Shown here: piece by piece, positions 1 to 64,000 of the stretch | How positions within the stretch are numbered: the stretch's first letter is position 1 | How the letters are laid out: each line of letters starts with the position of its first letter | Source: a virus | Length of the DNA stretch: 64,000 nt | Direction: 5' to 3' (one strand) | IMG/VR virus record: IMGVR_UViG_3300046008_000291 | Span: 1-64,000 of that record | Position numbers and translations under genes: made by a program | The notes under the pieces: model-generated | Database searches by the model: none | What the model was told of the DNA's origin: nothing | The model's input: the letters and a program-made list of their open reading frames with translations, nothing else

Positions 1-380
1 GGTAGTTCACGAACCTTAAACTCAATCTTTTCTTCTGGTTCGTCTTTAACCTGCTCTGGTGCTACTAGGTCTTTGATACGAATAGCTTCAATTACCAATC
101 GTTTAACATCGCTATCACCTGCGCCCATCCAGGATAATAGTTTGCGAAACTTAAATGTTAAGTGCCTGCCTGGTTGATACGATGCTTTGAAGTTACAGTT
201 AAAACAGTGATACGACACACTACCATCTGCATTAGCTGTTAAGCCACCGCGACCTCTAGTATCTGCCGAGTCACCGTTGTGTATACAGCAAGGTGCATTA
301 AAGCTAATCCAACCGCTAGGAGTTGTTTTACGCTTTGCAGGTAAAATACTTTTAATGAAATCAGAGATGATGTTCAGCAT
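1..380 (-). CDS. DNA primase, N-terminal part (cut by window edge)
   Basis: Read on the minus strand from ATG at 378-380 and open to the left edge, so only about the first 126 residues are visible. Residues 30-31 (CC) with a nearby His, and a CxxC at about 58-61 within YHCFNCNFKAS, form a CHC2-type zinc-binding site of the kind at the N-terminus of phage DnaG and T4 gp61-like primases. Such domains recognise template DNA while primers are made for lagging-strand synthesis. The catalytic TOPRIM region would lie outside the window. The ATG sits 7 bases after a consensus -10 box, so its mRNA is probably leaderless. The zinc motif is clear; assignment to primase rather than another zinc protein is inferred from it and from the replication neighbours. 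Confidence 0.75.
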   Translation of the reverse strand, partial: MLNIISDFIKSILPAKRKTTPSGWISFNAPCCIHNGDSADTRGRGGLTANADGSVSYHCFNCNFKASYQPGRHLTFKFRKLLSWMGAGDSDVKRLVIEAIRIKDLVAPEQVKDEPEEKIEFKVREL

Positions 381-387
381 ATACTAT

Positions 388-416
388 ATTATATGCTAGT
401 TGTTACTGCGAGTCAA
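388..416 (-). promoter_or_regulatory. Sigma-70 early promoter of primase
   Basis: On the minus strand TTGACT (411-416), a 17-base spacer and TATAAT (388-393). Only seven bases separate the -10 from the ATG at 380, so transcription should start at or next to the start codon. Confidence 0.8.
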
Positions 417-425
417 GTATTTTGA

Positions 426-863
426 TTAATAAACGTTTGAGATAACTTGCATTTGTCCAACCGCACCCCAATTGTCATCAGTGTATGCAGGTAGTGTTAA
501 GTTACCCACAGCCGTACCGCTATAGCTTACAGTATAATTATAGTATTCTTGTGTTAGGTTTGCGATGTTTGCTTGGGCCAACGTAACCGTACCAACCGCA
601 GTAGTTACATTTGAAATATTAGCAGTAGTTGACCATACTGTTGCATTGCCATCAGTCAGCGCAAACGTAAAAGATCTACTTACAACATTAGCAGGCTTTT
701 GGTCATTATTTCTAAATTGAATTGTGATAATATTGTCGATATTCTTATAAACTTTCACTGGTCTGCTATACACGATTCTATTCCTTGTTTTAATTGTGGG
801 ATCTGTGTCCAGAACTTGAACCTCTATAATATTTTCATATAAATAACTTGTGATGAGTGGCAC
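426..863 (-). CDS. Putative virion or baseplate-associated protein, unknown
   Basis: A 145-residue protein beginning at a GTG codon (861-863) with an AAGGGA ribosome-binding site upstream. It is rich in Thr, Asn and Val with alternating beta-strand-like segments. A central stretch (about residues 48-85) looks like the small beta-sandwich structural proteins common in marine T4-like phages. A perfect late promoter at 885-892 argues for late expression and a virion role. No catalytic motif is visible and no family could be named with confidence. Confidence 0.6.
   Translation of the reverse strand: MPLITSYLYENIIEVQVLDTDPTIKTRNRIVYSRPVKVYKNIDNIITIQFRNNDQKPANVVSRSFTFALTDGNATVWSTTANISNVTTAVGTVTLAQANIANLTQEYYNYTVSYSGTAVGNLTLPAYTDDNWGAVGQMQVISNVY
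838..845 (+). promoter_or_regulatory. T4-type late promoter for the plus-strand gene
   Basis: Perfect TATAAATA on the plus strand, lying inside the first codons of the minus-strand gene. Expected start of transcription is near 851, upstream of the plus-strand gene at 902. Confidence 0.6.
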
Positions 864-884
864 TGTGTTTTATCCCTTATCACA

Positions 885-892
885 TATTTATA
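885..892 (-). promoter_or_regulatory. T4-type late promoter for 426-863
   Basis: Perfect TATAAATA on the minus strand, about 20 bases before the GTG start. It faces the plus-strand late box at 838-845, so the two transcripts should overlap by roughly 25 bases. Confidence 0.7.
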
Positions 893-901
893 CGGATTCT
901 A

Positions 902-1276
902 ATGGAAGACAGTCACAAGGTTTTACTTGATCAATATCCCTTCCTATCGTTCATAACGTATGGGGGAAATGATTATATTGGCATTGTTCAAAATGCAGAT
1001 GAATTCATCACCACTATATATGACTTTGCTGCATTGCGTACATTAGAGCAAAAAACAGTGTTTTTAGCTATGGCAGATCAGTGGTGGTGGGAAAGTAACA
1101 GGCTTATACCCATTAACGTGTTTTTAAAGCAGGATTGGACAGAGTTTAGAGTTTGTTTAAAAACATTCAACAGCAAAGATGTTGTAATACAACACGGGCC
1201 GTATGTAAGTCTTAGAGAAATTGCGTCGAAAAGAAGTAAACGCAGAAGTATTACGTTAGTAAGACGTATCCAGTAA
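902..1276 (+). CDS. Conserved T4-like phage protein of unknown function
   Basis: One of few plus-strand genes. The ATG at 902 is preferred because the protein then starts MEDSHKVLLDQYPFLSF, which resembles the start of a family I recall from marine T4-like phages. An in-frame GTG at 857 would add 15 residues and lies close to the predicted late start. The 124-residue product contains a WWWES tract, a hydrophobic middle and a basic C-terminus. It converges with and overlaps the minus-strand DnaE-like gene by 21 bases. Function unknown; the late promoter suggests a role in assembly or release. Confidence 0.65.
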   Translation: MEDSHKVLLDQYPFLSFITYGGNDYIGIVQNADEFITTIYDFAALRTLEQKTVFLAMADQWWWESNRLIPINVFLKQDWTEFRVCLKTFNSKDVVIQHGPYVSLREIASKRSKRRSITLVRRIQ

Positions 1277-1837
1277 GTTCATATTAACAACAACTAATTG
1301 CGCATAGCTGATAGCATGCGCTTTCTTAAAGTAATAAGTATCATCCGTAGGTTTATCCCACACAGTCATCGCTACTTCTTTCCAGGTCTTGCCAGCTAGA
1401 TTACGTTTAGCTGGACGAATAATAGCTAGGAACATAGCCAGTCTAGGAATAGTATCTACAGGTTCAGGCATCTGTAATAACAAATCATAGTGCCCATTAA
1501 CATGCATTAGTTTTGCACAAACTTCTGGGTCATATAACTTTGTCCAGTCCGGTTCCTGCATAAGCTCAACTAAATGTTCTTCGTCCTTAACCTGCTTATA
1601 CAAATTGACATTTAAAAAGTCTAGTTTAACATAGCCTCTATCTTCAGCTAGGTCATAATCTAAACTTGCTTGCCCAGTAAATGGATCCATAGGAACATCA
1701 GTAGCATACACACCTGTGTTGTGACGCACTAGTTTACCATCACGTAATATACTAGCAGGAGTAACGTCAAGTAAACTAATTATCTGCTCTCTTGAAGCAA
1801 AATCGATGTCAATATCCGAAGCAAATTTAATTGTCAT
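1256..1837 (-). CDS. Miniature DnaE-like (Pol III alpha palm) protein
   Basis: A 193-residue protein retaining several signatures of the bacterial replicative polymerase DnaE in the right order: SDIDIDF (residues 7-13, like PDxDxDF with two catalytic Asp), VKLDFLNV (70-77, like KFDFLGL with the third catalytic Asp, here D73), an IIRP turn (139-142, like LYRPG) and FKKAHAISYA (170-179, like FNKSHAAAYA). DnaE is over 1100 residues, so PHP, thumb, fingers and OB domains are absent. It may be a condensed catalytic core, an accessory factor or a decoy. It sits in the replication block and its start overlaps the stop of the next gene by 4 bases. The motif match is seen; polymerase activity is not shown. 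Confidence 0.5.
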   Translation of the reverse strand: MTIKFASDIDIDFASREQIISLLDVTPASILRDGKLVRHNTGVYATDVPMDPFTGQASLDYDLAEDRGYVKLDFLNVNLYKQVKDEEHLVELMQEPDWTKLYDPEVCAKLMHVNGHYDLLLQMPEPVDTIPRLAMFLAIIRPAKRNLAGKTWKEVAMTVWDKPTDDTYYFKKAHAISYAQLVVVNMNLLDTSY

Positions 1838-2577
1838 AGTCCAGCGGCCGTTAATATTTGTCTAGTCCATTCAGTATCAGCTAGGTAATCTTTAAACTTA
1901 CGTTGCCAATACTCTGGATCAATCATTGAGATTATTTGTGCAATTTGCTCTTCGCCCAATGTATCCAAGAATGCAATGCCCGAATCGCAGTTAAACACAA
2001 TCCAAGGACTAATACGCCCATTTGCAATATGATGACAAACACGGTTTGCGTTAGCCAGTCTAAAATAGTCTGTAAACCCGTTTGGAAATAATTCCGTATT
2101 TTCATCCACATAATTCTGCATCTCCGTTAGTGCTCGTTCAAGTGCATCTTGTACTGCTTCTTTGCGCATGTATTGATGCAAGTATTCTAAGTATATTACT
2201 TCATGTGTCCAGTTGTCAATCTTCTTGTTCTGTTTAATTACATATTCAATAAATGCTTTTGGGTTTACTGCACGTATACCAATAATATGTCTGCCGAACT
2301 TAACAAACGCTGTGTAGTATGGACTTGTAACAAAGTCAGCATAGCTCTTTAGTTTAGCCGAACCTTGCGTTAGCTCAAAGAAACGTAGATATGCTTGTAA
2401 GCCGAACTGCACCCCAACTTCTTTTTCTTGTTGCCAACGACGCTTGGGTTCACACAGATGCGCAGCCAGAGTACTTTCTTTACGAAATTCCTTTGAACAA
2501 TATTTACAGGTATATGTTGGTGTAGCTTCTATGTTAGTTTTACCTTCATTCCAAGCTGATACTATGTCGTTGATCAT
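1834..2577 (-). CDS. C2H2-type zinc-finger phage protein
   Basis: A 247-residue protein. The N-terminus has a classical zinc finger (about residues 23-42: YTCKYCSKEF, then HLC), which suggests nucleic-acid binding. The remainder is helical and aromatic, with no catalytic motif I recognise. It overlaps both neighbours by 4 bases, implying translational coupling with the possible clamp-loader gene upstream and the DnaE-like gene downstream. A DNA-binding accessory role in replication is inferred from context. Confidence 0.6.
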   Translation of the reverse strand: MINDIVSAWNEGKTNIEATPTYTCKYCSKEFRKESTLAAHLCEPKRRWQQEKEVGVQFGLQAYLRFFELTQGSAKLKSYADFVTSPYYTAFVKFGRHIIGIRAVNPKAFIEYVIKQNKKIDNWTHEVIYLEYLHQYMRKEAVQDALERALTEMQNYVDENTELFPNGFTDYFRLANANRVCHHIANGRISPWIVFNCDSGIAFLDTLGEEQIAQIISMIDPEYWQRKFKDYLADTEWTRQILTAAGL

Positions 2578-3041
2578 TCCAACTCTTTCTTAATGGTCTT
2601 ATCATCCATGCCTAACTTCTGTCCGAGTAATTTAAGACTTTTAGTATCGTTAATTGCTACAAGTACATCAAGTTCATCTTGACGTAAATTAGGATACAAT
2701 TTAGCAAGAAACTTCGATGCTTTACTATTGCCTTCTTTCTTCTTTGTACCTAACCAGTAATGACTTTGTGCGCCCATGCCTGGACTGACAGTTGTACATG
2801 ATAACCATTGTAGTTTTGGATGTTTGTTTAGGTCAAAGAAGTTTTTGTTTACACGTTCGTTTACTGCCAATAGATAATATGCCTGTAGGTCACTTGACCC
2901 TGTGACGCTAGCACCATAGCGTAGCATTAGATAGGTACTGAACTTCTTACGATCTTCGTCAGTGAAATTATCATAGTAAGCACGATCTTTGCGATCATAT
3001 GCTCTCATTTCATCATTTATTTGTAAACTACTGCTCATCAT
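2574..3041 (-). CDS. Conserved phage protein, possibly clamp-loader small subunit (gp62-like)
   Basis: A 155-residue helical protein. Features such as FSTYLMLRYGAS (about residues 34-45), ERVNKNFFDL, KHPKLQW and HYWLG recall the layout of T4-like gp62, which partners gp44 to load the sliding clamp. The match is by pattern only, and gp44 is not in this window. The C-terminal third resembles a small helical repeat ending in a Lys-rich tail. Position in the uvsW-primase replication block supports the idea. Alternative: another small replication accessory protein. Confidence 0.45.
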   Translation of the reverse strand: MMSSSLQINDEMRAYDRKDRAYYDNFTDEDRKKFSTYLMLRYGASVTGSSDLQAYYLLAVNERVNKNFFDLNKHPKLQWLSCTTVSPGMGAQSHYWLGTKKKEGNSKASKFLAKLYPNLRQDELDVLVAINDTKSLKLLGQKLGMDDKTIKKELE

Positions 3042-3277
3042 TTACCTTTGCGCAAATAACTAAGAATTCCAGTTATGCTTTGTTGCATGTTATTGTATTT
3101 GTACTTAAGACTTTCTAATTCTTCGGCTTGTCTATGTATTTGTAGTTGCAAATTTAGAATAACATCTTTTTGTTCTCTGATAACTTTATCATGCGACAGC
3201 AGGTTAGGGCGCGGTGGGGCATTCGGATCTACTGCTCGCTTTTTCTTTGCTTTAAATTGGGCTGGGTTATAGGCCAT
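3038..3277 (-). CDS. Small coiled-coil protein
   Basis: A 79-residue protein with a basic, Pro-rich N-terminus (KAKKKRAVDPNAPPRP) and a predicted coiled coil from about residue 30 to 70 (heptad-like L, I and L spacing through REQKDVILNLQLQIHRQ). It overlaps both neighbours by 4-11 bases. Function unknown. Confidence 0.6.
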   Translation of the reverse strand: MAYNPAQFKAKKKRAVDPNAPPRPNLLSHDKVIREQKDVILNLQLQIHRQAEELESLKYKYNNMQQSITGILSYLRKGK

Positions 3278-3476
3278 CTTTATATTCCTTGCTTAACTTA
3301 TATATCATTATAGCATGATCAAGAGCGGCTTGTAAAGAGGTATTTGTCTTAGCCACGCGGCGCATCTCGCCCCACAGTTTATCTTCTTTTACTTGTTCTA
3401 TTAGAGGTAAGTTTGTTGATATGATGCCTTCATACATCATGTCGTCAGTAATTAATGCAGGATTAATTTTTACCAT
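3267..3476 (-). CDS. Small conserved phage protein, unknown
   Basis: A 69-residue, mostly helical protein, with no motif that identifies a family. It overlaps the upstream gene by 7 bases and the downstream gene by 11, as expected for a coupled operon reading from uvsW down to the DnaE-like gene. Function unknown. Confidence 0.6.
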   Translation of the reverse strand: MVKINPALITDDMMYEGIISTNLPLIEQVKEDKLWGEMRRVAKTNTSLQAALDHAIMIYKLSKEYKDGL

Positions 3477-3970
3477 ATCTTACTATAGTCTACAATTTCA
3501 CTTTGTCTAGAAATGTCCTTAACAAAGTAAGCACATAAAGGTGCATCGCCTGATTCAACTGGTACTGCTAACATCTGCCCAGGTTTAAGTTTAGGAAAGT
3601 ACCACTTAACATCTTGATAGATATCAATAATCTCAATCTTAAAGAATTCCGGTTTAAAACTACTCAATGGGTTAAATGCAAATACACTAAAGCCACGGTC
3701 ATTGATACTAGTCAAAGGTATTACTTCTAAATCACCAATGTCAGGTTCACCAATTAGCACCTGCCAGTCCACAGGCATCTTTACTATGTTGCCGCCGATG
3801 TTTAATACCAATGCAGGACTGTTGAATGATTCTAAAAAGATTAACGGAATAAAGAAGTAGTCTGGATTCTTTGGATCACTGTTATCTAATATTGCAAAAC
3901 GTAAGTCCTCGACTTCATCGGGGATTTCGTTCATTTCGTAGGCTTGATTTTCTAAGGTTAAGATGTGCAT
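3470..3970 (-). CDS. Conserved T4-like phage protein next to uvsW
   Basis: A 166-residue acidic protein with recognisable blocks: a PLIFLESFNSPALVL segment, PVDWQVLIGEP, VIPLTSINDRGF and a C-terminal YFVKDISRQSEIVDYSKIW. I recall similar blocks in cyanophage and pelagiphage proteins adjacent to uvsW, where the function is not known. Three bases separate it from uvsW. Probably a replication or regulation accessory; no catalytic site seen. Confidence 0.65.
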   Translation of the reverse strand: MHILTLENQAYEMNEIPDEVEDLRFAILDNSDPKNPDYFFIPLIFLESFNSPALVLNIGGNIVKMPVDWQVLIGEPDIGDLEVIPLTSINDRGFSVFAFNPLSSFKPEFFKIEIIDIYQDVKWYFPKLKPGQMLAVPVESGDAPLCAYFVKDISRQSEIVDYSKIW

Positions 3971-3973
3971 GTG

Positions 3974-5431
3974 TTACTTCCACTCCGTTTTTTCTACCGC
4001 ATAAGGATAGTTTGCTTCAGTATAAAATTTCTTTCTGACTGTAAGATGCCGCTTGGCAAACTTACAAGTTGATGTTACGTCCCAGATTTGGACGAAGTCC
4101 TTGTCTTCCGCTTTGCGAATGCCACGCCCGATACTCTGGATGACCCTGACAAAAGATTTACCAGGCTCGATAAGCACAAGATTAAAAATACGAGGAATGT
4201 TAAGACCAACAGCCGCAACACCATAAGTGGCAACAGCAACGAAGTTATCGCTGGTTGCAAACTCATCATAGCTTTCTTTACGGTCATCTGCTTTGGTTCC
4301 TCCACTAACAAACACAGCATTATTAATTTTTTCAATTAATGCTTTGCCTGGTGCAATACGATCAACTAACACAAGTGTATTACCTGTCTTACGTATTGTT
4401 TCTACTAGTTTACTTATGTAATCTAAACGTGCTTCAGTCTCTAATAGATAACGCAGTTCGCTTTGATAGTCTTTATATTCCACGTGGTCAATTAACTGTA
4501 AGATGTTCACATGACAGTTAGCAAGTACACCCTGGTCTTGTAATTCACTGGCACTTAACCGTCCAATAACCTCGCCTAATGAACATTTTAGGCTCATAAA
4601 TTCGTACATTTCCTTAGGTATTGTACCAGTTAATCCCCATCGAATTGGAATGTGTGCCATTACACCAGTAAGCAAGGTCTTAAGCGCATCTGCCTTGGCC
4701 ATGTGTACTTCGTCAACCATAACACAAACAACATCTTCTAAAAATTCCATTATAGTAATGTCAGCTTCGTGTGCTTTGGTGTTTTTAAGTAGTATGTTTA
4801 GACTTTGCCAAGTACAGATTGTGTGTTGATGTCCAAACTCCTTACGGTCACCAAAGTACACTCCTACATCTAGGCCTAGGTTAATATAGTCTGCTTCTGT
4901 TTGTGTTACTAGACTTTTGTTTGGTACAATTACTATAGTACGACCATACTGCTCACAGCTATAACTAAGTGCTGCAGTGATTAGGGTCTTACCTGCACCT
5001 GTGGCAATTTCCTGTAGACACTGCGGATTCTCAAGAAACTTGTTAATAATCTCAATTTGATAATCTCTGAGCACGACCGGTTGACCTGCAATTGTATGTT
5101 TAGCTGGCCAAACTTTATGTGCAAACGTAGCTTCTGTTACCTGCGCAAAATCAAACTGTGTACGATAGTCACGTAGATCTTCAAGTTCGATATTATAACC
5201 ACGTTCATCTATGTAGGGCAACATCTCGGCAAGCAAGTTAGTATATGTGCTACCGCCTAATTGAAAGTAAGCCACTTTGCCATCCCATCGACCAAGACGT
5301 ACACTTGGTAGATAACGTGCGCCTGGGATTTCATACTTAAACTTGTTGGCTAGATACTTGCGTTCTGTAAGTTCAAGTCCATCTAACTTACAGTTCACTT
5401 CATCTTTAATTATAATTTTACAGGTTGCCAT
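3974..5431 (-). CDS. uvsW: UvsW-type DNA/RNA helicase
   Basis: A superfamily 2 helicase of 485 residues, close to T4 UvsW (about 503). Motif I is ATGAGKT at 143-149. Motif II is DEVH within VMVDEVHMAK, motif III is the GLTGT region and motif VI is QSIGRGIRK. An N-terminal domain of about 100 residues precedes the helicase core, as in UvsW. UvsW remodels recombination intermediates, unwinds R-loops and helps switch replication from origin-dependent to recombination-dependent mode. The start overlaps the stop of the next upstream gene by one base. Confidence 0.93.
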   Translation of the reverse strand: MATCKIIIKDEVNCKLDGLELTERKYLANKFKYEIPGARYLPSVRLGRWDGKVAYFQLGGSTYTNLLAEMLPYIDERGYNIELEDLRDYRTQFDFAQVTEATFAHKVWPAKHTIAGQPVVLRDYQIEIINKFLENPQCLQEIATGAGKTLITAALSYSCEQYGRTIVIVPNKSLVTQTEADYINLGLDVGVYFGDRKEFGHQHTICTWQSLNILLKNTKAHEADITIMEFLEDVVCVMVDEVHMAKADALKTLLTGVMAHIPIRWGLTGTIPKEMYEFMSLKCSLGEVIGRLSASELQDQGVLANCHVNILQLIDHVEYKDYQSELRYLLETEARLDYISKLVETIRKTGNTLVLVDRIAPGKALIEKINNAVFVSGGTKADDRKESYDEFATSDNFVAVATYGVAAVGLNIPRIFNLVLIEPGKSFVRVIQSIGRGIRKAEDKDFVQIWDVTSTCKFAKRHLTVRKKFYTEANYPYAVEKTEWK

Positions 5432-6555
5432 TAATCGTTTTCTCTTAATTTGGTATTGGTGCAGTAGGCTATCTTTTCTGCTTGGTTAATCCATTCCATA
5501 CGTTTGCCGCCGTACATCATTTCCACAGTGGAGACCAACAATGGTATTGAGTAATTCCATGTTGCTGGTATCTTGTGCGCATATACTACTTTAACACAAT
5601 CTATATTGTAATCGCAAGTCTTTGTTTTACCACGATAGTCAAAACGCACTATTTCATCTTCATTAAATCTACTTAGATCTAAATCAATCGATGTCATTGT
5701 TGGATCGTATATACAAACTGGATAACGATTGGTTAGTTCAGCATACGAGAATAAAAATGATATTGCATCATCTGTCATTGGTAAATGTATATCACGACTG
5801 GAGCCAAATATATCCAGGAGTGCAGGACGAGTTAGCGTATCATCGTAGGTATATCCCAGCACACCAGAATTATCAATTAGTGTGACTCCGTTGTCTATAC
5901 CAAAGCCACCCAACTTAGTATTGATATATTCAACTAAACTATCAGCGGCGTTGGTAATCTCATAACCATCAGCAGTCTGCACTAGTTTAATTTCATACGG
6001 TCTAGCTTCACACTCCATAATTAAATTGAACAAGTTTTGTACTAGTGGATCAATTTCAAATTGATTTATCTCGCCCCAGGTTACTGCCCAATTTACATTA
6101 GATTCGGTGATGGCCAAATACCAAACCTTCTCTTCTTGATTGTACTTCATACTACCTTGACTTATGTTTCGTTCTTCTTGTATGGATTTAATCATTGGTA
6201 GGTCGTAGGGAAAGCGTACACCAATGCGTTCATCATCTAACCAAATTTGTTTTGATCTGTTTACCACACGTACTGGTTTACGAAACTGTGGATTCTCTGC
6301 CGGAGCAACATCAATACCATAGCGAGCAAACTGCTTACGATATTTAAGTACTAATCGCACAGCAAGATCTGCTTGTCTATCTGTTAAAGCGCCGCCCCAG
6401 TAGGTATGTGCGCTCATACTTTCTACAATTGTAATGTCATAACGTGCAAGATTAATAATAGGAGGTTCAGGCGGATTAACGATTACCAACGTACCAGGTG
6501 TATGTCCACCGAGTAGTTCTAAATAATCTTCAATATGTGTATACGCAACTGTCAT
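5431..6555 (-). CDS. Conserved protein coupled to uvsW, unknown
   Basis: A 374-residue protein ending exactly where uvsW begins, so the two are probably coupled. No helicase motifs are visible, but segments such as GVRFPYDLPMIKSIQ and KYNQEEKVWYLAI resemble the accessory N-terminal (HARP-like) domains of SNF2-type remodellers, suggesting a DNA-handling partner. The ATG at 6553-6555 lies six bases after a TATACT -10 box, so translation is likely leaderless. The partner role is inferred only from position and weak similarity. Confidence 0.5.
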   Translation of the reverse strand: MTVAYTHIEDYLELLGGHTPGTLVIVNPPEPPIINLARYDITIVESMSAHTYWGGALTDRQADLAVRLVLKYRKQFARYGIDVAPAENPQFRKPVRVVNRSKQIWLDDERIGVRFPYDLPMIKSIQEERNISQGSMKYNQEEKVWYLAITESNVNWAVTWGEINQFEIDPLVQNLFNLIMECEARPYEIKLVQTADGYEITNAADSLVEYINTKLGGFGIDNGVTLIDNSGVLGYTYDDTLTRPALLDIFGSSRDIHLPMTDDAISFLFSYAELTNRYPVCIYDPTMTSIDLDLSRFNEDEIVRFDYRGKTKTCDYNIDCVKVVYAHKIPATWNYSIPLLVSTVEMMYGGKRMEWINQAEKIAYCTNTKLREND

Positions 6556-6561
6556 ACTATT

Positions 6562-6590
6562 AGTATACGAGAATATTTCAGGTAAATCAA
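6562..6590 (-). promoter_or_regulatory. Sigma-70 promoter of the uvsW operon
   Basis: TTGATT (585-590 of this kilobase), 17-base spacer and TATACT (6562-6567). It lies just downstream of the terminator of the previous operon and six bases before the ATG at 6555. Confidence 0.65.
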
Positions 6591-6593
6591 CCT

Positions 6594-6628
6594 AAAAAAA
6601 AGCCCAATGTAATCAAACATTGAGCTTT
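6594..6628 (-). terminator. Rho-independent terminator after formate-tetrahydrofolate ligase
   Basis: On the minus strand a 12-bp stem (AAAGCTCAATGT paired to ACATTGGGCTTT, one G-U) with a six-base loop, followed by a run of T. It closes the AAA ATPase to ligase operon. Confidence 0.8.
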
Positions 6629-6674
6629 GAGGCTACCACACAAGGAGCTAGACTAGCAGTGTAGTAGGGTGAAA

Positions 6675-8294
6675 CTAATCCAGTCCTTCTATACGACCAT
6701 CCTTACCAATTGAGATCTTTTCTGCGTTTGGCTGTGCTGGCAAGCCTGGCATGGTCATAATGTTACCGCAGACTGCTACGATGTATTCTGCACCTGTACA
6801 CAGTTTTAACTCACGTACTGTTAAGACATGTTTAGATGTTGCGGCTAATTTGTTAGCGGGATCATCACTGAAACTACTTTGTGTTTTAGCAATACAAACG
6901 GGATAGTGTCCGTAGTCCTTTTGTAGTTCATATAAGTGTGCTGATACTTTAGCATCCATATTAATTCCCGATGCATTATATATCCGTGTAGCTACTTTGT
7001 TTAGTTTAGATAATAATGTATCTTCATCTCGATATGTCAACTCCATTGCCTGAACACTTTGATCAATTGCCATAATAACTTCGTGTGCCAATTCCTCTGC
7101 TCCATCGCCGCCTTCGGCAAAGTGTGTACACTCTACTGCTTCAATGTCAAATGTGTTACTGATGTAGGCTATTAAGTCTGAAATCTCTTGATCAGTGTCA
7201 TCTTTAAAACGATTAATAGCAACTACGCAAGGCAGGTTATACTGCGTCTTAATGTTAGTAATATGCCTATCTAAGTTGGTATAATTACCTTGATACTTAA
7301 TTGCTCTGATAGTGGCTACCAGCACTACTACATCAGGCCGTAGACCGCTTTTACGGCACTTAATGTTAATAAACTTCTCAGCACCTAGGTCAGCACCAAA
7401 GCCTGCTTCTGTTACCACATAGTCAGCTAACTTCATTGCCAGCTTAGTAGCAATAACACTGTTACATCCATGTGCTATGTTGGCAAATGGACCACCGTGT
7501 ACAAGTGCAGGAGTACCTTCTAAGGTCTGCACTAGGTTAGGTTTAACTGCGTCTTTTAATAGTGCAGCCATAGCACCATGTGCTTTTAAGTCCTTAGCTG
7601 TAACAGGTTTATTATCACGAGTATAACCTATGGTAATCTTTCCCAACCGACGCTTTAGGTCTTTAAAGTCTTCTGCTAGACATAGGATAGCCATTACTTC
7701 ACTTGCTACCACAATGTCAAATCCTTCTTCACGGGTAACACTATTATGCGCACCTAGCCCCACCACAGTACTGCGCAGGCTACGGTCATTCATTTCACTT
7801 ACACGACGCCAAACGATCTTGTTAGTGTCTAAGTTTAATTCATTGCCCCAATGTAAGTGATTGTCTATCATTGAGCTTAGTAAATTATGAGCACAGGCAA
7901 TAGCGTGGAAGTCACCTGTAAAGTGAAGATTAATATCTTCCATTGGTGCTACTTGTGCATAGCCGCCACCTGTGGCTCCACCTTTCATACCAAACACTGG
8001 ACCTAAGGCAGGTTCACGTAAACATACAATTGACTTGTAGTTTAACTTACGTAAGCCATCTGCTAGGCCAATAGTTGTGGTAGTTTTACCTTCACCAGCA
8101 GGTGTTGGTGTTATCGCTGTTACTAAGATTAACCTGCTATCTCGACCAGGACGGTCAGCAAGTGCTTCTATGTTTAGTTTGGCTTTCTTACTGCCGTATA
8201 CTTCCAATTGTTCATTCCATACATCGATGGAATTAGCAACGTCGGTAATAGATAGTAAGTTGGCCGATTGGTTGATTTGAATGTCTGTTTTCAT
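6675..8294 (-). CDS. fhs: Formate-tetrahydrofolate ligase
   Basis: A 539-residue, apparently full-length formate-tetrahydrofolate ligase (bacterial forms are about 555). It joins formate to tetrahydrofolate using ATP to give 10-formyl-THF for purine and formyl-Met-tRNA synthesis. The P-loop is [11 protein letters not shown] (about 62-72), followed by the signature [20 protein letters not shown] (94-113) and HFTGDFHAI (124-132). Further family blocks ([22 protein letters not shown]) are intact, with no frameshift. It is the last gene of an early operon ending at a strong terminator. This is a host-derived metabolic gene. It could raise 10-formyl-THF for dNTP and initiator Met-tRNA supply, or divert formate in a methylotroph; those roles are inferred. 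Confidence 0.95.
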
Positions 8295-8312
8295 TGATAC
8301 TACTATTTAATG

Positions 8313-8483
8313 CTACCGAGGACGGAGGATATAATTTATTCCTACAATGAAAGCATCCAATACTGCGCCTGGATAGTTTTGTTTACCCATATCCACAAAG
8401 AAACACATAACAAATAAACCAATGAAGAACCATGTTAGTTGTCGATCATTTTCATGCAACCAAAAACGAATTTTATTCCACAT
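8313..8483 (-). CDS. Small membrane peptide 1 (56 aa)
   Basis: ATG at 8481-8483 with a strong AAGGAG ribosome-binding site. The sequence has one hydrophobic segment (about residues 17-32, TWFFIGLFVMCFFVDM) flanked by charged residues, then a short hydrophobic tail ending in Arg. Likely a single-pass or hairpin inner-membrane peptide. It lies between the AAA ATPase and the folate ligase in one early operon. No family recognised. Confidence 0.6.
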   Translation of the reverse strand: MWNKIRFWLHENDRQLTWFFIGLFVMCFFVDMGKQNYPGAVLDAFIVGINYILRPR

Positions 8484-8486
8484 ATA

Positions 8487-8630
8487 CTACTCCTTGTTAG
8501 CTAATTTTTCAGATAATTTTTGTAGTTTGTCCACTGCTTCACTGTAACGAATCCACGATTCGTGCGCACGACCAAAACAATAACCGATGAACACAAACCA
8601 AACCACGCCTAACCAAAATTGCCATTCCAT
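8487..8630 (-). CDS. Small membrane peptide 2 (47 aa)
   Basis: ATG at 8628-8630, with a GGAG site a few bases upstream. Residues 3-19 (WQFWLGVVWFVFIGYCF) form a transmembrane helix followed by a charged amphipathic tail (KLQKLSEKLANKE). Its end is four bases from the next membrane peptide gene. Possibly a small envelope-acting early protein; function unknown. Confidence 0.6.
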   Translation of the reverse strand: MEWQFWLGVVWFVFIGYCFGRAHESWIRYSEAVDKLQKLSEKLANKE

Positions 8631-8641
8631 ATTAAATCTCC

Positions 8642-8773
8642 TTAGTCTTTACCGCTAGCTAAAAGTATTACGGTAAGTAGGAACCACCAAGCACTCCAAC
8701 CCTGCCAACCTACTAGGTAAACGGTACCTCCTAGTAGGATTAAATTATACATCATTGCCAACAACAGCTTCAT
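8642..8773 (-). CDS. Small membrane peptide 3 (43 aa)
   Basis: ATG at 8771-8773 overlaps the stop codon of the AAA ATPase by one base (TAATG), so it is translationally coupled. Two hydrophobic stretches (about 2-20 and 26-38) with WQGWSAWW between them suggest a membrane hairpin. Unknown function; together with the two following peptides it makes a run of three short membrane proteins in one operon. Confidence 0.55.
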   Translation of the reverse strand: MKLLLAMMYNLILLGGTVYLVGWQGWSAWWFLLTVILLASGKD

Positions 8774-9795
8774 TATGCTGTCTTCATACAAGTTGTACGT
8801 GCCATGCTTTCCCAAGTGTTAGGAAAACTCTTGTATAGCTGTGCTACTTTAATTGCCATACGCAAACTCATCTCACGCATTTTGTTTTTGTTAGCATCTA
8901 AAAAATCAATAATAACATCTTGTCCAACTTCGCTAATGCCCAAGTCACTAAACATCTCACCTTGTTTAGCAATCTGTCTAATACGCAATACTTTATCACG
9001 CATAGTGTCTAATGTCAAATCTAAATAGTGACAACGTGACTGTAATGCTTCTAAGTGATCCTTCAAACGTTGTGACTTAACTGCATCAAATTTTAAGTTA
9101 GTAATAAAAATTACACTACCTTTAAATTGGAAACTGTTAGGAATGTCTTCTTGTTTTAGCACACGAGATTCTGACAACCAGCTAATCTTACGTGACTTGC
9201 CGCTGTCTAACGCACCTTTAAGCAAGTTCAAACTAACATCATCAAATAGTATGCTATCACAGTCATCAAATACAATAACGCTGTTAGCATCACTGTACTC
9301 GTACAATACCTTGTACAAACCAATAGCACTAGCACTACCTTTAACCACAGTGTGTTTAGGTTTTGCATTAGCAATGTTTTGGAATAAGTTTGCTTTGTCA
9401 ATTTGTGCTTCCACAGTATAGCTTTTACCCACACCCGGAGGTCCACTTACAATCATCGCACGTATATCACCGTTCAATACTGCCTTAGTCATTTCGTCAA
9501 GCATTTCAAAACGCAAGCCAATATCAGCAATACGTTCTTCGTCTGACTGTTTGCTAGTTGCGTCTACTTCTTTAGCAGTTACTACACCAGTATACTCGTC
9601 AGCATGTACAAACTCAATGTCTGTAGGACTTTCTACTAATACTCTAATTTTATCTTTACCAAACTGCCCTGTACCATCAACAGTAATAAAGCCGCCTTTA
9701 GCACCAACAGTATAATGTTTTACAAGTGGAAATACTTCGTTTTTAATTTCAGTGTTTCTATAACTACCATTTTTAATTTTAACAAAACCAGTCAT
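8773..9795 (-). CDS. AAA-family ATPase
   Basis: A 340-residue AAA ATPase. Walker A is GPPGVGKS at about 119-126 and Walker B is VIVFDDCD at about 174-181; a sensor-1 like Asn lies in IFITNLKF. The N-terminal 90 residues are beta-rich and may bind substrate. Similar ATPases occur in T4-like marine phages without known function; MoxR-like or clamp-loader-like remodelling is possible. It has its own ribosome-binding site (AGGAGCAATAA before ATG) and a near-perfect early promoter at 9831-9859, and heads the operon that ends with the folate ligase. Confidence 0.75.
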   Translation of the reverse strand: MTGFVKIKNGSYRNTEIKNEVFPLVKHYTVGAKGGFITVDGTGQFGKDKIRVLVESPTDIEFVHADEYTGVVTAKEVDATSKQSDEERIADIGLRFEMLDEMTKAVLNGDIRAMIVSGPPGVGKSYTVEAQIDKANLFQNIANAKPKHTVVKGSASAIGLYKVLYEYSDANSVIVFDDCDSILFDDVSLNLLKGALDSGKSRKISWLSESRVLKQEDIPNSFQFKGSVIFITNLKFDAVKSQRLKDHLEALQSRCHYLDLTLDTMRDKVLRIRQIAKQGEMFSDLGISEVGQDVIIDFLDANKNKMREMSLRMAIKVAQLYKSFPNTWESMARTTCMKTA

Positions 9796-9830
9796 TTATT
9801 GCTCCTTTTGTTGTTTTCTTAGTATTCGTA

Positions 9831-9859
9831 ATTATAGCACCTCTGCGTGTGCTTGTCAA
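9831..9859 (-). promoter_or_regulatory. Sigma-70 early promoter, AAA ATPase to fhs operon
   Basis: Perfect TTGACA (9854-9859), 17-base spacer, perfect TATAAT (9831-9836), about 35 bases ahead of the ATPase start. Confidence 0.85.
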
Positions 9860-9864
9860 GTACT

Positions 9865-10152
9865 TTAGTAGTTAAGTTCGCGGAAGTCTGAATATGGAAT
9901 TGTGTAGTTGTTAGCACGAATAATTGTGACTAACTCTTTGGCCGCCGCGTTGTAAAAACGAGCGAATTGACGAACTTGTAGACCGCTACGTTCACCGTCG
10001 CAGGTTAAGTTCTCTGGGCTTAGATCATTGTCTAAACTATCATACAAATTTTGACAATCACGTTCTGATAAGTTATTAACATCGTAGGTTACATTATTGA
10101 AAATACGTGCCCAAGCATTTTTTTGTTCAATGTATTGTGCTAGATTTTTCAT
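9865..10152 (-). CDS. Small early protein, unknown (95 aa)
   Basis: A 95-residue helical protein starting MKNLAQYIEQKNAW with a GGAG ribosome-binding site. It contains a CDGERSGLQVRQFARFY segment but no recognised motif. It has a dedicated consensus promoter, so it is probably an early protein acting on the host. Function unknown. Confidence 0.6.
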   Translation of the reverse strand: MKNLAQYIEQKNAWARIFNNVTYDVNNLSERDCQNLYDSLDNDLSPENLTCDGERSGLQVRQFARFYNAAAKELVTIIRANNYTIPYSDFRELNY

Positions 10153-10184
10153 TAGTTGCTCCGTGTTGTTAGTGTATGTATAGC

Positions 10185-10213
10185 ATTATACAGTCATTTA
10201 ACCAAAATGTCAA
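10185..10213 (-). promoter_or_regulatory. Sigma-70 early promoter
   Basis: TTGACA (10208-10213), 17-base spacer, TATAAT (10185-10190); drives the 95-residue gene. Confidence 0.85.
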
Positions 10214-10218
10214 CTACT

Positions 10219-10419
10219 TTATTGGGCTAATTTTGTGAAAATACTTTGTTGGAGTTCTGCTACTTCATCGTTTGGTACGTAGAAGTCTGTAGTTGGGTCG
10301 TAATACTCGCCTGCAGGTGCATCGTAGTACAATACGCGACCGTTTGGATAATGGAATGGGCCTTCTAAGCCCTTGCGTGGGCCATATTCTTTGCCATTTT
10401 GAAAAACTGTGTAGGCCAT
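10219..10419 (-). CDS. Small early protein, unknown (66 aa)
   Basis: A 66-residue protein rich in Tyr, Gly and Pro (FQNGKEYGPRKGLEGPFHYP), probably a compact beta fold, with an acidic helix at the C-terminus. It has its own promoter and a ribosome-binding site (AAGGAATAGACAA before ATG). Function unknown. Confidence 0.6.
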   Translation of the reverse strand: MAYTVFQNGKEYGPRKGLEGPFHYPNGRVLYYDAPAGEYYDPTTDFYVPNDEVAELQQSIFTKLAQ

Positions 10420-10450
10420 TTGTCTATTCCTTATTAACTAAACAAATGCT

Positions 10451-10479
10451 ATTATACGTTCTTTTGGGTTAGTTGTCAA
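10451..10479 (-). promoter_or_regulatory. Sigma-70 early promoter
   Basis: TTGACA (10474-10479), 17-base spacer, TATAAT (10451-10456); about 30 bases before the 66-residue gene. Confidence 0.85.
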
Positions 10480-10486
10480 CCGTTAT

Positions 10487-10615
10487 TTAATCACAGTCAG
10501 AGAACGCTTCTATCAAACGTTTGTTACATTCTGTGTCGCCTGGTTGACAGACAGTTGATGGAATAGTTGGTTCTTGTGGTGTAGTTGGTACGGTTGGTTC
10601 TGTAGTAGTCGACAT
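10487..10615 (-). CDS. Small Thr/Pro-rich peptide (42 aa)
   Basis: ATG at 10613-10615 is chosen because AAGGGA lies at a good distance upstream. A longer in-frame version would begin inside or right beside the promoter. The product is a Thr-Pro repeat (TTTEPTVPTTPQEPTIP) followed by a short tail with three Cys. Low complexity suggests an unstructured linker-like peptide. Function unknown. Confidence 0.5.
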   Translation of the reverse strand: MSTTTEPTVPTTPQEPTIPSTVCQPGDTECNKRLIEAFSDCD

Positions 10616-10711
10616 TGTATGTCCCTTGGTTAATTTGTATGGCAATTTTGTCACCATGCAAATATTTAGTTGTTTATGAAAATAATAAGTAGCACCATTC
10701 ACTAAAAACAT

Positions 10712-10740
10712 AGTATACATGAATTTAGTGAAGGTGTCAA
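10712..10740 (-). promoter_or_regulatory. Sigma-70 early promoter
   Basis: TTGACA (10735-10740), 17-base spacer, TATACT (10712-10717); about 100 bases upstream of the Thr/Pro-rich peptide, leaving an untranslated leader. Confidence 0.75.
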
Positions 10741-10743
10741 GCG

Positions 10744-11280
10744 TTATCTTATAGCAACTTTATCGCCACTGTAGAATGTGTGTCCGCCGATGCGATCTAT
10801 TCTTTCAAGACCCCACTTTGGACGTACTCGAGCATTGTGAAAATACAATGCGTCAGAACCGAGTGATTCTAATCTAAGTCCGTCAAGTAATACCTTACGT
10901 GCAATTTCCTGACTTTCCTTCCATGCTTTAGAATATACTCGTCGACCTTTAGCCAACGGATCACATACCCACGAGAACTGACATATAGTTTTGTCTGCTA
11001 CTTGAGTTTTTTGATGTACAACCCCGCATATGGTTGATGGGAATTTACCATTGTTAGCTCTATTGATGGTTACCTGAGCTACTGCTACTTTGCCGTTAAA
11101 ACTTTCACTACCGGCTTCATGGTAAATGTTTTGTGCTAGACACGTTAATTGTCGTTGCGTTGATGCGTTTATTTCTTCATTTGCTTGCGCAGATGTTGTT
11201 ACTGTTACTGCTATTACAACAATGGACAGATTTGCCCAGGTTAGTAAATTTCTGTGAAACAATCGTGAGATTGATCGCAT
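10744..11280 (-). CDS. SleB-type cell-wall hydrolase (endolysin)
   Basis: A 178-residue exported peptidoglycan hydrolase of the SleB / Hydrolase_2 family. Residues 1-33 form a signal or signal-arrest segment (basic RLFHR, hydrophobic core SIVVIAVTVTT, then AQA). The mature domain has the family block CLAQNIYHEAGSESFNGKVA with the catalytic Glu in YHEA, then NRANNGKFPSTICGVV and CQFSWVCD. Such enzymes cleave glycan strands in the periplasm. An N-terminal export signal would let it reach the wall by Sec without a classical holin. It probably acts as the phage lysin. Confidence 0.85.
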   Translation of the reverse strand: MRSISRLFHRNLLTWANLSIVVIAVTVTTSAQANEEINASTQRQLTCLAQNIYHEAGSESFNGKVAVAQVTINRANNGKFPSTICGVVHQKTQVADKTICQFSWVCDPLAKGRRVYSKAWKESQEIARKVLLDGLRLESLGSDALYFHNARVRPKWGLERIDRIGGHTFYSGDKVAIR

Positions 11281-11321
11281 AGCGTTTCCTCCTGTTTAGT
11301 TTTGTCTTTAGGTTGTCGGCC

Positions 11322-11558
11322 TTAAGAATTGATGTCAGCAAGTGCCTTTTCGATGCTGACATAATATTGGCATGATCGTGTGTTCATATCTTTAATCATT
11401 ACCAAGTCATAATCATCAAATGGTGCACGGGTAATCTGTGTGCTTGATGTGTGTCTATGACATTTTTCTCGCTTTGCGCAATATCTTCCTGCGCAATAGT
11501 AAGTTCTTGCTTCTGTACTACTTATATCTGCTACTGTCATTACCTTAGATTTCGTCAT
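11322..11558 (-). CDS. Small Cys-rich protein, unknown (78 aa)
   Basis: A 78-residue protein with a CAGRYCAKREKCHRH cluster (about residues 22-36) that could bind a metal, followed by a helical C-terminus. A GGAG site precedes the start. Position suggests an early or lysis-region gene. Function unknown. Confidence 0.55.
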   Translation of the reverse strand: MTKSKVMTVADISSTEARTYYCAGRYCAKREKCHRHTSSTQITRAPFDDYDLVMIKDMNTRSCQYYVSIEKALADINS

Positions 11559-11638
11559 CTGAATCCTCCGAAGGTATAGTATATAGTTAAAGTTTGATCT
11601 TGTTTACTGTATACTTTACTAGATGCAGATTAGGATAA

Positions 11639-12472
11639 CTACTCTAATCCCAAAATCGCCGGATGTTGTCGTAGTAAGCTATTTCTATAATGGTTCCAAA
11701 TGTTGTACAATTCATCACTATTATGTTCATTTATCAGTACTTTTAGGCTAGATAATGCTCGTAAATCGCCCAAATATGGCTTATATTTTTCCGGCACAGT
11801 TTCAGACGTATATTGGTAGCCAAGTGCAGAAATCTGCTCTAAATCAATAAATGTAGGAATTAATCTTTCAATCAAAAATGTAAAGTTTGGTAATGTTTTA
11901 TCATGTGCATAGTTGCTCAACCCTGCACCAAATACCTGATGTTTAAACACAGGATCCTTTTCTGCTTCTGTAAATAGTCGACGTGAAAACGTCATAAATC
12001 TTTCCCAGAATGATCTGCTACCAACAATATAATTTGCAAACATTGTGCAGTTGCGATCAAGTACCATGCTTTTTACATCAACATCTTCATAACCAAGTTT
12101 AGTTAAAAAGCTATTGCCAATTGTAGATATGTTAGGATGATATAGATCACCTTGTTCCCAGCTATTAGCAAATACTGCTTCGTTAACTATACATGGATTA
12201 ACAAAATAAACATCAGCGCCGGGATTACTTGTAATAAAGTCAATAAATTGTTGACCTGACAGGTTAGTTTTTTCTTTGAACTTCCAAGACACAAATCCCC
12301 AGTAGTCTAATCCCTGTGCCAGAATGTTTTCGTATTCTCTATCCCACACGTCCCACTCACGTAATTCTGGACGAGGGTTCGCTGTATTATCCAATGGAGT
12401 AAACGCAGGATCGCAGTGCTGTTTTAATTCTGGCTTAAAGTATATTTGAAAAATTTTCATGTTTGTCGACAT
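11639..12472 (-). CDS. Glycan-cassette protein, unknown (277 aa)
   Basis: Last gene of the glycan cassette. The protein is soluble, with DVWDREYENILAQGLDYWGFVSWKF near the N-terminus and a central GSRSFWERFMTFSRRLF block. It resembles uncharacterised proteins in capsule and surface-glycan loci. I see no clear nucleotide-sugar DxD site, so glycosyltransferase is only a possibility. It overlaps the upstream gene by 38 bases; a second ATG four codons in is an alternative start. Confidence 0.5.
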   Translation of the reverse strand: MSTNMKIFQIYFKPELKQHCDPAFTPLDNTANPRPELREWDVWDREYENILAQGLDYWGFVSWKFKEKTNLSGQQFIDFITSNPGADVYFVNPCIVNEAVFANSWEQGDLYHPNISTIGNSFLTKLGYEDVDVKSMVLDRNCTMFANYIVGSRSFWERFMTFSRRLFTEAEKDPVFKHQVFGAGLSNYAHDKTLPNFTFLIERLIPTFIDLEQISALGYQYTSETVPEKYKPYLGDLRALSSLKVLINEHNSDELYNIWNHYRNSLLRQHPAILGLE

Positions 12473-13220
12473 AATATGCTAGTTCCTTAGATATATCTCT
12501 TGCTCGAGGAACAAATTCGTTCTCAAGTCTATAGTTTAATGTTTCTTTGTTTGTAATGTGATGATATCCCCAACCGCGTTGACGGTCTAATAGAGGTATT
12601 TGTGTTTGTATTTGCAGTTTACGTGCAATACCATCTTCATCAAACGGACACCATCCATAATATAATATAGCCAACTTATCTGTAGTATAGAAGTTGTAGT
12701 GACGTCCGGGAGCCATACAATCACCAGTGGTTGATATTGGATAAGGCACGTGTCCTTTGTGTAGTCGTCTGGCACGACGTTCTAAGAATGCCTGATTGCT
12801 GTCGCTGAATACAAAGCCATGATGTTTTTGTTTGTACAAGGGCAGGTCGTGTGTAACAGTCTGCTCTCTATCGGTGTCTACCATAAAGATACTTGGTACT
12901 AGTATATGTTCAGGACCACGGTCATCCATTGCTGTGTAATCACCAATTAGCTGTTCTGTTACATTAAGACAAATCTTCCAACCTTCAATGCCAGCTTCAA
13001 TGTCGTTGACTTCTACATCAATTAAGTCTGCTTGAAAGTTTGGGTTACGACTAGTTACAATATCCCATGTAGGACAGATCTCTCGAATGATGTCACGACT
13101 ACGATCAGTGCTGTGATAGTCAATCATCACGCCGTGGTCAAATATCTGCTTATGATGATTAAGGAACCACGGTAATAGATATTCTTCATTGTAAAAATGA
13201 CAAAGTAAGGTCTTACGCAT
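12435..13220 (-). CDS. Family 2-like glycosyltransferase
   Basis: A 261-residue protein with a GT2/GT92-like beginning: LLCHFYNEEYLLPWFLNHH, then DYHSTDRSRDIIRE, the nucleotide-binding pattern of GT-A enzymes that transfer sugars from NDP-sugars. FMVDTDRE (around 112-119) is a DxD candidate for metal binding. It is cotranscribed with sugar-modifying enzymes and starts at the last base of the methyltransferase gene. Donor and acceptor unknown. Confidence 0.7.
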   Translation of the reverse strand: MRKTLLCHFYNEEYLLPWFLNHHKQIFDHGVMIDYHSTDRSRDIIREICPTWDIVTSRNPNFQADLIDVEVNDIEAGIEGWKICLNVTEQLIGDYTAMDDRGPEHILVPSIFMVDTDREQTVTHDLPLYKQKHHGFVFSDSNQAFLERRARRLHKGHVPYPISTTGDCMAPGRHYNFYTTDKLAILYYGWCPFDEDGIARKLQIQTQIPLLDRQRGWGYHHITNKETLNYRLENEFVPRARDISKELAYYVDKHENFSNIL

Positions 13221-14434
13221 TATTCTACACTGATAGTTGGGAAGTAACGAACGAACACATCTTCTGTATTATCACGTTTAGTTTTAATATTGCGTTTAAT
13301 TTCATTAAAGAAATTCCAAGCCAATGGAACAAATGCTACGTTAAGATCTGCGCACTCATCTAACATATCAATTGACACCACAGGAATATGCATGCCCGGA
13401 CTGAAAAGACCCTGCTTCATCGGATTGTCATCAATAATAAAGTCTAATGTAATGTTGCCAAAGTTAAGTAATGTCATACCTTTGGCTGCCGCGCCATAAC
13501 CAGCAATAACAAATCCTTCTGCACGATAGGCCACAATAGTATCTTTAAGATCTTGTACTACTTGCTGTGCTCGACGAGCATACTCTACATAAGTCTGTGG
13601 ATCTTGTAAACCTGCGGCACGTTCTTCTGCTAGTACCTGTTCAACTTTGCCATCTGTACTAGGATGTTTACTAAACACAAACACATAGCTGTTACCATGG
13701 ATAGGTGTTTTAGTAATATCAATTAAGTTTAAGCCTGCACGTTTTGCCAGTTCATTCATGCTGTTGGCACAGAAGAAACTTAGGTGCTCGTGGTAGATAG
13801 TATCAAACTCATTGTTCTTAACCATGTCTGCTTGACTAGTTTGAATGAACAATACGCTACTATCGTGCATGATTTCTTTACATTGCTGTAAGAACTCTAA
13901 TGGATAGCTGTTATGTGCAAATACATTCTGCGCATTGATGATATCAATGTTTTTGGCTTTCAATCCTTCTACATGAGCCGCTGTAAAGTAATCTAAGATA
14001 ACTTCGTGATTCTTACTGCTAATTGGATGTAGGTTTGTAGCTGGGTCAACACCATAAGTTGTTAAGCCAACCTTTTTAAATGAATCTAACTGTGTGCCAT
14101 CATTACACGCAATGTCTAATACACTGGTTGGCTTCTCCGAAAAGAATTCAAATGAGTAGTTAGCAAACCAATCAAAGTAATCTTTAAGTGTTTGGCTAGT
14201 GCCGCTTACATACAAATAGTTACGGAATAATAAGTCAGGATCAACTGCATGACTTAACTGCAAGTGACTACATTCTGTACAACGATTAAGTTTTAACGGA
14301 AATATTAATTCTGGCGTTTCTGGTGATTCTAAGAAACTATTGGCCATTGGTTGTTCACCAAGGTCTAAGGTTGGTTCTAAATGCTTACTGCCACAGCACA
14401 GGCATTCAGTTAATTCTTTCGCGTTATCGGTCAT
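13220..14434 (-). CDS. NDP-hexose C-methyltransferase-like enzyme
   Basis: A 404-residue protein with the architecture of sugar C-methyltransferases (TylCIII/NovU type). It has an N-terminal zinc-binding CLCCGSKHL and CTEC (four Cys), a SAM domain with VLDIACNDGTQLDSF (about 104-118), and a C-terminal domain with GYGAAAKGMTLLNF, which is typical of the family. It would add a methyl group to a keto sugar from the dehydratase encoded two genes upstream. It overlaps the epimerase gene by 11 bases. Confidence 0.8.
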   Translation of the reverse strand: MTDNAKELTECLCCGSKHLEPTLDLGEQPMANSFLESPETPELIFPLKLNRCTECSHLQLSHAVDPDLLFRNYLYVSGTSQTLKDYFDWFANYSFEFFSEKPTSVLDIACNDGTQLDSFKKVGLTTYGVDPATNLHPISSKNHEVILDYFTAAHVEGLKAKNIDIINAQNVFAHNSYPLEFLQQCKEIMHDSSVLFIQTSQADMVKNNEFDTIYHEHLSFFCANSMNELAKRAGLNLIDITKTPIHGNSYVFVFSKHPSTDGKVEQVLAEERAAGLQDPQTYVEYARRAQQVVQDLKDTIVAYRAEGFVIAGYGAAAKGMTLLNFGNITLDFIIDDNPMKQGLFSPGMHIPVVSIDMLDECADLNVAFVPLAWNFFNEIKRNIKTKRDNTEDVFVRYFPTISVE

Positions 14435-15350
14435 ACTCTTTTTCCCATTGATATGTCATGTAATTGTCGCGGCGTTCAACGTGTGATTCCGCATATCTTT
14501 TTTTTAGACTAGTAACTATTGTACTAGGTGTTTCAGTAAATGTAAAGTCAAATGTCTTCTGAAATAATGTAGTATCTAGTCCAAAGTCATATGCGTTAGC
14601 AGTAACTCCTCGGTCAACTACAGGCACGGCTAGTTCCTCGGCTACAGTGGTAGCAATATATTCAACGGTAGCGTTGAAACTAGCCATGTTGTAGATACCC
14701 GCTTGTGGACGTTCAATACAGTGTGCTATACCTCGACATAGATCTTCAATGCCTAATAGGGCACGATTGATATGCTTGTTTGTTACAGTAATTTTACCTT
14801 GTGTGTTAGCCGCATTATACATAGCATTGATCATAACATCGGCACGTAGGTTAGGTGCCCAACCGTTGACTGTACCAAAGCGTAGACCCATTATGGTATG
14901 TCCGTTACTGATAGCAATCTTAGCTTCTAAGTCTAAAGTATATTTGGTAATGTCGTAATTGTTTACAGGGATAAACTGTCGATTTTCTTCAGTAAACAAT
15001 TGCCCTGGCAGACTGTTACCGTATACGCTTGCTGAACTAGCGTAGATCAACGGAATATTTTTATGTGACAATTTGTCTATTAGATCAGTAAAATTAGTAA
15101 CATTGTTTAACCAAGGACTTTTTATATCGCCGACACAACTAGCCACACTGCTATGCCCTGCTAGTAATACCACAGCGTCAAACGTTGACATGTAGTCTAC
15201 GGTTAATTTATGATAGTCAGTTCTATTAGACGTTTCATCATAGTTGTACCAGCAACAGTCTACACTTTCTACAGTGTAGGTCTGTGCCAATACTTGCCTT
15301 AGTCTAGATCCAACATAACCATTACCGCCAATGATTAAGATGTTTTTCAT
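14424..15350 (-). CDS. NAD-dependent sugar epimerase/dehydratase
   Basis: An extended short-chain dehydrogenase of 308 residues. The nucleotide-binding GGNGYVGSRL is at about residues 8-17. The catalytic Tyr-Lys pair is in NNYDITKYTLD (YxxxK), and Ser is in ASSASVYGNS. Likely a nucleotide-sugar epimerase or reductase acting after the 4,6-dehydratase in the same cassette. Confidence 0.8.
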   Translation of the reverse strand: MKNILIIGGNGYVGSRLRQVLAQTYTVESVDCCWYNYDETSNRTDYHKLTVDYMSTFDAVVLLAGHSSVASCVGDIKSPWLNNVTNFTDLIDKLSHKNIPLIYASSASVYGNSLPGQLFTEENRQFIPVNNYDITKYTLDLEAKIAISNGHTIMGLRFGTVNGWAPNLRADVMINAMYNAANTQGKITVTNKHINRALLGIEDLCRGIAHCIERPQAGIYNMASFNATVEYIATTVAEELAVPVVDRGVTANAYDFGLDTTLFQKTFDFTFTETPSTIVTSLKKRYAESHVERRDNYMTYQWEKEYDR

Positions 15351-16090
15351 TAGTCAATAATCATCATGCCATTTGGAGCAATGTTGCCTTGTAGGCCAAC
15401 TGTGTCCAATTCAACTAACTTGGCTGATGGCACAAACTTTGCCATACTGTGTTCAACATCAATATATTTTCCTTGATTAAAGGTGGCAAACATATTTTGT
15501 AGAATATTTTGAAACAGTTGAATAGTATCAGCAAACAAACTAGGAGTAAACGACCATAGGCGAGTTTGTAACATAGTAGTTACACCGGTATCAGCTGAGT
15601 TAATCCAGCTGGCCTGTGCTCGTTTAAACACATATTTGTCAGCAGTAACATCATTATCAAATTTAGTAATATCAAACTTATCAGTTAATTGATAACGTCC
15701 ACTAAGTTTAAATATTCTCGACGAGTTTGCAATAACTTCCATTATCTCAGGATTAGATGACATGTAAGTAAGCGCCTTGTGCATACCAACACATTCCATT
15801 GAATTTTTACCAATGTCATAATTTGTAATATTGTTATGGAAATGTTGTATGTCTAGGTCGTCGCTGTTATCGATATAATAATCAACTTGATCAATTAGTT
15901 CATTTAATTCTACACTGTCATCTGCCTGTACCGCAACTGTGCTATTATCAATTAAAATAATAGTACAATCTGGTATGTATTTCTTGGCACTTTTAACTGT
16001 ATCTAATGTTTGTTGTATACGTTGTTTAGCATCGTATATACCATAGTTAGTATATACTGCTGATGTAATTAAAACTGTTTGTTTACTCAT
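15350..16090 (-). CDS. Glycan-cassette protein, glycosyltransferase-like (246 aa)
   Basis: A 246-residue protein. It starts with a Rossmann-like strand (TVLITSAVYTNYG), followed by a helix and a DCTIILIDNST strand, reminiscent of GT-A transferases. A later IFKLSGRYQLTDKFD segment is seen in uncharacterised surface-glycan proteins. No firm family assignment. It shares a base with the epimerase and overlaps the methyltransferase by 4 bases. Confidence 0.5.
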   Translation of the reverse strand: MSKQTVLITSAVYTNYGIYDAKQRIQQTLDTVKSAKKYIPDCTIILIDNSTVAVQADDSVELNELIDQVDYYIDNSDDLDIQHFHNNITNYDIGKNSMECVGMHKALTYMSSNPEIMEVIANSSRIFKLSGRYQLTDKFDITKFDNDVTADKYVFKRAQASWINSADTGVTTMLQTRLWSFTPSLFADTIQLFQNILQNMFATFNQGKYIDVEHSMAKFVPSAKLVELDTVGLQGNIAPNGMMIID

Positions 16091-16758
16091 ATTGGTGTAC
16101 TCGTGACTAATTCAGTTGGGCGTTTGCCATCTTTGTCTAATACTACAATACTATCATAGAAATGTTGTCCTGAAAGATCTTTATAAAAGTCGGCAAACAT
16201 CATATTATCTGGGTGACGATCTAAATCTTTGTAGTAATTAACATTCATAGTGTCGGTAATTTGTTTAGCATAGTTTAAAAACGTGCTAGGTACTCGAATA
16301 CCGCCACTATACTCTGGCCAATAGTTAGTGTGTGTATCTTCACACAGATAAACACCGCCGGGAGTAATACTCGACCAAACCTTTTGTAAGGTTAGGATTT
16401 GATGACTGCATACATGACTACCATCGTCAATGAACACATCAATGTTTGGGTACTCAGTTAAGAACTTGTCCCAAAATGCCGGATCTGCCTGGCTACCGTT
16501 TACCTGTATACAACCAGGAGTCTGGTGCTCTAATTTGAAAGAATTCGGATCAATGTCAATACCAACAATAGTAGCACCTTCACCAAAATACTTTTTCCAC
16601 ATTTCAGCACTGCCACCGCGGCAAATACCAACTTCAACTACTACTGGCTTCTTGCCAACAAACTTAGCAAAGTGTTGTTCATAGATATCAAAGTAGTGGC
16701 TCCACTTACCGCAGTGTAGATCCAAATTATCAAATATTTCTCTTAGCATCGTAACCAT
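16087..16758 (-). CDS. SAM-dependent O-methyltransferase (macrocin type)
   Basis: A 223-residue class I methyltransferase. The SAM motif is VVVEVGICRGGSAEMW (about 35-50), the acidic second strand is IVGIDIDP, and a metal-binding pair is in DVFIDDGSHVCSHQ, as in TylF/macrocin O-methyltransferases and cephalosporin-hydroxylase-like proteins. It probably methylates a sugar hydroxyl. It overlaps the dehydratase gene by 16 bases. Confidence 0.75.
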   Translation of the reverse strand: MVTMLREIFDNLDLHCGKWSHYFDIYEQHFAKFVGKKPVVVEVGICRGGSAEMWKKYFGEGATIVGIDIDPNSFKLEHQTPGCIQVNGSQADPAFWDKFLTEYPNIDVFIDDGSHVCSHQILTLQKVWSSITPGGVYLCEDTHTNYWPEYSGGIRVPSTFLNYAKQITDTMNVNYYKDLDRHPDNMMFADFYKDLSGQHFYDSIVVLDKDGKRPTELVTSTPI

Positions 16759-17771
16759 CTCTCATTGTCAAGTGTCCATTGTACTACTTCACCGATACGT
16801 TCTGTTAGGCTAACCTTAGGTTCCCAACCTAATTCTCGCATGTAGTCACCACTTAGAGCATAACGTAGGTCATGGCCTGGGCGACTACTATGGAAATCAA
16901 CCATTTCGTATTTTAATTCTTTACCTTGTGCATCAGCAATGATCTGTGCTAGTTGTAGGTTGTTGATTTCTTGTTTACCTACTAGGTTGAACTTAGGACA
17001 TTTAGCATCACCGTAGTCTGGTGCTAGTTTAGTACTGTCTAAGCCTAACAAGAAGAACATGGCATCTGCTACATCTGCCGCATGAATGTAGAAACGACTG
17101 CCCGGAATTGTACGTGTGCTGTCACTGTGAATAGTAATAGCATCGCCATCGTTTACCTTACGAATACACATTGGAATAAACTTCTCTGGGTGTTGGCGTT
17201 GACCAAACACATTCATTGTATGTGTAATGTAGATAGGCATCTTGTAGGTATTTTCAAACGCTACAGCTAATTCTTCACCACCAGCTTTAGTAGCTGAGTA
17301 TGGATTGCTTGAGTTGTAACGATCACGTTCACCGTAGTTTACGCCAACTGGTGCTGGACCAAATACTTCATCTGTTGAGAAGTAGATAAAACGTTCTAGA
17401 TTAGGTAGTTTACGTGCAAACTCTAAGATGTGACCTGTACCTACAACGTTGTCCCAGACAAATTCCATTGGGAACTCAATTGATCGATCAACGTGTGATC
17501 CTGCGGCTAAATGTAGTACATAGTTTACATCACCAATGTCACGAGCAACCATTGGATTTAATTCTGCACGTAAGTCGTGGAATACAACCTTAACACGTTT
17601 CTTAGTTTCTGCATCAAAGTTTGCCATCATATCACTCAAGCGGTTTAAGTTGCCGCTAAAGTCTAGACGATCTAAACTAACGATATTCCAATCTGTATTT
17701 CTAAGTAAGTTTTCGATAACGTGGTGTGCGATGAATCCTGCACCACCTGTTACCAGCACGGTTTTTGACAT
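16743..17771 (-). CDS. rmlB: dTDP-glucose 4,6-dehydratase (RmlB-like)
   Basis: A 342-residue extended SDR with GGAGFIAHHV (8-17), the dehydratase block YFSTDEVFGPAP and the catalytic NPYSATKAGGEEL (YxxxK), plus the MNVFGQRQHPEKFIP substrate region. It converts dTDP-glucose to the 4-keto-6-deoxy form, the entry point for deoxysugars. First gene of the seven-gene glycan cassette, with an AAGGAA ribosome-binding site and a late promoter about 40 bases upstream. No RmlA, RmlC or RmlD is present here, so the precursor is presumably host-made. Confidence 0.85.
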   Translation of the reverse strand: MSKTVLVTGGAGFIAHHVIENLLRNTDWNIVSLDRLDFSGNLNRLSDMMANFDAETKKRVKVVFHDLRAELNPMVARDIGDVNYVLHLAAGSHVDRSIEFPMEFVWDNVVGTGHILEFARKLPNLERFIYFSTDEVFGPAPVGVNYGERDRYNSSNPYSATKAGGEELAVAFENTYKMPIYITHTMNVFGQRQHPEKFIPMCIRKVNDGDAITIHSDSTRTIPGSRFYIHAADVADAMFFLLGLDSTKLAPDYGDAKCPKFNLVGKQEINNLQLAQIIADAQGKELKYEMVDFHSSRPGHDLRYALSGDYMRELGWEPKVSLTERIGEVVQWTLDNERWLRC

Positions 17772-17811
17772 TGATGTGTTCCTTGTTAATTGAATGTTAC
17801 TATTATATCAG

Positions 17812-17819
17812 TATTTATT
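17812..17819 (-). promoter_or_regulatory. T4-type late promoter of the glycan cassette
   Basis: AATAAATA on the minus strand about 40 bases before rmlB. No sigma-70 -35 accompanies the nearby TATAAT-like sequence, so the cassette looks late-expressed. Confidence 0.55.
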
Positions 17820-17841
17820 TTAGCCAATTACGCAACTAAAA

Positions 17842-17997
17842 TTATGCTGGTTGTGATACTTTGCCTTCTACATATTCACGAATGAATTTAACTGCTTTGC
17901 GACTTGTGTCAAATACAAACTCTTTGGCATCTTCTTCTGTATTTAAAATTACAATAAAACCGTTTGCTACTTTACGAATTTCAATTGATTCAAACAT
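17842..17997 (-). CDS. Small early protein (51 aa), unknown
   Basis: ATG at 17995-17997 is preferred because GGAGTACACATT precedes it. The upstream in-frame extension would run through the promoter. The product is a compact alternating fold (FESIEIRKVANGFIVIL), acidic and soluble. Function unknown. Confidence 0.55.
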   Translation of the reverse strand: MFESIEIRKVANGFIVILNTEEDAKEFVFDTSRKAVKFIREYVEGKVSQPA

Positions 17998-18039
17998 AAT
18001 GTGTACTCCAGTTAATTTAAGATAAACTCTTATTTTACT

Positions 18040-18069
18040 ATTATAACATTGTTTTGATACGTTAGTCAA
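18040..18069 (-). promoter_or_regulatory. Sigma-70 promoter
   Basis: TTGACT (18064-18069), 18-base spacer, TATAAT (18040-18045), ahead of the 51-residue gene. Confidence 0.7.
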
Positions 18070-18073
18070 GAGA

Positions 18074-18114
18074 AAAGGCAGAAAAACTTGCCAAAATTAA
18101 CAAGTTTCTGCCTT
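18074..18114 (-). terminator. Rho-independent terminator
   Basis: AAGGCAGAAACTTG pairs with CAAGTTTTTCTGCCTT (two-base bulge) around a ten-base AT-rich loop, ending in TTTTCTC on the minus strand. It follows the 66-residue gene and ends just before the next promoter. Confidence 0.7.
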
Positions 18115-18125
18115 ATTTGATTCAA

Positions 18126-18326
18126 TTAACTAGGTTGACGTGCTTGACCACCGTTAGCTGGTGTTGAGCGTAACTCGGAGAACTTTTTGTTTTTTGATTC
18201 CATATATGATTGCTGTGCGCTGACCATTGCTTTCAAATAGATCCTGCGTTCGGTTTTATCTAAGATTGTTGCTAGTGTTAATTTAACCATCTTACCTAAT
18301 TTGAAACCTGCGTTTGTTTTAGCCAT
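18126..18326 (-). CDS. Small basic protein (66 aa), unknown
   Basis: A 66-residue Lys-rich helical protein (FKLGKMVKLTLATILDK) with a disordered C-terminus. A GGAG-type site (AAGGAGCAATACAC before ATG) supports the start. Possibly nucleic-acid binding because of its charge; function unknown. Confidence 0.6.
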   Translation of the reverse strand: MAKTNAGFKLGKMVKLTLATILDKTERRIYLKAMVSAQQSYMESKNKKFSELRSTPANGGQARQPS

Positions 18327-18338
18327 GTGTATTGCTCC

Positions 18339-18578
18339 TTATCGTGATTCAACTTTGAGATTTAGTACAAAATTTTCTACTAACAGTTTAATAATTGTTG
18401 ATACTATAATTGCTTCACCGGATTCCGAATCAGCGTGTTGCTTATATAGTTCGTATGCTTGACTGCCCACCAGTTGATATATACTATCTTTGTTCAAAGG
18501 TAAGTTATCCCAATCTATAGCATCAGTCGTTTCTACTTCTTTTGCTAGTTCTATAATTTGTTCAAGTGTGTAGTTCAT
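18339..18578 (-). CDS. Small acidic protein (79 aa), unknown
   Basis: A 79-residue helical acidic protein (LEQIIELAKEVETTDAIDW). Its ATG at 18576-18578 is six bases from a TATACT -10 box, and there is no ribosome-binding site, so it should be translated from a leaderless message. Function unknown. Confidence 0.6.
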   Translation of the reverse strand: MNYTLEQIIELAKEVETTDAIDWDNLPLNKDSIYQLVGSQAYELYKQHADSESGEAIIVSTIIKLLVENFVLNLKVESR

Positions 18579-18584
18579 ATAATT

Positions 18585-18613
18585 AGTATACTGCCTGTAG
18601 AATGTAAAGTCAA
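18585..18613 (-). promoter_or_regulatory. Sigma-70 promoter with adjacent start codon
   Basis: TTGACT (18608-18613), 17-base spacer, TATACT (18585-18590). The start codon follows after six bases. Confidence 0.75.
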
Positions 18614-18614
18614 G

Positions 18615-18641
18615 AAAAAGCTCACCGAAGTGAGCTTTTTT
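18615..18641 (-). terminator. Rho-independent terminator after the porin gene
   Basis: AAAAAGCTCAC and GTGAGCTTTTT form an 11-bp stem around a four-base loop, followed by T-rich sequence on either strand. It ends the porin transcript. Confidence 0.85.
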
Positions 18642-18659
18642 GGTTAAACTAAATTATTC

Positions 18660-19871
18660 TTAGAAGAATAAGATAGCACCTGCTGATACTGAACGTGATT
18701 TACCTTCTGCACCGTTTTGTGCTTCTGATTTAACGTCTGAGTATTCAGCTACTAAATTAACTGATTTAGTAAGTGCGTGATAAGCACCAAATGTCCACAT
18801 TTCGTTTTTCGAAACTAATGCGGTTGCTGTTTCACCACTGTTACGATCTAGTTTACTTTGACCATAACTTACACCAAGTTTAGTTGCTGTTGGCAATGTG
18901 TATGTACCTTGTACATAACCACCGTTTGAATCACGACGTCGACCTGTAGTGTCAAAACCATCAGCTAATTGTAGTGTGCGGCCAATACCTTTACCATCAA
19001 AGTAGTAAGCAGTTAAACCGTATGGACCAGCAGCTAAGTTTGTACCAACGTCCCAAGCATAAGCGCGGTCATCTGCTGCAGAGCCAGTTACACCTTCAAC
19101 TTTTTGTGAAATAGCACTTGACCAAACTTTAGCAGCAATGGGACCTGCTAATGAGTAAGATACTTTACCTTCAAAAGCTGGTTGTGCACCACCACGGCCT
19201 GTTGAAGTTGCTGAAGCAGCTTGTACACCTGCTGTTACTGCATTTAAGTCAGCTGTTTGAGCATTCCATGCTTGCGTTACACCAGCAGTGAAGCTTAAGC
19301 CGTTGAAGTTTGGAGATGTGTAAGAAATTTGTGATTTCCAGTCTGCATACATATAGCCAGTACCAATACGACCTAATGTAGTTGTGTTACCAGCTAGTGC
19401 ACCAGCACCAGAACCAACACCTAACAATGTCATGTCGTTTAAGATAGCATCACTAGCGAAAATACCTAGGTCTTTACCTAGTTTTACACTACCCCATGAT
19501 TTATCACCGATAGTCAAGAATGCTTGACGATTTTCTTGGTTAGCACCTTGATCACCAGCTGATGTTGTTGAAGCACCTGGATTAATTGCAATAGTGAAAC
19601 CAATGTCTAAATCATTTTGACGTGACTTACCAGAAACTGATAATACGTTTGGTAATAAGCCAGTTGTAATATTTGATTCATTGCGTTGACCATTGGCATT
19701 AGGGCCGCCAAGACCACCAGCAACTGCACTACCTGTGCCACGTGTGTTTGTATAGTATGCGTTTACAACGCCGCCGATATCTAATGTCCAATCACCTGCT
19801 GGAATTTGAATACCTGCATTTGCTGTAGAGTACATACTTGCTAATAATGTTGCTAATAAAATTTTCTTCAT
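18660..19871 (-). CDS. Outer-membrane general porin (phage-borne)
   Basis: A 403-residue Gram-negative porin. ATG at 19869-19871 follows AAGGAGAAGTATCGTA and gives a clean signal peptide, MKKILLATLLASMYSTANA. The mature N-terminus, GIQIPAGDWTLDIGGVVNAYY, resembles betaproteobacterial porins. The rest alternates Tyr/Phe/Gly-rich strands and ends in a strand with C-terminal Phe (SVSAGAILFF), the signal for insertion by the BAM complex. Length suits a 16-strand trimeric porin. It may alter nutrient uptake, replace a receptor or exclude rival phages; these are inferences. It has both early and late promoters. Confidence 0.9.
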   Translation of the reverse strand: MKKILLATLLASMYSTANAGIQIPAGDWTLDIGGVVNAYYTNTRGTGSAVAGGLGGPNANGQRNESNITTGLLPNVLSVSGKSRQNDLDIGFTIAINPGASTTSAGDQGANQENRQAFLTIGDKSWGSVKLGKDLGIFASDAILNDMTLLGVGSGAGALAGNTTTLGRIGTGYMYADWKSQISYTSPNFNGLSFTAGVTQAWNAQTADLNAVTAGVQAASATSTGRGGAQPAFEGKVSYSLAGPIAAKVWSSAISQKVEGVTGSAADDRAYAWDVGTNLAAGPYGLTAYYFDGKGIGRTLQLADGFDTTGRRRDSNGGYVQGTYTLPTATKLGVSYGQSKLDRNSGETATALVSKNEMWTFGAYHALTKSVNLVAEYSDVKSEAQNGAEGKSRSVSAGAILFF

Positions 19872-19918
19872 TACGATACTTCTCCTTTTAATGGATAACA
19901 CTAATATGTTATACTATC

Positions 19919-19947
19919 AGTGTAAGTTATTTATAAAGAGAAGTCAA
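19919..19947 (-). promoter_or_regulatory. Sigma-70 promoter of porin
   Basis: TTGACT (19942-19947), 17-base spacer, TACACT (19919-19924). It overlaps a late box inside the spacer. Confidence 0.6.
19928..19935 (-). promoter_or_regulatory. T4-type late promoter of porin
   Basis: TATAAATA on the minus strand, embedded in the spacer of the sigma-70 promoter, about 57 bases before the porin ATG. Confidence 0.6.
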
Positions 19948-20003
19948 TAAACTGTGGCTTTTTGATATACTTTTTGGTAAAATTAGTGCAAGATGTTGTA
20001 TTT

Positions 20004-20882
20004 TTACAACAAATCAATGTATTTCAATTGGAAGCTGTCGGCTTGCATTTCATGTCCTATATAACCGCGTGGGTTACATACTACACGTGTTTCACCTAAG
20101 ACATAGTCAAACGCATCGTGTGTATGCCCGTGTACCCATAACTTAATCTGCGGGCGATAGGCTATGAAGTCACCAAGTTCAGTATGGAACGCACCGTTCA
20201 TAACCCGATCACCTAACCATTTAGGTGCACAGCTCTGCCAGCTAGGTGTGTGATGTGTGACTACTACATACTTCTTAGTGTCATCATTCATCAACACATG
20301 GTTAATATAGTCTAAGGCCTGCTTGTGATCATCGACGCTGTCCTGTGGACTAAACTTAGCTGGCTCTTCTTTGACCTTATGCCCTATGACCTTACGATCC
20401 ACATTATACTCACCATCATCATACAACGGTACTGTACGTGCTATCATTCTGAGACTGTTCTTAACATTGCGGAAGTCATTCATCATGTCTTTGACAGCGT
20501 GTAGAGTAACAGGATCCTCATCGTTCATACTGGTCCACATAGTAGCACAGACAAAGGTAACATCCTCTAATTCAAGTGTTTCCTTGTCCATGACCTGTAT
20601 GTTAGGAAACTTAGCTAGGTGACGTTTAAGAATACCGTAGCTGTAAGCAACATCACCGTTGTAGTGTTCGTGATTACCCAAAATGTAGATAACTTTAGCA
20701 AACTCGTTTGATACTTGTTCAAAGAAAGCAAAGTAACGTTCTGCTCGTTTGGTCTCGGTGATTTCAAAGTCACGAGCCATACAGATATCACCGGCTAGGA
20801 TTAAGACATCGGCATCAGAGTCGTTGGTCAGCTCCAAACTGCCAAACTCCAAATGTATATCTGATGCTATTGCTAAACGCAT
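20004..20882 (-). CDS. Calcineurin-like metallophosphoesterase
   Basis: A 292-residue enzyme with the five metallophosphoesterase motifs in order: SDIHLEF (residues 7-13), ILAGDIC (27-33), LGNHEHY, VTHHTPSW and VHGHTHD. These bind two metals and hydrolyse phosphoesters; substrates in the family range from nucleotides to nucleic acids. GGAG precedes the ATG, and a perfect early promoter lies 24 bases upstream. In this setting it might act on RNA ends or nucleotides, which is a guess. Confidence 0.85.
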   Translation of the reverse strand: MRLAIASDIHLEFGSLELTNDSDADVLILAGDICMARDFEITETKRAERYFAFFEQVSNEFAKVIYILGNHEHYNGDVAYSYGILKRHLAKFPNIQVMDKETLELEDVTFVCATMWTSMNDEDPVTLHAVKDMMNDFRNVKNSLRMIARTVPLYDDGEYNVDRKVIGHKVKEEPAKFSPQDSVDDHKQALDYINHVLMNDDTKKYVVVTHHTPSWQSCAPKWLGDRVMNGAFHTELGDFIAYRPQIKLWVHGHTHDAFDYVLGETRVVCNPRGYIGHEMQADSFQLKYIDLL

Positions 20883-20905
20883 GTCGCTCTCCTTATTAAT
20901 GTATT

Positions 20906-20934
20906 ATTATACTACCAAACGACTGTGTTGTCAA
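20906..20934 (-). promoter_or_regulatory. Sigma-70 early promoter of metallophosphoesterase
   Basis: TTGACA (20929-20934), 17-base spacer, TATAAT (20906-20911). The -35 abuts the stop codon of the S-adenosylhomocysteinase remnant. Confidence 0.85.
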
Positions 20935-21612
20935 TCAATATCTATACGTATCAGGTTTGAATGGTCTAACAACTGGAACACCAATATAATCTGCTTGTGT
21001 TTGATTTAATGTAGTTAGCTCTGCGCCAATATGAAAAGGTTTCAGCAACCTTTTCATATTGGCGTTAGCGGCGCCAATCATAGTATTGACCACAGTCATT
21101 AACGGAGTACCGTTGGCAATAGCTTCGTTAATTTTATAGATACCTGTAGTAGTTTCTTCTGTTACACCACGGATGTCTGCTAATAGTTCTGGATAGTTAA
21201 CATGGATATACCAAGTTAGGTCATGCCCATCATCTAACAACATGTTAGGGCGCCAACCATCTGGACCTGCAACTGTTTGTTCTAAGCACCACCAGTATTC
21301 ATCTTCTGTTTCGCCTTTCCAAGCAAAAACAGGAATACCTTGATCAGCTAGTGCAGCCGCGGCATGGTCTTGTGTTGAAAAAATATTACAACTTGCCCAA
21401 CGTACTTCTGCGCCTAATGCCACAAGAGTTTGTACCAGTACCGCAGTTTGAATAGTCATGTGTGATGACCCTGTGATACGTGCTCCTTTAAGTGGTTGCG
21501 AATCTTCTAATTCTTTACGAATTGCCATTAGGCCTGGCATTTCTGTTTCAGCAATTGCAATTTCTTTGTGTCCCCAAGCCGCTAGGCCAATGTCTGCTAT
21601 TTTATAATCCAT
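20935..21612 (-). CDS. Internally deleted S-adenosylhomocysteinase (no NAD domain)
   Basis: A 225-residue open frame. Residues 1-163 match the N-terminal substrate domain of Ahc[69 protein letters not shown] and EETTTG. The last 35 residues match the AhcY C-terminus ([18 protein letters not shown], then PFKPDTYRY). About 220-240 residues between them are missing: the NAD-binding Rossmann domain and the DSVTKSKFDN block with catalytic Lys and Asp. No stop or frameshift interrupts the frame. It cannot catalyse the normal NAD-dependent reaction, but it might bind adenosylhomocysteine, join host AhcY tetramers or be decaying. A perfect palindrome marks the junction. Confidence 0.85.
21024..21064. 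repeat. Perfect 18-bp inverted repeat at the AhcY deletion junction
   Basis: Arms 21024-21041 and 21047-21064 are exactly complementary over 18 bases, separated by a five-base loop. It lies in coding sequence precisely where the NAD domain is missing. The arm nearer the C-terminus reads as normal AhcY, and the other is its inverted copy. Confidence 0.9.
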
Positions 21613-21633
21613 GTTAATCCTTATATAATTAAA

Positions 21634-22104
21634 TTATGCTGCTAATACGTGATGCAATCTATCAGCCGCGTAACTTGCAGCCCATGCGTTTGGTTTAACC
21701 ATTGGAATAACATTGCATGTTCCGCGAATGTAACCTATTGCCTGTGTTACAACACAGCTTGAACCGTGAGCTTCGTTTGGGTTGATGTCTAAGTGTACAG
21801 CAACATCACGACCTTCTAATACTTCGTGTAGTTTCAAGTACAGTTCTGAAATTTTGTACACTTCGTTCATTAGGCGCATACTCGGACGATTACGTTTTTG
21901 GTCGTAGTCTACTTCTGTTGAACTTTCACCAAAGATTTTACAACCGTGTTTACCGTCAATGTGCACCACAACTGCTAAGGTATATTCTGCATGCCATTGT
22001 CCGTTTTTACGAAAACGTGTACTGTCGCCGCCAATGTAGATTTTTGTTTCTGTACTTTGTGCATTGATAAAATCACGCACTTCATCGAAATTCAGTTTTT
22101 TCAT
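21634..22104 (-). CDS. RNase H-fold protein, YkuK/DUF458 family
   Basis: A 156-residue protein matching the YkuK-like (DUF458) family. It has IYIGGDSTRF (about 22-31) with the first acidic residue, VHLDINPNEAHGSS (about 102-115) with a second, and a C-terminal VKPNAWAASYAADRL block. The family has an RNase H-like fold, but its biochemical role is not established. AAGGG upstream supports the start. Possibly an RNA-processing enzyme. Confidence 0.75.
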   Translation of the reverse strand: MKKLNFDEVRDFINAQSTETKIYIGGDSTRFRKNGQWHAEYTLAVVVHIDGKHGCKIFGESSTEVDYDQKRNRPSMRLMNEVYKISELYLKLHEVLEGRDVAVHLDINPNEAHGSSCVVTQAIGYIRGTCNVIPMVKPNAWAASYAADRLHHVLAA

Positions 22105-22130
22105 ATACTGCCCTTATATTGTATTTACTA

Positions 22131-22550
22131 CTAGACTAAATCCAAGTAATACATTAATTTATGTTTGACCATCAGGTTTGGGATACGGTATTTCTCTGTA
22201 TCTCTAAACCCAATCATATGCCCTACCTCTGCCACTGCACCACTACGTGCTACACCCATATGGCAGTGTACTACTACATTCATACTTTGTTCCCATGCTT
22301 CTTTTAATGCTTCTGCAATACCCTTGGCATCAGCGTTGGTAATTGCTGCCTCATAGTAAAACTTTTCGCTATCGCTTTCTTCTACATCTAAGAAGTAGAA
22401 CTGGCGCACTGTACGAAAGTTATACTTAGGTGTAGGGAATTCAGTACCAGGATCTACGATCTGGATTAACATACTGTTGAAACCCGGGTCGTAATGATAT
22501 CCTTTACGTACATCATCAAGACTGATATTTTCAATCCACGGTTTCATCAT
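22131..22550 (-). CDS. Dual-specificity/tyrosine phosphatase-like protein
   Basis: Start MMKPW at 22550 is favoured by an AAGGA site eight bases upstream; longer forms starting at 22559 or 22595 are possible. The 139-residue protein carries VVHCHMGVARSGAVAEVG, the Cx5R phosphatase loop (HCxxGxxRS). The general-acid Asp is likely in the upstream FLDVEE segment. Such enzymes dephosphorylate proteins, RNA 5' ends or inositides. The frame overlaps the upstream gene by 20 bases. Confidence 0.75.
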   Translation of the reverse strand: MMKPWIENISLDDVRKGYHYDPGFNSMLIQIVDPGTEFPTPKYNFRTVRQFYFLDVEESDSEKFYYEAAITNADAKGIAEALKEAWEQSMNVVVHCHMGVARSGAVAEVGHMIGFRDTEKYRIPNLMVKHKLMYYLDLV

Positions 22551-22920
22551 CGTATTCATCCTTATATAATTCTGGGTGTTTAGCACGTACAGCAAGGTGT
22601 GTGCTCATTGCACTACCACTACTAAACTGTGCTCCTACTTTAAATTTTCTTCCGTTAAGCGTAAACGGCTTTAAGACTTCGTCTCCATTCCACCAACTGC
22701 GTTGAATACGAATGTAACCTAGTTCACCTAACTGCTCACGTAGTTTAATAAACTCCGGGTGATCCTCCGAACTTGTAGTACTACACTTGCCTTTGCCTTG
22801 TAAGATTAATATTAATTCTTCAGCAGTTGGCTCACGGCCGTTTTGAGTATAAGTGTTCCATTCATTGTAAATAGTTACACTACACATGTAGTCTGGGTTG
22901 ATTGTAAAGTCCACTACCAT
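22531..22920 (-). CDS. Small phage protein (129 aa), unknown
   Basis: A 129-residue mixed alpha/beta protein with PTAEELILILQGKGKCSTTS and a GYIRIQRSWWNGDEVLKPF block. Blocks like the latter occur in small phage proteins of unknown role. It overlaps both neighbours, in a chain of small coupled genes between 23.9 and 21.6 kb. Confidence 0.55.
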   Translation of the reverse strand: MVVDFTINPDYMCSVTIYNEWNTYTQNGREPTAEELILILQGKGKCSTTSSEDHPEFIKLREQLGELGYIRIQRSWWNGDEVLKPFTLNGRKFKVGAQFSSGSAMSTHLAVRAKHPELYKDEYDDETVD

Positions 22921-23171
22921 GTCTCACTTTTTAATATTTGAAAAGTTAGTGCTTCTCGTTCTTCCTTGGACAATGTTAAGTTTTCGTGCTCTCGATTCTT
23001 ATACCATTGCATCACATGATCGGAGTTGTCACCTACAATGTTTTTTGACGCAAACGTAAGACCCACTGGGATAATGCTACTAGTAACTATTACGTAACGC
23101 CCAACTACTCTGGGTCCGTTCATTGTACGTATTATATTTTTATCGTTGGGCAGCTCACAGTAGTATGTCAT
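22914..23171 (-). CDS. Small phage protein (85 aa), unknown
   Basis: An 85-residue protein beginning MTYYCELPNDKNIIRT, with a hydrophobic VVGRYVIVTSSIIPVG centre that looks like beta strands rather than a membrane helix. Its ATG overlaps the stop of the upstream gene (ATGA). Function unknown. Confidence 0.55.
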   Translation of the reverse strand: MTYYCELPNDKNIIRTMNGPRVVGRYVIVTSSIIPVGLTFASKNIVGDNSDHVMQWYKNREHENLTLSKEEREALTFQILKSETW

Positions 23172-23326
23172 CGTTTCTTCCTAATATTCCTATGATACAC
23201 TTCACCATTGGGCAACTTACCATCTATAACACCAGCAACTCCCATTTTGCCGATAAAGACTACAGGTTCTTGGCCCAATTGGTTAAGGCGTTCACGAGTC
23301 TCGACCCATTTTGGTTTCTGTTTCAC
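23168..23326 (-). CDS. Small basic protein with GTG start (52 aa)
   Basis: A 52-residue frame whose GTG start overlaps the stop codon of the upstream gene (GTGA) and whose TGA overlaps the next ATG (ATGA), giving coupling at both ends. AAGGAA lies nine bases upstream. The product is basic (KQKPKWVETRERL, then YHRNIRKKR), with a compact beta centre (PVVFIGKMGVAGVIDGKLP). The overlaps argue that it is real. Function unknown. Confidence 0.65.
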   Translation of the reverse strand: MKQKPKWVETRERLNQLGQEPVVFIGKMGVAGVIDGKLPNGEVYHRNIRKKR

Positions 23327-23664
23327 CAATCTTGTTCCTTTATTTCAGTATGGTCTGCGTTTAAAGTTTCCCATACTAGACTCTTTTGAAACTTTTCATA
23401 CGCTGGGCCTTTGTTGATCCATTCTTTGTAGTAGTCTTCATGTCCCCAACTACCTTCTGGTGCGTTTTTAGCAATCCAAGAGACAATATCTGCTAATGCT
23501 TGTTTGTTCCATGTATCAGCACGTGCTACACTGCTATATAAATCATTACAAAGAACAGCTTTTACAAAACTGCCAGGTTCAAAAGCATATAAGAAGTAAC
23601 GTTCTAAAGCACCACGAGTGTGCTCGGGTACTTTACTAAAAAAGTCCCATTCAAATTTACTCAT
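23323..23664 (-). CDS. Small helical phage protein (113 aa), unknown
   Basis: Start at MSKFEWDFF (23664), supported by GGAGAGCATT upstream, rather than four codons earlier. The protein is helical and aromatic, with RGALERYFLYAFEPGSFVKAVLCNDL, a block that resembles small proteins of other T4-like phages. Function unknown. Confidence 0.6.
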   Translation of the reverse strand: MSKFEWDFFSKVPEHTRGALERYFLYAFEPGSFVKAVLCNDLYSSVARADTWNKQALADIVSWIAKNAPEGSWGHEDYYKEWINKGPAYEKFQKSLVWETLNADHTEIKEQDW

Positions 23665-23905
23665 AATGCTCTCCACGTTTTCTTAGTTCATCAATTAAGC
23701 CACCATAGGCTAATGTATATTGTTGTTCTAATCGTTCTAACATATTAATGCAACTTATGATGTGTGCTGTATCCATGTCACCGATCAATAAGACTTTGCG
23801 TGTTTTAGTTAACCACGTCATCCGATGCGTCCTGCGATACTCCTTAAAGTCCGCATTGTTAGGCGTACTTAGTATGTCCCAGGCTAATTGTTGTTCTTTA
23901 TCCAT
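23657..23905 (-). CDS. Small helical phage protein (82 aa), unknown
   Basis: An 82-residue protein, first of the small-gene operon. ATG at 903-905 of this kilobase lies six bases after a perfect TATAAT, so its mRNA should be leaderless. The sequence has TRKVLLIGDMDTAHIISCINMLERLEQQ and no recognised domain. Confidence 0.6.
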   Translation of the reverse strand: MDKEQQLAWDILSTPNNADFKEYRRTHRMTWLTKTRKVLLIGDMDTAHIISCINMLERLEQQYTLAYGGLIDELRKRGEHYE

Positions 23906-23911
23906 GTGTGT

Positions 23912-23940
23912 ATTATACTATCATTCTACCAAAATGTCAA
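23912..23940 (-). promoter_or_regulatory. Sigma-70 early promoter with adjacent start codon
   Basis: TTGACA (23935-23940), 17-base spacer, TATAAT (23912-23917). It begins directly after the tRNA-His gene, and the start codon follows the -10 by six bases. Confidence 0.85.
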
Positions 23941-23941
23941 G

Positions 23942-24018
23942 TGGGGTAACCAATGGGTAACGATCCCATTCTACGACTTTCACAGAGTCGGGTGCTAAAC
24001 CTTTACACTATGGTTACC
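23942..24018 (-). tRNA. tRNA-His(GTG), copy 1
   Basis: Cloverleaf with anticodon loop CTGTGAA on a CGACT/AGTCG stem. The acceptor includes an extra G at -1 facing C73, the His identity element, and CCA is encoded. One of two His tRNAs here. Confidence 0.9.
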
Positions 24019-24025
24019 ATCGAAC

Positions 24026-24099
24026 TGGAGCGGATAACGAGGTTCGAACTCGTGATTCAACCTTGGCAAGGTCGTGTATTACCACTATACTATATCCGC
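24026..24099 (-). tRNA. tRNA-Gly(GCC)
   Basis: Acceptor GCGGATA/TATCCGC, T73, encoded CCA, anticodon loop with GCC, and T-arm with TTCGAAC. Confidence 0.92.
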
Positions 24100-24108
24100 A
24101 TTTTAATC

Positions 24109-24172
24109 TTACTGCTCAGTAATATTTGAACTGATTTAGCCGGGTTTGACGGCAAATATTACTGCTCAGTAA
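24109..24172 (-). ncRNA. Structured 64-base element between tRNA genes
   Basis: Arms 24109-24128 and 24153-24172 are 20-base inverted repeats with two central mismatches. Each arm also contains the self-palindrome TTACTG-NN-CAGTAA, and the loop holds a GCCG/CGGC hairpin. No ORF. Could be a processing guide, a terminator-like element or an unknown RNA. Confidence 0.4.
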
Positions 24173-24181
24173 CATTTTATT

Positions 24182-24260
24182 TGGAGCCCCCAGAAGGATT
24201 CGAACCTCCGACACTAACGTTCGTAGCGTTATGCTCTAGTCCAGACTGAGCTATGGGGGC
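24182..24260 (-). tRNA. tRNA-Arg(ACG)
   Basis: Acceptor GCCCCCA with matching 3' strand, T73, encoded CCA, anticodon loop CTACGAA. Confidence 0.9.
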
Positions 24261-24261
24261 G

Positions 24262-24338
24262 TGGTAGAGATGGTAGGATTTGAACCTACGGTAGCTTGCG
24301 TATGGAGCAAGTGCATTAGGCCACTATGCTACATCTCT
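24262..24338 (-). tRNA. tRNA-Met(CAT), elongator-like, unusual anticodon loop
   Basis: Acceptor AGAGATG/CATCTCT with A73 and CCA. Anticodon stem CTTGC/GCAAG with loop TCCATAC gives CAT, but position 33 is C instead of the nearly invariant U. A modified Ile identity cannot be excluded. Confidence 0.75.
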
Positions 24339-24348
24339 ATATTGAAAG

Positions 24349-24425
24349 TGGAGTATGTGACAGGGGTCGAACCTGCATAATACGGGGTTGCAATCCGCAG
24401 CTTATCCATTCAGCTACACACATAC
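24349..24425 (-). tRNA. tRNA-Cys(GCA)
   Basis: Acceptor GTATGTG/CACATAC, T73, encoded CCA, loop TTGCAAC; there is an A-C mismatch at the base of the anticodon loop (31-39). Confidence 0.85.
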
Positions 24426-24431
24426 ATTGTT

Positions 24432-24507
24432 TGGCACCCCCTGATGGACTCGAACCACCGAATGACAGGATCAAAACCTGTTGCCTTACCAGCTTGGCGA
24501 AGAGGGT
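24432..24507 (-). tRNA. tRNA-Gln(TTG)
   Basis: Acceptor ACCCTCT/AGGGGGT, G73, CCA, anticodon loop TTTTGAT on ACAGG/CCTGT. Confidence 0.9.
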
Positions 24508-24512
24508 ATTAC

Positions 24513-24586
24513 TGGTGCTCCTACCCGGTATCGAACCGGAGTTACTACATTACCAATGTAGCGTAATGCCTTTATACTATAAGAGC
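24513..24586 (-). tRNA. tRNA-Thr(GGT)
   Basis: Acceptor GCTCTTA/TAGGAGC, A73, CCA; loop TTGGTAA on CTACA/TGTAG. CCA is followed by the GTAATA tail shared with other tRNAs here. Confidence 0.9.
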
Positions 24587-24593
24587 AATTAAA

Positions 24594-24698
24594 CTATTTT
24601 AGTTTGTTTGCTATCCACACTAATACAAATACTTCTAAAATCAATGCGCAAAATGCTAGTGTAACAACTACTGCACTCTTTAAAATTAGAAATAACAT
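24594..24698 (-). CDS. Tiny membrane peptide (34 aa) in the tRNA cluster
   Basis: ATG at 24696-24698 behind a GGAGCATTAT site. Almost the whole peptide is hydrophobic (LILKSAVVVTLAFCALILEV), ending KLK: a single transmembrane helix. Sixteen bases from the upstream gene stop. Function unknown. Confidence 0.5.
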   Translation of the reverse strand: MLFLILKSAVVVTLAFCALILEVFVLVWIANKLK

Positions 24699-24713
24699 AT
24701 AATGCTCCTGTAG

Positions 24714-25175
24714 TTAATTAATGCTTTTACCAAATATTTCATTGAGATATTCGGCATCCCAAAATTTATAATAATTAGTTTTAGCTATTTTATTTCTTGC
24801 CGCTAACAGCTTATCCATTGGCTGACACAATATTAAATTATGTTTGCCATTGTTGGTTTGTGCTTCGCCGATATAAGTATTTCTTGTGCTATGATCTGGC
24901 AGGTATTCTATTAATGGGTTTTGTTCTTTCAATGTTGCACAGGCTTTATTTAATTCTTCAACTGTAATTGCAGATCTAATTACATATACAATTAATTCAA
25001 AGTCTTTGTTAGGAGGAACAATTGATGTAACATTATCAACAATTTGTACTTCGTATAAATCCATACTAGCTTTAGCAAACGGGCAAACTGATAGTCCGCT
25101 TAAACTTTTTTGCGGCAAGCCTACATAGACTGCCCAATCATGTATGTCTTTCTTAATTTGTTCATCTGTAATCAT
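24714..25175 (-). CDS. Phage protein (153 aa), unknown
   Basis: A 153-residue soluble protein. It contains SVCPFAKASMDLYEVQIVD and a FELIVYVIRSAITVEELNKAC segment, alternating strands and helices without a known catalytic motif. It has a late promoter (25200-25207) and an AAAGGAA site, so it is probably late-expressed although embedded in the tRNA cluster. Function unknown. Confidence 0.55.
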   Translation of the reverse strand: MITDEQIKKDIHDWAVYVGLPQKSLSGLSVCPFAKASMDLYEVQIVDNVTSIVPPNKDFELIVYVIRSAITVEELNKACATLKEQNPLIEYLPDHSTRNTYIGEAQTNNGKHNLILCQPMDKLLAARNKIAKTNYYKFWDAEYLNEIFGKSIN

Positions 25176-25199
25176 ATAATTCCTTTATGCTATCAGCCC

Positions 25200-25207
25200 T
25201 ATTTATA
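25200..25207 (-). promoter_or_regulatory. T4-type late promoter
   Basis: Perfect TATAAATA on the minus strand, 25 bases before the ATG of the 153-residue gene. Confidence 0.7.
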
Positions 25208-25357
25208 TACATGATACTTTAGGTATCTGGCAATTTGATATAAGAATGAGTTGGGAGTTGTCCTCCCGGAAAATCGTAGTCCCATACGTCTATGGGATTC
25301 ACGTGTAAATCCACGCTTGATGTTGCACATTGTTAAGAGGTGTCCTCGATTAGCTTC
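25208..25357. other. Hairpin-rich non-coding island A
   Basis: No ORF and no cloverleaf. Two perfect hairpins, GGGAG-TTGTC-CTCCC and CCCAT-ACGTCT-ATGGG, sit within about 45 bases. Local GC is clearly above the surroundings. Possibly a structured RNA or tRNA processing spacer. Confidence 0.4.
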
Positions 25358-25447
25358 TGGCGGAGAGTATAGGATTCGAACCTATGCTCCCATTACTGGG
25401 AGGACGGCTTAGCAAGCCGCTGCCTTCGACCACTCGGCCAACTCTCC
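25358..25447 (-). tRNA. tRNA-Ser(GCT)
   Basis: Class II tRNA with long variable arm; acceptor GGAGAGT/ACTCTCC, G73, CCA, anticodon loop TTGCTAA. Confidence 0.92.
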
Positions 25448-25467
25448 TAATTTCTTACTATACAACT

Positions 25468-25496
25468 ATTATAACACCGTGTATCAACAGTGTCAA
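25468..25496 (-). promoter_or_regulatory. Sigma-70 promoter within the tRNA cluster
   Basis: TTGACA (25491-25496), 17-base spacer, TATAAT (25468-25473). Expected start is about 14 bases before tRNA-Ser(GCT). Confidence 0.85.
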
Positions 25497-25501
25497 GTGT
25501 T

Positions 25502-25589
25502 TGGCGGAAGTTAATCGCATCGAACGATTTACCATTCCTGGTAACTACAGTTTTCAAGACTGTGTGAGGAGCCGACCTCAGTAACTTCC
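25502..25589 (-). tRNA. tRNA-Ser(TGA)
   Basis: Class II tRNA; acceptor GGAAGTT/AACTTCC, G73, CCA, loop CTTGAAA on an ACAGT/ACTGT stem, long variable arm. Confidence 0.9.
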
Positions 25590-25725
25590 GAGTTGACAAG
25601 TCACCGCATTAGTCTTCAGCTTGCGCTGTTATCTTATCCTTGTCTGACAGCTTTTTAATACTAGGGTTTTGTTAAAATACTACGGGTCGCTGTTTGCCCC
25701 TAAACCCATACCGGTTAAAGATACT
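25590..25725. other. Hairpin-rich non-coding island B
   Basis: No ORF. Short hairpins such as CAGC-TTGC-GCTG and TGTC-T-GACA, plus GGGT paired to ACCC at longer range. No T-loop signature, so not an obvious tRNA. Confidence 0.35.
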
Positions 25726-25800
25726 TGGTACCCGATAGTGGTAACGATCCACTCACCTATCGCTTATCAAGCGATTGCTCTACCACTGAGCTAATCGGGT
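25726..25800 (-). tRNA. tRNA-Ile(GAT)
   Basis: Acceptor ACCCGAT/ATCGGGT, A73, CCA, anticodon loop TTGATAA on ATCGC/GCGAT. Confidence 0.92.
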
Positions 25801-25828
25801 ATAAAAATGACACTATCCGTATAAAATG

Positions 25829-25904
25829 TGGCTCCGGTCGTTGGAATCGAACCAACCTTCATGGATTAACAGTCCACCGCCTACACCGTGTTTGCTTGAC
25901 CGGA
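25829..25904 (-). tRNA. tRNA-Asn(GTT)
   Basis: Acceptor TCCGGTC/GACCGGA, G73, CCA, loop CTGTTAA. Its first 24 bases also encode the end of the HNH endonuclease. Confidence 0.88.
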
Positions 25905-26522
25905 ATTGATCTTATCTAAAATTTCGTTTGCAAGCCTGATACGTTTAGCACTATTAGATAATCCCATAGCCCGTAACGCAGGTGTTGCATACATGTAGAT
26001 TCTTAAATTTTTTTCTAATTCTACTAAATCAACATGTATTCTATTGATTTTAATATTTCTTGCTCTAAATGTGTGTGTTTGACTATGACAATTAGGACAC
26101 AATATTCTTAAGTTTTCAGGCTTGTTGTTTTGATTGTTACCATCAATGTGATCTAATTCTAAAACTAACTGTTTACCCTGCCACTCTTCACCTATTCCAC
26201 ATTCTTTACATTGATAATTACTTTCATGCAATACTCGACGTTTAAGAGCTTCTCTACTCATTTCTTCGTGCGGACGATTCCATGATTTTAACAACTTAGT
26301 TTCTTTTGCTCTTCGTTGTTGATCTTCATAATCATATTTAGATTTATTTTGTTCAAATCTAAGCCGCTTTCCTTCATCGGATAACGAATTATAAAATTTA
26401 GTATTTGCTAATCTTTTCTTTTCTTTTGACTCATCACTAAACACTCTACTATTAGCACAACTTCTACTACAAAATATTCCGTTTAGTGAGTGCTCTTTTT
26501 TACATTTAGGACAAATTTTCAT
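25881..26522 (-). CDS. HNH homing-type endonuclease in the tRNA cluster
   Basis: A 213-residue protein. The N-terminus has a zinc ribbon (CPKCKKEH, then CSRSC). A Lys/Arg-rich helical linker follows, then an HNH nuclease: CKECGIG (about 108-114), LELDHIDGNNQNNKPENLR with the catalytic His, and CPNCHSQT. Freestanding HNH enzymes of this kind spread by cutting a neighbouring site. The stop codon and last eight codons lie inside the tRNA-Asn gene, so nuclease and tRNA share sequence. No ribosome-binding site is obvious. It lies between tRNA-Ala and tRNA-Asn. Confidence 0.88.
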   Translation of the reverse strand: MKICPKCKKEHSLNGIFCSRSCANSRVFSDESKEKKRLANTKFYNSLSDEGKRLRFEQNKSKYDYEDQQRRAKETKLLKSWNRPHEEMSREALKRRVLHESNYQCKECGIGEEWQGKQLVLELDHIDGNNQNNKPENLRILCPNCHSQTHTFRARNIKINRIHVDLVELEKNLRIYMYATPALRAMGLSNSAKRIRLANEILDKINSGQANTV

Positions 26523-26552
26523 ATCGAACTCTCTGTTATATGAACATACTTA

Positions 26553-26610
26553 GTCGCAAGTTCGATACTACTAAAATTTTGGTGGAGGTGACAAGGATCG
26601 AACTTGCGAC
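26553..26610. repeat. 14-bp inverted repeat made with the tRNA-Ala T-arm
   Basis: Arm 26597-26610 is the T-arm of tRNA-Ala. Arm 26553-26566, just past its CCA, is the perfect inverted copy (14 of 14). The 30-base spacer holds the rest of the acceptor and the CCA. A transcript could fold either as tRNA or as this hairpin. Confidence 0.85.
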
Positions 26611-26655
26611 ATCATGCTTGCAAAGCATGCGCTCTCCCAACTGAGCTACACCCCC
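26580..26655 (-). tRNA. tRNA-Ala(TGC)
   Basis: Acceptor GGGGGTG/CACCTCC gives the G3-U70 pair that alanyl-tRNA synthetase reads; A73, CCA, loop TTTGCAA. Confidence 0.93.
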
Positions 26656-26676
26656 GTAAAACTTTAATATTTAATG

Positions 26677-27708
26677 CTATATATTGTGATTAAAATAATC
26701 ACTGATTTGTTCTCGAACATGGGCAACATCATTGAGGTATTTTTGATGTAATCCGTTCCAAAAGTAATTATGATTATATTCCAATACAGGTTTAATTTTT
26801 GTATACATTGAATTTAATGTTCCCTGTGATTGGTTAAAAAGATCAAGTAATTGTTTAAGTAATAGCTCAAATCTTAGTTGAGGCACATCAACACTATCAT
26901 AACTCTCATCAAATATAGAACTATATGTTTCAAATCCTAATTTTTTTAATTCTGCTAGTGCACCAGCACTGCTAAACAATAACATCGGATGTCCGTATGC
27001 CAATGGTTTCATAGTTTTTTCTGTAAAAAATACATTATAGTTTTCGCTTATATATGTTTCATTGACAAAGGAACAAAAACTTTTTTCGTAATACTCGATG
27101 TTTCCTGGACCCCAATCATTATTAACAAAATTATCTATTTTATATGGTAATTTTTGATAGGCCTGTTCCATATCTAAATCTAAGTTATACCATCGTTTAC
27201 CATTGCCGATTGTATCGTTTAGAGTATTATATATAGTTTTACTATCGTTAACACCAAAACGATCCTGCATCAAATAACTAAAGTAACACCGATCTAATAG
27301 ATTAAATTTCAACATAAACTGATATAACGCTTGCCTTGGCCACGCGGCACGATTGTTTAAACTTAATAATAGTTTTTCAAATGTTCTATCGAAGTTAACT
27401 GGTACCTGCGGCATCTCTGTTGTATAGTATGCATAGGCCGATGGTATTTTAAAAAACTTGCAATCATAAGTTTGACTGAACTCTTCGGGATAATCTCTTG
27501 TGGTAACTATAGCAACTCGACAATGTTGATAGCGTTTTAACATGTTTTCAATTTGATCATTTCTAGTAGCTTCACCTAGACATGAATAAATTATATATTT
27601 TTTTGTTGTTTTATTATTATATCGTCCATGATAATTACTAACCAAATCAACCTGGTCTGATATCAACGTGTCGAGTTCCGGGTAAGGATTTGATTTTTTT
27701 GGATTCAT
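26677..27708 (-). CDS. Glycosyltransferase-like protein, paralogue 1
   Basis: A 343-residue protein with a C-terminal block FFTEKTMKPLAYGHPMLLFS, then LKKLGFETYSSIFDESYD. The same pattern recurs in the proteins at 41100-42125 and 36671-37651. It resembles the nucleotide-sugar site of fucosyltransferase-like (GT10) enzymes, where a Glu-Lys pair contacts the donor. It sits alone within the tRNA cluster, without an obvious promoter. Transfer of a sugar to host or phage glycans is inferred. Confidence 0.55.
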   Translation of the reverse strand: MNPKKSNPYPELDTLISDQVDLVSNYHGRYNNKTTKKYIIYSCLGEATRNDQIENMLKRYQHCRVAIVTTRDYPEEFSQTYDCKFFKIPSAYAYYTTEMPQVPVNFDRTFEKLLLSLNNRAAWPRQALYQFMLKFNLLDRCYFSYLMQDRFGVNDSKTIYNTLNDTIGNGKRWYNLDLDMEQAYQKLPYKIDNFVNNDWGPGNIEYYEKSFCSFVNETYISENYNVFFTEKTMKPLAYGHPMLLFSSAGALAELKKLGFETYSSIFDESYDSVDVPQLRFELLLKQLLDLFNQSQGTLNSMYTKIKPVLEYNHNYFWNGLHQKYLNDVAHVREQISDYFNHNI

Positions 27709-27936
27709 ATAATAGTCTTAGTGTAAGTGTTCTGCTACTAGCACCACCTAGCCCAGAACTGAGTAGTTACCCTGTCCAGCTGTTATCTTTTGGATATAAC
27801 AACAAATAACCCACGATACTTTCAAGGCTCCCGGCAATGGGACTTGTGGCATGGTCTAGACCATCGTGTGTGCCTTGGCGCTATGGTATTGCCAATTACC
27901 CACTTTCGATAAAGCGCAAAGTGTAAAGCTAGTGTT
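27709..27936. other. Hairpin-rich non-coding island C
   Basis: No ORF over 228 bases. Contains the 14-base palindrome ATGGTCTAGACCAT and hairpins GTTAT...ATAAC, TTGGC...GCCAA and CACTTT...AAAGTG in series. GC-richer than flanking genes. No tRNA T-loop found. Candidate structured RNA(s). Confidence 0.4.
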
Positions 27937-28010
27937 TGGAGCGGGATATCAGAATCGAACTGATGACAGAAGTTTGGAAAACTCCAGTTTTGCCATTAAA
28001 CTAATCCCGC
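27937..28010 (-). tRNA. tRNA-Gly(TCC)
   Basis: Acceptor GCGGGAT/ATCCCGC, T73, CCA, loop TTTCCAA. Confidence 0.92.
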
Positions 28011-28014
28011 ATGT

Positions 28015-28099
28015 TGGTGCGAATGGTCGGACTTGAACCGACATGCCCTGCGGCGAGGGATTTTAAGTCCCTTGTGTATACCAATTTCACCACACTCGC
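28015..28099 (-). tRNA. tRNA-Leu(TAA)
   Basis: Class II; acceptor GCGAGTG with CATTCGC, A73, CCA, loop CTTAAAA on AGGGA/TCCCT. Confidence 0.92.
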
Positions 28100-28106
28100 A
28101 TATTAC

Positions 28107-28191
28107 TGGTGCCTTAGGAGAGACTCGAACTCTCACGCTGTTAAGCACCGGCTTCTAAGACCAGCGTGTATACCAATTCCACCACAGAGGC
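28107..28191 (-). tRNA. tRNA-Leu(TAG), mismatched acceptor stem
   Basis: Class II; A73, CCA, loop CTTAGAA. The acceptor GCCTCTG faces CTAAGGC, leaving adjacent C-A and U-U mismatches at pairs 5 and 6. Otherwise a good cloverleaf; may be weakly functional. Confidence 0.8.
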
Positions 28192-28198
28192 ATATTAC

Positions 28199-28273
28199 TG
28201 GTACAGCTACGGGGAATCGAACCCCGCTTGCCGGGATGAAAACCCGATGTCCTAACCGATAGACGATAGCTGC
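28199..28273 (-). tRNA. tRNA-Glu(TTC)
   Basis: Acceptor GCAGCTA/TAGCTGT (G1-U72), A73, CCA, loop TTTTCAT on TCGGG/CCCGG. Confidence 0.9.
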
Positions 28274-28278
28274 ATTAC

Positions 28279-28363
28279 TGGTGCCGGCTGAGTGAATCGA
28301 ACACTCTCTATCTTACGAAGCCTGATTACAAGTCAGGTGCAATCCCACTCTGCGCAAGCCGGC
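28279..28363 (-). tRNA. tRNA-Thr(TGT) with long variable arm
   Basis: Acceptor GCCGGCT/AGCCGGC, A73, CCA, loop CTTGTAA on CCTGA/TCAGG, so anticodon TGT. About 14 bases (CTTCGTAAGATAGA) replace the normal five-base variable loop, giving a class II shape otherwise seen in Ser, Leu and Tyr tRNAs. Confidence 0.75.
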
Positions 28364-28374
28364 GGTTAAAACTT

Positions 28375-28536
28375 TTACTTACGTGCTTCTAATATTCTAA
28401 TACGACTACGGATCTTTGCTTGATCCTTTTTCTTACTAGTCTTTTCTAACATGGTATTTAATTGTGTTAGGTTTAATGGACCTAAACGTGGTTTACCTGT
28501 GCGTGTCTGCATTGGATTTGCTTTTTTCACTGCCAT
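28375..28536 (-). CDS. Small conserved basic phage protein (53 aa)
   Basis: ATG at 28534-28536 with GGAGAAGTAAC upstream. The protein starts MAVKKANPMQTRTGKPRLGP, and I recall near-identical small proteins in other T4-like marine phages, with unknown function. Strongly basic and helical, so nucleic-acid binding is plausible. It lies between two tRNA genes and is cotranscribed with them. Confidence 0.7.
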   Translation of the reverse strand: MAVKKANPMQTRTGKPRLGPLNLTQLNTMLEKTSKKKDQAKIRSRIRILEARK

Positions 28537-28552
28537 GTTACTTCTCCTATAT

Positions 28553-28627
28553 TGGTTGCGGAGGACAGATTCGAACTGCCGATCTTCGGGTTATGAGCCC
28601 GACGGGTTGCCACTTCCCCACCCCGCG
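28553..28627 (-). tRNA. Initiator tRNA-fMet(CAT)
   Basis: Has initiator hallmarks: unpaired C1 and A72, three consecutive G-C pairs next to the anticodon loop (GTCGGG-CTCATAA-CCCGA), A73 and CCA. Very close to bacterial tRNA-fMet. Confidence 0.93.
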
Positions 28628-28802
28628 ATAAAAGTTCTGCGGCCAGTACAGGCCTGTTATCATGTGCAGAATCATGACTGATTTCAACGGTGGAGTTTCA
28701 CCACAGGCATCAGCTACCCTTGGACGGTTTGCCGTACTCTCCTAACCTCGAATACATATTGTTACGGCTTTCTTCCATTTACTTATTTGTTACTATCTAT
28801 AT
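28628..28802. other. Hairpin-rich non-coding island D
   Basis: No ORF. TTCTGC...GCAGAA encloses GGCC-AGTACA-GGCC, followed by GGTG-GAGTTT-CACC and ACGG-TTTG-CCGT. A compact multi-stem RNA is possible; the region lies between a promoter and tRNA-fMet. Confidence 0.4.
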
Positions 28803-28831
28803 AGTGTAGCATTTTTGATATTTGCTGTCAA
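28803..28831 (-). promoter_or_regulatory. Sigma-70 promoter within the tRNA cluster
   Basis: TTGACA (28826-28831), 17-base spacer, TACACT (28803-28808); drives island D, tRNA-fMet and following genes. Confidence 0.7.
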
Positions 28832-28845
28832 CCACTATTTGAAAC

Positions 28846-28919
28846 TGGCTCCGGTGGAGGGAATCGAACCCCCACTAACGGTTTTGGAGACCGCCGCACT
28901 GCCATTATACTACACCGGA
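28846..28919 (-). tRNA. tRNA-Trp(CCA)
   Basis: Acceptor TCCGGTG/CACCGGA, G73, CCA, loop CTCCAAA. Confidence 0.92.
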
Positions 28920-28925
28920 ATAACT

Positions 28926-29000
28926 TGGCGACCGATGAGAGAATCGAACTCTCGTAGCAGGATGGACAATCCCGTGTAATAACCATTATACGAATCGGCC
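28926..29000 (-). tRNA. tRNA-Asp(GTC)
   Basis: Acceptor GGCCGAT/ATCGGTC, G73, CCA, loop TTGTCCA. Confidence 0.9.
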
Positions 29001-29011
29001 TTAAAATTTGT

Positions 29012-29086
29012 TGGGTTGACTAATGGGGGTCGAACCCATAATGCAGGAATCACAATCCTGAGTGTTGCCGCTACACTATAGTCAAC
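29012..29086 (-). tRNA. tRNA-His(GTG), copy 2
   Basis: G at -1 against C73, acceptor TTGACTA/TAGTCAA, CCA, loop TTGTGAT on CAGGA/TCCTG. Sequence differs widely from copy 1. Confidence 0.9.
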
Positions 29087-29088
29087 AT

Positions 29089-29164
29089 TGGTAGGACGGG
29101 TGGGCTACGATCCCACCACCTCGACGTTAAAAGCATCTTGCTCTTCCAAATGAGCTACCGTCCC
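29089..29164 (-). tRNA. tRNA-Lys(TTT)
   Basis: Acceptor GGGACGG/CCGTCCT (G1-U72), A73, CCA, loop CTTTTAA; one A-G mismatch at the top of the anticodon stem. Confidence 0.88.
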
Positions 29165-29169
29165 AAACT

Positions 29170-29253
29170 TGGTGGGTGATCTAGGAGTCGAACCTAGTTT
29201 CCAGTGGACACAGATTTACAGTCTGCTGCAGTCGCCAATGCTGCTCATCACCC
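29170..29253 (-). tRNA. tRNA-Tyr(GTA)
   Basis: Class II; acceptor GGGTGAT/ATCACCC, A73, CCA, loop CTGTAAA. Confidence 0.93.
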
Positions 29254-29259
29254 TTAAAT

Positions 29260-29337
29260 TGGTCTCTCGTGTAGGATTCGAACCTACGTTCTTCTTGCTC
29301 CCAAAGCAAGTGCCATACCAGACTAGGCGAACGAGAG
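29260..29337 (-). tRNA. tRNA-Pro(TGG)
   Basis: Acceptor CTCTCGT/ACGAGAG, A73, CCA, loop TTTGGGA on CTTGC/GCAAG. Confidence 0.92.
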
Positions 29338-29546
29338 TTAACCGCACTCATATGAATGCGTATAATAAAGCACACTAATTACTCGCCTAAGACATAGTCC
29401 ACGTTGCATGGGACCTAGTTGCCGATTAATGTACTTTATTATAACTAGAATTTTCTGTTCACATAAGAACATGCCATCCTCTAGTCCGCCCATTTGCCTA
29501 GTTAACGTGCAGGCTGCGATCTCGTTTCGCGTAACACGTACTGCTA
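29338..29546. other. Hairpin-rich non-coding island E
   Basis: No ORF over 209 bases. TATAATAAAG (29361-29370) and CTTTATTATA (29434-29443) close an 83-base domain with an inner GTCC/GGAC stem. A second domain has ACGTG...CACGT around GCGA-TCTCGTT-TCGC, and GTTC-ACATAA-GAAC lies between them. Candidate structured RNA. Confidence 0.45.
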
Positions 29547-29675
29547 CTACTTAGAAAGTTTTTTCAAAAGATTAGCATTTTCTGTTAATAGTTTTGTTAC
29601 TCTTTCTAATTTTTGTTCTAGTACCACTATCCTTTGTTCTGGAGTCGGCTTTTGAACAATTTCTTTTTTATCCAT
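29547..29675 (-). CDS. Small coiled-coil peptide (42 aa)
   Basis: ATG at 29673-29675. The product is a short leucine-zipper-like helix (VVLEQKLERVTKLLTENANLL) with Lys-rich ends. There is no strong ribosome-binding site, but the frame is clean and the composition protein-like. It lies just past the terminator at the head of the main tRNA block. Confidence 0.45.
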   Translation of the reverse strand: MDKKEIVQKPTPEQRIVVLEQKLERVTKLLTENANLLKKLSK

Positions 29676-29692
29676 TTTTCGTCTTCTTAAAA

Positions 29693-29727
29693 ACAAAAAA
29701 CCCTAGTAACATTTCTGCTCTAGGGTT
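29693..29727 (-). terminator. Rho-independent terminator upstream of the main tRNA block
   Basis: AACCCTAG (29699-29706) pairs with CTAGGGTT (29720-29727) over a 13-base loop, followed by TTTTTTGTTTTT on the minus strand. Confidence 0.75.
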
Positions 29728-29761
29728 CTTAATTAAAATTCACTTATATTATATATAAACG

Positions 29762-29893
29762 TTAACTAAGATCCCCATAGATACTATTCGGTGTGCGATC
29801 ATTGCCTAATGTCTCAATCGCTGACCAATAAGACATCGTGGCAAGTGCTGACACTTGTTTCGATATTGTAAATTGATGTAGCTGGTTAAACAT
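29762..29893 (-). CDS. Possible small protein (43 aa)
   Basis: A frame starting MFNQLHQFTISKQVSAL at 29893 and ending just before the terminator. A GGA-containing purine run lies about 16 bases upstream, rather far. The sequence is soluble and of ordinary composition. It sits downstream of a good promoter at 29937-29965. Reality uncertain; function unknown. Confidence 0.4.
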   Translation of the reverse strand: MFNQLHQFTISKQVSALATMSYWSAIETLGNDRTPNSIYGDLS

Positions 29894-29936
29894 TTTGCTT
29901 TCGCATTCCTTTAATTAATTTGTTACTATAACAACT

Positions 29937-29965
29937 AGTATACAGTCTATTTATCAGACTGTCAA
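29937..29965 (-). promoter_or_regulatory. Sigma-70 promoter
   Basis: TTGACA (29960-29965), 17-base spacer, TATACT (29937-29942), between the 65-residue gene and the 43-residue frame. Confidence 0.75.
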
Positions 29966-30018
29966 CCTCTTTGTTAATTTATTTATCTTTTATTTTTAAT
30001 ACGGTATAAAATACCAAG

Positions 30019-30216
30019 TTAATCGTCAATTACGTCAATTCCAGCAGTACCAAGTTCAGTTACTGCTTCTACTGCGGCTTTCTTCTTCGGTGCGCCCCAG
30101 AAGTTAGTTGTTGCTGTTTCACTTTGTACACCACGGGCAATTTGTTGTATCTGTCCGCCATTGGCTAAAAACTCTGCCATTGCTTGTTCGTAATCGTATT
30201 CATTCAAATCTGACAT
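30019..30216 (-). CDS. Small conserved phage protein (65 aa)
   Basis: A 65-residue acidic protein with YEQAMAEFLANGGQIQQIA, a block that I recall from several T4-like phages. AAGGAAATAAG precedes the ATG. Function unknown. Confidence 0.6.
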   Translation of the reverse strand: MSDLNEYDYEQAMAEFLANGGQIQQIARGVQSETATTNFWGAPKKKAAVEAVTELGTAGIDVIDD

Positions 30217-30239
30217 CTTATTTCCTTATGTTATATTAC

Positions 30240-30314
30240 TGGTCCGGCGTGAGGGAATCGAACCCCCAACTAGGGAGTAGAAATCCCCTGTTATATCCAT
30301 TTAACTAACACCGG
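30240..30314 (-). tRNA. tRNA-Arg(TCT)
   Basis: Acceptor CCGGTGT/ACGCCGG, A73, CCA followed by a GTAATATAA tail, loop TTTCTAC. Confidence 0.88.
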
Positions 30315-30320
30315 AGTGTT

Positions 30321-30397
30321 TGGTGGGCCTTACTGGACTTGAACCAGTGACATTCCGATTATGAGTCGGACGCTCTAACCAACTGAGCTAAAGGCCC
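30321..30397 (-). tRNA. tRNA-Ile(CAT) or Met(CAT); Ile2-like
   Basis: Acceptor GGGCCTT/AAGGCCC, A73, CCA, loop CTCATAA. The body (GCTCAGTTGGTTAGAGC, then TTCAAGTCCAGT) closely resembles bacterial tRNA-Ile2, whose C34 is modified to lysidine to read AUA. Elongator Met is the alternative. Confidence 0.8.
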
Positions 30398-30404
30398 AGA
30401 TAAA

Positions 30405-30674
30405 TTATTGTCTTATTTGCTTGCCAACTTTAGTTAAATATTCTACACCACAGGTGCCTGCTTCAACATCTAGTAGTGCCTGCACAGTAGGAAGATTTTC
30501 ATATTTAGGTTGCGCTGTAGTTGATCCTGCATTGCGTGCAGCAATAACACGAGTCTTTGCAATTTCGTGCCCACGTACACCTGCGGCTAAAATTAATTGG
30601 AATCGGTTGCCACCAAATACGGCATCACAGTTATCAATGTTGTATTTTTCAACTGACGCTATCTTTTTTGACAT
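30405..30674 (-). CDS. RNA polymerase omega-like subunit
   Basis: An 89-residue protein with the RpoZ pattern: VEKYNIDNCDAVFGGNRFQLILAAGVRGHEI aligns with the omega block where NRFxLVLxAAxRAR leads the first helices, and PTVQALLDVEAGT aligns with TVIALREIEEG. Omega clamps the beta-prime subunit and affects promoter use and ppGpp response. A phage copy could replace host omega to retune polymerase. It differs from host omega in having a Gly/Ala-rich linker and a short tail. It has a perfect early promoter upstream and is followed by tRNA-Ile. Confidence 0.6.
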   Translation of the reverse strand: MSKKIASVEKYNIDNCDAVFGGNRFQLILAAGVRGHEIAKTRVIAARNAGSTTAQPKYENLPTVQALLDVEAGTCGVEYLTKVGKQIRQ

Positions 30675-30705
30675 AGTATGTACCTAAGTTATTATTTAAA
30701 ATACT

Positions 30706-30734
30706 ATTATAACATAGGATTACTTAGATGTCAA
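30706..30734 (-). promoter_or_regulatory. Sigma-70 early promoter of the omega-like gene
   Basis: TTGACA (30729-30734), 17-base spacer, TATAAT (30706-30711). It overlaps the stop codon of the upstream large gene. Confidence 0.85.
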
Positions 30735-32149
30735 CGTTTTTGTCTGGGAACTTTTATAGAAGTACTTCTTAGATCTCTGCTTTGATCATCCCAGGCACGT
30801 TGCTGTACCATAGTTATTTCTTCAAGCAATTTACCTTTTTCAATAACGCTTCTTATATAGATATTCCCCGATTTTAAAGTTTCAATCTTAACTCGTATAT
30901 GCAATAATATACGTTTAGGATTAGTAACGTCGTGTATAATAATCTCTGGTCTGGCTTTACCGCCAAGATATGTAGCTGTTAAGTTAACTTTGCTTAATTT
31001 ATCTCTAAGATTTTTAAATCGTAAAATTTTAAAACCGCCTTTGTTAAAGTCGACTAGTTCTACACTAGGATCGCCTAATGTAGCAAAATGAGTAATAGCA
31101 TGTGCTAAGATATCAACAAATTGTGCTTCTTTGGTATCATTATCACCCATTAAATTTCTAGCTAATTCTTCTGTTACTAACTTATAAATGTAGGCCAACG
31201 CTTCAAATTGGTTCTCTCTATTTAAAGTATTAAATTGTTGAGTATATTTACTAACGTCGATACCAAAGTAATTCCATAATTTAATCATCGACGTCATATC
31301 AGCGCCGCCTACTTGGCCAAATTGTTTAATTCCACCAATTTTAAGACTAGTGTTAAGTCTTAAATAGCGCATTTGCCCGCTGGTTTCTTTCACTCCAACC
31401 CATACATCTGTTTTTTTATCAGTTTCACTGGCGGCGCCATCTGCTACTATATTAATTTCATCTGCTTTGCCGTTTAGATAAAAATATTTACTATAGCGTT
31501 CAGCCATTGGACTGTTAACATACGCAGCTGCACTTAAAAACTCGCTAGTAACCAAACTGCGTTTTGCAGGATCCATTAGATCTTTATACGGACCAGTTTT
31601 TAATTTAAGTATAAAAGAAATAGTATCTGAAATTTGACTATTTGCATCATTTACAGTAACTTGATATGTATCTTCTCCGGTCAGTTTTAATTGACTTAAA
31701 ATACTTGCAATATCATCAGGTGTAACTGTTGCTATGTTTTCATTACCTCGACGTTTGGTAAATTTAGCAAACATAGCGGCGCCCAGGATGCCCTCGGCAA
31801 TTTCACCTTTATTGGCTACTTTAGGTTTTTCGGCGCCTGAAGCTGTATAATGTACTAAAGGATTTTGAATAGCCGAATTGCTACCAACTACTAGCCATGT
31901 TTGGCCCTTGTCATTTTTAAAAGCATATTGATCCTGCCCTCGACCAAGTTGTAGTGTAGCATCAAACTCGGATACTGTAGCGGGATCAATCAATTCAATA
32001 TAACCACCGGTGTCAATTCCCTGTCGAGATAATTCCGCAGAAAATTTTTGTCCGTGTATACTATCACTAATGAGAAACTGTTCACCGGGGCCGTATTTAG
32101 ATATAGTTACTTCAAAAAGATTGTCAATAAGGTTAATAAATTCGCGCAT
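30731..32149 (-). CDS. Large late protein with possible capsid-targeting N-terminus, nuclease-like
   Basis: A 472-residue protein starting MREFINLIDNLFE at 32149, rather than at an upstream ATG inside the neighbouring gene. The first 13 residues resemble the T4 capsid-targeting peptide (MKTYQEFIAE type) with a possible prohead-protease site at LFE. The central part has NKGEIAEGILGAAMFAKF, then DVWVGVK and LRLNTSLKIGGIKQFGQVGG. That spacing of E, D and SLK residues recalls PD-(D/E)XK nucleases. A late box ends four bases before the ATG. A nuclease packaged in the head and injected with DNA is a hypothesis. Confidence 0.5.
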   Translation of the reverse strand: MREFINLIDNLFEVTISKYGPGEQFLISDSIHGQKFSAELSRQGIDTGGYIELIDPATVSEFDATLQLGRGQDQYAFKNDKGQTWLVVGSNSAIQNPLVHYTASGAEKPKVANKGEIAEGILGAAMFAKFTKRRGNENIATVTPDDIASILSQLKLTGEDTYQVTVNDANSQISDTISFILKLKTGPYKDLMDPAKRSLVTSEFLSAAAYVNSPMAERYSKYFYLNGKADEINIVADGAASETDKKTDVWVGVKETSGQMRYLRLNTSLKIGGIKQFGQVGGADMTSMIKLWNYFGIDVSKYTQQFNTLNRENQFEALAYIYKLVTEELARNLMGDNDTKEAQFVDILAHAITHFATLGDPSVELVDFNKGGFKILRFKNLRDKLSKVNLTATYLGGKARPEIIIHDVTNPKRILLHIRVKIETLKSGNIYIRSVIEKGKLLEEITMVQQRAWDDQSRDLRSTSIKVPRQKR

Positions 32150-32153
32150 ATTG

Positions 32154-32161
32154 TATTTATT
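32154..32161 (-). promoter_or_regulatory. T4-type late promoter touching a start codon
   Basis: AATAAATA followed by CAAT and the ATG at 32149. The identical arrangement occurs at 44171-44178. Confidence 0.6.
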
Positions 32162-32924
32162 ATTCTTTACGCTCGATGTCATCTTCGACGCAGAAGTCAC
32201 CGTATTGTATTTCAATTATACGACAGGGTTTGTTGTAAGGGTTAGCCAATTGATGCCACTGTTCTTCCGGTATGCGATGAGTTGAATGTTTATTTAGATG
32301 CGGTGTTTGAATAGTAGTTGGGTAAACACGACTATATTCGCCTACGGTTGCTTGGCCGTCTGCAACAAACCATAATTCAGATCTATTATAATGTTTCTGC
32401 ATACTTAGGTGCTTACCGGGATTAATGGTTAATTCTTTGACTTTTAAGCCCAAAACGTCATGTAATACACGATAATAACCCCATTCTCGCTCAGTTTTAG
32501 GCGCTTTCCATTCATCTAATATCCAACTGCTACTATTACGCTTTTCCATGCCGCCGACACCAAATACAAATTCTACATCCTTGCACTTCATCTCAGGAAT
32601 ATTGTCTTGGGTTCTATCGCCGCCATTGGCAAATACTATATGGCTGTTTGGATACATTAGTTTAACATTATTAATTGCTTCAATAGCCGTGCCGTCATTA
32701 TCATCAAACAATATACAATGATCAACCATTTTTAAGTTTTCGATAATAGCAATCCGCTCGATACTAGGCATAAATGCACGGCCTTTCTTTCGAGCTACCC
32801 AGGCATCACTGTTTACGCCAACGACTAGTATATTACCTAATGCTTTAGCTGCTTTGAAATATTCTATATGTCCGCTATGCAAGCAGTCAAATCCACCAGT
32901 TACAAGTACAACTCGATTAATCAT
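32160..32924 (-). CDS. Sugar-phosphate nucleotidyltransferase fused to a cupin
   Basis: A 254-residue two-domain protein. Residues 3-130 are a cytidylyltransferase-like domain with VTGGFDCLHSGHIEYF (the HxGH nucleotide-binding motif) and an ERIAIIENLK helix, as in HldE/RfaE and TagD. The C-terminal 110 residues are a cupin with KHLSMQKHYNRSELWFVADGQA, like the isomerase part of ManC or phosphomannose isomerase. The fusion suggests both activation and isomerisation of a sugar phosphate. Start MINRVVLV (32924) is preferred; it overlaps the upstream gene. Confidence 0.75.
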   Translation of the reverse strand: MINRVVLVTGGFDCLHSGHIEYFKAAKALGNILVVGVNSDAWVARKKGRAFMPSIERIAIIENLKMVDHCILFDDNDGTAIEAINNVKLMYPNSHIVFANGGDRTQDNIPEMKCKDVEFVFGVGGMEKRNSSSWILDEWKAPKTEREWGYYRVLHDVLGLKVKELTINPGKHLSMQKHYNRSELWFVADGQATVGEYSRVYPTTIQTPHLNKHSTHRIPEEQWHQLANPYNKPCRIIEIQYGDFCVEDDIERKE

Positions 32925-33810
32925 ATTTTTTCTTAGGTGGGCGCAAGATGCCAACTGGCTTGGTAATCTTAGTTTTTTTAATTATGTTTGCCTGCTTGAT
33001 AGTCTGCTTGTCCGATGGTGTAGATATATTAATAACTCCATCAAATGTGCGAGTAGCTTCTTCTGGAATTTCAGTCCATTGACTTACATAATCGATAAAA
33101 TAATTTTCTTTATCTAGCCACGGATATAATATATCTTCCTGTCGTAGATACCCATATTGAGTTATCGAATCGACCACAGTCGGATTTAATAAACCCAGAT
33201 CAATTAGATCATACCACGTTGTGTTAGTTGCATCCATAGGAGCAATGTCTGATTTGTATACTGCTATGTGTATCCATGGGTCATTAAATGATTTAAGTAG
33301 GTAAGCATCCTTGCAGTCAAATCCATTTACTGCCAACATATAAATTAAACTAGTTGGAGTAAAGTTATAAAAACACCCGCTGTGTGTTCGACTATAATAT
33401 TTGTTATCTGCTACGCCGCTATGTTGCGGAATGCTCAATACTAGCATAGCATTGACATTCATCTGTTCGTTCCATACTCGTAATGTTTCGATTGGATTAG
33501 TACTATATTGCAGACTATCATGCGACCATACTAGGTCAGCTTGTACTGGAATACATCGTGCAGTAAAATCTCTGTTGATTGGTCGAATATTAGCAAACGA
33601 CGGTATTTGACCAAGTTTAGCAGCATCACGATCAACTGCATAACAATTATAATTATAAGGGCGAGGAGGATCGTCGCGTGATACTAATGTTGCCCACCAA
33701 GTGATGTCTTCACCTGTTCCACAGCCCATATCTACAATCGTATGTAAACTATCAAGAAAGCTATCATACTCCCTAAGTTGATTTAATACCTTAAGTGCAT
33801 GTCTAGCCAT
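32917..33810 (-). CDS. SAM-dependent methyltransferase
   Basis: A 297-residue class I methyltransferase with TIVDMGCGTGEDITWW (about 24-39) as motif I, an acidic CYAVDRD strand end, and ADLVWSHDSLQY as motif IV. The C-terminal part is longer than the core fold and ends KPVGILRPPKKKYD. Substrate unknown; the adjacent sugar nucleotidyltransferase suggests a glycan target. It overlaps both neighbours by 8 bases. Confidence 0.72.
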   Translation of the reverse strand: MARHALKVLNQLREYDSFLDSLHTIVDMGCGTGEDITWWATLVSRDDPPRPYNYNCYAVDRDAAKLGQIPSFANIRPINRDFTARCIPVQADLVWSHDSLQYSTNPIETLRVWNEQMNVNAMLVLSIPQHSGVADNKYYSRTHSGCFYNFTPTSLIYMLAVNGFDCKDAYLLKSFNDPWIHIAVYKSDIAPMDATNTTWYDLIDLGLLNPTVVDSITQYGYLRQEDILYPWLDKENYFIDYVSQWTEIPEEATRTFDGVINISTPSDKQTIKQANIIKKTKITKPVGILRPPKKKYD

Positions 33811-34069
33811 TTTTTAATATCCTAAAAATAAAGTCTTTGCTGAAAGTAGTGTATGCTTCTATAAATTTTGCAGTATAGTCAGCTTCGTCTATTGTGTTAT
33901 TACTTAATCTCGCAAATCGTAATTCTTGTGAATAGTGTATGAGTTGACCTTTACGATTCATATAATCCAATATGTCAATATTATCGTTTGGGCCAATATG
34001 AGAAGAAACGTATTTAATCTCTTCCCACTGTGCTAACAGTTCGTCTACGTTATTGATTAACTGTTGCAT
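33803..34069 (-). CDS. Small helical protein between uvsY and methyltransferase
   Basis: Start MQQLINNVDELL at 34069 is supported by GGAATGGAAG just upstream. The 88-residue protein is helical (DELLAQWEEIKYVSSHI and a C-terminal KFIEAYTTFSKDFIF helix). It overlaps uvsY by 20 bases. Function unknown; position suggests cotranscription with the uvsXY recombination genes. Confidence 0.55.
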   Translation of the reverse strand: MQQLINNVDELLAQWEEIKYVSSHIGPNDNIDILDYMNRKGQLIHYSQELRFARLSNNTIDEADYTAKFIEAYTTFSKDFIFRILKNG

Positions 34070-34508
34070 CTTCCATTCCTGCTGTGCGCAGTCTAACAAT
34101 ATGTCCAATCATGTATGATTTTGCTTCCAAACCTTTCATAATGCCTAGCCATTTATTACGCAGTAAGGCTACTTCGTTAATGATGGTTTCCATATCAATA
34201 ACTTCGCTTTCACCATCGACATACTTTTCAGCATCGCGACTGGTCAGCGCACGTGCATAGGCTTCAAGATACTTTTTGTAGTGGTCCTGACGGATTTTAC
34301 GAAGTTTGATGTTGAGAAAGTTAAGCACCGCTTCAATCTCCTGTAACTGATTGAAACGTTGCTCTGTAACTCCGGGTAAAGTAGCTAGGCCTTTTTCAAT
34401 ATTGCCGTGTACCTTAACTTCATTTTTAGCCTGTGCTAGCTCATTACTATAGTAGTCAATGAAGTCAGGCAATGCGCCAATATTTTGTACTACTCGGTTA
34501 TACCACAT
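34050..34508 (-). CDS. uvsY: UvsY-like recombination mediator
   Basis: A 152-residue helical protein (T4 UvsY is 137). The block ALTSRDAEKYVDGE, then IINEVALLRNKWLGIMKGLEAK, matches UvsY of marine T4-like phages. UvsY binds gp32-coated ssDNA and loads UvsX, enabling strand exchange and recombination-dependent replication. It lies two genes downstream of uvsX, as expected. Confidence 0.88.
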   Translation of the reverse strand: MWYNRVVQNIGALPDFIDYYSNELAQAKNEVKVHGNIEKGLATLPGVTEQRFNQLQEIEAVLNFLNIKLRKIRQDHYKKYLEAYARALTSRDAEKYVDGESEVIDMETIINEVALLRNKWLGIMKGLEAKSYMIGHIVRLRTAGMEDATVNQ

Positions 34509-34510
34509 AC

Positions 34511-34741
34511 TTACTCGTCGTCGTAGTCGTTTTCAGGTTCGGCTTCTTCGCCTAGATATTCTTCCACAGCACGTCTAAGGTATGCATCGGTACCGCCAAA
34601 CTTTTTCAAATCTGCTTCTGTAATGCTGTGATCAGCAACTACATTAACCACATGATCTGCTACTGCCTGTCGATCTTTTTGTGAAATATATTCCTTAGTA
34701 GTAAGCCACATTTCACTTAACAAATCAATTTCTAAACTCAT
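34511..34741 (-). CDS. Small acidic protein between uvsX and uvsY
   Basis: A 76-residue protein (MWLTTKEYISQKDRQAVADHVV) with an acidic tail (EEYLGEEAEPENDYDDE). A gene of this size and sequence accompanies uvsX in other marine T4-like phages, as far as I recall. Function unknown; the acidic tail could mimic DNA or contact UvsX or gp32. It overlaps the uvsX stop by one base. Confidence 0.65.
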   Translation of the reverse strand: MSLEIDLLSEMWLTTKEYISQKDRQAVADHVVNVVADHSITEADLKKFGGTDAYLRRAVEEYLGEEAEPENDYDDE

Positions 34742-35841
34742 TATTCAGTCCCTTGTTCAAGTACTTGGTTTTCAGATAAATCTTCGTCTGCTACGTCGGT
34801 AGCTTTTGTACTTAGCAAATGCACATTAGTTGAAATTTCTTTCATTACTTTATCTAGACACTCATCTTCATTACGTTCCCATGCTTTACGGAATTTTTTA
34901 ATAACAACCCCGTCTGCTAGTGTGTAGACTAAACTGTTGCCTTCTTTTTTCAGCATGTTTTTAGCTTCTAACATATCTACCATACCTGAATAAGGACTCA
35001 TACCAGTTTCATATGGAATCTCTACTTGTACACTCTCAAACGGTTTAGCATATCGTGTCTTCATAATCTTACAAGCGGCACGGATACCGTTAACTGTTGT
35101 GGTCTTATTACCGTCAGCGTCTGTTTTAAGTTTAAGTTTACGCATAGCTACAACAATACTTGAAGCATAGATAAAGCCTTGACCGCCACTAATCTTGTCA
35201 TCTGGGTCAAACATATCCTGTGACGCATACGTATGGTTAGTTGCTACTAGACCTAAGTTTAATGTACCAAACATGTTCACACAGTTACGTACAAGTGCTG
35301 TTAGTGCTTTAGGTTTACGACCCATATCACCTTTCATTTCACCTGCTTCAAACTGGTTAACGTCTGTCGGAGTTAACATCATTCCTAAACTGTCCAGAAC
35401 AAACAATACTTTAGGACGGTCTTCTTCTGGAAGGGTACGATACTCTTTAACAAAGTCACTGATAACTTTAGCCACATCATCAATCATAGCCATGTTAAGT
35501 TTAAGCAGTTTACTTTCGTCTGTATCTACACCCAATGCGTGTAGCCATGCTTCGTCAAGTGCGTTTTCTGTATCAATTAAAATAACATAAATGCCTTGCT
35601 CCTGTGCATGACGTACAATATTACCCGAACAGATAAATGATTTTCCTGCACCCGATTCACCAGCAAACACAGTTACCTTACCCATAGGAATGCCTTTATT
35701 AAAGTCTCCGCTTAATAGATAGTTTAATGTGTAGTTGCCTGTACTGATCCAATCTGTAGGATCGTTAAAGCCAATACCTAACCCATCAATTGATTTGGTA
35801 ATTGATTTTCTAAATTTACTAATGTCGAATGGTTTTGCCAT
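34741..35841 (-). CDS. uvsX: UvsX, RecA-like recombinase
   Basis: A 366-residue RecA/UvsX recombinase (T4 UvsX is 391). Walker A is GESGAGKS at 61-68. A catalytic-Glu region follows in LIDTENALDE, Walker B in VLFVLDSLGM, and DNA-binding loop 2 near DKISGGQGFIYASSIV. It polymerises on ssDNA and drives strand invasion that primes late replication. AAAGGAAAACATT precedes the ATG. Downstream are the small acidic gene and uvsY. Confidence 0.95.
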   Translation of the reverse strand: MAKPFDISKFRKSITKSIDGLGIGFNDPTDWISTGNYTLNYLLSGDFNKGIPMGKVTVFAGESGAGKSFICSGNIVRHAQEQGIYVILIDTENALDEAWLHALGVDTDESKLLKLNMAMIDDVAKVISDFVKEYRTLPEEDRPKVLFVLDSLGMMLTPTDVNQFEAGEMKGDMGRKPKALTALVRNCVNMFGTLNLGLVATNHTYASQDMFDPDDKISGGQGFIYASSIVVAMRKLKLKTDADGNKTTTVNGIRAACKIMKTRYAKPFESVQVEIPYETGMSPYSGMVDMLEAKNMLKKEGNSLVYTLADGVVIKKFRKAWERNEDECLDKVMKEISTNVHLLSTKATDVADEDLSENQVLEQGTE

Positions 35842-35883
35842 AATGTTTTCCTTTGAGTGTGTATTAAGTTTATTTTACATGAA

Positions 35884-36678
35884 TTATACTGCTATGTCTA
35901 CATGTAATGACATATATCTTTTCCAAAATTTACCAATTGCACTAGGATCAAAGTCATCGAATCCTAGTTGAGTATATAACTGTTGCATATTGCTGATAAA
36001 CAATTCTGCAGCAAAAATAGTCGAGTCCACATCAACAACTATTTTTTTATTTTTTACAAGATGCCACAGATAGAATTTTTGCATTTCATCGTTGTCAGTT
36101 ATGTAATTATCATTTTCAAATTGTTCCCAGGTTGGCCAATCGTGTCCTTTTAGTATATTGTATTTTTCTTTACAATAATTACCTGCGTATGATTCAATCG
36201 GTTGTAGATTTGATGTTTTTAGTTTTGCTGCAATATCAAAGAATTTTCTATAATTTTTTAACATTATCACAGTGGCATTAGGCCACACTTTAAGCAAATT
36301 TAATACCTCGCCCGGACCTCTATGAGAGCAAATGAAGAATTTTAAATTTGATTTTGATAGCTGCTCGGTGAGTGAATTTATATAATTAATAGTTGGGCTA
36401 CCTGTTCTCCATAGTTCCTGGACCGGTCCATATATGTCAGCATCGCCATATTCATACATTGATATCCAATTTAGCATGTCATGCCTCGGTGCTAGCGAAT
36501 TTAATGCAGTCTCTAGTCTAAACTGATAATCATTGGGACTATTAATCAAATATTCAGCAGCACGAGTATCCTGCGGTACAGCATACTTACTCAATGATAA
36601 ACAATTGCTTATAAATTTGCCGCCGGCAAATGGTGTAAATTGTATAATAACTGGATTTGTGCTGTCGAAATTAACCAT
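35884..36678 (-). CDS. Sulfotransferase-like protein A
   Basis: A 264-residue protein whose N-terminus, VIIQFTPFAGGKFISNCLSLS (residues 10-30), resembles the 5'-phosphosulfate loop of PAPS-dependent sulfotransferases. A later ATVIMLKNYRKF segment is like the 3'-phosphate site. The protein at 37642-38484 has the same opening. Such proteins are common in marine phages and may modify surface glycans or small molecules. Activity is not shown; a P-loop kinase is the alternative. It overlaps the upstream gene by 8 bases. Confidence 0.5.
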   Translation of the reverse strand: MVNFDSTNPVIIQFTPFAGGKFISNCLSLSKYAVPQDTRAAEYLINSPNDYQFRLETALNSLAPRHDMLNWISMYEYGDADIYGPVQELWRTGSPTINYINSLTEQLSKSNLKFFICSHRGPGEVLNLLKVWPNATVIMLKNYRKFFDIAAKLKTSNLQPIESYAGNYCKEKYNILKGHDWPTWEQFENDNYITDNDEMQKFYLWHLVKNKKIVVDVDSTIFAAELFISNMQQLYTQLGFDDFDPSAIGKFWKRYMSLHVDIAV

Positions 36679-37651
36679 TGAATTTCTCTAGTTGTGTTAG
36701 GTAATGTTTACTCATGTACCAATCATAATTATAATCAACCGTGTCTTTTTCTAATAGATATAAATCATGCCAATCGGCAGTGGTCAAATGACCAAACTTT
36801 GATAACATACTTAGAAGTTCTACTAATCGAACAACTGGATTGGTAATTGAGTCAAAGTCATAATTAAATATTGTAGTGAATAGTTTAAATCCGTATATTT
36901 CAGCTAAATGCCGGTGCCAGCCCGGTTGACTATAACCTAGCCATAAAGATTTACCTACTACTGGATATAAAAACTTTTCGGTAACAAACGGTACGTTGCT
37001 GGTTGCCATTGTTTCCGATACTATTTGTATAAATGATTGATTTATCTTGTCTAATAGTATTTTTATATTACGTTTATGATTATAGCGTGTATAGTCAATT
37101 GAATAGATATTATTATAAAACTCGTCCGCATCAGCACCATCTGCTATGATAAATTTTCTATAAAATCGTTCATCTAGACTAGATTCAAAACACGCAATTA
37201 TATTACCATCGATTCGATCTTTATATGTGGAGAAATTTTTAGTATTGTATTCAGGTGTAAACCAACCAAATTTATGTAGTGCCGATGTTAACAATTGTCG
37301 CGATATATGTTCGGACCCATTAAAAGAACATACAAAGTTCTTAAAATCTTTTTCTTTATCGACTAATTTAATATTAGTAAAGTGTGAGAAATTTAATGTA
37401 TGCTGATACTCTGATGAAAACCGAATATTTAAATTTGAATAATTAGCATGAACCGCCTGCGATAAAACATTATGATATTGAATGTCGTATTGTTTGCCCT
37501 GCGCACCTGCGTAATCGTTTATACTATCTAATACCGCATTACAATTATCTACGTCAAATCCACCAAGGTGATCAAGCAATTGAAACCTGGCTGGTAGGCC
37601 GGCAAAGTCGATTGCTGATTCGGGTAAGAGTTGATATTGTGTTATTTGCAA
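36671..37651 (-). CDS. Glycosyltransferase-like protein, paralogue 2
   Basis: A 326-residue protein with the C-terminal pattern FVTEKFLYPVVGKSLWLGYS followed by YGFKLFTTIFNYDFDS, shared with the proteins at 26677-27708 and 41100-42125. The N-terminal half is divergent. A GT10-like transferase fold is inferred from the TEK region. It overlaps both sulfotransferase-like neighbours, so the three are coupled. Confidence 0.5.
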   Translation of the reverse strand: MQITQYQLLPESAIDFAGLPARFQLLDHLGGFDVDNCNAVLDSINDYAGAQGKQYDIQYHNVLSQAVHANYSNLNIRFSSEYQHTLNFSHFTNIKLVDKEKDFKNFVCSFNGSEHISRQLLTSALHKFGWFTPEYNTKNFSTYKDRIDGNIIACFESSLDERFYRKFIIADGADADEFYNNIYSIDYTRYNHKRNIKILLDKINQSFIQIVSETMATSNVPFVTEKFLYPVVGKSLWLGYSQPGWHRHLAEIYGFKLFTTIFNYDFDSITNPVVRLVELLSMLSKFGHLTTADWHDLYLLEKDTVDYNYDWYMSKHYLTQLEKFNG

Positions 37652-38484
37652 TTTCTACTCCACCATATATTATAAATTTTGCTTAACAAATCTTTATCGG
37701 GCATTGCCAGTGAACTACTTTGTGTAATTTGTTCTATATTATCAATTACAGTGTCTATAGAGAATATATTATCAAGATCAAATACTAAATTATTCACTAG
37801 TTGATTGCTTGGGTGTTGATACAAAGTTTCTGTACTAGAAAATAAATTAAATTCTGGATTTTGGGAAATATTAATCATCTTAAATTCATCAATACTATCA
37901 ACTTGTATCACAGCATTGCCAGTGAAGAATTGTTTTACTAGCTCTTTTCTTTTTGGGTTGCAGTATGCAGGATCATGTTGTAATTGTCTAATTAGCATAG
38001 GTGCTTCGACATAATAGTGTTTTGACCATACCATTTGCTCGACCCATGCTCTAGCACGTTCTGACGTGATAATTACATTAACAAAAATACTGCCTGACAT
38101 AAATTGAGGTATCTCAGATTTATGTAATATTAAATTAACTTTTTTATTTGCCTGTACATTATCAAAATAATAATCATCGTGGCCATCAACAAGCAATTGA
38201 TTATATTCTTCAAAAGATACCTGCGTGCCTCGATCGTATGTGCCGCTGTAAAAATCCGAGCGATATGGTAAATCAGGTTCTAATCGTAAATGATAGGTTA
38301 AATCAACGGGGAACTTTGAATCAACGTAATTAACATATGATTCAGCAAACTTATCTGTGCCCTTTATTGCTTCAATGGATGACTCCCAATGAGCAATATC
38401 ATTACTTAATTGAAGTGCAGTCGATAGAAATCTACCAGCTCCGCCACTTGGGTATCTTACTACGATGAATGGAGACTTATGCAT
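37642..38484 (-). CDS. Sulfotransferase-like protein B
   Basis: A 280-residue paralogue of the 35884-36678 product. Residues 6-26, FIVVRYPSGGAGRFLSTALQL, form the same glycine-rich loop after a beta strand. Downstream similarity is low, with a helical C-terminal half. Likely an enzyme using an adenylated or phosphorylated donor. It overlaps the SDR gene by 8 bases and the glycosyltransferase-like gene by 10. Confidence 0.5.
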   Translation of the reverse strand: MHKSPFIVVRYPSGGAGRFLSTALQLSNDIAHWESSIEAIKGTDKFAESYVNYVDSKFPVDLTYHLRLEPDLPYRSDFYSGTYDRGTQVSFEEYNQLLVDGHDDYYFDNVQANKKVNLILHKSEIPQFMSGSIFVNVIITSERARAWVEQMVWSKHYYVEAPMLIRQLQHDPAYCNPKRKELVKQFFTGNAVIQVDSIDEFKMINISQNPEFNLFSSTETLYQHPSNQLVNNLVFDLDNIFSIDTVIDNIEQITQSSSLAMPDKDLLSKIYNIWWSRNCK

Positions 38485-39097
38485 TCTTAGTGAGAGTTAT
38501 TGTTTCTATATAATCCAATTCAATTGCTGAATCGATTACTTTTACTAGTTCGTCAACAGTCATATGTTGTCTAGTATCATAAAAAGAATTAACAGTTTGA
38601 TCATCGTGTATTCTTCTATTCTTAGCAAATGATGTTTTAATCCTACCCGGGCGGATTTCTATTAATCGGTAATTAGAATTTTTTAATTCATCACGCATAC
38701 ATTGTATGAATGTAGTTAGCCCAGCTTTACTTGCGGAATAAATGCTATCGCCGCCTAATGAAGATTCAACCGCTCTGCTAGTAATAAAGATAATTTTACC
38801 TGTGGGATTTTGTTGAATAAATTTCTGTGTTAGATAAATTGGTGCCCGAAGGTTGACATCGAGTATATCAGTCCAAGCTTCTATATCATGAGTTAGTATA
38901 CCCTTGCCTCCGCCGTGACTATGACCGGCATTGTTGATTAATACATCAACTCCGGATAAATCAACAGTTTGTAGATCGGATAGTGTGCTTAAATTAACTA
39001 TCGGTTTGTCAATTGACAAGACATTATGGTTAAGCAATAGATGTTCTTTTAATGCTAACCCTAAACCTGAGGTAGTGCCAGTAATTGCTATTTTCAT
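38477..39097 (-). CDS. Short-chain dehydrogenase/reductase
   Basis: A classical 206-residue SDR. TGTTSGLGLAL (residues 6-16) is the NAD(P)-binding glycine motif, LINNAGHSHGGG the structural NNAG, ITSRAVESSLGG the Ser region and YSASKAG the catalytic YxxxK. It would oxidise or reduce a sugar, lipid or other carbonyl. First gene of a four-gene coupled modification cluster placed between gp32 and uvsX. Confidence 0.85.
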   Translation of the reverse strand: MKIAITGTTSGLGLALKEHLLLNHNVLSIDKPIVNLSTLSDLQTVDLSGVDVLINNAGHSHGGGKGILTHDIEAWTDILDVNLRAPIYLTQKFIQQNPTGKIIFITSRAVESSLGGDSIYSASKAGLTTFIQCMRDELKNSNYRLIEIRPGRIKTSFAKNRRIHDDQTVNSFYDTRQHMTVDELVKVIDSAIELDYIETITLTKNA

Positions 39098-39102
39098 TTT
39101 TA

Positions 39103-39140
39103 GAAAAGAGGGATAGTACTTAAACTATCCCTACTCTTTT
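39103..39140 (-). terminator. Rho-independent terminator after gp32
   Basis: GGGATAG (39110-39116) pairs with CTATCCC (39125-39131) around an eight-base loop, flanked by AAAAGA and TCTTTT runs that work on either strand. It insulates gp32 from the SDR cluster. Confidence 0.8.
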
Positions 39141-39145
39141 ATCAA

Positions 39146-40186
39146 TTAAGCAGTTTTCTGACGATTGCGAATCATTGCTAAAATGTCTTCAGCACGTTGT
39201 CCGCCAGCTGCCGGAGTAGCTATTGGTGCTGTTGGAGCACTAACTTCTACTTCATCAGTATCAAACGGAGCATCTGCTACTGGAGCAATTGCCACCGGAG
39301 CACTTTCAACATGCTCAGAAACAACTGCACGGTCTGCCGGTTGAGCTGCTACATCACTAGCCGCAGTAGTCGTTGCAGGAGCATTTGATGTGTATGAACC
39401 GCGTGGTTTAAAGTACGCACCCCATTTTTCTTCATCATATGGTTGACCATCAACACTTGCTTCAAACATTTCTTTCATGATTTTAAGCTCTGCTTCGTTT
39501 GGACGTTTAGGCAAGAAGTCAGCAAGGTTATATAAACCAAACTTCTCAATTGCTTCTGCTTCGTCTACAGTTAATGCAGATTCTTTACGTGACCATTTTG
39601 AAGTACTGTAGTCAGCATAACCACCTTTACTTGTTTTAGTAGCAGTAAAGTCCAAACCACCTGCATAGTCAGTTGGCAAGTTTTCTAACTCTGGATCCAT
39701 CAATGCTGATTTAACCAAGTTAAAAATCTGTGGGCTAATGATAAAGCGACGAATTGGATTTTCTGGAGTCTTATCATCTTTCAATGGATTTTCACGTACA
39801 AAGCCTTGGAATAAGTATGATTTCTTTTTCCAGTATTTACGACCCATTTCTTCTAAACTTGGATCTTTAAACCATGTACGTACTTCTGCTAGGATCGGGC
39901 ATGATTCACCCCACATCTCAACACATGGTACTTGTACTGTTGTTTTTTTACTGTCTGTTTGGCCTTTAATGCCAGCGAACTCTAAGTTGATCATATTACG
40001 TTCAACCCAGAAGAATGTGTTTTTTGGATCTGCATCTGGTAAGAAACGGATACGTGCTGTTGCACCTTCGTCAATATTCCAGTGTGCATAGATTGCGTTG
40101 TCGCCGCCGCCTGTGGATGATTTACCTGAACTACGTGTGTCTTGCGCTTGTAACTTTGCTCTGATTTCTGCTAATGATGTTGCCAT
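39146..40186 (-). CDS. 32: gp32 single-stranded DNA-binding protein
   Basis: A 346-residue T4 gp32 homologue. The N-terminal region is basic, followed by the core OB fold (HWNIDEGATARIRFLPD, then FFWVERNMINLEF) and the zinc region with CVEMWGESCPI. A long Ala/Pro/Val-rich linker leads to the C-terminal AEDILAMIRNRQKTA, a tail form seen in marine T4-like phages instead of T4's strongly acidic end. It coats ssDNA during replication and recombination and recruits UvsY and helicases. Confidence 0.93.
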   Translation of the reverse strand: MATSLAEIRAKLQAQDTRSSGKSSTGGGDNAIYAHWNIDEGATARIRFLPDADPKNTFFWVERNMINLEFAGIKGQTDSKKTTVQVPCVEMWGESCPILAEVRTWFKDPSLEEMGRKYWKKKSYLFQGFVRENPLKDDKTPENPIRRFIISPQIFNLVKSALMDPELENLPTDYAGGLDFTATKTSKGGYADYSTSKWSRKESALTVDEAEAIEKFGLYNLADFLPKRPNEAELKIMKEMFEASVDGQPYDEEKWGAYFKPRGSYTSNAPATTTAASDVAAQPADRAVVSEHVESAPVAIAPVADAPFDTDEVEVSAPTAPIATPAAGGQRAEDILAMIRNRQKTA

Positions 40187-40250
40187 GATGTGTTTCTCCT
40201 GTTGTTTTAAGTTGGTCTTAATATAAGTAACTTCCCGCTACCTACAATAG

Positions 40251-40258
40251 TATTTATC
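40251..40258 (-). promoter_or_regulatory. T4-type late promoter upstream of gp32
   Basis: GATAAATA on the minus strand, about 65 bases before the gp32 ATG. No convincing sigma-70 site was found here; gp32 may also rely on a middle promoter that I cannot recognise. Confidence 0.4.
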
Positions 40259-40308
40259 ACCTATGCATTAATAATACGTTATATTGATAGCAAGGTCAAG
40301 TAAAAAGT

Positions 40309-41103
40309 TTAGATATTTTTACCAAAATATGGGAGTAGCTCATCTATTAGTTTACTGTATCCTACAATGTCTGGGTGTACTTCTTTCCAATTACTATATA
40401 TAAGATCCAATTTCTCAGCGGCTACAATAGACATTGGCTTAAATTCTGTGCCAAATTTCTGCATGAATTCTGGAGTATCTGCTAGTTGGCTATACCATTC
40501 TGGGTCGCTTAGATATACATCTTCTAATAGATTAGGTATTAATAATTTAGTGGCACTAGGTACTACAGATGTTAAATTACTATATTGTTCAATACTCGGG
40601 TGTAGTTGACCCCAACACCCTAACATTAATACCTGTACATTATGTTGCAGAGCAATTTCATTTAATTTAGTATAGAATTTAGAAAAATAATCAGCAATCA
40701 TATCATCTAAACTATCGTATTTCAATAAAGAATCAACAAACGTATGCTCTAATTCTTTCCACTGTGTGAATTCAGCATCGGGCGGTTTCTTGACATATAG
40801 ATAGTGTTCTCTAAATATATCTGTTTGCAGGAATACAATATAATCCACAGTATCCCAGGCAATTTCTTTATATTCGTCACTGTGAGAATGCCCATATAAA
40901 GACCTGCCTGTATTGTTCCAATTACCTTCCATACGATCAAGTTGTAACCAATTCGAGCCACCGGCTTTGCTTATATTAATCACAGTGTGCCCGTGTTCTT
41001 GTAGTATAGATGCTGGGCCGATACCTAAAGGACCGTAGTCACTGCCAGTGCCACCGAATACACCGATACCCCAACTGTCACCTGCTAGTACTATTGTGCT
41101 CAT
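40309..41103 (-). CDS. SGNH/GDS-type hydrolase
   Basis: A 264-residue protein opening STIVLAGDSWGIGVFGG, where GDS carries the nucleophilic Ser of SGNH hydrolases. Gly and Asn equivalents are in KAGGSNWLQL, and a C-terminal VHPDIVGYSKL supplies the Asp-His pair. These enzymes remove acyl groups from glycans or lipids. A deacetylase acting on host surface sugar is plausible. It overlaps the upstream glycosyltransferase-like gene by 4 bases. Confidence 0.75.
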   Translation of the reverse strand: MSTIVLAGDSWGIGVFGGTGSDYGPLGIGPASILQEHGHTVINISKAGGSNWLQLDRMEGNWNNTGRSLYGHSHSDEYKEIAWDTVDYIVFLQTDIFREHYLYVKKPPDAEFTQWKELEHTFVDSLLKYDSLDDMIADYFSKFYTKLNEIALQHNVQVLMLGCWGQLHPSIEQYSNLTSVVPSATKLLIPNLLEDVYLSDPEWYSQLADTPEFMQKFGTEFKPMSIVAAEKLDLIYSNWKEVHPDIVGYSKLIDELLPYFGKNI

Positions 41104-42125
41104 TTATTGTGGGATGATACTAATTTTAAATAATGATGTCTATTATACTCTATTGTTGGCAACATTTCTTGGAATATACTGTTAAGCTCGTCTAAGGAAA
41201 ATGTAGCTATACGATCTATTTCTTGTTTAATAGCTTCAAATCGCTGATAATTATTTTCAATTTGGTCATAACTTTCATCAAACCATGGGCTAAATGTTTT
41301 AAATCCTGCTTGTTGTAACCGTGTTAGGCTGTGTGCGCCTGACATCATAATGAATGGTCGACCTATATATAAATTCTTAATTGCTTTTTCTGTGATCCAT
41401 GTATTACTCACACAGTCTGTTTCTACAACAATTTCCATAAAATAATCATGATACGGTTTACGGCCGGCACCTACTATCATGTCATGACTGTATACTCGCA
41501 TTGGAAATAGTTGATCATATACAATAGGTGTATTGGCGTCGGCCCAGGCTATATCATCTTCGAAGTGTTTACGAAATGGTAGATCAACCAGCATACCACG
41601 TTCTTGATATGATATGTACGAGTCTTCTCTATAGTGAGTAAACAATTGTCGAGCTATTTGTAATCGATAAAACGTGCCTCGGTGAAACCATGCGGCAAAT
41701 TTCTTAGTAAATCGATTAGTAGACATAGGTATGTCTTTAATAGTTGGATATAATACATTTATCCACATTTGTATGCTGTCATGTTTGAGTATAGTTACAT
41801 TGGGTATATCTAAATCATCTCTACAGAACATAACACAGGTTTCGGTAGTAAGATTGTATTTTTTAATAATCAACTTGACAATTTCTATGCCGCCTGACAG
41901 AATCGGATTACAACCGTCTTCGAATACAAAAAGAAAACGTTTGCCTTCGCCTATTTTATCAACTTGATATATTAATTGATCAGTACCCATAAATGCATAG
42001 TTACGATCAAACATACTATTAAAGTTAAGTGCAATTACATCTTCTATTTCAATGATAGGCACACTTCTGTCTGCCCATGGTCTATTTAAATATACCTGCC
42101 AGAAAAATTTTGTTAATTTATGCAT
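41100..42125 (-). CDS. Glycosyltransferase-like protein, paralogue 3
   Basis: A 341-residue protein with WITEKAIKNLYIGRPFIMMS and LQQAGFKTFSPWFDESYD, the strongest relative of the protein at 26677-27708. The late box ends five bases before its ATG, so the mRNA may be leaderless. Paired with the SGNH hydrolase, it suggests late modification of a glycan. GT10-like fold inferred. Confidence 0.55.
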   Translation of the reverse strand: MHKLTKFFWQVYLNRPWADRSVPIIEIEDVIALNFNSMFDRNYAFMGTDQLIYQVDKIGEGKRFLFVFEDGCNPILSGGIEIVKLIIKKYNLTTETCVMFCRDDLDIPNVTILKHDSIQMWINVLYPTIKDIPMSTNRFTKKFAAWFHRGTFYRLQIARQLFTHYREDSYISYQERGMLVDLPFRKHFEDDIAWADANTPIVYDQLFPMRVYSHDMIVGAGRKPYHDYFMEIVVETDCVSNTWITEKAIKNLYIGRPFIMMSGAHSLTRLQQAGFKTFSPWFDESYDQIENNYQRFEAIKQEIDRIATFSLDELNSIFQEMLPTIEYNRHHYLKLVSSHNK

Positions 42126-42130
42126 ACAAA

Positions 42131-42138
42131 TATTTATT
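42131..42138 (-). promoter_or_regulatory. T4-type late promoter touching a start codon
   Basis: AATAAATA, then five bases, then the ATG at 42125. It follows the terminator of the upstream gene by eight bases. Confidence 0.6.
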
Positions 42139-42146
42139 ACTCAAGA

Positions 42147-42172
42147 AAAAAGGCATTAAAAAATGCCTTTTT
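42147..42172 (-). terminator. Rho-independent terminator
   Basis: AAAAAGGCATT and AATGCCTTTTT form an 11-bp stem with a four-base A loop; T-rich on both strands. It ends the packaging operon after the 658-residue gene. Confidence 0.85.
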
Positions 42173-42189
42173 ATAAAACTAATTTGTTA

Positions 42190-44166
42190 TTATTGTAGCC
42201 CTGCTATTTTACGCATTTGTGCGATATCTTCATCAAATTGTTTATTGTATAATGACACATCGTCTTCTGGTTCATCTTTAGCTATTGCCTTGATACCATG
42301 AGGGATAGTTTTAAGTTTGTCTTTGAAGCTTAATGGTTTTGCGCCCATACGTTTTAATTTTTCATCTTTGTTAACGTGATCTTCGTAACCTTCTGCTAAT
42401 GCCGCTTTCATTTCTTCTTTAGATTTGTTATACTTTGCCTGAAATTCTTCATCTGATAGTTCTGTAAGATCCATGTCAACTTCTTTCATACGTCCTTCGT
42501 TCATTTCTGGATATTCTACGCCCACTTCGTTATATACTTGACGGACCATAGCACTAATATCACTTGAGCCTAATTCTTCCATCGGTGCGTGGAATGATGC
42601 TACATCACGTGCAGCATTCATAACACCATCTGGGCCTGCTTTCATTAATAGTTCTTGGTGTTGCCTAATGTTGCTTGTAATTCTACGAATAATTGCTGTT
42701 TGGATTGATTCAACTTGGTCTTCATCGTATTCGCCTTCGCTCATTCCACGATTAAACTGATCTGGGTTGTCACGATCTTGGTCAAATTCTAAATCGCTAC
42801 CATATTCTTGATCAGGTTCGTCAAGGTCACGATCAAATTCCATGTCGTCACCACCTTCATCAACTGTCTGATCGGCTGGCTCTACGTCGCCGATTTCGTT
42901 CATAACTTTACCGTAGATTTCTGGCATATTTTCTTGTACCCAATCCATAACTACATCACGTGCATCAGCTTCTGGGTCTTGGTCTGCTAGTGACTCTAAC
43001 TGATCAAACAATACATCGTCGCCAATTAAGTTGTATAATGCGCTGGTAGCATTAGTAGCATCTACACCAACAATAAGTGGTTCCATTAGTAAATCGATTA
43101 GTTTAGTAACTTGTTCTTCACCTTCTGGTGTAGCCCATGTACCTTCAGCTACATTAGTAGCCCATGATTCAAATTGTTGTGCGAATTTATTAGATTTTTT
43201 CATATTATATGCCTTTTGTACAATTGGTAGTGCCGAATCAGTTGCGTCATTGTAAGTTTTTCTAACGAAACGCTCACGCATACTATCAACGTCAAAGTCA
43301 TCCATTAGAGTTTGTTCATCCATCTGGAAACTTTCTTTGCAAGCAGCGTAACCCTTACGTCCGCTCATTCTTTTTAGAGTGTCATTCAATAAACCATGAT
43401 ATTCAAATGCCGCTTCCACCATAGCTTGTGTTTCGGCATCTTCAAATGTTCTACGTACCATTTGTGATTTAAATGGGCGTAGTTTACTACATTCTTCTGC
43501 TACTTTAGTAATGTGTTGACCGAAATCATCATTAACATTACCGCCTTCCGATACGTGGCGTGCCATAGCACGTGCGTATCTTAAATTGTTGTATGGTAAT
43601 TTGAAACGCTCACCGTCTGTTGTTTCAACAAACAATGCTTTAATTTTGCGACTACGTGCGCCACGTTGCTCTGGGTCTACTCTGTCGCTGTGACGTACAA
43701 TAATCTTCACGTTGCCATCTTGCTCGTAACTGCTACGACTTGTGCCGTGCATTCTGCTTTCACCGATGACTTCATCTTTACTATATGTGCTGTCTGATTT
43801 GCTTACTTGTTGTAAGTCACGGTGTTTTAGTGTACTACGTGTAATATCACGTGGCTCAAAGCTCAATAGATTACGTTTAGCAAACTCACGTAGCTCTCTT
43901 AAAAAGCCATACCATTTAGCTTTTTCTTCTTCATCTAAGTCACTGCTGATATTTTTACTAAAGTATATTTTAAGTGAAGTTTCATCAATAACGCTAATTG
44001 TTATATTACCGTGGCTTGTACCATCAACTGTATAATCAAAGTTGAAAAAACGTGCATCTTCTGGGTTTTGTGTTGCCTTGGCATTTTCATCGCCTAAGCT
44101 AACATCTTCAAACCTATCACGGATCTTTTCAAACAATGCTTCAGATATTTTATTAATTTCTCTCAT
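42190..44166 (-). CDS. Large head-region protein with possible capsid-targeting N-terminus (658 aa)
   Basis: Start MREINKISEALFE at 44166, four bases after a late box. The N-terminus matches the style of T4 capsid-targeting peptides with a possible protease site at LFE. The central block (about 135-280: IIVRHSDRVDPEQRGARSRKIKALF, then LRYARAMARHVSEGG) is found in marine T4-like phages with unknown role. Around 430-500 lies an acidic stretch with a repeated EFDxDxDxPDQ motif. The C-terminal third is helical. Probably a virion or scaffold-associated protein expressed with terminase. Confidence 0.55.
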   Translation of the reverse strand: MREINKISEALFEKIRDRFEDVSLGDENAKATQNPEDARFFNFDYTVDGTSHGNITISVIDETSLKIYFSKNISSDLDEEEKAKWYGFLRELREFAKRNLLSFEPRDITRSTLKHRDLQQVSKSDSTYSKDEVIGESRMHGTSRSSYEQDGNVKIIVRHSDRVDPEQRGARSRKIKALFVETTDGERFKLPYNNLRYARAMARHVSEGGNVNDDFGQHITKVAEECSKLRPFKSQMVRRTFEDAETQAMVEAAFEYHGLLNDTLKRMSGRKGYAACKESFQMDEQTLMDDFDVDSMRERFVRKTYNDATDSALPIVQKAYNMKKSNKFAQQFESWATNVAEGTWATPEGEEQVTKLIDLLMEPLIVGVDATNATSALYNLIGDDVLFDQLESLADQDPEADARDVVMDWVQENMPEIYGKVMNEIGDVEPADQTVDEGGDDMEFDRDLDEPDQEYGSDLEFDQDRDNPDQFNRGMSEGEYDEDQVESIQTAIIRRITSNIRQHQELLMKAGPDGVMNAARDVASFHAPMEELGSSDISAMVRQVYNEVGVEYPEMNEGRMKEVDMDLTELSDEEFQAKYNKSKEEMKAALAEGYEDHVNKDEKLKRMGAKPLSFKDKLKTIPHGIKAIAKDEPEDDVSLYNKQFDEDIAQMRKIAGLQ

Positions 44167-44170
44167 ATTG

Positions 44171-44178
44171 TATTTATT
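44171..44178 (-). promoter_or_regulatory. T4-type late promoter touching a start codon
   Basis: AATAAATA plus CAAT plus ATG (44166); same 15-base arrangement as at 32149-32161. It lies just beyond the terminase gene. Confidence 0.6.
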
Positions 44179-44181
44179 CAA

Positions 44182-45744
44182 TTAGAACATTATGAATGGC
44201 ATTGGCTCGATAAAATCATCAAGTGTATCGCGCATTGCATTGTCAAGTGTTGCATCATATGTTTGTAGTAGCATTGCCATACGTACTATTAACACCAGGC
44301 TCATCACCAAGTCATCTGTTTCGCCGGGCTTAGCCGCAAAACTTGATCCAGTTGCTACAAATGTTTTTAATTCTGATATTAGGTTCTTACTAGCAATAGT
44401 CATACGTTTGGTTTCTATTAGATTTTTTAACTTAGAACAAGCTGATATTTTGCTTTTGTTTGTAGTATTAAATCCTTTACGATAGCGTCTGCCAGAGCCC
44501 ATAGCCTTAGGTTCATTTAAGAATGTTCCTTTGATATTTTCCTCGCCCATTTCGGCTACTGTTATTAGTGCCGCTTCACCTATTGTGTTGTTTTCCATAC
44601 TGTAGTAAATGTTGTTTACTGGTATTGTTTCTGCCAGATAGCGTGTGATTTCTCGTAATATACCGATTTGTTGCTGTATTGGTGTGCGATTGTGTTGCCA
44701 TTCTCCTACTTGCATAAAGCTAGGCAATTCAAATATTTGTATTGCCGCAGGATCACCACCTGTACCAAGACTAGGATCCAATGCTACAAGATAAGTGTTT
44801 GTTGGGCTAGGTTTTTTATACCAACGTATTTGACCTTGTCGTTCAATTGGGTCAATTCCGTCCATTTCAATTAAATGTCCTGGATTAATTAATGTTTCGT
44901 CCCAGATAATAAATTCACAATCCATTTCACGACGGAAACGTTCGTCACCTAATTGACTACGCTGTTCTGCGGCCCATTTATCATCTCTATCCGGATGTTC
45001 GCGCCAGAAGCTACGGAATGATTTAAACCCATTAACTCCTAATTCAGTGGCATTGCCAAATTCGTCGATGCATTTGTTGGCTCCTTTCCATAAGGTAGCA
45101 AATTGGTCTTCATCTGAATTAGGTGTTGATGTGATAATACATTTACCACCTGTTGCTAGTGTAGGACTAATAGAAGTCCAGAATTCACGGCCAATGGTAC
45201 TGCGCACAAACGCAAACTCATCGCAATATAATAATGAAATAGACATACCCCGGCCGGTATTTTCTGTTGTAGTTGATGAGTTAATTCTACTGCCATTTTC
45301 AAAGTCTATACTACCTTTGTTGTAGCTTGTGGCACCGGCACGTATAAAGTCGGGACACAGCTCGTATGCATAACGTATACGAGCCATAATTTCTTGTGAA
45401 CCTGTGTATTTGTGTGCGGCAATTAGGATAGTACTATCTGGTACAAACATAGCGTACCATAGCAAGTAGCCTGCAGCAGATGTTGATTTGCCTGTTTGTC
45501 GCGGCATTAATGATATGCTAAAACGATAGTTGTGATATGTTTCAATTAAACGTTTTTGATAATCAAATGGTTGGTACAACATACGACCTTTAGTAGGATG
45601 CTGTATATAGAAATAGTTACTCATAAAGTATTCTGGCCCGGTAATAGGGTCAGCACAACGAGCAAACTCTAAGATTTGCTGTTCGGTAAAGGTTTCTGTT
45701 TGGTGCGCACGTTTTACAAGTACGCCTTCAAGTGATTTAGCCAT
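44182..45744 (-). CDS. 17: Terminase large subunit (gp17)
   Basis: A 520-residue packaging motor. Residues 81-88 PRQTGKST are the Walker A-like motif and LLYCDEFAFV is Walker B with the catalytic Glu. ITSTPN is the coupling motif. The nuclease domain has VALDPSLGTGGDPAA with its metal-binding Asp. The length is shorter than T4 gp17 (610) but normal for marine relatives. It pumps DNA into proheads and cuts the concatemer. An ATAAGTA late-like box is five bases before the ATG. Confidence 0.95.
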   Translation of the reverse strand: MAKSLEGVLVKRAHQTETFTEQQILEFARCADPITGPEYFMSNYFYIQHPTKGRMLYQPFDYQKRLIETYHNYRFSISLMPRQTGKSTSAAGYLLWYAMFVPDSTILIAAHKYTGSQEIMARIRYAYELCPDFIRAGATSYNKGSIDFENGSRINSSTTTENTGRGMSISLLYCDEFAFVRSTIGREFWTSISPTLATGGKCIITSTPNSDEDQFATLWKGANKCIDEFGNATELGVNGFKSFRSFWREHPDRDDKWAAEQRSQLGDERFRREMDCEFIIWDETLINPGHLIEMDGIDPIERQGQIRWYKKPSPTNTYLVALDPSLGTGGDPAAIQIFELPSFMQVGEWQHNRTPIQQQIGILREITRYLAETIPVNNIYYSMENNTIGEAALITVAEMGEENIKGTFLNEPKAMGSGRRYRKGFNTTNKSKISACSKLKNLIETKRMTIASKNLISELKTFVATGSSFAAKPGETDDLVMSLVLIVRMAMLLQTYDATLDNAMRDTLDDFIEPMPFIMF

Positions 45745-45757
45745 ACAAATACTTATG

Positions 45758-46066
45758 TTAGAAAGGAGATTCGCCTGTCAAATAAGGCTTAGAAAACCAT
45801 AAACGGAACCACTCGGGTGTTCCTGGCTTTACGTTGTTTTGTTGTTGGTATTTTATTTTTTCGTCAGCAGTAACGCTACAGTTACTACCTTCGTCGCTAG
45901 TTTGGCTAGCAGTATATTCTTGTAGCTGTGCTAGCCCGCCTAGTCCAGATCCATTTAATCCAGCAAGTGCTTTCATTTCATGTATAGGATCGGCAGAGTC
46001 AAGTACAGCATCAGGAATAGTGTCCTGAGAATAGTCTTGTGTACGAATGGAATATTGTTTAAACAC
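45758..46066 (-). CDS. Conserved protein upstream of terminase (102 aa)
   Basis: A 102-residue protein with a Gly-rich middle (AGLNGSGLGGLAQLQ) and a conserved-looking C-terminus, DEKIKYQQQNNVKPGTPEWFRLWFSKPYLTGE. I recall the last block in proteins directly upstream of gp17 in related phages. It may act in packaging or head completion. The small terminase itself is more likely at 49707-50216. Confidence 0.6.
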   Translation of the reverse strand: MFKQYSIRTQDYSQDTIPDAVLDSADPIHEMKALAGLNGSGLGGLAQLQEYTASQTSDEGSNCSVTADEKIKYQQQNNVKPGTPEWFRLWFSKPYLTGESPF

Positions 46067-46412
46067 CGTATTTGTTTTTCTTTGGCGCGGCTACAGGACT
46101 GACTTTGTTTACTTTGCTGGACTCGACACTGTCTTTGCCGCCATGCGTTTTACGTTTAAGTCCAAACTTCTTAGCTGCGTGAGCAATAATTTTATCGTCG
46201 GCATCGCTGTAACCTACTGTTACAAAGTCACTGCCGGTGCCGGCACGTTGATCAGCGTCTACATCAGGTGCGCCGGCTAGCTCAATACCAAAGCGGTAGG
46301 CTAGGTATGGGTTAGCGTTGTTATCTAAATGAGGGAAAGACTGAAGATTAGGAAGGGCATTTTTAGAACCCGTTCTAACATCACCTTCAGTAACTATTTC
46401 ATTAATTTTCAT
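46059..46412 (-). CDS. Head-region protein with TDADD-like block (117 aa)
   Basis: Starts MKINEIVTEGD, which resembles a short capsid-targeting leader. The blocks NPYLAYRFGIELAGAP, GSDFVTVGYSDADDKII and the end PVAAPKKNKYGV are shared with small proteins from marine T4-like packaging clusters. Function unknown. It overlaps the next gene by 8 bases. Confidence 0.6.
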   Translation of the reverse strand: MKINEIVTEGDVRTGSKNALPNLQSFPHLDNNANPYLAYRFGIELAGAPDVDADQRAGTGSDFVTVGYSDADDKIIAHAAKKFGLKRKTHGGKDSVESSKVNKVSPVAAPKKNKYGV

Positions 46413-46753
46413 TAGTATTTGCCTGTTAGTGTAGCTATTTGTTTACGTAACTGTTCAAGCTCATCTGTAAGTGCGTCAAGTTTATCACTATTTGCATCAA
46501 TTGCTAATTCTTCACTATCATTTTCAATTTCTAATTGATCAATGTCTGCTTCTTCTGCATCATTTTCTGCACCAAGCGTTTTAATATCAGACATACTGTG
46601 TTTGTTTGCTTTACGTACTAATGTTGCTAATGCGCCAAAATCATCATTATTTGCATCGGGATACTTAGCCTTTGCTATATTCAGCATATTTTGTGTTTCT
46701 GGGTCCATAGTGGCCTCAGCAAGTTGCTCAATATATTCGCGTAATGTTTTCAT
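46412..46753 (-). CDS. Coiled-coil protein with capsid-targeting-like leader (113 aa)
   Basis: Begins MKTLREYIEQLAEA, very close in style to T4 internal-protein leaders (MKTYQEFIAEA), with a likely protease site at LAE. The rest is acidic and ends in a coiled coil (DALTDELEQLRKQIATL). A head-internal or scaffold role is inferred. Confidence 0.6.
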   Translation of the reverse strand: MKTLREYIEQLAEATMDPETQNMLNIAKAKYPDANNDDFGALATLVRKANKHSMSDIKTLGAENDAEEADIDQLEIENDSEELAIDANSDKLDALTDELEQLRKQIATLTGKY

Positions 46754-46754
46754 T

Positions 46755-47060
46755 TTAATATTCGTCGTCTTCTTCTAGTCTACCACGTAGATCAGTTACA
46801 GAACCTGTTTGACTATTACTACGCAAAAATGCTTCAAGCCACGGGCGAGTGTATGCACCAACAACATTACCTACTTCTTTAGTAGATTCAAGTTGATTCG
46901 CAATTCTAACCGCTTCCGATAATGCTTCCTCGAGTTGATCTATTAGATCAGCCGCGTGGCTAGTGCCTTCATCATCCCAAAGTGCTTCTTGGACTGGCTG
47001 TTCTAATGAACTACCGTTTTCAACAATCATCGCATATTTTTTTAATAAGTCTGAACTCAT
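46755..47060 (-). CDS. Small acidic helical protein (101 aa)
   Basis: A 101-residue protein with an acidic helical core (LIDQLEEALSEAVRIANQLE) and an acidic tail (RLEEDDEY). It overlaps the large upstream gene by 4 bases. Probably head-associated by context; no motif recognised. Confidence 0.55.
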   Translation of the reverse strand: MSSDLLKKYAMIVENGSSLEQPVQEALWDDEGTSHAADLIDQLEEALSEAVRIANQLESTKEVGNVVGAYTRPWLEAFLRSNSQTGSVTDLRGRLEEDDEY

Positions 47061-49054
47061 TTTGTTAGACCTTTTAACAAGCTAGTATATTTGCTCCAGC
47101 TAGTATCTTTAGCTTCTGCAACTGCCATCGGATTGTCACCTGGCTGTGCAATTTTGTAAGCACGTTTAGTAGCATGTAAATCATTGCCGCTTGGAATAGC
47201 AGCATCAATGCCAGCTGTTTGTTCGCGTGGACTGTTTACGTATTCTGGATCACGTTCTTCATCAACTGCATCAATCATACCTTGTGCAATAGCTGATTCT
47301 GCATCTTGTGGTAATTCAACTGCTTGTATTACTGGTTGTGCTGTAACTTGTTCCATGCCTGCTAGTTTACGGAATAAGTTAAGTGCATCTTCTTGACCGT
47401 TAGCAGTAATGTTGACATTAATATCTTCTTTAACTGTGTAACGTTTACCAGCAACTTCGAACTCTTTAGCACCACTTGCCTTAGCAGCTGCTAATGCGCC
47501 TGAGAATTCATTGCCTTCTGCCATTTCTGCTTCTGGTAAGGAATCCATATCAACATTAATTTCAGCTGGTGGATTAGGTAGTAATTCAGCTTCAACAACA
47601 CCTGCGGCAGCATAGAATTTATCATGGCTGAAGCGTGGGTTTTGCTGTTTAAATATATCAGCGTGATGTTGTGCTAACTCTTTACGTTTAGCCTCATCTG
47701 GAATATTTTTAATTAAATCTGCTACCATACGGAAGTCTTTACGGCTTGCAGCTTCATTAATTGAACTTTCGTCTAACTCTTCTAAGCTAGATCTTTCTAA
47801 TCCAATTTCTTGTGCTACATCAGTTTCGGCAACAGGAGCAGGCAATCCAGCTAATGCTGCAATTTCATCTAATTCTGATATACCACCCAAGTGACTATTC
47901 ATTGGAGCACCGCACTCAGCAACTTCTTTACAGTAGTGGCTATATGATGTTGCTACGTCACCTAAGAAATCTTCGTCCATTAAAAGAATGTTTCTAGCAC
48001 GGTTAGGTTGGATACCTTGTGCTACCATTTCTTTACGCACAGCCATTTCAAATTCGCTGTCTGCTGTGTTTAAATTAGGATTCTTTTCACATAATGCTTT
48101 GGCAACTTGTTCATAGAAGTAATCAGTTTCTTCCATTACTCGACCTTCTTTAATTTTAGCAAGTTTAGCTTTTTTCATAGCAGGAGCAGAATTTTTAATT
48201 TTGCCAGCATCTTTAAACTCGGTGCCTTCGTTTATCTCGTAATCTTCATCGTCGCCTACATCAACTACGTTGTAACGGCTTTTACGATCCATAATATCTT
48301 TTTCACGACGGTCTTGTTCTTCTTCACCGCCATATTTTTTACCTTTGTGCGTGGTTACATTACCTTGCTTAGTGACAACTCCACCTGTAGCTGTAGTTAA
48401 TTCGTCTAACTCTTCTGGCTCATCTTGATATGTTGCTTGATGAATACGAACATTTGGCTCTGCATCTTTACCGCTAAACCAGTCGTCTTTTTCTGCTCGA
48501 CGATCTTCAATATCTTGTAAGCGACGGCGTTTTTCTGCCGCAGATTTTTTAGCACTTGCTGGATCAATACTAGTATCTGTATCTGGATCAGCAAATTGAT
48601 AGCTATCTAAGTCAGTTAAATCATCCATTCCTTCTTTAATTTTTAATTTGCTAGTTAGGTCGTTTGCATCACCGCCAAACATATCTTTAAACGCACCTTT
48701 GGCATTGTTTTTATCTTTAACTGCTTTCTTAGGTGGTTGATTAAAAGATGAGGAGTGACGTACACCGTATTCATCGTAGTCGTCGCTACTAAAAGGTTCA
48801 GCTTTTTTTTCCTTAACAGCTTGCTTCATTGGCTCTTTCTTGTCGCCATCTTTATCTAAGTCTAAGAAGTCTGGTTTAGCGGCAGCTTCTTTAAAAGTTT
48901 GATATTTTGCTTCTAAACTTTTAACTGCTTCGGTGATACTACCACGTGCATCTACGCTTTCGTAGACTGTAGTAGCTTCTGTATCTGGCGTTGGTGCGGC
49001 AGTATCAGAAATGCCTTTTAACTTGCCTAAGATGTTGTAGATGTTGTTGCTCAT
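47057..49054 (-). CDS. Large acidic head-region protein (665 aa)
   Basis: Start MSNNIYNILGKLKG at 49054 is supported by AAAGGAAAATAAT; an in-frame extension to 49177 would overlap the upstream gene. The protein is acidic and low in hydrophobic content. It has a LDLDKDGDKKEPMKQA calcium-loop-like segment, KKxxEPFSSDDYDEYG, and a C-terminal block with INVNITANGQEDALNLFRKLAG. The composition suggests a largely unfolded scaffold, core or internal protein. Related large proteins occur at this site in marine T4-like phages. Confidence 0.6.
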   Translation of the reverse strand: MSNNIYNILGKLKGISDTAAPTPDTEATTVYESVDARGSITEAVKSLEAKYQTFKEAAAKPDFLDLDKDGDKKEPMKQAVKEKKAEPFSSDDYDEYGVRHSSSFNQPPKKAVKDKNNAKGAFKDMFGGDANDLTSKLKIKEGMDDLTDLDSYQFADPDTDTSIDPASAKKSAAEKRRRLQDIEDRRAEKDDWFSGKDAEPNVRIHQATYQDEPEELDELTTATGGVVTKQGNVTTHKGKKYGGEEEQDRREKDIMDRKSRYNVVDVGDDEDYEINEGTEFKDAGKIKNSAPAMKKAKLAKIKEGRVMEETDYFYEQVAKALCEKNPNLNTADSEFEMAVRKEMVAQGIQPNRARNILLMDEDFLGDVATSYSHYCKEVAECGAPMNSHLGGISELDEIAALAGLPAPVAETDVAQEIGLERSSLEELDESSINEAASRKDFRMVADLIKNIPDEAKRKELAQHHADIFKQQNPRFSHDKFYAAAGVVEAELLPNPPAEINVDMDSLPEAEMAEGNEFSGALAAAKASGAKEFEVAGKRYTVKEDINVNITANGQEDALNLFRKLAGMEQVTAQPVIQAVELPQDAESAIAQGMIDAVDEERDPEYVNSPREQTAGIDAAIPSGNDLHATKRAYKIAQPGDNPMAVAEAKDTSWSKYTSLLKGLTK

Positions 49055-49058
49055 TTTA

Positions 49059-49664
49059 TTATTTTCCTTTAACTGGGCTTGGTATTTTATTTTGTACTGA
49101 GCCCACTGGGCTTTGTGTTCCTTGTGGTAAATCATTTGTTGTTTTACCATCTGCCGGTTCATTGCCAGCAATTTCAAACTTAACTTTGTTTAATTCTTTA
49201 AGAAAACTACCTTGACTGTATGCTTTACTAGCTTCTTCGCCGCAGGCACATTCATCATGTGAGTATTCTTTATCTAATACTGCTTCACCTTTTTTGAATT
49301 CACGCACATCGTTGCCTTCTAAATTCCAACGACGTTGTTCTTCTGGGTGATGCGGACTTACTACTACAATGCTTGCCTGTGGAATGCCTGCACGCTCGCT
49401 AACAATGGCACGTAGTTGTGCTTCGTTAACTGGATATGTAAGTACAACATCCATCAAATAAATTTGACAGTTTGCCATACTTGGAAAATCAATATCACTA
49501 GGCTGAATTGGTAAACGTTTAGCTTTACTCATACTTTCTAAGCCATATGCATCAAGTGCTGCTTCCAATACTGCTAGTTTTTCAGCTGGGTCAATGTTAG
49601 CAATTTTAATGCGAAACTCATAGGTCTTGTGACTTTCAGTTAAATGTTGTAGAAAATTCTTCAT
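49059..49664 (-). CDS. Virion-region protein with two-domain ferredoxin-like start (201 aa)
   Basis: Starts MKNFLQHLTESHKTYEFRIKIAN, with a possible capsid-targeting leader (HLTE). Residues 15-105 look like a repeated alpha/beta domain (FRIKIANIDPAEKLAVLEAAL, then IYLMDVVLTYPVNEAQLRAIV). A DECACGEE site follows, and the tail is Pro/Gly-rich. AAGGATATATAAAACT precedes the ATG and a late box lies 22 bases upstream. Function unknown. Confidence 0.6.
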   Translation of the reverse strand: MKNFLQHLTESHKTYEFRIKIANIDPAEKLAVLEAALDAYGLESMSKAKRLPIQPSDIDFPSMANCQIYLMDVVLTYPVNEAQLRAIVSERAGIPQASIVVVSPHHPEEQRRWNLEGNDVREFKKGEAVLDKEYSHDECACGEEASKAYSQGSFLKELNKVKFEIAGNEPADGKTTNDLPQGTQSPVGSVQNKIPSPVKGK

Positions 49665-49685
49665 AGTTTTATATATCCTTACAGT

Positions 49686-49693
49686 TATTTATT
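49686..49693 (-). promoter_or_regulatory. T4-type late promoter
   Basis: AATAAATA on the minus strand, 21 bases before the ATG at 49664. Confidence 0.6.
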
Positions 49694-49706
49694 CAAAATT
49701 GCTGTT

Positions 49707-50216
49707 TTAATCTGGCTTGCTTTTGCCTAGTATCTGTGCTAGTAAGGCGTTTCTATCAAGCACTACACCACCGCTAGTACCATCTACCGCATCAAGTAAC
49801 TTATCACCATCTGTCTTACTAGCATCTTTTGCTGCCTGCTGATCTAATCGCATCTTTTTAAGTTGTAGATCAATTGTACGTATCTTTCTATCAATCTTAG
49901 CCTGTTTAGCAGTGATTGCATGTCCTAGCAATGTACCCGCTGTGGCTAAGATATGCCCGCTAAAGCGTGCTTCAACATTCATACCTAAATCCATTAGGTC
50001 TTGAAACTTGTCTTTAGCTAGGTCACTTAACTCATCTAGTTCTTTATCAGTTACATCTAGATCGTTGACGTGTGGCAGTGCCGCATCAATTTTATCAATA
50101 GTAAGATCCATTTCTTCAATGAGTGCTCTATTTTCTTCAATTGTGGTGGTTGCGTCGTCTACGGTAGCTTCTTCAGTAGGAGCAAGGTTAAAGAGTTCTT
50201 CAAGTTTTTTTGTCAT
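49707..50216 (-). CDS. 16: Terminase small subunit (gp16-like)
   Basis: A 169-residue helical protein. The central ELSDLAKDKFQDLMDLGMNVEARFSGHILATAGTL region, the coiled-coil AKIDRKIRTIDLQLKKMRLDQQ and the end GGVVLDRNALLAQILGKSK match the layout of gp16 in marine T4-like phages. The protein forms rings that recognise DNA and regulate gp17. A late box ends seven bases before the ATG. Confidence 0.75.
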   Translation of the reverse strand: MTKKLEELFNLAPTEEATVDDATTTIEENRALIEEMDLTIDKIDAALPHVNDLDVTDKELDELSDLAKDKFQDLMDLGMNVEARFSGHILATAGTLLGHAITAKQAKIDRKIRTIDLQLKKMRLDQQAAKDASKTDGDKLLDAVDGTSGGVVLDRNALLAQILGKSKPD

Positions 50217-50222
50217 AGTAAA

Positions 50223-51188
50223 CTATTTATTGTGTATTGGTATAACATTATATTTTGTTTGTCGTATGTTAGTGCTCTGATTGTTATTGCACACATCACA
50301 TAATCCAATTTCTCGACTACTTGTAATATAAAAATGTTCAAGCTCTTCAGGAGTTGTATTAGTTAAATCTATCGGCTTGTATTTTAAATATTTTTGCCAG
50401 TCCGGATCATCGAGTTGTCCTTTAATTTTTAATAGATATGGCATTACTAAAAACCAGCTACATTTGTATAACTTAGAATCAACAAGTGCATGACAATGCG
50501 GCATACCGCAACCATTAGCATACGAGCCCGCAGGATCATTTGTGGCATATGGTTTCAATAATCCATCAATTTCAAAATATCCGGCTTTGAATTCTGCGAG
50601 CCTTGAAACTTGGACAGTATTTGAGTTTACGTGATATATTTCCGCCCATGATGATAATTTATGTAAATTAGTTGCTGTTACAGCATCTTTATTATTTTTT
50701 AACCAAGTTACATCAAGCGTCAATGGTATAGACGATACCTTGTCAGCGGCTAAGTTCTCTACGAATTTATCTAATTTAGCATGATATTTCTTTGCAATTA
50801 CATCTCGCGAAAATAATGTAAAATGATCAGTTATATCTACATTGCATGGGTGATAAGTTTCACATAGTGATAATAATGGTTTTTTAAATTTATCTATTAG
50901 TAGGCCATTGGTTAACAAACAGATCACGGTAGTCGGATAGTATTCTCGGATTTTTTTAACTATAAGCTGTACTTTATCCCAATATAGGAACAATTCGCCG
51001 CCAATGAGATCTATTGATTCTGGGTCAACATACTTACTAAGATCTTCTATACTTTTGTATATTGATTCTATTGTTGGATCAAATTGAGAATCTTTAATGA
51101 AGTCGGATCCACTAGAGCAACCACGACAACTAAGATTGCACCGATGACCGTATATTATTTCAACTGTTTTTAATTTGATTCGTTGCAT
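50223..51188 (-). CDS. Radical SAM enzyme
   Basis: A 321-residue radical SAM protein. The cluster motif is CNLSCRGC (C17-x3-C21-x2-C24), preceded by a beta strand. LIGGELFLY is the GGE-like motif that contacts SAM, and CLLTNGLL is typical of the next strand. The C-terminus has CGMPHCHALVDSKLYKC and CDVCNNN, a possible auxiliary iron-sulfur (SPASM-like) site. Members modify peptides, proteins or tRNA. Its place between gp16 and gp4 is unexpected; the substrate could be a virion protein, but this is open. Confidence 0.8.
   Translation of the reverse strand: MQRIKLKTVEIIYGHRCNLSCRGCSSGSDFIKDSQFDPTIESIYKSIEDLSKYVDPESIDLIGGELFLYWDKVQLIVKKIREYYPTTVICLLTNGLLIDKFKKPLLSLCETYHPCNVDITDHFTLFSRDVIAKKYHAKLDKFVENLAADKVSSIPLTLDVTWLKNNKDAVTATNLHKLSSWAEIYHVNSNTVQVSRLAEFKAGYFEIDGLLKPYATNDPAGSYANGCGMPHCHALVDSKLYKCSWFLVMPYLLKIKGQLDDPDWQKYLKYKPIDLTNTTPEELEHFYITSSREIGLCDVCNNNQSTNIRQTKYNVIPIHNK
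50224..50231 (-). promoter_or_regulatory. T4-type late promoter of gp16
   Basis: AATAAATA overlapping the end of the radical SAM gene, seven bases before the gp16 ATG. Confidence 0.6.
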
Positions 51189-51193
51189 AGTAT

Positions 51194-51625
51194 CTAACGT
51201 TTAACGTTTTTAAAAATATCAAATTCTGATACTACTCTAAAACGCATACCGTGTGATTTAGCCCATTGATCTGCCATAGCCCATTTAGCTAGGTTAATAG
51301 CTACTGATAGTTTGTCACGATAGCTTTTAGCTGCTTCCATTGTTGTTTCTTTGCTAGGTTTAATTTCAATAAGTTCAGTATGACGTTGTTGATTTGCATC
51401 TAAATAGACTACAAGAAAATCTGGAATATACACTGTATTCTTGCCAGTTACTGGATTGCGATATGGAATAGTAATTGCTTCACTAGCCCAGTTAATAACA
51501 GATGGGTTATTATCAGCAAAACACATAAATGTGAATTCCCAACTACTCCGATAAGTGGGTGCTCGTTTTCCTATATATTTTTCTGGATTTTTTATAATAT
51601 ATTTTCCGCTAGCATACTTTGCCAT
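51194..51625 (-). CDS. 4: Head completion protein gp4-like nuclease
   Basis: A 143-residue homologue of T4 gp4 (150). YRSSWEFTFMCFADNNPSVINWASEAITIPY and VYIPDFLVVYLD, then ELIEIKPSKET, reproduce the family. The E, D and ExK residues form a TnsA-like nuclease centre. gp4 works with gp50 and gp65 to finish the filled head before tail joining. Confidence 0.85.
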   Translation of the reverse strand: MAKYASGKYIIKNPEKYIGKRAPTYRSSWEFTFMCFADNNPSVINWASEAITIPYRNPVTGKNTVYIPDFLVVYLDANQQRHTELIEIKPSKETTMEAAKSYRDKLSVAINLAKWAMADQWAKSHGMRFRVVSEFDIFKNVKR

Positions 51626-51718
51626 CTCTATATCCTTTACAATTTGTGTTGTGCCAACGCGAATAATTACCTTTATTAGTTGTCGTTCCGCAGTATTTAC
51701 ACTATTCTGTGATATTCA

Positions 51719-52084
51719 TTATGCAAGGATAGATCGTGCTATGTATTTGTTTAGTTGCGGACTATTGCTAAGTCCTAATAAACTAGTATTAACTCTATTT
51801 AAGTTAAGAAACATTGTTAGATATGCATTAAGTTCATTTTTATTTAATTTGCGAAATTCATCAAGTATTGTCATTGGATCGATACCTTGTGTTTGTGCAG
51901 TGTAGATAACAGATGCGGCTAGTGCTGATCCACTTTCTTTATTGCCTGTCACGGTTTGAAAATATCCCACTATAGCATCGTCGGCATTTTGACCGATTGT
52001 AAAGTTAGGATTAAAAAAATTATTAAAGTAAGTCGTTGTACTATTTGTATCAACGCTTGGTGGTAAATTTCCAGTTACTGACAT
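51719..52084 (-). CDS. Putative virion protein (121 aa)
   Basis: A 121-residue protein. The N-terminal half is Asn/Thr-rich (TYFNNFFNPNFTIGQNADDAIVGYF); the C-terminal half is helical (DEFRKLNKNELNAYLTMFLNLNR). It sits directly downstream of a baseplate-tube gene, so a baseplate or tail role is likely. No family named with confidence. Confidence 0.6.
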   Translation of the reverse strand: MSVTGNLPPSVDTNSTTTYFNNFFNPNFTIGQNADDAIVGYFQTVTGNKESGSALAASVIYTAQTQGIDPMTILDEFRKLNKNELNAYLTMFLNLNRVNTSLLGLSNSPQLNKYIARSILA

Positions 52085-52093
52085 ATTATTCCT

Positions 52094-53125
52094 TTAATTC
52101 ATGTTGCCCGAGGATTTTCTTGTTGCAGGTGTTATTGCTTTAGCTAATCCCGTTTGTACACTTGATATAGTCGGTACAAATACTGTGCTCTGTGTATTCT
52201 GTCCACGAAGTATATTCATTGCAGTTTGTTTAAGTTCTGCCGAAGCTACATTTTTAATATTAGTATTTTTAAAATTGGATCCTGTGCGTAATGCACCCAA
52301 TGCCGCAGCGCCGAAGTTGCCGCTGCCTAGGTTAGTTAAAACATCACCAATACCTTGCACTAATCCACCCTGTCCAAGTATGCTAGTTGTACCGCCGCCT
52401 AAACTTGACAACGGGCTAGCTGACTTATCGTAATGTACCTGTGCGAACCCCTGCACTTTGCCACTGGCAACTGGGCCCGATTCATAATGAATTGCTTCAT
52501 ATGCTACAGTCATACTATGTTCCATAGGACTATAATCCCCAGCAGTATGTTGCCCATGTGCAAAACTTTGTATTGTTGGATTTATTAAAATATAACTGCT
52601 AAATGATTTCTGATGTAGACTATAAATTCGAATAGCTGTGATATAATTAGGTGCACCTGTGCCATTAGCCACTGGGCTAAATCCCCAATTTTGTGAAGTA
52701 CGTTTTTTATATTTAGATTCTTGTTTATATACCTGTTCTTGTTGTTCCCAGTCTCTATAATAATACTGGTAGTATCCCTGCCAAAAGTCACGGACTACAT
52801 TAGAACTATCATCATGAAATGTAAAGCTAATCGGGTCATAGTTAATTCGTTCTTGATGAATAATTTTTCTATTGTAGGCATTTAATACTTTATTTTGTAC
52901 AGTAAATTTAGGTAACGTAACTGTTTTTGCCATTATGCCAATTTCAGTATTATCACCAGGTTTAATATTTGGATTAATATCAATAAACACATGGAACATT
53001 GTTCCAATTTTAGGACTAAGTCTATATAATCCATCAACAAAAGTTTTAGAGGCATGTTGCCAGTCTTTTATTTCATCGCCTGTGCTTATTTGTGTTAATA
53101 ATTGGTTAAAGAATCCGGCTGCCAT
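52094..53125 (-). CDS. Tail-tube-like baseplate protein (gp48/gp54 type)
   Basis: A 343-residue protein whose N-terminal 200 residues follow a tail-tube pattern (MFHVFIDIN, KTVTLPKFTVQNKVLNAYNRK, ISFTFHDDSSNVVRDFWQGYY). The C-terminal part is Gly/Ser/Ala-rich. In T4, gp48 and gp54 are tube-like proteins that cap the baseplate and start tube growth. Position next to gp19 supports this. Which of the two it is cannot be said. Confidence 0.65.
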   Translation of the reverse strand: MAAGFFNQLLTQISTGDEIKDWQHASKTFVDGLYRLSPKIGTMFHVFIDINPNIKPGDNTEIGIMAKTVTLPKFTVQNKVLNAYNRKIIHQERINYDPISFTFHDDSSNVVRDFWQGYYQYYYRDWEQQEQVYKQESKYKKRTSQNWGFSPVANGTGAPNYITAIRIYSLHQKSFSSYILINPTIQSFAHGQHTAGDYSPMEHSMTVAYEAIHYESGPVASGKVQGFAQVHYDKSASPLSSLGGGTTSILGQGGLVQGIGDVLTNLGSGNFGAAALGALRTGSNFKNTNIKNVASAELKQTAMNILRGQNTQSTVFVPTISSVQTGLAKAITPATRKSSGNMN

Positions 53126-53144
53126 TTGTTCTATCCATTTATAT

Positions 53145-53152
53145 TATTTATC
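53145..53152 (-). promoter_or_regulatory. T4-type late promoter
   Basis: GATAAATA on the minus strand, 19 bases before the tube-like gene, immediately after the gp19 terminator. Confidence 0.6.
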
Positions 53153-53153
53153 G

Positions 53154-53187
53154 CCAAAAAAAAGCCCGGTAATTAACCGAGCTTTTA
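53154..53187 (-). terminator. Rho-independent terminator after gp19
   Basis: AAAAGCTCGGT and ACCGGGCTTTT pair (one mismatch) around an AT loop, followed by a run of T on the minus strand. Confidence 0.8.
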
Positions 53188-53207
53188 AGTTGTTTCATTT
53201 ACGGGTA

Positions 53208-53825
53208 TTAACCAGTAATTGTAGTACCTAATGTTCTTGCAACAACACTACCAACACCTGTACCAACTGGAGTTTGAACAGCATTATCATAACGAATTGT
53301 TAATGCAATTGTCATTGGATCATTTGTACCATAGTTAGAATCACCGTAGTCTGCACTTGACAAGTAGCAACCATACATTTCCCATGATTCAAGGATTGTT
53401 GGCTCACTTGCGCCATTGCCACCATCTAAGGCTTCCCAACGTGTAACGAATTTATAGTCAATACCACTAGAAGCACTAGCTTGTTCCATAAAGTCGAATT
53501 GTTTTTGTAGTTGCTCACCAACACGTTTGCTAACTTCGCCAGATGCATCATCACGTAGGTTGCAGGTAACAGCGTCCCAGGTTGGTTTGCCAGCAAGGTA
53601 AACTTTACTGTTATATACAGGAATTAAGATTTCTTCAAAACTTAATGTTGGACGTTTAAAATCCATAACCTGTTTAGTTAACTCAGTTGATGGTTGACTA
53701 ACACCAAAATTCTCAAATGTTACGCGAAAGCGGAACTTTAATTTAGGCATTAACAAACCTTGCGCACTTGCACTTTGGTTTGTACTTAGCGGTACGGTAA
53801 ACTTGCTTAATGATGATGTTGCCAT
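53208..53825 (-). CDS. 19: Tail tube protein gp19
   Basis: A 205-residue tail tube subunit (T4 gp19 is 163). MPKLKFRFRVTFENFGV, then TKQVMDFKRPTLSFEEILIPVYNSKVYLAGKP and the ESWEMYGCYLSSADYGD region fit the family. Hexameric rings stack into the tube through which DNA leaves the head. Own ribosome-binding site, late promoter and terminator indicate high, separate expression. Confidence 0.9.
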   Translation of the reverse strand: MATSSLSKFTVPLSTNQSASAQGLLMPKLKFRFRVTFENFGVSQPSTELTKQVMDFKRPTLSFEEILIPVYNSKVYLAGKPTWDAVTCNLRDDASGEVSKRVGEQLQKQFDFMEQASASSGIDYKFVTRWEALDGGNGASEPTILESWEMYGCYLSSADYGDSNYGTNDPMTIALTIRYDNAVQTPVGTGVGSVVARTLGTTITG

Positions 53826-53843
53826 CTTAGTATTCCTTTTATA

Positions 53844-53851
53844 TATTTAGT
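53844..53851 (-). promoter_or_regulatory. T4-type late promoter of gp19
   Basis: ACTAAATA on the minus strand, 18 bases before the gp19 ATG. Confidence 0.55.
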
Positions 53852-53909
53852 TCTTTCTTAGTACATAACTGGGGAAGTCGCCTTCCCCATTATATACATA
53901 CTTTATTAA

Positions 53910-56900
53910 TTATAACCCTGCTGCAATAGCACCTGTATTTTTCAAACGTACTGGAATGTAGATGAATTCAATTGCTTTAACTGGCTCAATTGCAATATCG
54001 ATGTACAATTCGTTACGGTCAATACGATCTGGTGTATTGTTAGTTGTATCGCAAACTACTAAGTAATCGTAGATACCACGTTTAGCAACTACATCATTAA
54101 GTACTGATTCAAATGCTTGTTTAACTTGGTTACGTGTAATTGTATCGTTTGGTTCAAATATGAACGGACGAGCAACTTCATCTAATACTTTACGTAGGTA
54201 ACATACTAAACGAGCAACATTAATGCGATCCATTGCACTTGTTGATGCCGCGCGAGTTTTTTGACCGTAGTTAACTAAACCAACACCTGGTAATACTGTT
54301 AATGGGTTAACTTTTTGTGCATATAATACATCACGTAACCCAGCAGTAACACCAATGCTACGGAATGCATTACCATCAGTTGTATCAACATAACCAATTG
54401 AGCTAACGTTGTCAATTAAACCACGACGTACGCCAGCTGGTGCAAACCATGGATAGCTAACATTATCGCTACGGATCATTGTACGTAACATCATATGACT
54501 TGGAGGAACTACAACACTTTCACCACCTAAATCTGTACCTAGACCGCTTGGGTAGAACACACCTACATATTCACTTGTGCTTACTAATCCGTTTATGCCA
54601 TTATCTGCAGCAAGATTTTGATTGCTTGCCCAGGCTTCAATTTGTGTTGAAGCTGAATTTAATGTAAGTGGACTGTCACCAATAATAAATGCAGTTTGTT
54701 TACGATCGTTATTTAAAGTAATCATGTTAGTGATTAGTTCAGGATAACCAGGAGCGCAAATTAAGTTAAACTGTACTTGTTCTTCACGTAATGCAGTGCT
54801 TGATTCAATTGCAGATTTCATAGCTTCAACAATAACGTTGCGAACTGCTTTATGCCCAAAGTAAGGAACTAAGTTTTGATCAACGCCACTGTTACTTACC
54901 CATGTGCCCACTTCTGCTGGAGGATTAAGATCATCTGCAAAATATGTGCTTTCGAAACGTTTTACACCGTAACCGCTACGACGTGTATTGAATAGCAATG
55001 TACCACGAGGATACAATTGATAGTCAGGGCAATCTGAATCTATATAATCGCTTGATGCTAAATCAACAATGCTCGGAATTGTATCAACGATTGGATCTTC
55101 TGTACCATCAACACCCCAGCGTGCATCTGCAAATAGTATGCCGTCTGCACTAACTTGATCTGTATTATCAATCAATTCCCACACACCAGCTACATCTGTA
55201 TAACGATAAATTACTGGATAGTTTTCTAAGTCGCTAGTATCAATCCATAAATCACCTGGTTGTAATTGGGCACCACTAACCTGTGTAGTTGGTTTACTTG
55301 CTGCTAAGATAGGACCTAGTGGATCTGTTGCTGTTAAATCATAACCACGTGCATCATTTGCTAGATTTTGATAACCTACCCAGCCACTACCGTCGTTAAC
55401 CATAATATCAACTTCGATTGCTGAATTATAATACCATAATGTACCATCAGCTGGATTGCTGTATGGAGCAGTTGTTGAGTATGTATAAGTCAACGGAGTA
55501 AACGGACTAGCCAAGTAAACACTACCTGCTGTTATTGTTTGCATATTGGCAGCAGTTGTTAAACCTGCATCAAGTAATGGAGTACCTGATGTTTGTGTGA
55601 ATTTAATTGTACCGCCAGCAAGATGACTAATGCTAACTGCGCCAGAAGTTTCAATTGCTGCTGCAATATTTGTTAAACCTGCGGCCAATATATCAGCTAC
55701 TAAACTTGTAGCTGTTGTACTGCTTAAATTAATAGTTGCAGATTCTGTTAGAGTTGAACCTGGTACACTAACTTCCATAATAAATGCATCATTTGCATCA
55801 TATGTAAATGAACCGCCAGCAGTTGTACCTGTTATTTTTACAATACCAGTTACATTTTTAACATATGGTTTAAATGTAGCAGTTGTTGCACCTAAAGTGT
55901 CGTATTTAACATACAATGTACCAACACCCAATTGGCCACCGCCGCCAACTAAATCTAAACCATTGATTGCATCAGTATCGCTAGCATACAATGGCGCGGC
56001 TTGTAATTCCCATGATTCTAATAGAGCATTATATTTTTTAATACCCCAGTTTGCTCCGTTACCTGTAGCAGATGTTTTGAACCACACACTGCCGGCTGGA
56101 CGAGGTGTAACATCACTGGTTCTCCACGCAGGAGCATTACGATACGTATCAAATGTGATTGTTGGACCATTTAATGTTACACTTGTAACAGAAACATTGC
56201 TACTAATTATTCCTAAGTTTGCAGCACAATCCGGAGCTGGTACAGAAATTGTAGTACCTTTAGCAATAGTTAATTTACCATCCGCTGTAACTCCGTTACT
56301 TCTAGCTAGACTGTTAGCTCTAATTTCAAGTTGACCAACACTGTTAACTGTTGCAGTAACACCTGGAATAGACGCACCGGCAATATCAGCTGCCGCTTGA
56401 GTAACAGTGGTACTTGTCATAGACACATTAACGCCGTTAATGACCATTTTTTGACTAGTTGTCAATGTTGTTGGGTTAGACACTGTACCCACAACAGTAG
56501 GAATTGCTGTCTTCCATGCATCGCTACCAACTAATACCCAGGTATTATCATAACGTTTAAAATAAACTGGATTAGATGTTGTTGTTGTATTAACCGCATA
56601 GCTACCGATTGTTCCTACTGAAGCTAACGGAACACTGCCACTCAATTGTGCAGTATCAGTAATTACTAATGGATTTTGTAATGTAAATCCTGTGGTGTCT
56701 TCACTCCATTCAGTAATACCCCAGTTAGTACCAGAAGCACTTACATCTAACCAATATGTACCATCCGAAGCAGTGCCTGTTGGGCGGATACTTGTACCAG
56801 CTAACTCAGATAGGTTAACATCAGCACGTTGAACGTATATTTGATTAGACACACCTAATGCACTGTATGCTGCAAGTAAACCATATTCATTTAATTCGTG

Positions 56901-57158
56901 TGCATGAATTGGATTATCGCTAGAATCAACTTGAAAATTAACACTACCAAAGCCTGCGACTAATTCACGTTGACTTGTAAGTTTAATTAATTTACCAGCA
57001 TTTGCTTTTGTTGTGTAAGTAGCAACTGTGCCATCTGGATTTATTTTATCTTGGTCTGTAGCCAATAATACATAAGCAACTGTACCAGTTGCGGTTGGTT
57101 GGTATTGGCTTTCGTCTATAATCGAAACCGATACGCCTGGGGAAATTAATGATGCCAT
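53910..57158 (-). CDS. 18: Tail sheath protein gp18, enlarged
   Basis: A 1082-residue contractile sheath (T4 gp18 is 659). The N-terminal core is residues 1-120 (ISPGVSVSIIDESQ, LVAGFGSVNF) and the conserved C-terminal core is about 760-1082 (VIVEAMKSAIESS, PPSHMMLRTMIRSD, FAPAGVRRGLIDN, GQKTR, RPFIFEPNDTITRNQVKQAFE). Between them is an insertion of more than 600 residues rich in Thr, Gly and Val, with five similar GxLWxxTS-type modules (about 131-156, 353-384, 571-596, 634-662 and 718-742). These probably protrude from the sheath surface. AAGGATACTAAA precedes the ATG. Confidence 0.93.
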   Translation of the reverse strand: MASLISPGVSVSIIDESQYQPTATGTVAYVLLATDQDKINPDGTVATYTTKANAGKLIKLTSQRELVAGFGSVNFQVDSSDNPIHAHELNEYGLLAAYSALGVSNQIYVQRADVNLSELAGTSIRPTGTASDGTYWLDVSASGTNWGITEWSEDTTGFTLQNPLVITDTAQLSGSVPLASVGTIGSYAVNTTTTSNPVYFKRYDNTWVLVGSDAWKTAIPTVVGTVSNPTTLTTSQKMVINGVNVSMTSTTVTQAAADIAGASIPGVTATVNSVGQLEIRANSLARSNGVTADGKLTIAKGTTISVPAPDCAANLGIISSNVSVTSVTLNGPTITFDTYRNAPAWRTSDVTPRPAGSVWFKTSATGNGANWGIKKYNALLESWELQAAPLYASDTDAINGLDLVGGGGQLGVGTLYVKYDTLGATTATFKPYVKNVTGIVKITGTTAGGSFTYDANDAFIMEVSVPGSTLTESATINLSSTTATSLVADILAAGLTNIAAAIETSGAVSISHLAGGTIKFTQTSGTPLLDAGLTTAANMQTITAGSVYLASPFTPLTYTYSTTAPYSNPADGTLWYYNSAIEVDIMVNDGSGWVGYQNLANDARGYDLTATDPLGPILAASKPTTQVSGAQLQPGDLWIDTSDLENYPVIYRYTDVAGVWELIDNTDQVSADGILFADARWGVDGTEDPIVDTIPSIVDLASSDYIDSDCPDYQLYPRGTLLFNTRRSGYGVKRFESTYFADDLNPPAEVGTWVSNSGVDQNLVPYFGHKAVRNVIVEAMKSAIESSTALREEQVQFNLICAPGYPELITNMITLNNDRKQTAFIIGDSPLTLNSASTQIEAWASNQNLAADNGINGLVSTSEYVGVFYPSGLGTDLGGESVVVPPSHMMLRTMIRSDNVSYPWFAPAGVRRGLIDNVSSIGYVDTTDGNAFRSIGVTAGLRDVLYAQKVNPLTVLPGVGLVNYGQKTRAASTSAMDRINVARLVCYLRKVLDEVARPFIFEPNDTITRNQVKQAFESVLNDVVAKRGIYDYLVVCDTTNNTPDRIDRNELYIDIAIEPVKAIEFIYIPVRLKNTGAIAAGL

Positions 57159-57189
57159 TTTAGTATCCTTATATTATAATACTTTAAAA

Positions 57190-57197
57190 TATTTATC
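57190..57197 (-). promoter_or_regulatory. T4-type late promoter of gp18
   Basis: GATAAATA on the minus strand, 31 bases before the gp18 ATG. Confidence 0.65.
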
Positions 57198-57245
57198 AGT
57201 ATTATCAAAATATAGTCTATTAAGGTGCCTTTGGCAAAGGTTTAC

Positions 57246-57253
57246 TATAAATA
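57246..57253 (+). promoter_or_regulatory. T4-type late promoter touching a start codon
   Basis: Perfect TATAAATA on the plus strand, four bases before the ATG at 57258. Divergent from the gp18 promoter 50 bases away. Confidence 0.7.
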
Positions 57254-57257
57254 CTGT

Positions 57258-57608
57258 ATGGAATTTCGCCCCTTATGCCAAAGTTGTACCAGAAACCCCG
57301 CAGCAATTAATTATAAGCGCGATGGAGTAACTCATTTTCGAACAAGATGCAGCGGCTGTATTAGAAAGAACAGAAAGCTAGTACCACAAAAACCGACATG
57401 GATGCTTGCTGGGTATAAGAAAAAGCCACACTGCGAAAAATGTGGCTTTAAGGCCAAGTATAAAGAACAACTCAGCGTATATTATATCGATGGTAATTTA
57501 AAAAATAATTCGCTGTTCAATCTAAGAACAATATGCGCAAATTGTCAAATTACCATTGTTAAAGAAGGCCTAGGTTGGACTCAGGGTGATTTGACTCCGG
57601 ATTTCTGA
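57258..57608 (+). CDS. Zinc-binding HNH-like conserved phage protein (116 aa)
   Basis: Start MEFRPLCQSC at 57258; an upstream in-frame start would precede the late box. The protein has paired Cys: CQSC and CSGC in the first half, CEKCGFK and CANC in the second. YYIDGNLKNNSLFNLRTICANCQ recalls the beta-beta-alpha core of HNH nucleases, although the catalytic His is replaced by Tyr. I recall similar short proteins in cyanophages. A DNA-binding role is likely; cutting is doubtful. The end overlaps gp1 by 39 bases tail to tail. Confidence 0.65.
   Translation: MEFRPLCQSCTRNPAAINYKRDGVTHFRTRCSGCIRKNRKLVPQKPTWMLAGYKKKPHCEKCGFKAKYKEQLSVYYIDGNLKNNSLFNLRTICANCQITIVKEGLGWTQGDLTPDF
57422..57449 (-). terminator. 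Possible minus-strand terminator inside the plus-strand gene
   Basis: AAAGCCACA (57422-57430) and TGTGGCTTT (57441-57449) form a nine-bp stem; on the minus strand it is followed by TTTCTT. It would stop transcripts coming from gp1 before they reach the gp18 promoter. Confidence 0.5.
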
Positions 57609-58235
57609 TATAATCAATTCTTCGGTGCTAGCATACAATTCATCTATGCTACCATCGTTAGTCACAGTAACATCAAACTTAGTACCAATCCAGGCATATT
57701 CACTTGGGTGGATGCCTAAGCGATCTAACTCACTTTTACCTAATGCCCAGCCAATCTTTTTCATACCAGCATTTACAGTCTTAGCAGCATTGTACCATTC
57801 AGGTTCATTGCCACGTTTAACACGTACTGTTTTGCCACCCAGATTCTTAATCATTTTAATTTCATTGGGAAAGCGACAATCCGAAATCACAATGTCTTCG
57901 TTTGTTTTACGTAGTTTATTTTCTAGACTTGCTATCCATATATCAGTATGGAAACCTTGACGACATACTTCCGTGCCCCAGTTTTGCAGTACCCAACGTG
58001 GAGTTAGTTTTGGCATTTTTAAGCGTTTGGCCCACCATGGATCTACTCGTTCGCGCCAGGCTCTGCCTTCTGCACTGCGTCCTTCTAATAGTTCACGGTC
58101 CCAACCAAATACTGTTGCAACTGCATCTTTGAGTGTGCCAGCAAAGCTCTCACGTTTAAAGCCGTGCTCTGCTACTAGGTAATCTGCGATTGTGTCCTTG
58201 CCTGAACCGATGAAGCCTGTCACTGATATAATCAT
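57570..58235 (-). CDS. 1: Deoxynucleoside monophosphate kinase gp1
   Basis: A 221-residue dNMP kinase like T4 gp1 (241). GFIGSGKDT (residues 7-15) is the P-loop. FAGTLKDAVATVFGWDRELLEG, then PRWVLQNWGTEVCRQGFH and VISDCRFPNE, match the family. It phosphorylates dNMPs to dNDPs for phage DNA synthesis. AGAAAGGAATAGT precedes the ATG, and a perfect early promoter is 25 bases upstream, so it is an early gene inside the late region. Confidence 0.9.
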   Translation of the reverse strand: MIISVTGFIGSGKDTIADYLVAEHGFKRESFAGTLKDAVATVFGWDRELLEGRSAEGRAWRERVDPWWAKRLKMPKLTPRWVLQNWGTEVCRQGFHTDIWIASLENKLRKTNEDIVISDCRFPNEIKMIKNLGGKTVRVKRGNEPEWYNAAKTVNAGMKKIGWALGKSELDRLGIHPSEYAWIGTKFDVTVTNDGSIDELYASTEELIISEIRSQITLSPT

Positions 58236-58259
58236 ACTATTCCTTTCTGTATATAGTAT

Positions 58260-58288
58260 ATTATACTTTTTTTATTGCCAGGTGTCAA
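58260..58288 (-). promoter_or_regulatory. Sigma-70 early promoter of gp1
   Basis: TTGACA (58283-58288), 17-base spacer, TATAAT (58260-58265). Confidence 0.85.
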
Positions 58289-58296
58289 TTATTGAT

Positions 58297-59181
58297 TTAA
58301 CCAGTTATCCAAGTTAAAGGGGTGCCGCCGTCGGCATAAGTTGATATTTCAGCATCAAGTTTATCTAGCAATGCCTGTCCTTCTGCTTTAAGTGCTGCAC
58401 CATTTAAACTGCCACCGCCTTGTGGACCAGCAATAGTAGCAAATTTCTCACGTGCTTGACCTATACTCATCATCACCAATGCATAAGCATAGTCTTGTAT
58501 CCACGGATATACCTGCGGATCGTTTAACAACATATTATCAGGTTTAACATTGTATACCCATAACGCAACACTTTCTACCGCAGTAGAGTTTGGTCCTTGC
58601 CAAGGTTGTTTGCGCAATACTGTTAATTTTTTAGTTGCTTTATTGAACGTAAAGTTCATGTAGCCACCAAACATAGTCATTGCTAGCTCTTGGTATTGTG
58701 TAAACAATTCGTAGTTAGCAAGTCCACCTACTCGTCCTGCCACTAACATATAAGTGTTTAAATATCCACTTGCAAATGGTTCAAATTGACTAGCTGTAGT
58801 ACCTGTTACACTACCGATACCACGACGAAATATTTGTCTAACGTCCATAATCTCACGTGGTAATATGTATTCTTGTGTTTCTGGTTGTAAATCTAAGAAC
58901 GCATAGCTTTCTTCTACTGCGTTTGAACTGCGTTGACGATAACGTATAAAGGCCTGCTTAATACCCATGTCGTAATGTTCTTTATCTGCTTCGACATCAA
59001 CAATTTGATCACCTAATCGTAGACGAATGTAATCAATGATATCGTTGCGTTGTTGATTCTCTGGTATCAGCGGAGTTGCATCATAAGCAATATGCCCAGC
59101 ACCTGTACCGGTAACTGGATTGTATAAACTGTCTGTAGTTAGACTGAGATTTGCGGTTAAATTACCTGTTGCTGTTGCCAT
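58297..59181 (-). CDS. 13: Neck protein gp13-like
   Basis: A 294-residue protein. RNDIIDYIRLRLGDQIVDVEADKEHYDMGIKQAFIRY parallels the start of T4 gp13 (LKDVILRRLGAPIINVEL). The C-terminal IQDYAYALVMMSIGQAREKFATIAGPQGGGSLNG parallels gp13's end (KDYATALAKELNGQI, then PGGVTIDG). gp13 joins the head to the tail with gp14. A GCTAAATA box and an AGGATG site lie upstream. Confidence 0.72.
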   Translation of the reverse strand: MATATGNLTANLSLTTDSLYNPVTGTGAGHIAYDATPLIPENQQRNDIIDYIRLRLGDQIVDVEADKEHYDMGIKQAFIRYRQRSSNAVEESYAFLDLQPETQEYILPREIMDVRQIFRRGIGSVTGTTASQFEPFASGYLNTYMLVAGRVGGLANYELFTQYQELAMTMFGGYMNFTFNKATKKLTVLRKQPWQGPNSTAVESVALWVYNVKPDNMLLNDPQVYPWIQDYAYALVMMSIGQAREKFATIAGPQGGGSLNGAALKAEGQALLDKLDAEISTYADGGTPLTWITG

Positions 59182-59202
59182 GTGAAATCATCCTGTTTCG
59201 TA

Positions 59203-59210
59203 TATTTAGC
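59203..59210 (-). promoter_or_regulatory. T4-type late promoter of gp13
   Basis: GCTAAATA on the minus strand, 21 bases before the ATG at 59181. Confidence 0.55.
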
Positions 59211-59233
59211 ACTAACAGGATGACTTTTAATGT

Positions 59234-60427
59234 TTATGCTACTTTGAGTAAAATAGTATCAAGGTTGATACGTCCATTTAGTTTAATATCAGTTGCTTTG
59301 ATATTGTCTAAGAACTTACGCAATTCAATCTTGCCCGCGGCTAAGAATTCTTTTAGCTGCACCTCTGGCTTACGTAAAGTTTTTTGTACGCTTGTAGACT
59401 CGTTAAAACCTGTTATAGCAGTACCTTTAACACCAAGTGCACCACCCATATCTTCTGCTATGTATTTGCCTAGTTTACGTGTCTTAATATTGTAGACCCA
59501 AAGCTCGGTGGCGCCTATGATGTCAACTGGGTTGATTGATACTAGTTTATTGGTAGTATCGTTTTTAGCATACTTGAGTTTAGCAATAAGTTTTTCTTTT
59601 TGCGGAGGCTTACGCACTGCCGCTTTCTTAGTTGCTTTCTTAACCTGTCCATACTGTGCAATGCCGTCAAACAATCGAGTATAGAAAGCATCATAACGTT
59701 TCCAGTCTGCCGCTTTCATATAGCTGTATGCTTCTTTTAAGTCTTCGTCGCTTGTTGACTTAGCTTCTGTAATTTCAGCATAACGACGTTCAAACACAGC
59801 CTGTATTTTACCTAGCATTGCCTGTGGTACGCCTTTACCACTTAGGTATTCGTATGCTTTAGGTTCTACAGTCTTACCTTCGTACAAACTATCTTCAAGT
59901 TCTTCGAAGTGCAAGATATGAGTTTTCATAATCTCATTCATACGGTCCTGAATAGTAGGCACCTTAACTGCTGGTTTGGTTTTATCTGTTATTTCTTCAA
60001 GTACCTTAACATCGTTATCATCCAATGCTAATGCTTTAGTTACGGCACCAATAATGTATTTGATTTCACGTTCACGCAATGGCATACCCTTACTGTGTGC
60101 TTTAATCAGCGCAGGCGCAGTTAACGGAGTGTAACCGTCTGTGCTTTTAGCAAAACGTGTAATAGTTACAGCATCTAGTTTATGAGCAACGCCTGCTGTC
60201 TGTTTTAACCACTCGACCAAATACTTTTTAAGCTCTTTGCTAGAATAGAAATAGTTGTAATAGCGCAAGCTCTTGCGCATCTCGTGATCAAACTCTTCAT
60301 CTGTAAACTTTAACGCACGTTCGGTATCCCAAACTGGCTCACTACCAACAGCTTTCTCATCTGCAAAAATTGGATCACGTGTTGCTGTCTTAGCTTTTTT
60401 CTTTGCTCCGTCAATTTTAATAGCCAT
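59234..60427 (-). CDS. Conserved phage protein (397 aa), unknown
   Basis: A 397-residue Lys-rich helical protein. Blocks such as SLRYYNYFYSSKELKKYLVEWL and VAHKLDAVTITRFAKS (N-terminal), and ELWVYNIKTRKLGKYIAEDMGGALGVKGTAITGF (C-terminal), are familiar from marine T4-like phages, where no function is known. It has a perfect sigma-70 promoter rather than a late box, so it is probably an early, non-virion protein. The GTAITGFN region is shared by proteins that may bind nucleic acid; this is weak. Confidence 0.6.
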   Translation of the reverse strand: MAIKIDGAKKKAKTATRDPIFADEKAVGSEPVWDTERALKFTDEEFDHEMRKSLRYYNYFYSSKELKKYLVEWLKQTAGVAHKLDAVTITRFAKSTDGYTPLTAPALIKAHSKGMPLREREIKYIIGAVTKALALDDNDVKVLEEITDKTKPAVKVPTIQDRMNEIMKTHILHFEELEDSLYEGKTVEPKAYEYLSGKGVPQAMLGKIQAVFERRYAEITEAKSTSDEDLKEAYSYMKAADWKRYDAFYTRLFDGIAQYGQVKKATKKAAVRKPPQKEKLIAKLKYAKNDTTNKLVSINPVDIIGATELWVYNIKTRKLGKYIAEDMGGALGVKGTAITGFNESTSVQKTLRKPEVQLKEFLAAGKIELRKFLDNIKATDIKLNGRINLDTILLKVA

Positions 60428-60459
60428 CTGTTCTTCCTTGTTAATAGTTTATATATAGC

Positions 60460-60488
60460 ATTATACAGCCATTTGTTGTATTTGTCAA
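60460..60488 (-). promoter_or_regulatory. Sigma-70 early promoter
   Basis: TTGACA (60483-60488), 17-base spacer, TATAAT (60460-60465), about 35 bases before the 397-residue gene. Confidence 0.85.
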
Positions 60489-60490
60489 GC

Positions 60491-60757
60491 TCATCCTGCC
60501 AGTAGAACTGCAAACGTTATCATACGTTCATAGTTTGCTATCTCTTCATTGACTTTGTCAACTAATTCTTTATGTAGTCTAGTCTGCTTTTGGTGTCTAC
60601 GACAATTGATTTCTTCTTTACTTATATCTTTAACCATTAGTCCAATATTATGACTGATGTTCCACATTTCGTGCGTGTACTTTTTCATTTTATGTAATGG
60701 CGCTTCTAATGCAGTCTGCACTTCTGGCCAATCTAAACTTGATTGTATTTCATTCAT
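60491..60757 (-). CDS. Small early helical protein (88 aa)
   Basis: An 88-residue helical protein (HKMKKYTHEMWNISHNIGLMV, then KEEINCRRHQKQTRLHKEL). The ATG at 755-757 of this kilobase is six bases after the -10 box, so the mRNA should be leaderless. Its stop lies directly before the promoter of the next gene. Function unknown. Confidence 0.65.
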   Translation of the reverse strand: MNEIQSSLDWPEVQTALEAPLHKMKKYTHEMWNISHNIGLMVKDISKEEINCRRHQKQTRLHKELVDKVNEEIANYERMITFAVLLAG

Positions 60758-60763
60758 AAAGCA

Positions 60764-60792
60764 AGTATAGCATCTATTTGCAGCTATGTCAA
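60764..60792 (-). promoter_or_regulatory. Sigma-70 early promoter with adjacent start codon
   Basis: TTGACA (60787-60792), 17-base spacer, TATACT (60764-60769); ATG follows after six bases. Its -35 lies six bases from the divergent late box at 60798. Confidence 0.8.
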
Positions 60793-60797
60793 TCTAA

Positions 60798-60805
60798 GCT
60801 AAATA
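60798..60805 (+). promoter_or_regulatory. T4-type late promoter of the plus-strand virion genes
   Basis: GCTAAATA on the plus strand, followed by an AGGA site and the ATG at 60827. Confidence 0.6.
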
Positions 60806-60826
60806 TTAGATATACAGGACTATGTA

Positions 60827-62368
60827 ATGCCAAGATTAAGCATGTACCGCCCAAATAAGGGAAATGATTATAAATTCTTCGACCGCAGAATCAGTGAGAT
60901 GTTTACTGTTGGCGGCGTTGATATTAATATTCACAAGTATCTTGGTCCAATCGAACAAGGCACCAGCATTACTACTTCGGCAGCGCAGGGTTCGCCTGGC
61001 ACCCAATTAGTATTTGCTAATACATCGGCTGTAACCCGTGGTATGTTTGTTGCGGGTACTAATATTCCTGCTGGCGCAACAGTCATTGCAAAGACTAGCA
61101 CAACTATTACATTATCAGCAAGCACCACAGCTATTGTTGGGTCTGGTGCAACCATTGCCGTCTATCCTGATGCAACACAGCCTAGTTATGCTAATGAAAG
61201 TGTGAAAAATATACAAGACCTATTGTTTTTAGAAAATAGAGATCGTAAGTACGACACTAGTGTCTACACTATGCGCAGTGTTTATCGCATGAACGACAAT
61301 GATTTTGACCTAAGTCAGTTTGGTTTGTTCTTAACTGGAGATACTATGTTTATGGTATTTCATTTGAACGATATGGTTGAAACACTAGGTCGTAAGATTA
61401 TGGTAGGCGACGTAATGGAACTACCACATTTAAAAGACTTTTATCCATTAGACGATGATTTACCCAGTGCGCTAAAACGTTATTACGTTGTGCAAGATGC
61501 TACACGTGCGGCAGAAGGATTTAGTCAAACATGGTATCCGCATTTATGGCGTGTTAAAGTTGCTCCGCTGGTCGATAGTCAAGAATACAAAGACATTACA
61601 CAAAACATCAGCAGTGGCGATGATAACAATACACCAATTGGTGATTTATTAAGCACCTACGACAAGTATACTGCGGTTAACGATGCTATTATTGCTCGGG
61701 CAGAAGCCGAAGTGCCACTAAGTGGATATGACACTAGTACCATTTATACCTTGCCAGTTGATACTAATAATTTACCAAATGTAGCTATTACATCTACTGC
61801 TAAAGTACAAGGATACTTAACAAGTACAGGTTTGCCGCCAAACGGATTGGCGGTTAGTGCAGGAATTGCGTTTCCGTCTACTCCAGCCGTTGGCGATTAC
61901 TACCTACGCTTAGATTATGTTCCTAACAGACTATTCCGGTACGATTCTAAACGTTGGATTAAAATTGAGGATTCTGTACGCACTAACCTAACACCGGGAT
62001 TAGATAATACAACTCAACGTAGTGGTTTTGTTAATAATATAAATGCCACATATAGTGGCGGACTTGGTTGGGACGCAATTCGTGTTGCTACCTCTTACAC
62101 TCCGGCGGGCAACGCAAAAACATTATCATTTAATATGTCAACTAAGACAGTTGTAACAAAAATTGCGTATGTTAGCACACATGGCGTAAAAACTACATTA
62201 AATGGCACACATATTACCAATACTGTAGCAAATACTGCTGGAAATGTGTCATTTACCATCACAAATACACTATCTAGTAACGATATGCTAGAATACACAG
62301 TTTACAGTAAAGTAACACCGGAACGTCAGGGTTTATCTGACATACTTTCACCTTTGGCGGATAACTAA
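60827..62368 (+). CDS. Neck/tail-region virion protein (513 aa)
   Basis: The start MPRLSMYRPNKGNDYKFFDR, then EMFTVGGVDINIHKYLGP and DLLFLENRDRKYD, belongs to a virion family widespread in marine T4-like phages and usually near gp13-gp15. Residues about 44-116 are an inserted Thr/Ser/Ala-rich beta module (VFANTSAVTRGMFVAG, TTITLSASTT). The C-terminal part (390-513) is also beta-rich and may be surface exposed. It could fill the gp14 position, but similarity to T4 gp14 is not evident. Confidence 0.65.
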   Translation: MPRLSMYRPNKGNDYKFFDRRISEMFTVGGVDINIHKYLGPIEQGTSITTSAAQGSPGTQLVFANTSAVTRGMFVAGTNIPAGATVIAKTSTTITLSASTTAIVGSGATIAVYPDATQPSYANESVKNIQDLLFLENRDRKYDTSVYTMRSVYRMNDNDFDLSQFGLFLTGDTMFMVFHLNDMVETLGRKIMVGDVMELPHLKDFYPLDDDLPSALKRYYVVQDATRAAEGFSQTWYPHLWRVKVAPLVDSQEYKDITQNISSGDDNNTPIGDLLSTYDKYTAVNDAIIARAEAEVPLSGYDTSTIYTLPVDTNNLPNVAITSTAKVQGYLTSTGLPPNGLAVSAGIAFPSTPAVGDYYLRLDYVPNRLFRYDSKRWIKIEDSVRTNLTPGLDNTTQRSGFVNNINATYSGGLGWDAIRVATSYTPAGNAKTLSFNMSTKTVVTKIAYVSTHGVKTTLNGTHITNTVANTAGNVSFTITNTLSSNDMLEYTVYSKVTPERQGLSDILSPLADN

Positions 62369-63768
62369 TGAGCAGTCAATATTTTTATGATGGTCAAATT
62401 GAACGCTTTGTAGTACAATTCATTAGAATAATGAGCGGCTACGAAGTTGAGTTTGGACAGGATCGCACTGGTAGCAAAACTCTACAACGTGTACCAGTTT
62501 ATTATGCAGATGGTAGCAGACAAGTTGCGGCAATTTTAGCAAACAATAGTGAAAACACTATGCAGACTGTGCCAGCAATGGCTACATATATCAGCGGATT
62601 AACCTACGATAGAGATCGTGTACAGAGCCCAACTTACGTTAATAATATGAGTATACGTCAACGTAAATATGATTCAGATACAGATACCTACGAACAAACA
62701 CAAGGTAACGCATTTACTATCGAACGCATAATGCCTGTGCCATATACATTAGAATTAAAATTAGATATATGGACTAGTAATACTAAACAAAAATTACAAT
62801 TGATTGAACAAATATTACCGTTATTTAATCCAGGTTTAGAAATACAAAGTACAGACAATTATATCGACTGGACAAGTTTAAGTGTTATATATTTAGATAG
62901 CCCTAATTGGTCAAGCCGGGCAATACCTGTGGGCACTGAAAATCAAATTGATGTTGCTACACTGACATTTAAATTGCCTATTTGGATTAGCCCGCCCGCC
63001 AAAGTTAAAAAGCTGGGTGTTATACAAAAAATTATTGCAAATATACATGATGCACAGGGTGATTTAAACTCTGCTGCTTACACCGAAGATAATCTAATGG
63101 GTACTCGTATGTATTATACTCCCTTGGACTACGGAGTTTTATTAATTGGCAACACGCTTACCTTGCTTAAAATACAAGACGTAGAAACCTTAAGAGAACC
63201 CACGTTAACTACTCCAACTAAAATCGGCACACGAGATAATTGGCACAATTTAGTTAATGTCTACGGTTCATTGGTCGAAGGCATTAGTCAAATTAGATTA
63301 CTAGCGAATGACGGAGTATCGGAGATTATCGGTACAGTTAGCTATCACCCAACCGATGATAGTCTATTAATTTTCAATGCGGATATCGATACCTATCCAG
63401 CAAATACACTAGATGCAATCGATGCTATTGTCGATCCTCGAAAGAATACTGCGGTTGCACTGGCACAAAGCGCCGTAACAGGTACTCGTTATTTAATATT
63501 AAATGCAATCGGTAGTACTGCAAATGGTGCGTTTGATGGCCCAAGTGCGTGGCGTGGTACAGATGATTTAGATTTAATAGCAGGTGCCAACGATATTATT
63601 GAATTTAATGGTACACACTGGACTGTGGTGTTTGACAGCGCGGCCGAAACTGTGTTACAATATGTGTCAAATTTGAATACTGGAACGCAGTATAAATGGA
63701 ATCTCAATCAGTGGGTTAAATCGTTTGAAGGGGAATATCGTAACGGAAATTGGACATTAGTTCTTTAG
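62368..63768 (+). CDS. 15: Tail sheath stabiliser gp15-like, extended
   Basis: A 466-residue protein. The first 270 residues match T4 gp15 (272): YFYDGQIERFVVQFIRIMSG (T4 YFYNSSFRRY), RVPVYYADGSRQV, and YTLELKLDIWTSNTKQKLQLIEQILPLFNPGLEIQ. gp15 forms the terminator ring that locks the contracted or extended sheath. About 200 extra C-terminal residues contain two beta-rich segments and end NGNWTLVL. Its ATG overlaps the stop of the preceding gene (TAATG). Confidence 0.82.
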   Translation: MSSQYFYDGQIERFVVQFIRIMSGYEVEFGQDRTGSKTLQRVPVYYADGSRQVAAILANNSENTMQTVPAMATYISGLTYDRDRVQSPTYVNNMSIRQRKYDSDTDTYEQTQGNAFTIERIMPVPYTLELKLDIWTSNTKQKLQLIEQILPLFNPGLEIQSTDNYIDWTSLSVIYLDSPNWSSRAIPVGTENQIDVATLTFKLPIWISPPAKVKKLGVIQKIIANIHDAQGDLNSAAYTEDNLMGTRMYYTPLDYGVLLIGNTLTLLKIQDVETLREPTLTTPTKIGTRDNWHNLVNVYGSLVEGISQIRLLANDGVSEIIGTVSYHPTDDSLLIFNADIDTYPANTLDAIDAIVDPRKNTAVALAQSAVTGTRYLILNAIGSTANGAFDGPSAWRGTDDLDLIAGANDIIEFNGTHWTVVFDSAAETVLQYVSNLNTGTQYKWNLNQWVKSFEGEYRNGNWTLVL

Positions 63769-63797
63769 TTGACATTTATCAGTTAGTGTAGTATAAT
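63769..63797 (+). promoter_or_regulatory. Consensus sigma-70 promoter of the Nudix gene
   Basis: Perfect TTGACA (63769-63774), 17-base spacer and perfect TATAAT (63792-63797), starting right after the gp15 stop codon. Seven bases separate the -10 from the ATG at 63805. Confidence 0.9.
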
Positions 63798-63804
63798 AGT
63801 TAAT

Positions 63805-64000
63805 ATGTTAACTAAAATAAAAGAATCAGTATCAAATAAATCAATTGAAGGTGTCGGCACGTTCATTTATTGTGTAACTACACATCGATATCTTTTTCTA
63901 TTACGTAATTCAAGTAGATACGCAGGTACATGGGGATTAGCAGGTGGTAAGATCGATAGTGGCGAGCAGTTACTCGAATCCCTACATCGTGAACTTACAG
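63805..64000 (+). CDS. Nudix hydrolase, N-terminal part (cut by window edge)
   Basis: An open frame from ATG at 63805 to the right edge (65 codons). It reads MLTKIKESVSNKSIEGVG, a strand with YLFLLRNSS, TWGLAGGKIDSGEQLLES and HREL, i.e. the first two thirds of a Nudix box (GGxxxxGE then REL). Nudix enzymes cleave nucleoside diphosphates linked to other groups, such as oxidised dNTPs, NAD, ADP-ribose or RNA caps. Predicted to be leaderless from a perfect early promoter. Substrate cannot be told. Confidence 0.82.
   Translation, partial: MLTKIKESVSNKSIEGVGTFIYCVTTHRYLFLLRNSSRYAGTWGLAGGKIDSGEQLLESLHRELT

Follow-up and report, generated by a model that had tools for sequence, protein, structure and literature searches.

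Formate-tetrahydrofolate ligase (Fhs, also termed FTHFS or FtfL) ties formate to the synthesis of purines, formylmethionine (fMet) and thymidylate, and in methylotrophic bacteria it is placed where the routes to energy and to biomass diverge. Formate is among the ordinary C1 intermediates of these bacteria, and the Fhs reaction is reversible. A phage-borne fhs gene is not without precedent: public complete genomes of the Prevotella Lak megaphages (MK250016 and relatives) carry a full-length Fhs. In MK250016 the gene is found at record positions 228395-230104 (L038 20001-21710), and a FolD-type protein is encoded at 6989-7489. The Lak megaphage papers that we examined do not mention Fhs, which seems to have gone unremarked in these phages, and no description of a phage-encoded Fhs was found in the open-access literature searched; this is not proof of novelty. 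Finally, the putative Methylophilaceae phages VP_139 and VP_266 from Lake Baikal harbour methanol dehydrogenase and PQQ genes, and the accessible portion of the paper describing them reports no Fhs (PMC7678222).

Here we analyse an fhs gene within a window of 64,000 nucleotides, i.e., positions 1 to 64,000 of the IMG/VR virus record IMGVR_UViG_3300046008_000291. Judged from the sequence, this gene probably encodes a working, ATP-dependent Fhs that is kept as an auxiliary metabolic gene by a jumbo phage lineage related to Pseudomonas phage PA5oct, and that would raise the level of 10-formyl-THF for the synthesis of purines, fMet and dTMP. The features of the locus are compiled in Table 1.

Table 1. 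Features of the fhs locus and of other genes in the window
Feature	Position	Strand	Remarks
Fhs, intact, 539 aa	6675..8294	-	Pfam, NCBIfam, motifs, model
AAA+ ATPase (phrog_1250)	8773..9795	-	Upstream of fhs, codirectional; conserved neighbour of the fhs slot
374-aa protein without assigned family	5431..6555	-	Flanks the fhs slot opposite the AAA gene; conserved
DNA helicase (phrog_16 type)	3974..5431	-	Conserved neighbour
Exact sigma-70-type promoter, TTGACA-17-TATAAT, TG before -10	9831..9859	-	First perfect promoter ahead of the AAA gene and fhs
Second exact promoter, farther upstream of fhs	10185..10213	-	
Terminator-like stem and T-run	6599..6628	-	Directly 3' of fhs; position suggestive
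Methylophilaceae-type outer-membrane porin (Porin_4), Gram-negative	18660..19901	-	Host clue
S-adenosylhomocysteine hydrolase, internal deletion, 225 aa	20935..21612	-	Viral relatives 427-430 aa
Terminase large subunit	44182..45744	-	55% identity to the nearest isolates, Pseudomonas jumbo phages of the PA5oct type

The gene is located on the minus strand, which corrects the initial annotation, and forms a full-length frame with an ATG start, present once in the whole virus record (177,658 bases); an E. coli genome included as a control gave no Fhs match. Residues 2-538 of the protein align to positions 1-555 of the 556 positions of the Pfam profile PF01268 (FTHFS) with a score of 773.2 bits (cut-off 27), and the NCBIfam equivalog NF010030 is matched with 787.1 bits (cut-off 652). 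The P-loop [46 protein letters not shown] and [14 protein letters not shown] were all found in the window protein. In an alignment of 35 phage and bacterial sequences the family blocks mostly occupy invariant or near-invariant columns, and G66 E67 G68 K69, R92 E93, K103 G104 G105, D127, H265-N277 and T294-G303 are unchanged throughout. The enzyme had been described as intact, with all family blocks and the ATP P-loop retained, and the profile scores and conserved blocks bear this out. An AlphaFold2 model (pLDDT 82, pTM 0.87) yields TM scores of 0.89-0.92 to solved Fhs structures; since bacterial Fhs were part of the input alignment, the model confirms the fold and gives no homology evidence independent of sequence.

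The phage protein departs from its bacterial homologues in a segment around residues 326-346, which comprises 21 residues versus 38 in 80 of 81 bacterial sequences and 43 in the remaining one. As these 81 homologues were picked largely for their closeness to the phage Fhs, the short loop is absent from the bacteria sampled rather than from bacteria at large. Furthermore, a tryptophan near-invariant in bacteria (position 392) is replaced by phenylalanine in 13 of 16 phage copies and by tyrosine in one, while two copies retain it; aromaticity is thus kept at a position that we take to be the folate-site residue Trp412 of the Moorella enzyme. Because of Phe-392 and a loop 17 residues shorter, the kinetics of the phage Fhs may differ.

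The best cellular matches, among the 80 listed, stem from betaproteobacteria and reach approximately 61% identity. In a tree with Methylophilales and other bacteria, which had been proposed as a check for contamination, the 16 window-type phage proteins form a virus-only clade with a support of 1.0 and a long stem, and this argues against a contaminating bacterial gene. The clade nests within none of the sampled Methylophilaceae Fhs, and descent from one of these host genes was rejected. When more viral sequences were included, six of them (L208, L209, L211, L212, L214 and L218) emerged as sisters of the phage clade (support 0.988); the contig of L214 (identical to L131) carries other phage genes. 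All 22 viral Fhs, i.e., the 16 clade members and the six sisters, share a shortened segment of 21 or 27 residues, and the segment is also short in the viral proteins L206 and L207, where the shortening was apparently independent. The short-loop viral clade offers enzymologists a ready comparison set.

Searching viral databases for homologues, as had also been suggested, yielded at least 30 IMG/VR loci from 26 metagenome numbers with an Fhs 73-100% identical over the matched part. Every copy of the window-type clade that was checked is an open frame, and dN/dS values of around 0.06-0.15, with synonymous distances reaching saturation, indicate that the gene is maintained by purifying selection. 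Nearly all relatives share the order AAA ATPase, Fhs, 374-aa protein and helicase, and the same junctions recur in about 22 contigs. More distant contigs, retrieved in a separate search by the neighbouring helicase, keep the AAA and 374-aa genes without Fhs, and the two genes are separated by 136 bp to 4.8 kb. The Fhs-less sister contigs and the variable gap identify the site as a cargo slot and Fhs as a non-core gene. In a 259-kb relative, G010 (terminase large subunit 60%, Fhs 77% identity), the gene resides at another place, among small genes.

A broad pattern scan of 2.9 million IMG/VR contigs revealed at least 51 viral Fhs loci, some of them Lak-like and one carried by a 673-kb contig; this number is a lower bound set by the patterns used, and the viral status of each locus is presumed from IMG/VR. 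Moreover, PHROGs contains no family matching Fhs. The initial annotation did not know fhs as a common phage gene, and the missing PHROG family and the low count of loci agree with this. Divergent Fhs (43-47%) occur on the putative viral contigs L226 (673 kb), L216, L217, L219, L220, L225 and L227, and all of these except L226 have alanine at the near-invariant tryptophan position.

The record covers 177.7 kb of a jumbo myovirus genome. Its nearest isolates are Pseudomonas phages of the PA5oct type, with genomes of about 287 kb (terminase large subunit 55%, tail sheath 41% identity), and it is therefore probably incomplete. Marks of a large myovirus include genes for terminase, tail sheath, tail tube, SSB, RecA-like and helicase proteins as well as 26 tRNAs, and the terminase, tail sheath, tail tube and SSB genes share the window with fhs. 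The view of fhs as phage-borne is sustained by these structural genes and by the gene order fixed among relatives.

Other features of the genomes were noted in passing. Compared with the viral relatives examined whose frames are uncut by a contig end, the S-adenosylhomocysteine hydrolase of the window is missing an internal stretch of about 200 residues that comprises the NAD-binding domain; either the gene underwent an in-frame deletion or is decaying, or the assembly is in error. Sugar-nucleotide clusters encoding epimerases, aminotransferases and a C-methyltransferase, possibly for glycan modification, are found on the minus strand at 11639-17771 of the window and at 11121-16667 of L036. 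An alternative genetic code in L130 received no clear support.

The window contains 10 perfect TTGACA-N17-TATAAT promoters versus 0.15 expected, e.g., at 23912-23940 and 63769-63797 in addition to those upstream of fhs, which suggests that transcription of the window, including the tRNA cluster, is driven by the host RNA polymerase. Terminator-like sites in the fhs region are in total no more frequent than by chance. The gene had been assigned to an early phage operon: exact promoters do lie upstream, and we infer early expression from their host-type sequence. Folate or SAM riboswitches were also considered, and the Rfam matches in the window are tRNAs only.

The porin provides a clue to the host. 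It shares up to about 70% identity over its full length with Methylophilaceae porins; 141 of 187 genomes of this family have a match, versus none at an E-value of 1e-60 among 201 genomes from another betaproteobacterial family taken for comparison. Five other Fhs-phage contigs carry the porin at 92-95% identity and one at 55%. The host is thus likely a methylotroph of the Methylophilaceae, an assignment based mainly on this one gene; the link to methylotrophs, previously only suggested, gains independent support from it. An own Fhs above the cut-off is present in 131 of the 187 Methylophilaceae genomes, many of which may be incomplete. As most Methylophilaceae already possess the enzyme, a further copy from the phage would raise the dose or bring other regulation and no new reaction.

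The Fhs record also encodes thymidylate synthase (ThyA), DHFR, dCMP deaminase and GTP cyclohydrolase I (FolE), an enzyme that releases one formate per GTP. Genes for QueD-like, QueE-like and FolE proteins are located at 9986-10537, 13450-14325 and 17711-18424 (minus strand) of L037. The distant phage G010 likewise encodes FolE (81%), ThyA, a DHFR homologue and a QueE-like protein (57%). FolD and QueC had no match in the window genome or in G010, both of which may be incomplete, and a peptide deformylase was looked for in the phage and not found. With QueD-like, QueE-like and FolE proteins but no QueC, the 7-deazaguanine route is only partial and may serve to modify nucleic acids.

From these components the following scheme can be envisaged. 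The phage fhs would be transcribed from host-type promoters, and its product would charge THF with formate at the expense of ATP to give 10-formyl-THF. Formate would derive from the C1 metabolism of the methylotroph host, with an extra contribution by the phage GTP cyclohydrolase I. The product could feed host purine synthesis and fMet-tRNA formation or, upon reduction by host FolD, yield methylene-THF for dTMP production by the phage thymidylate synthase; the DHF arising from ThyA would be recycled by the phage DHFR. We infer a diversion of one-carbon units into nucleotides: if the phage supplies its own Fhs, formate carbon could be redirected into virus DNA. A more far-reaching reading is tentative: the protein may belong to a virus-specific, short-loop Fhs family that has been passed among jumbo phages and provides the first reaction of a C1-folate module run by the phage (Fhs, ThyA and DHFR, with FolE giving formate), its kinetics altered for infection of methylotrophs. 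The loop appears to have been shortened more than once among viral Fhs, and in none of the 81 sampled bacterial ones.

As the window genome encodes FolE, QueD-like and QueE-like proteins, and G010 FolE and a QueE-like protein, Fhs might alternatively salvage the formate freed by FolE for each GTP, while the deazaguanine product is destined for DNA or RNA modification. Formate release by FolE is established biochemistry, but QueC was not found in either genome, the remaining Fhs contigs, which are short fragments, gave no FolE match, and the Lak phage genome searched has an Fhs but no FolE match. Since the formate from FolE is also probably small compared to the methylotroph formate flux, we regard this alternative as unlikely. 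Running Fhs in reverse, from 10-formyl-THF to ATP and formate, could provide energy or drain the host C1 pool; the reversibility of the family reaction would permit this, and a change in kinetics might be reflected in the short loop and Phe-392. Yet, the phage encodes ThyA, a consumer of C1-folate, and DHFR, which recycles DHF; both argue for C1 supply rather than drain and render a reverse role very unlikely.

Whether Fhs is selected at all bears on a further alternative, i.e., a passenger or decaying cargo without a selected metabolic role. The slot between the AAA and 374-aa genes does vary in length and lacks Fhs in sister phages, as expected for such cargo. However, the open frames of all copies checked and a dN/dS of about 0.1 up to synonymous saturation already contradict this reading, and a second phage lineage, represented by G010, keeps Fhs at a different place; we deem it highly improbable. 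Some other "phage" records with Fhs (Listeria, Staphylococcus, Enterococcus and faecal contigs) lack annotation and could stem from bacteria; many such records were therefore not trusted as phage. For the present locus, the probability of an assembly chimera or of host contamination is negligible: identical junctions recur across contigs, the 30 loci are spread over 26 metagenome numbers, and cellular copies among the matches listed do not exceed approximately 61% identity. The virus-only clade rules out contamination, as do synteny and purifying selection, and the preferred reading remains a functional Fhs that supplies 10-formyl-THF.

Compared with described systems, the phage enzyme resembles bacterial Fhs/FTHFS/FtfL (PF01268, NF010030; structures 7c11, 5a4j and 1eg7) in its full-length homology, nucleotide-binding loop, family blocks and a TM score of about 0.9. 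It differs in an identity of at best about 61%, the segment of 21 versus 38 residues and the prevailing replacement of tryptophan by phenylalanine. The Lak megaphages likewise bear a full-length Fhs, yet their protein is only 43-45% identical to the window protein, has a loop of 36 residues (versus 38) and falls outside the window clade; MK250016 combines Fhs with a FolD-type protein, whereas FolD was not found in the window genome. The related phages PA5oct, MIJ3 and Paride share terminase (55%) and tail sheath (41%), and their records gave no match to Fhs. VP_139 and VP_266 resemble the Fhs phages in that they putatively infect methylotrophs and carry auxiliary metabolic genes for C1 metabolism, the SAM cycle and nucleotides, according to the accessible part of their description (PMC7678222), whereas the 13 Fhs-phage records searched yielded no PQQ-enzyme domain. 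Set against these systems, the locus appears to represent a known enzyme in an under-noticed setting: a real, selected phage Fhs of a virus-specific clade, with a plausible role in one-carbon supply.
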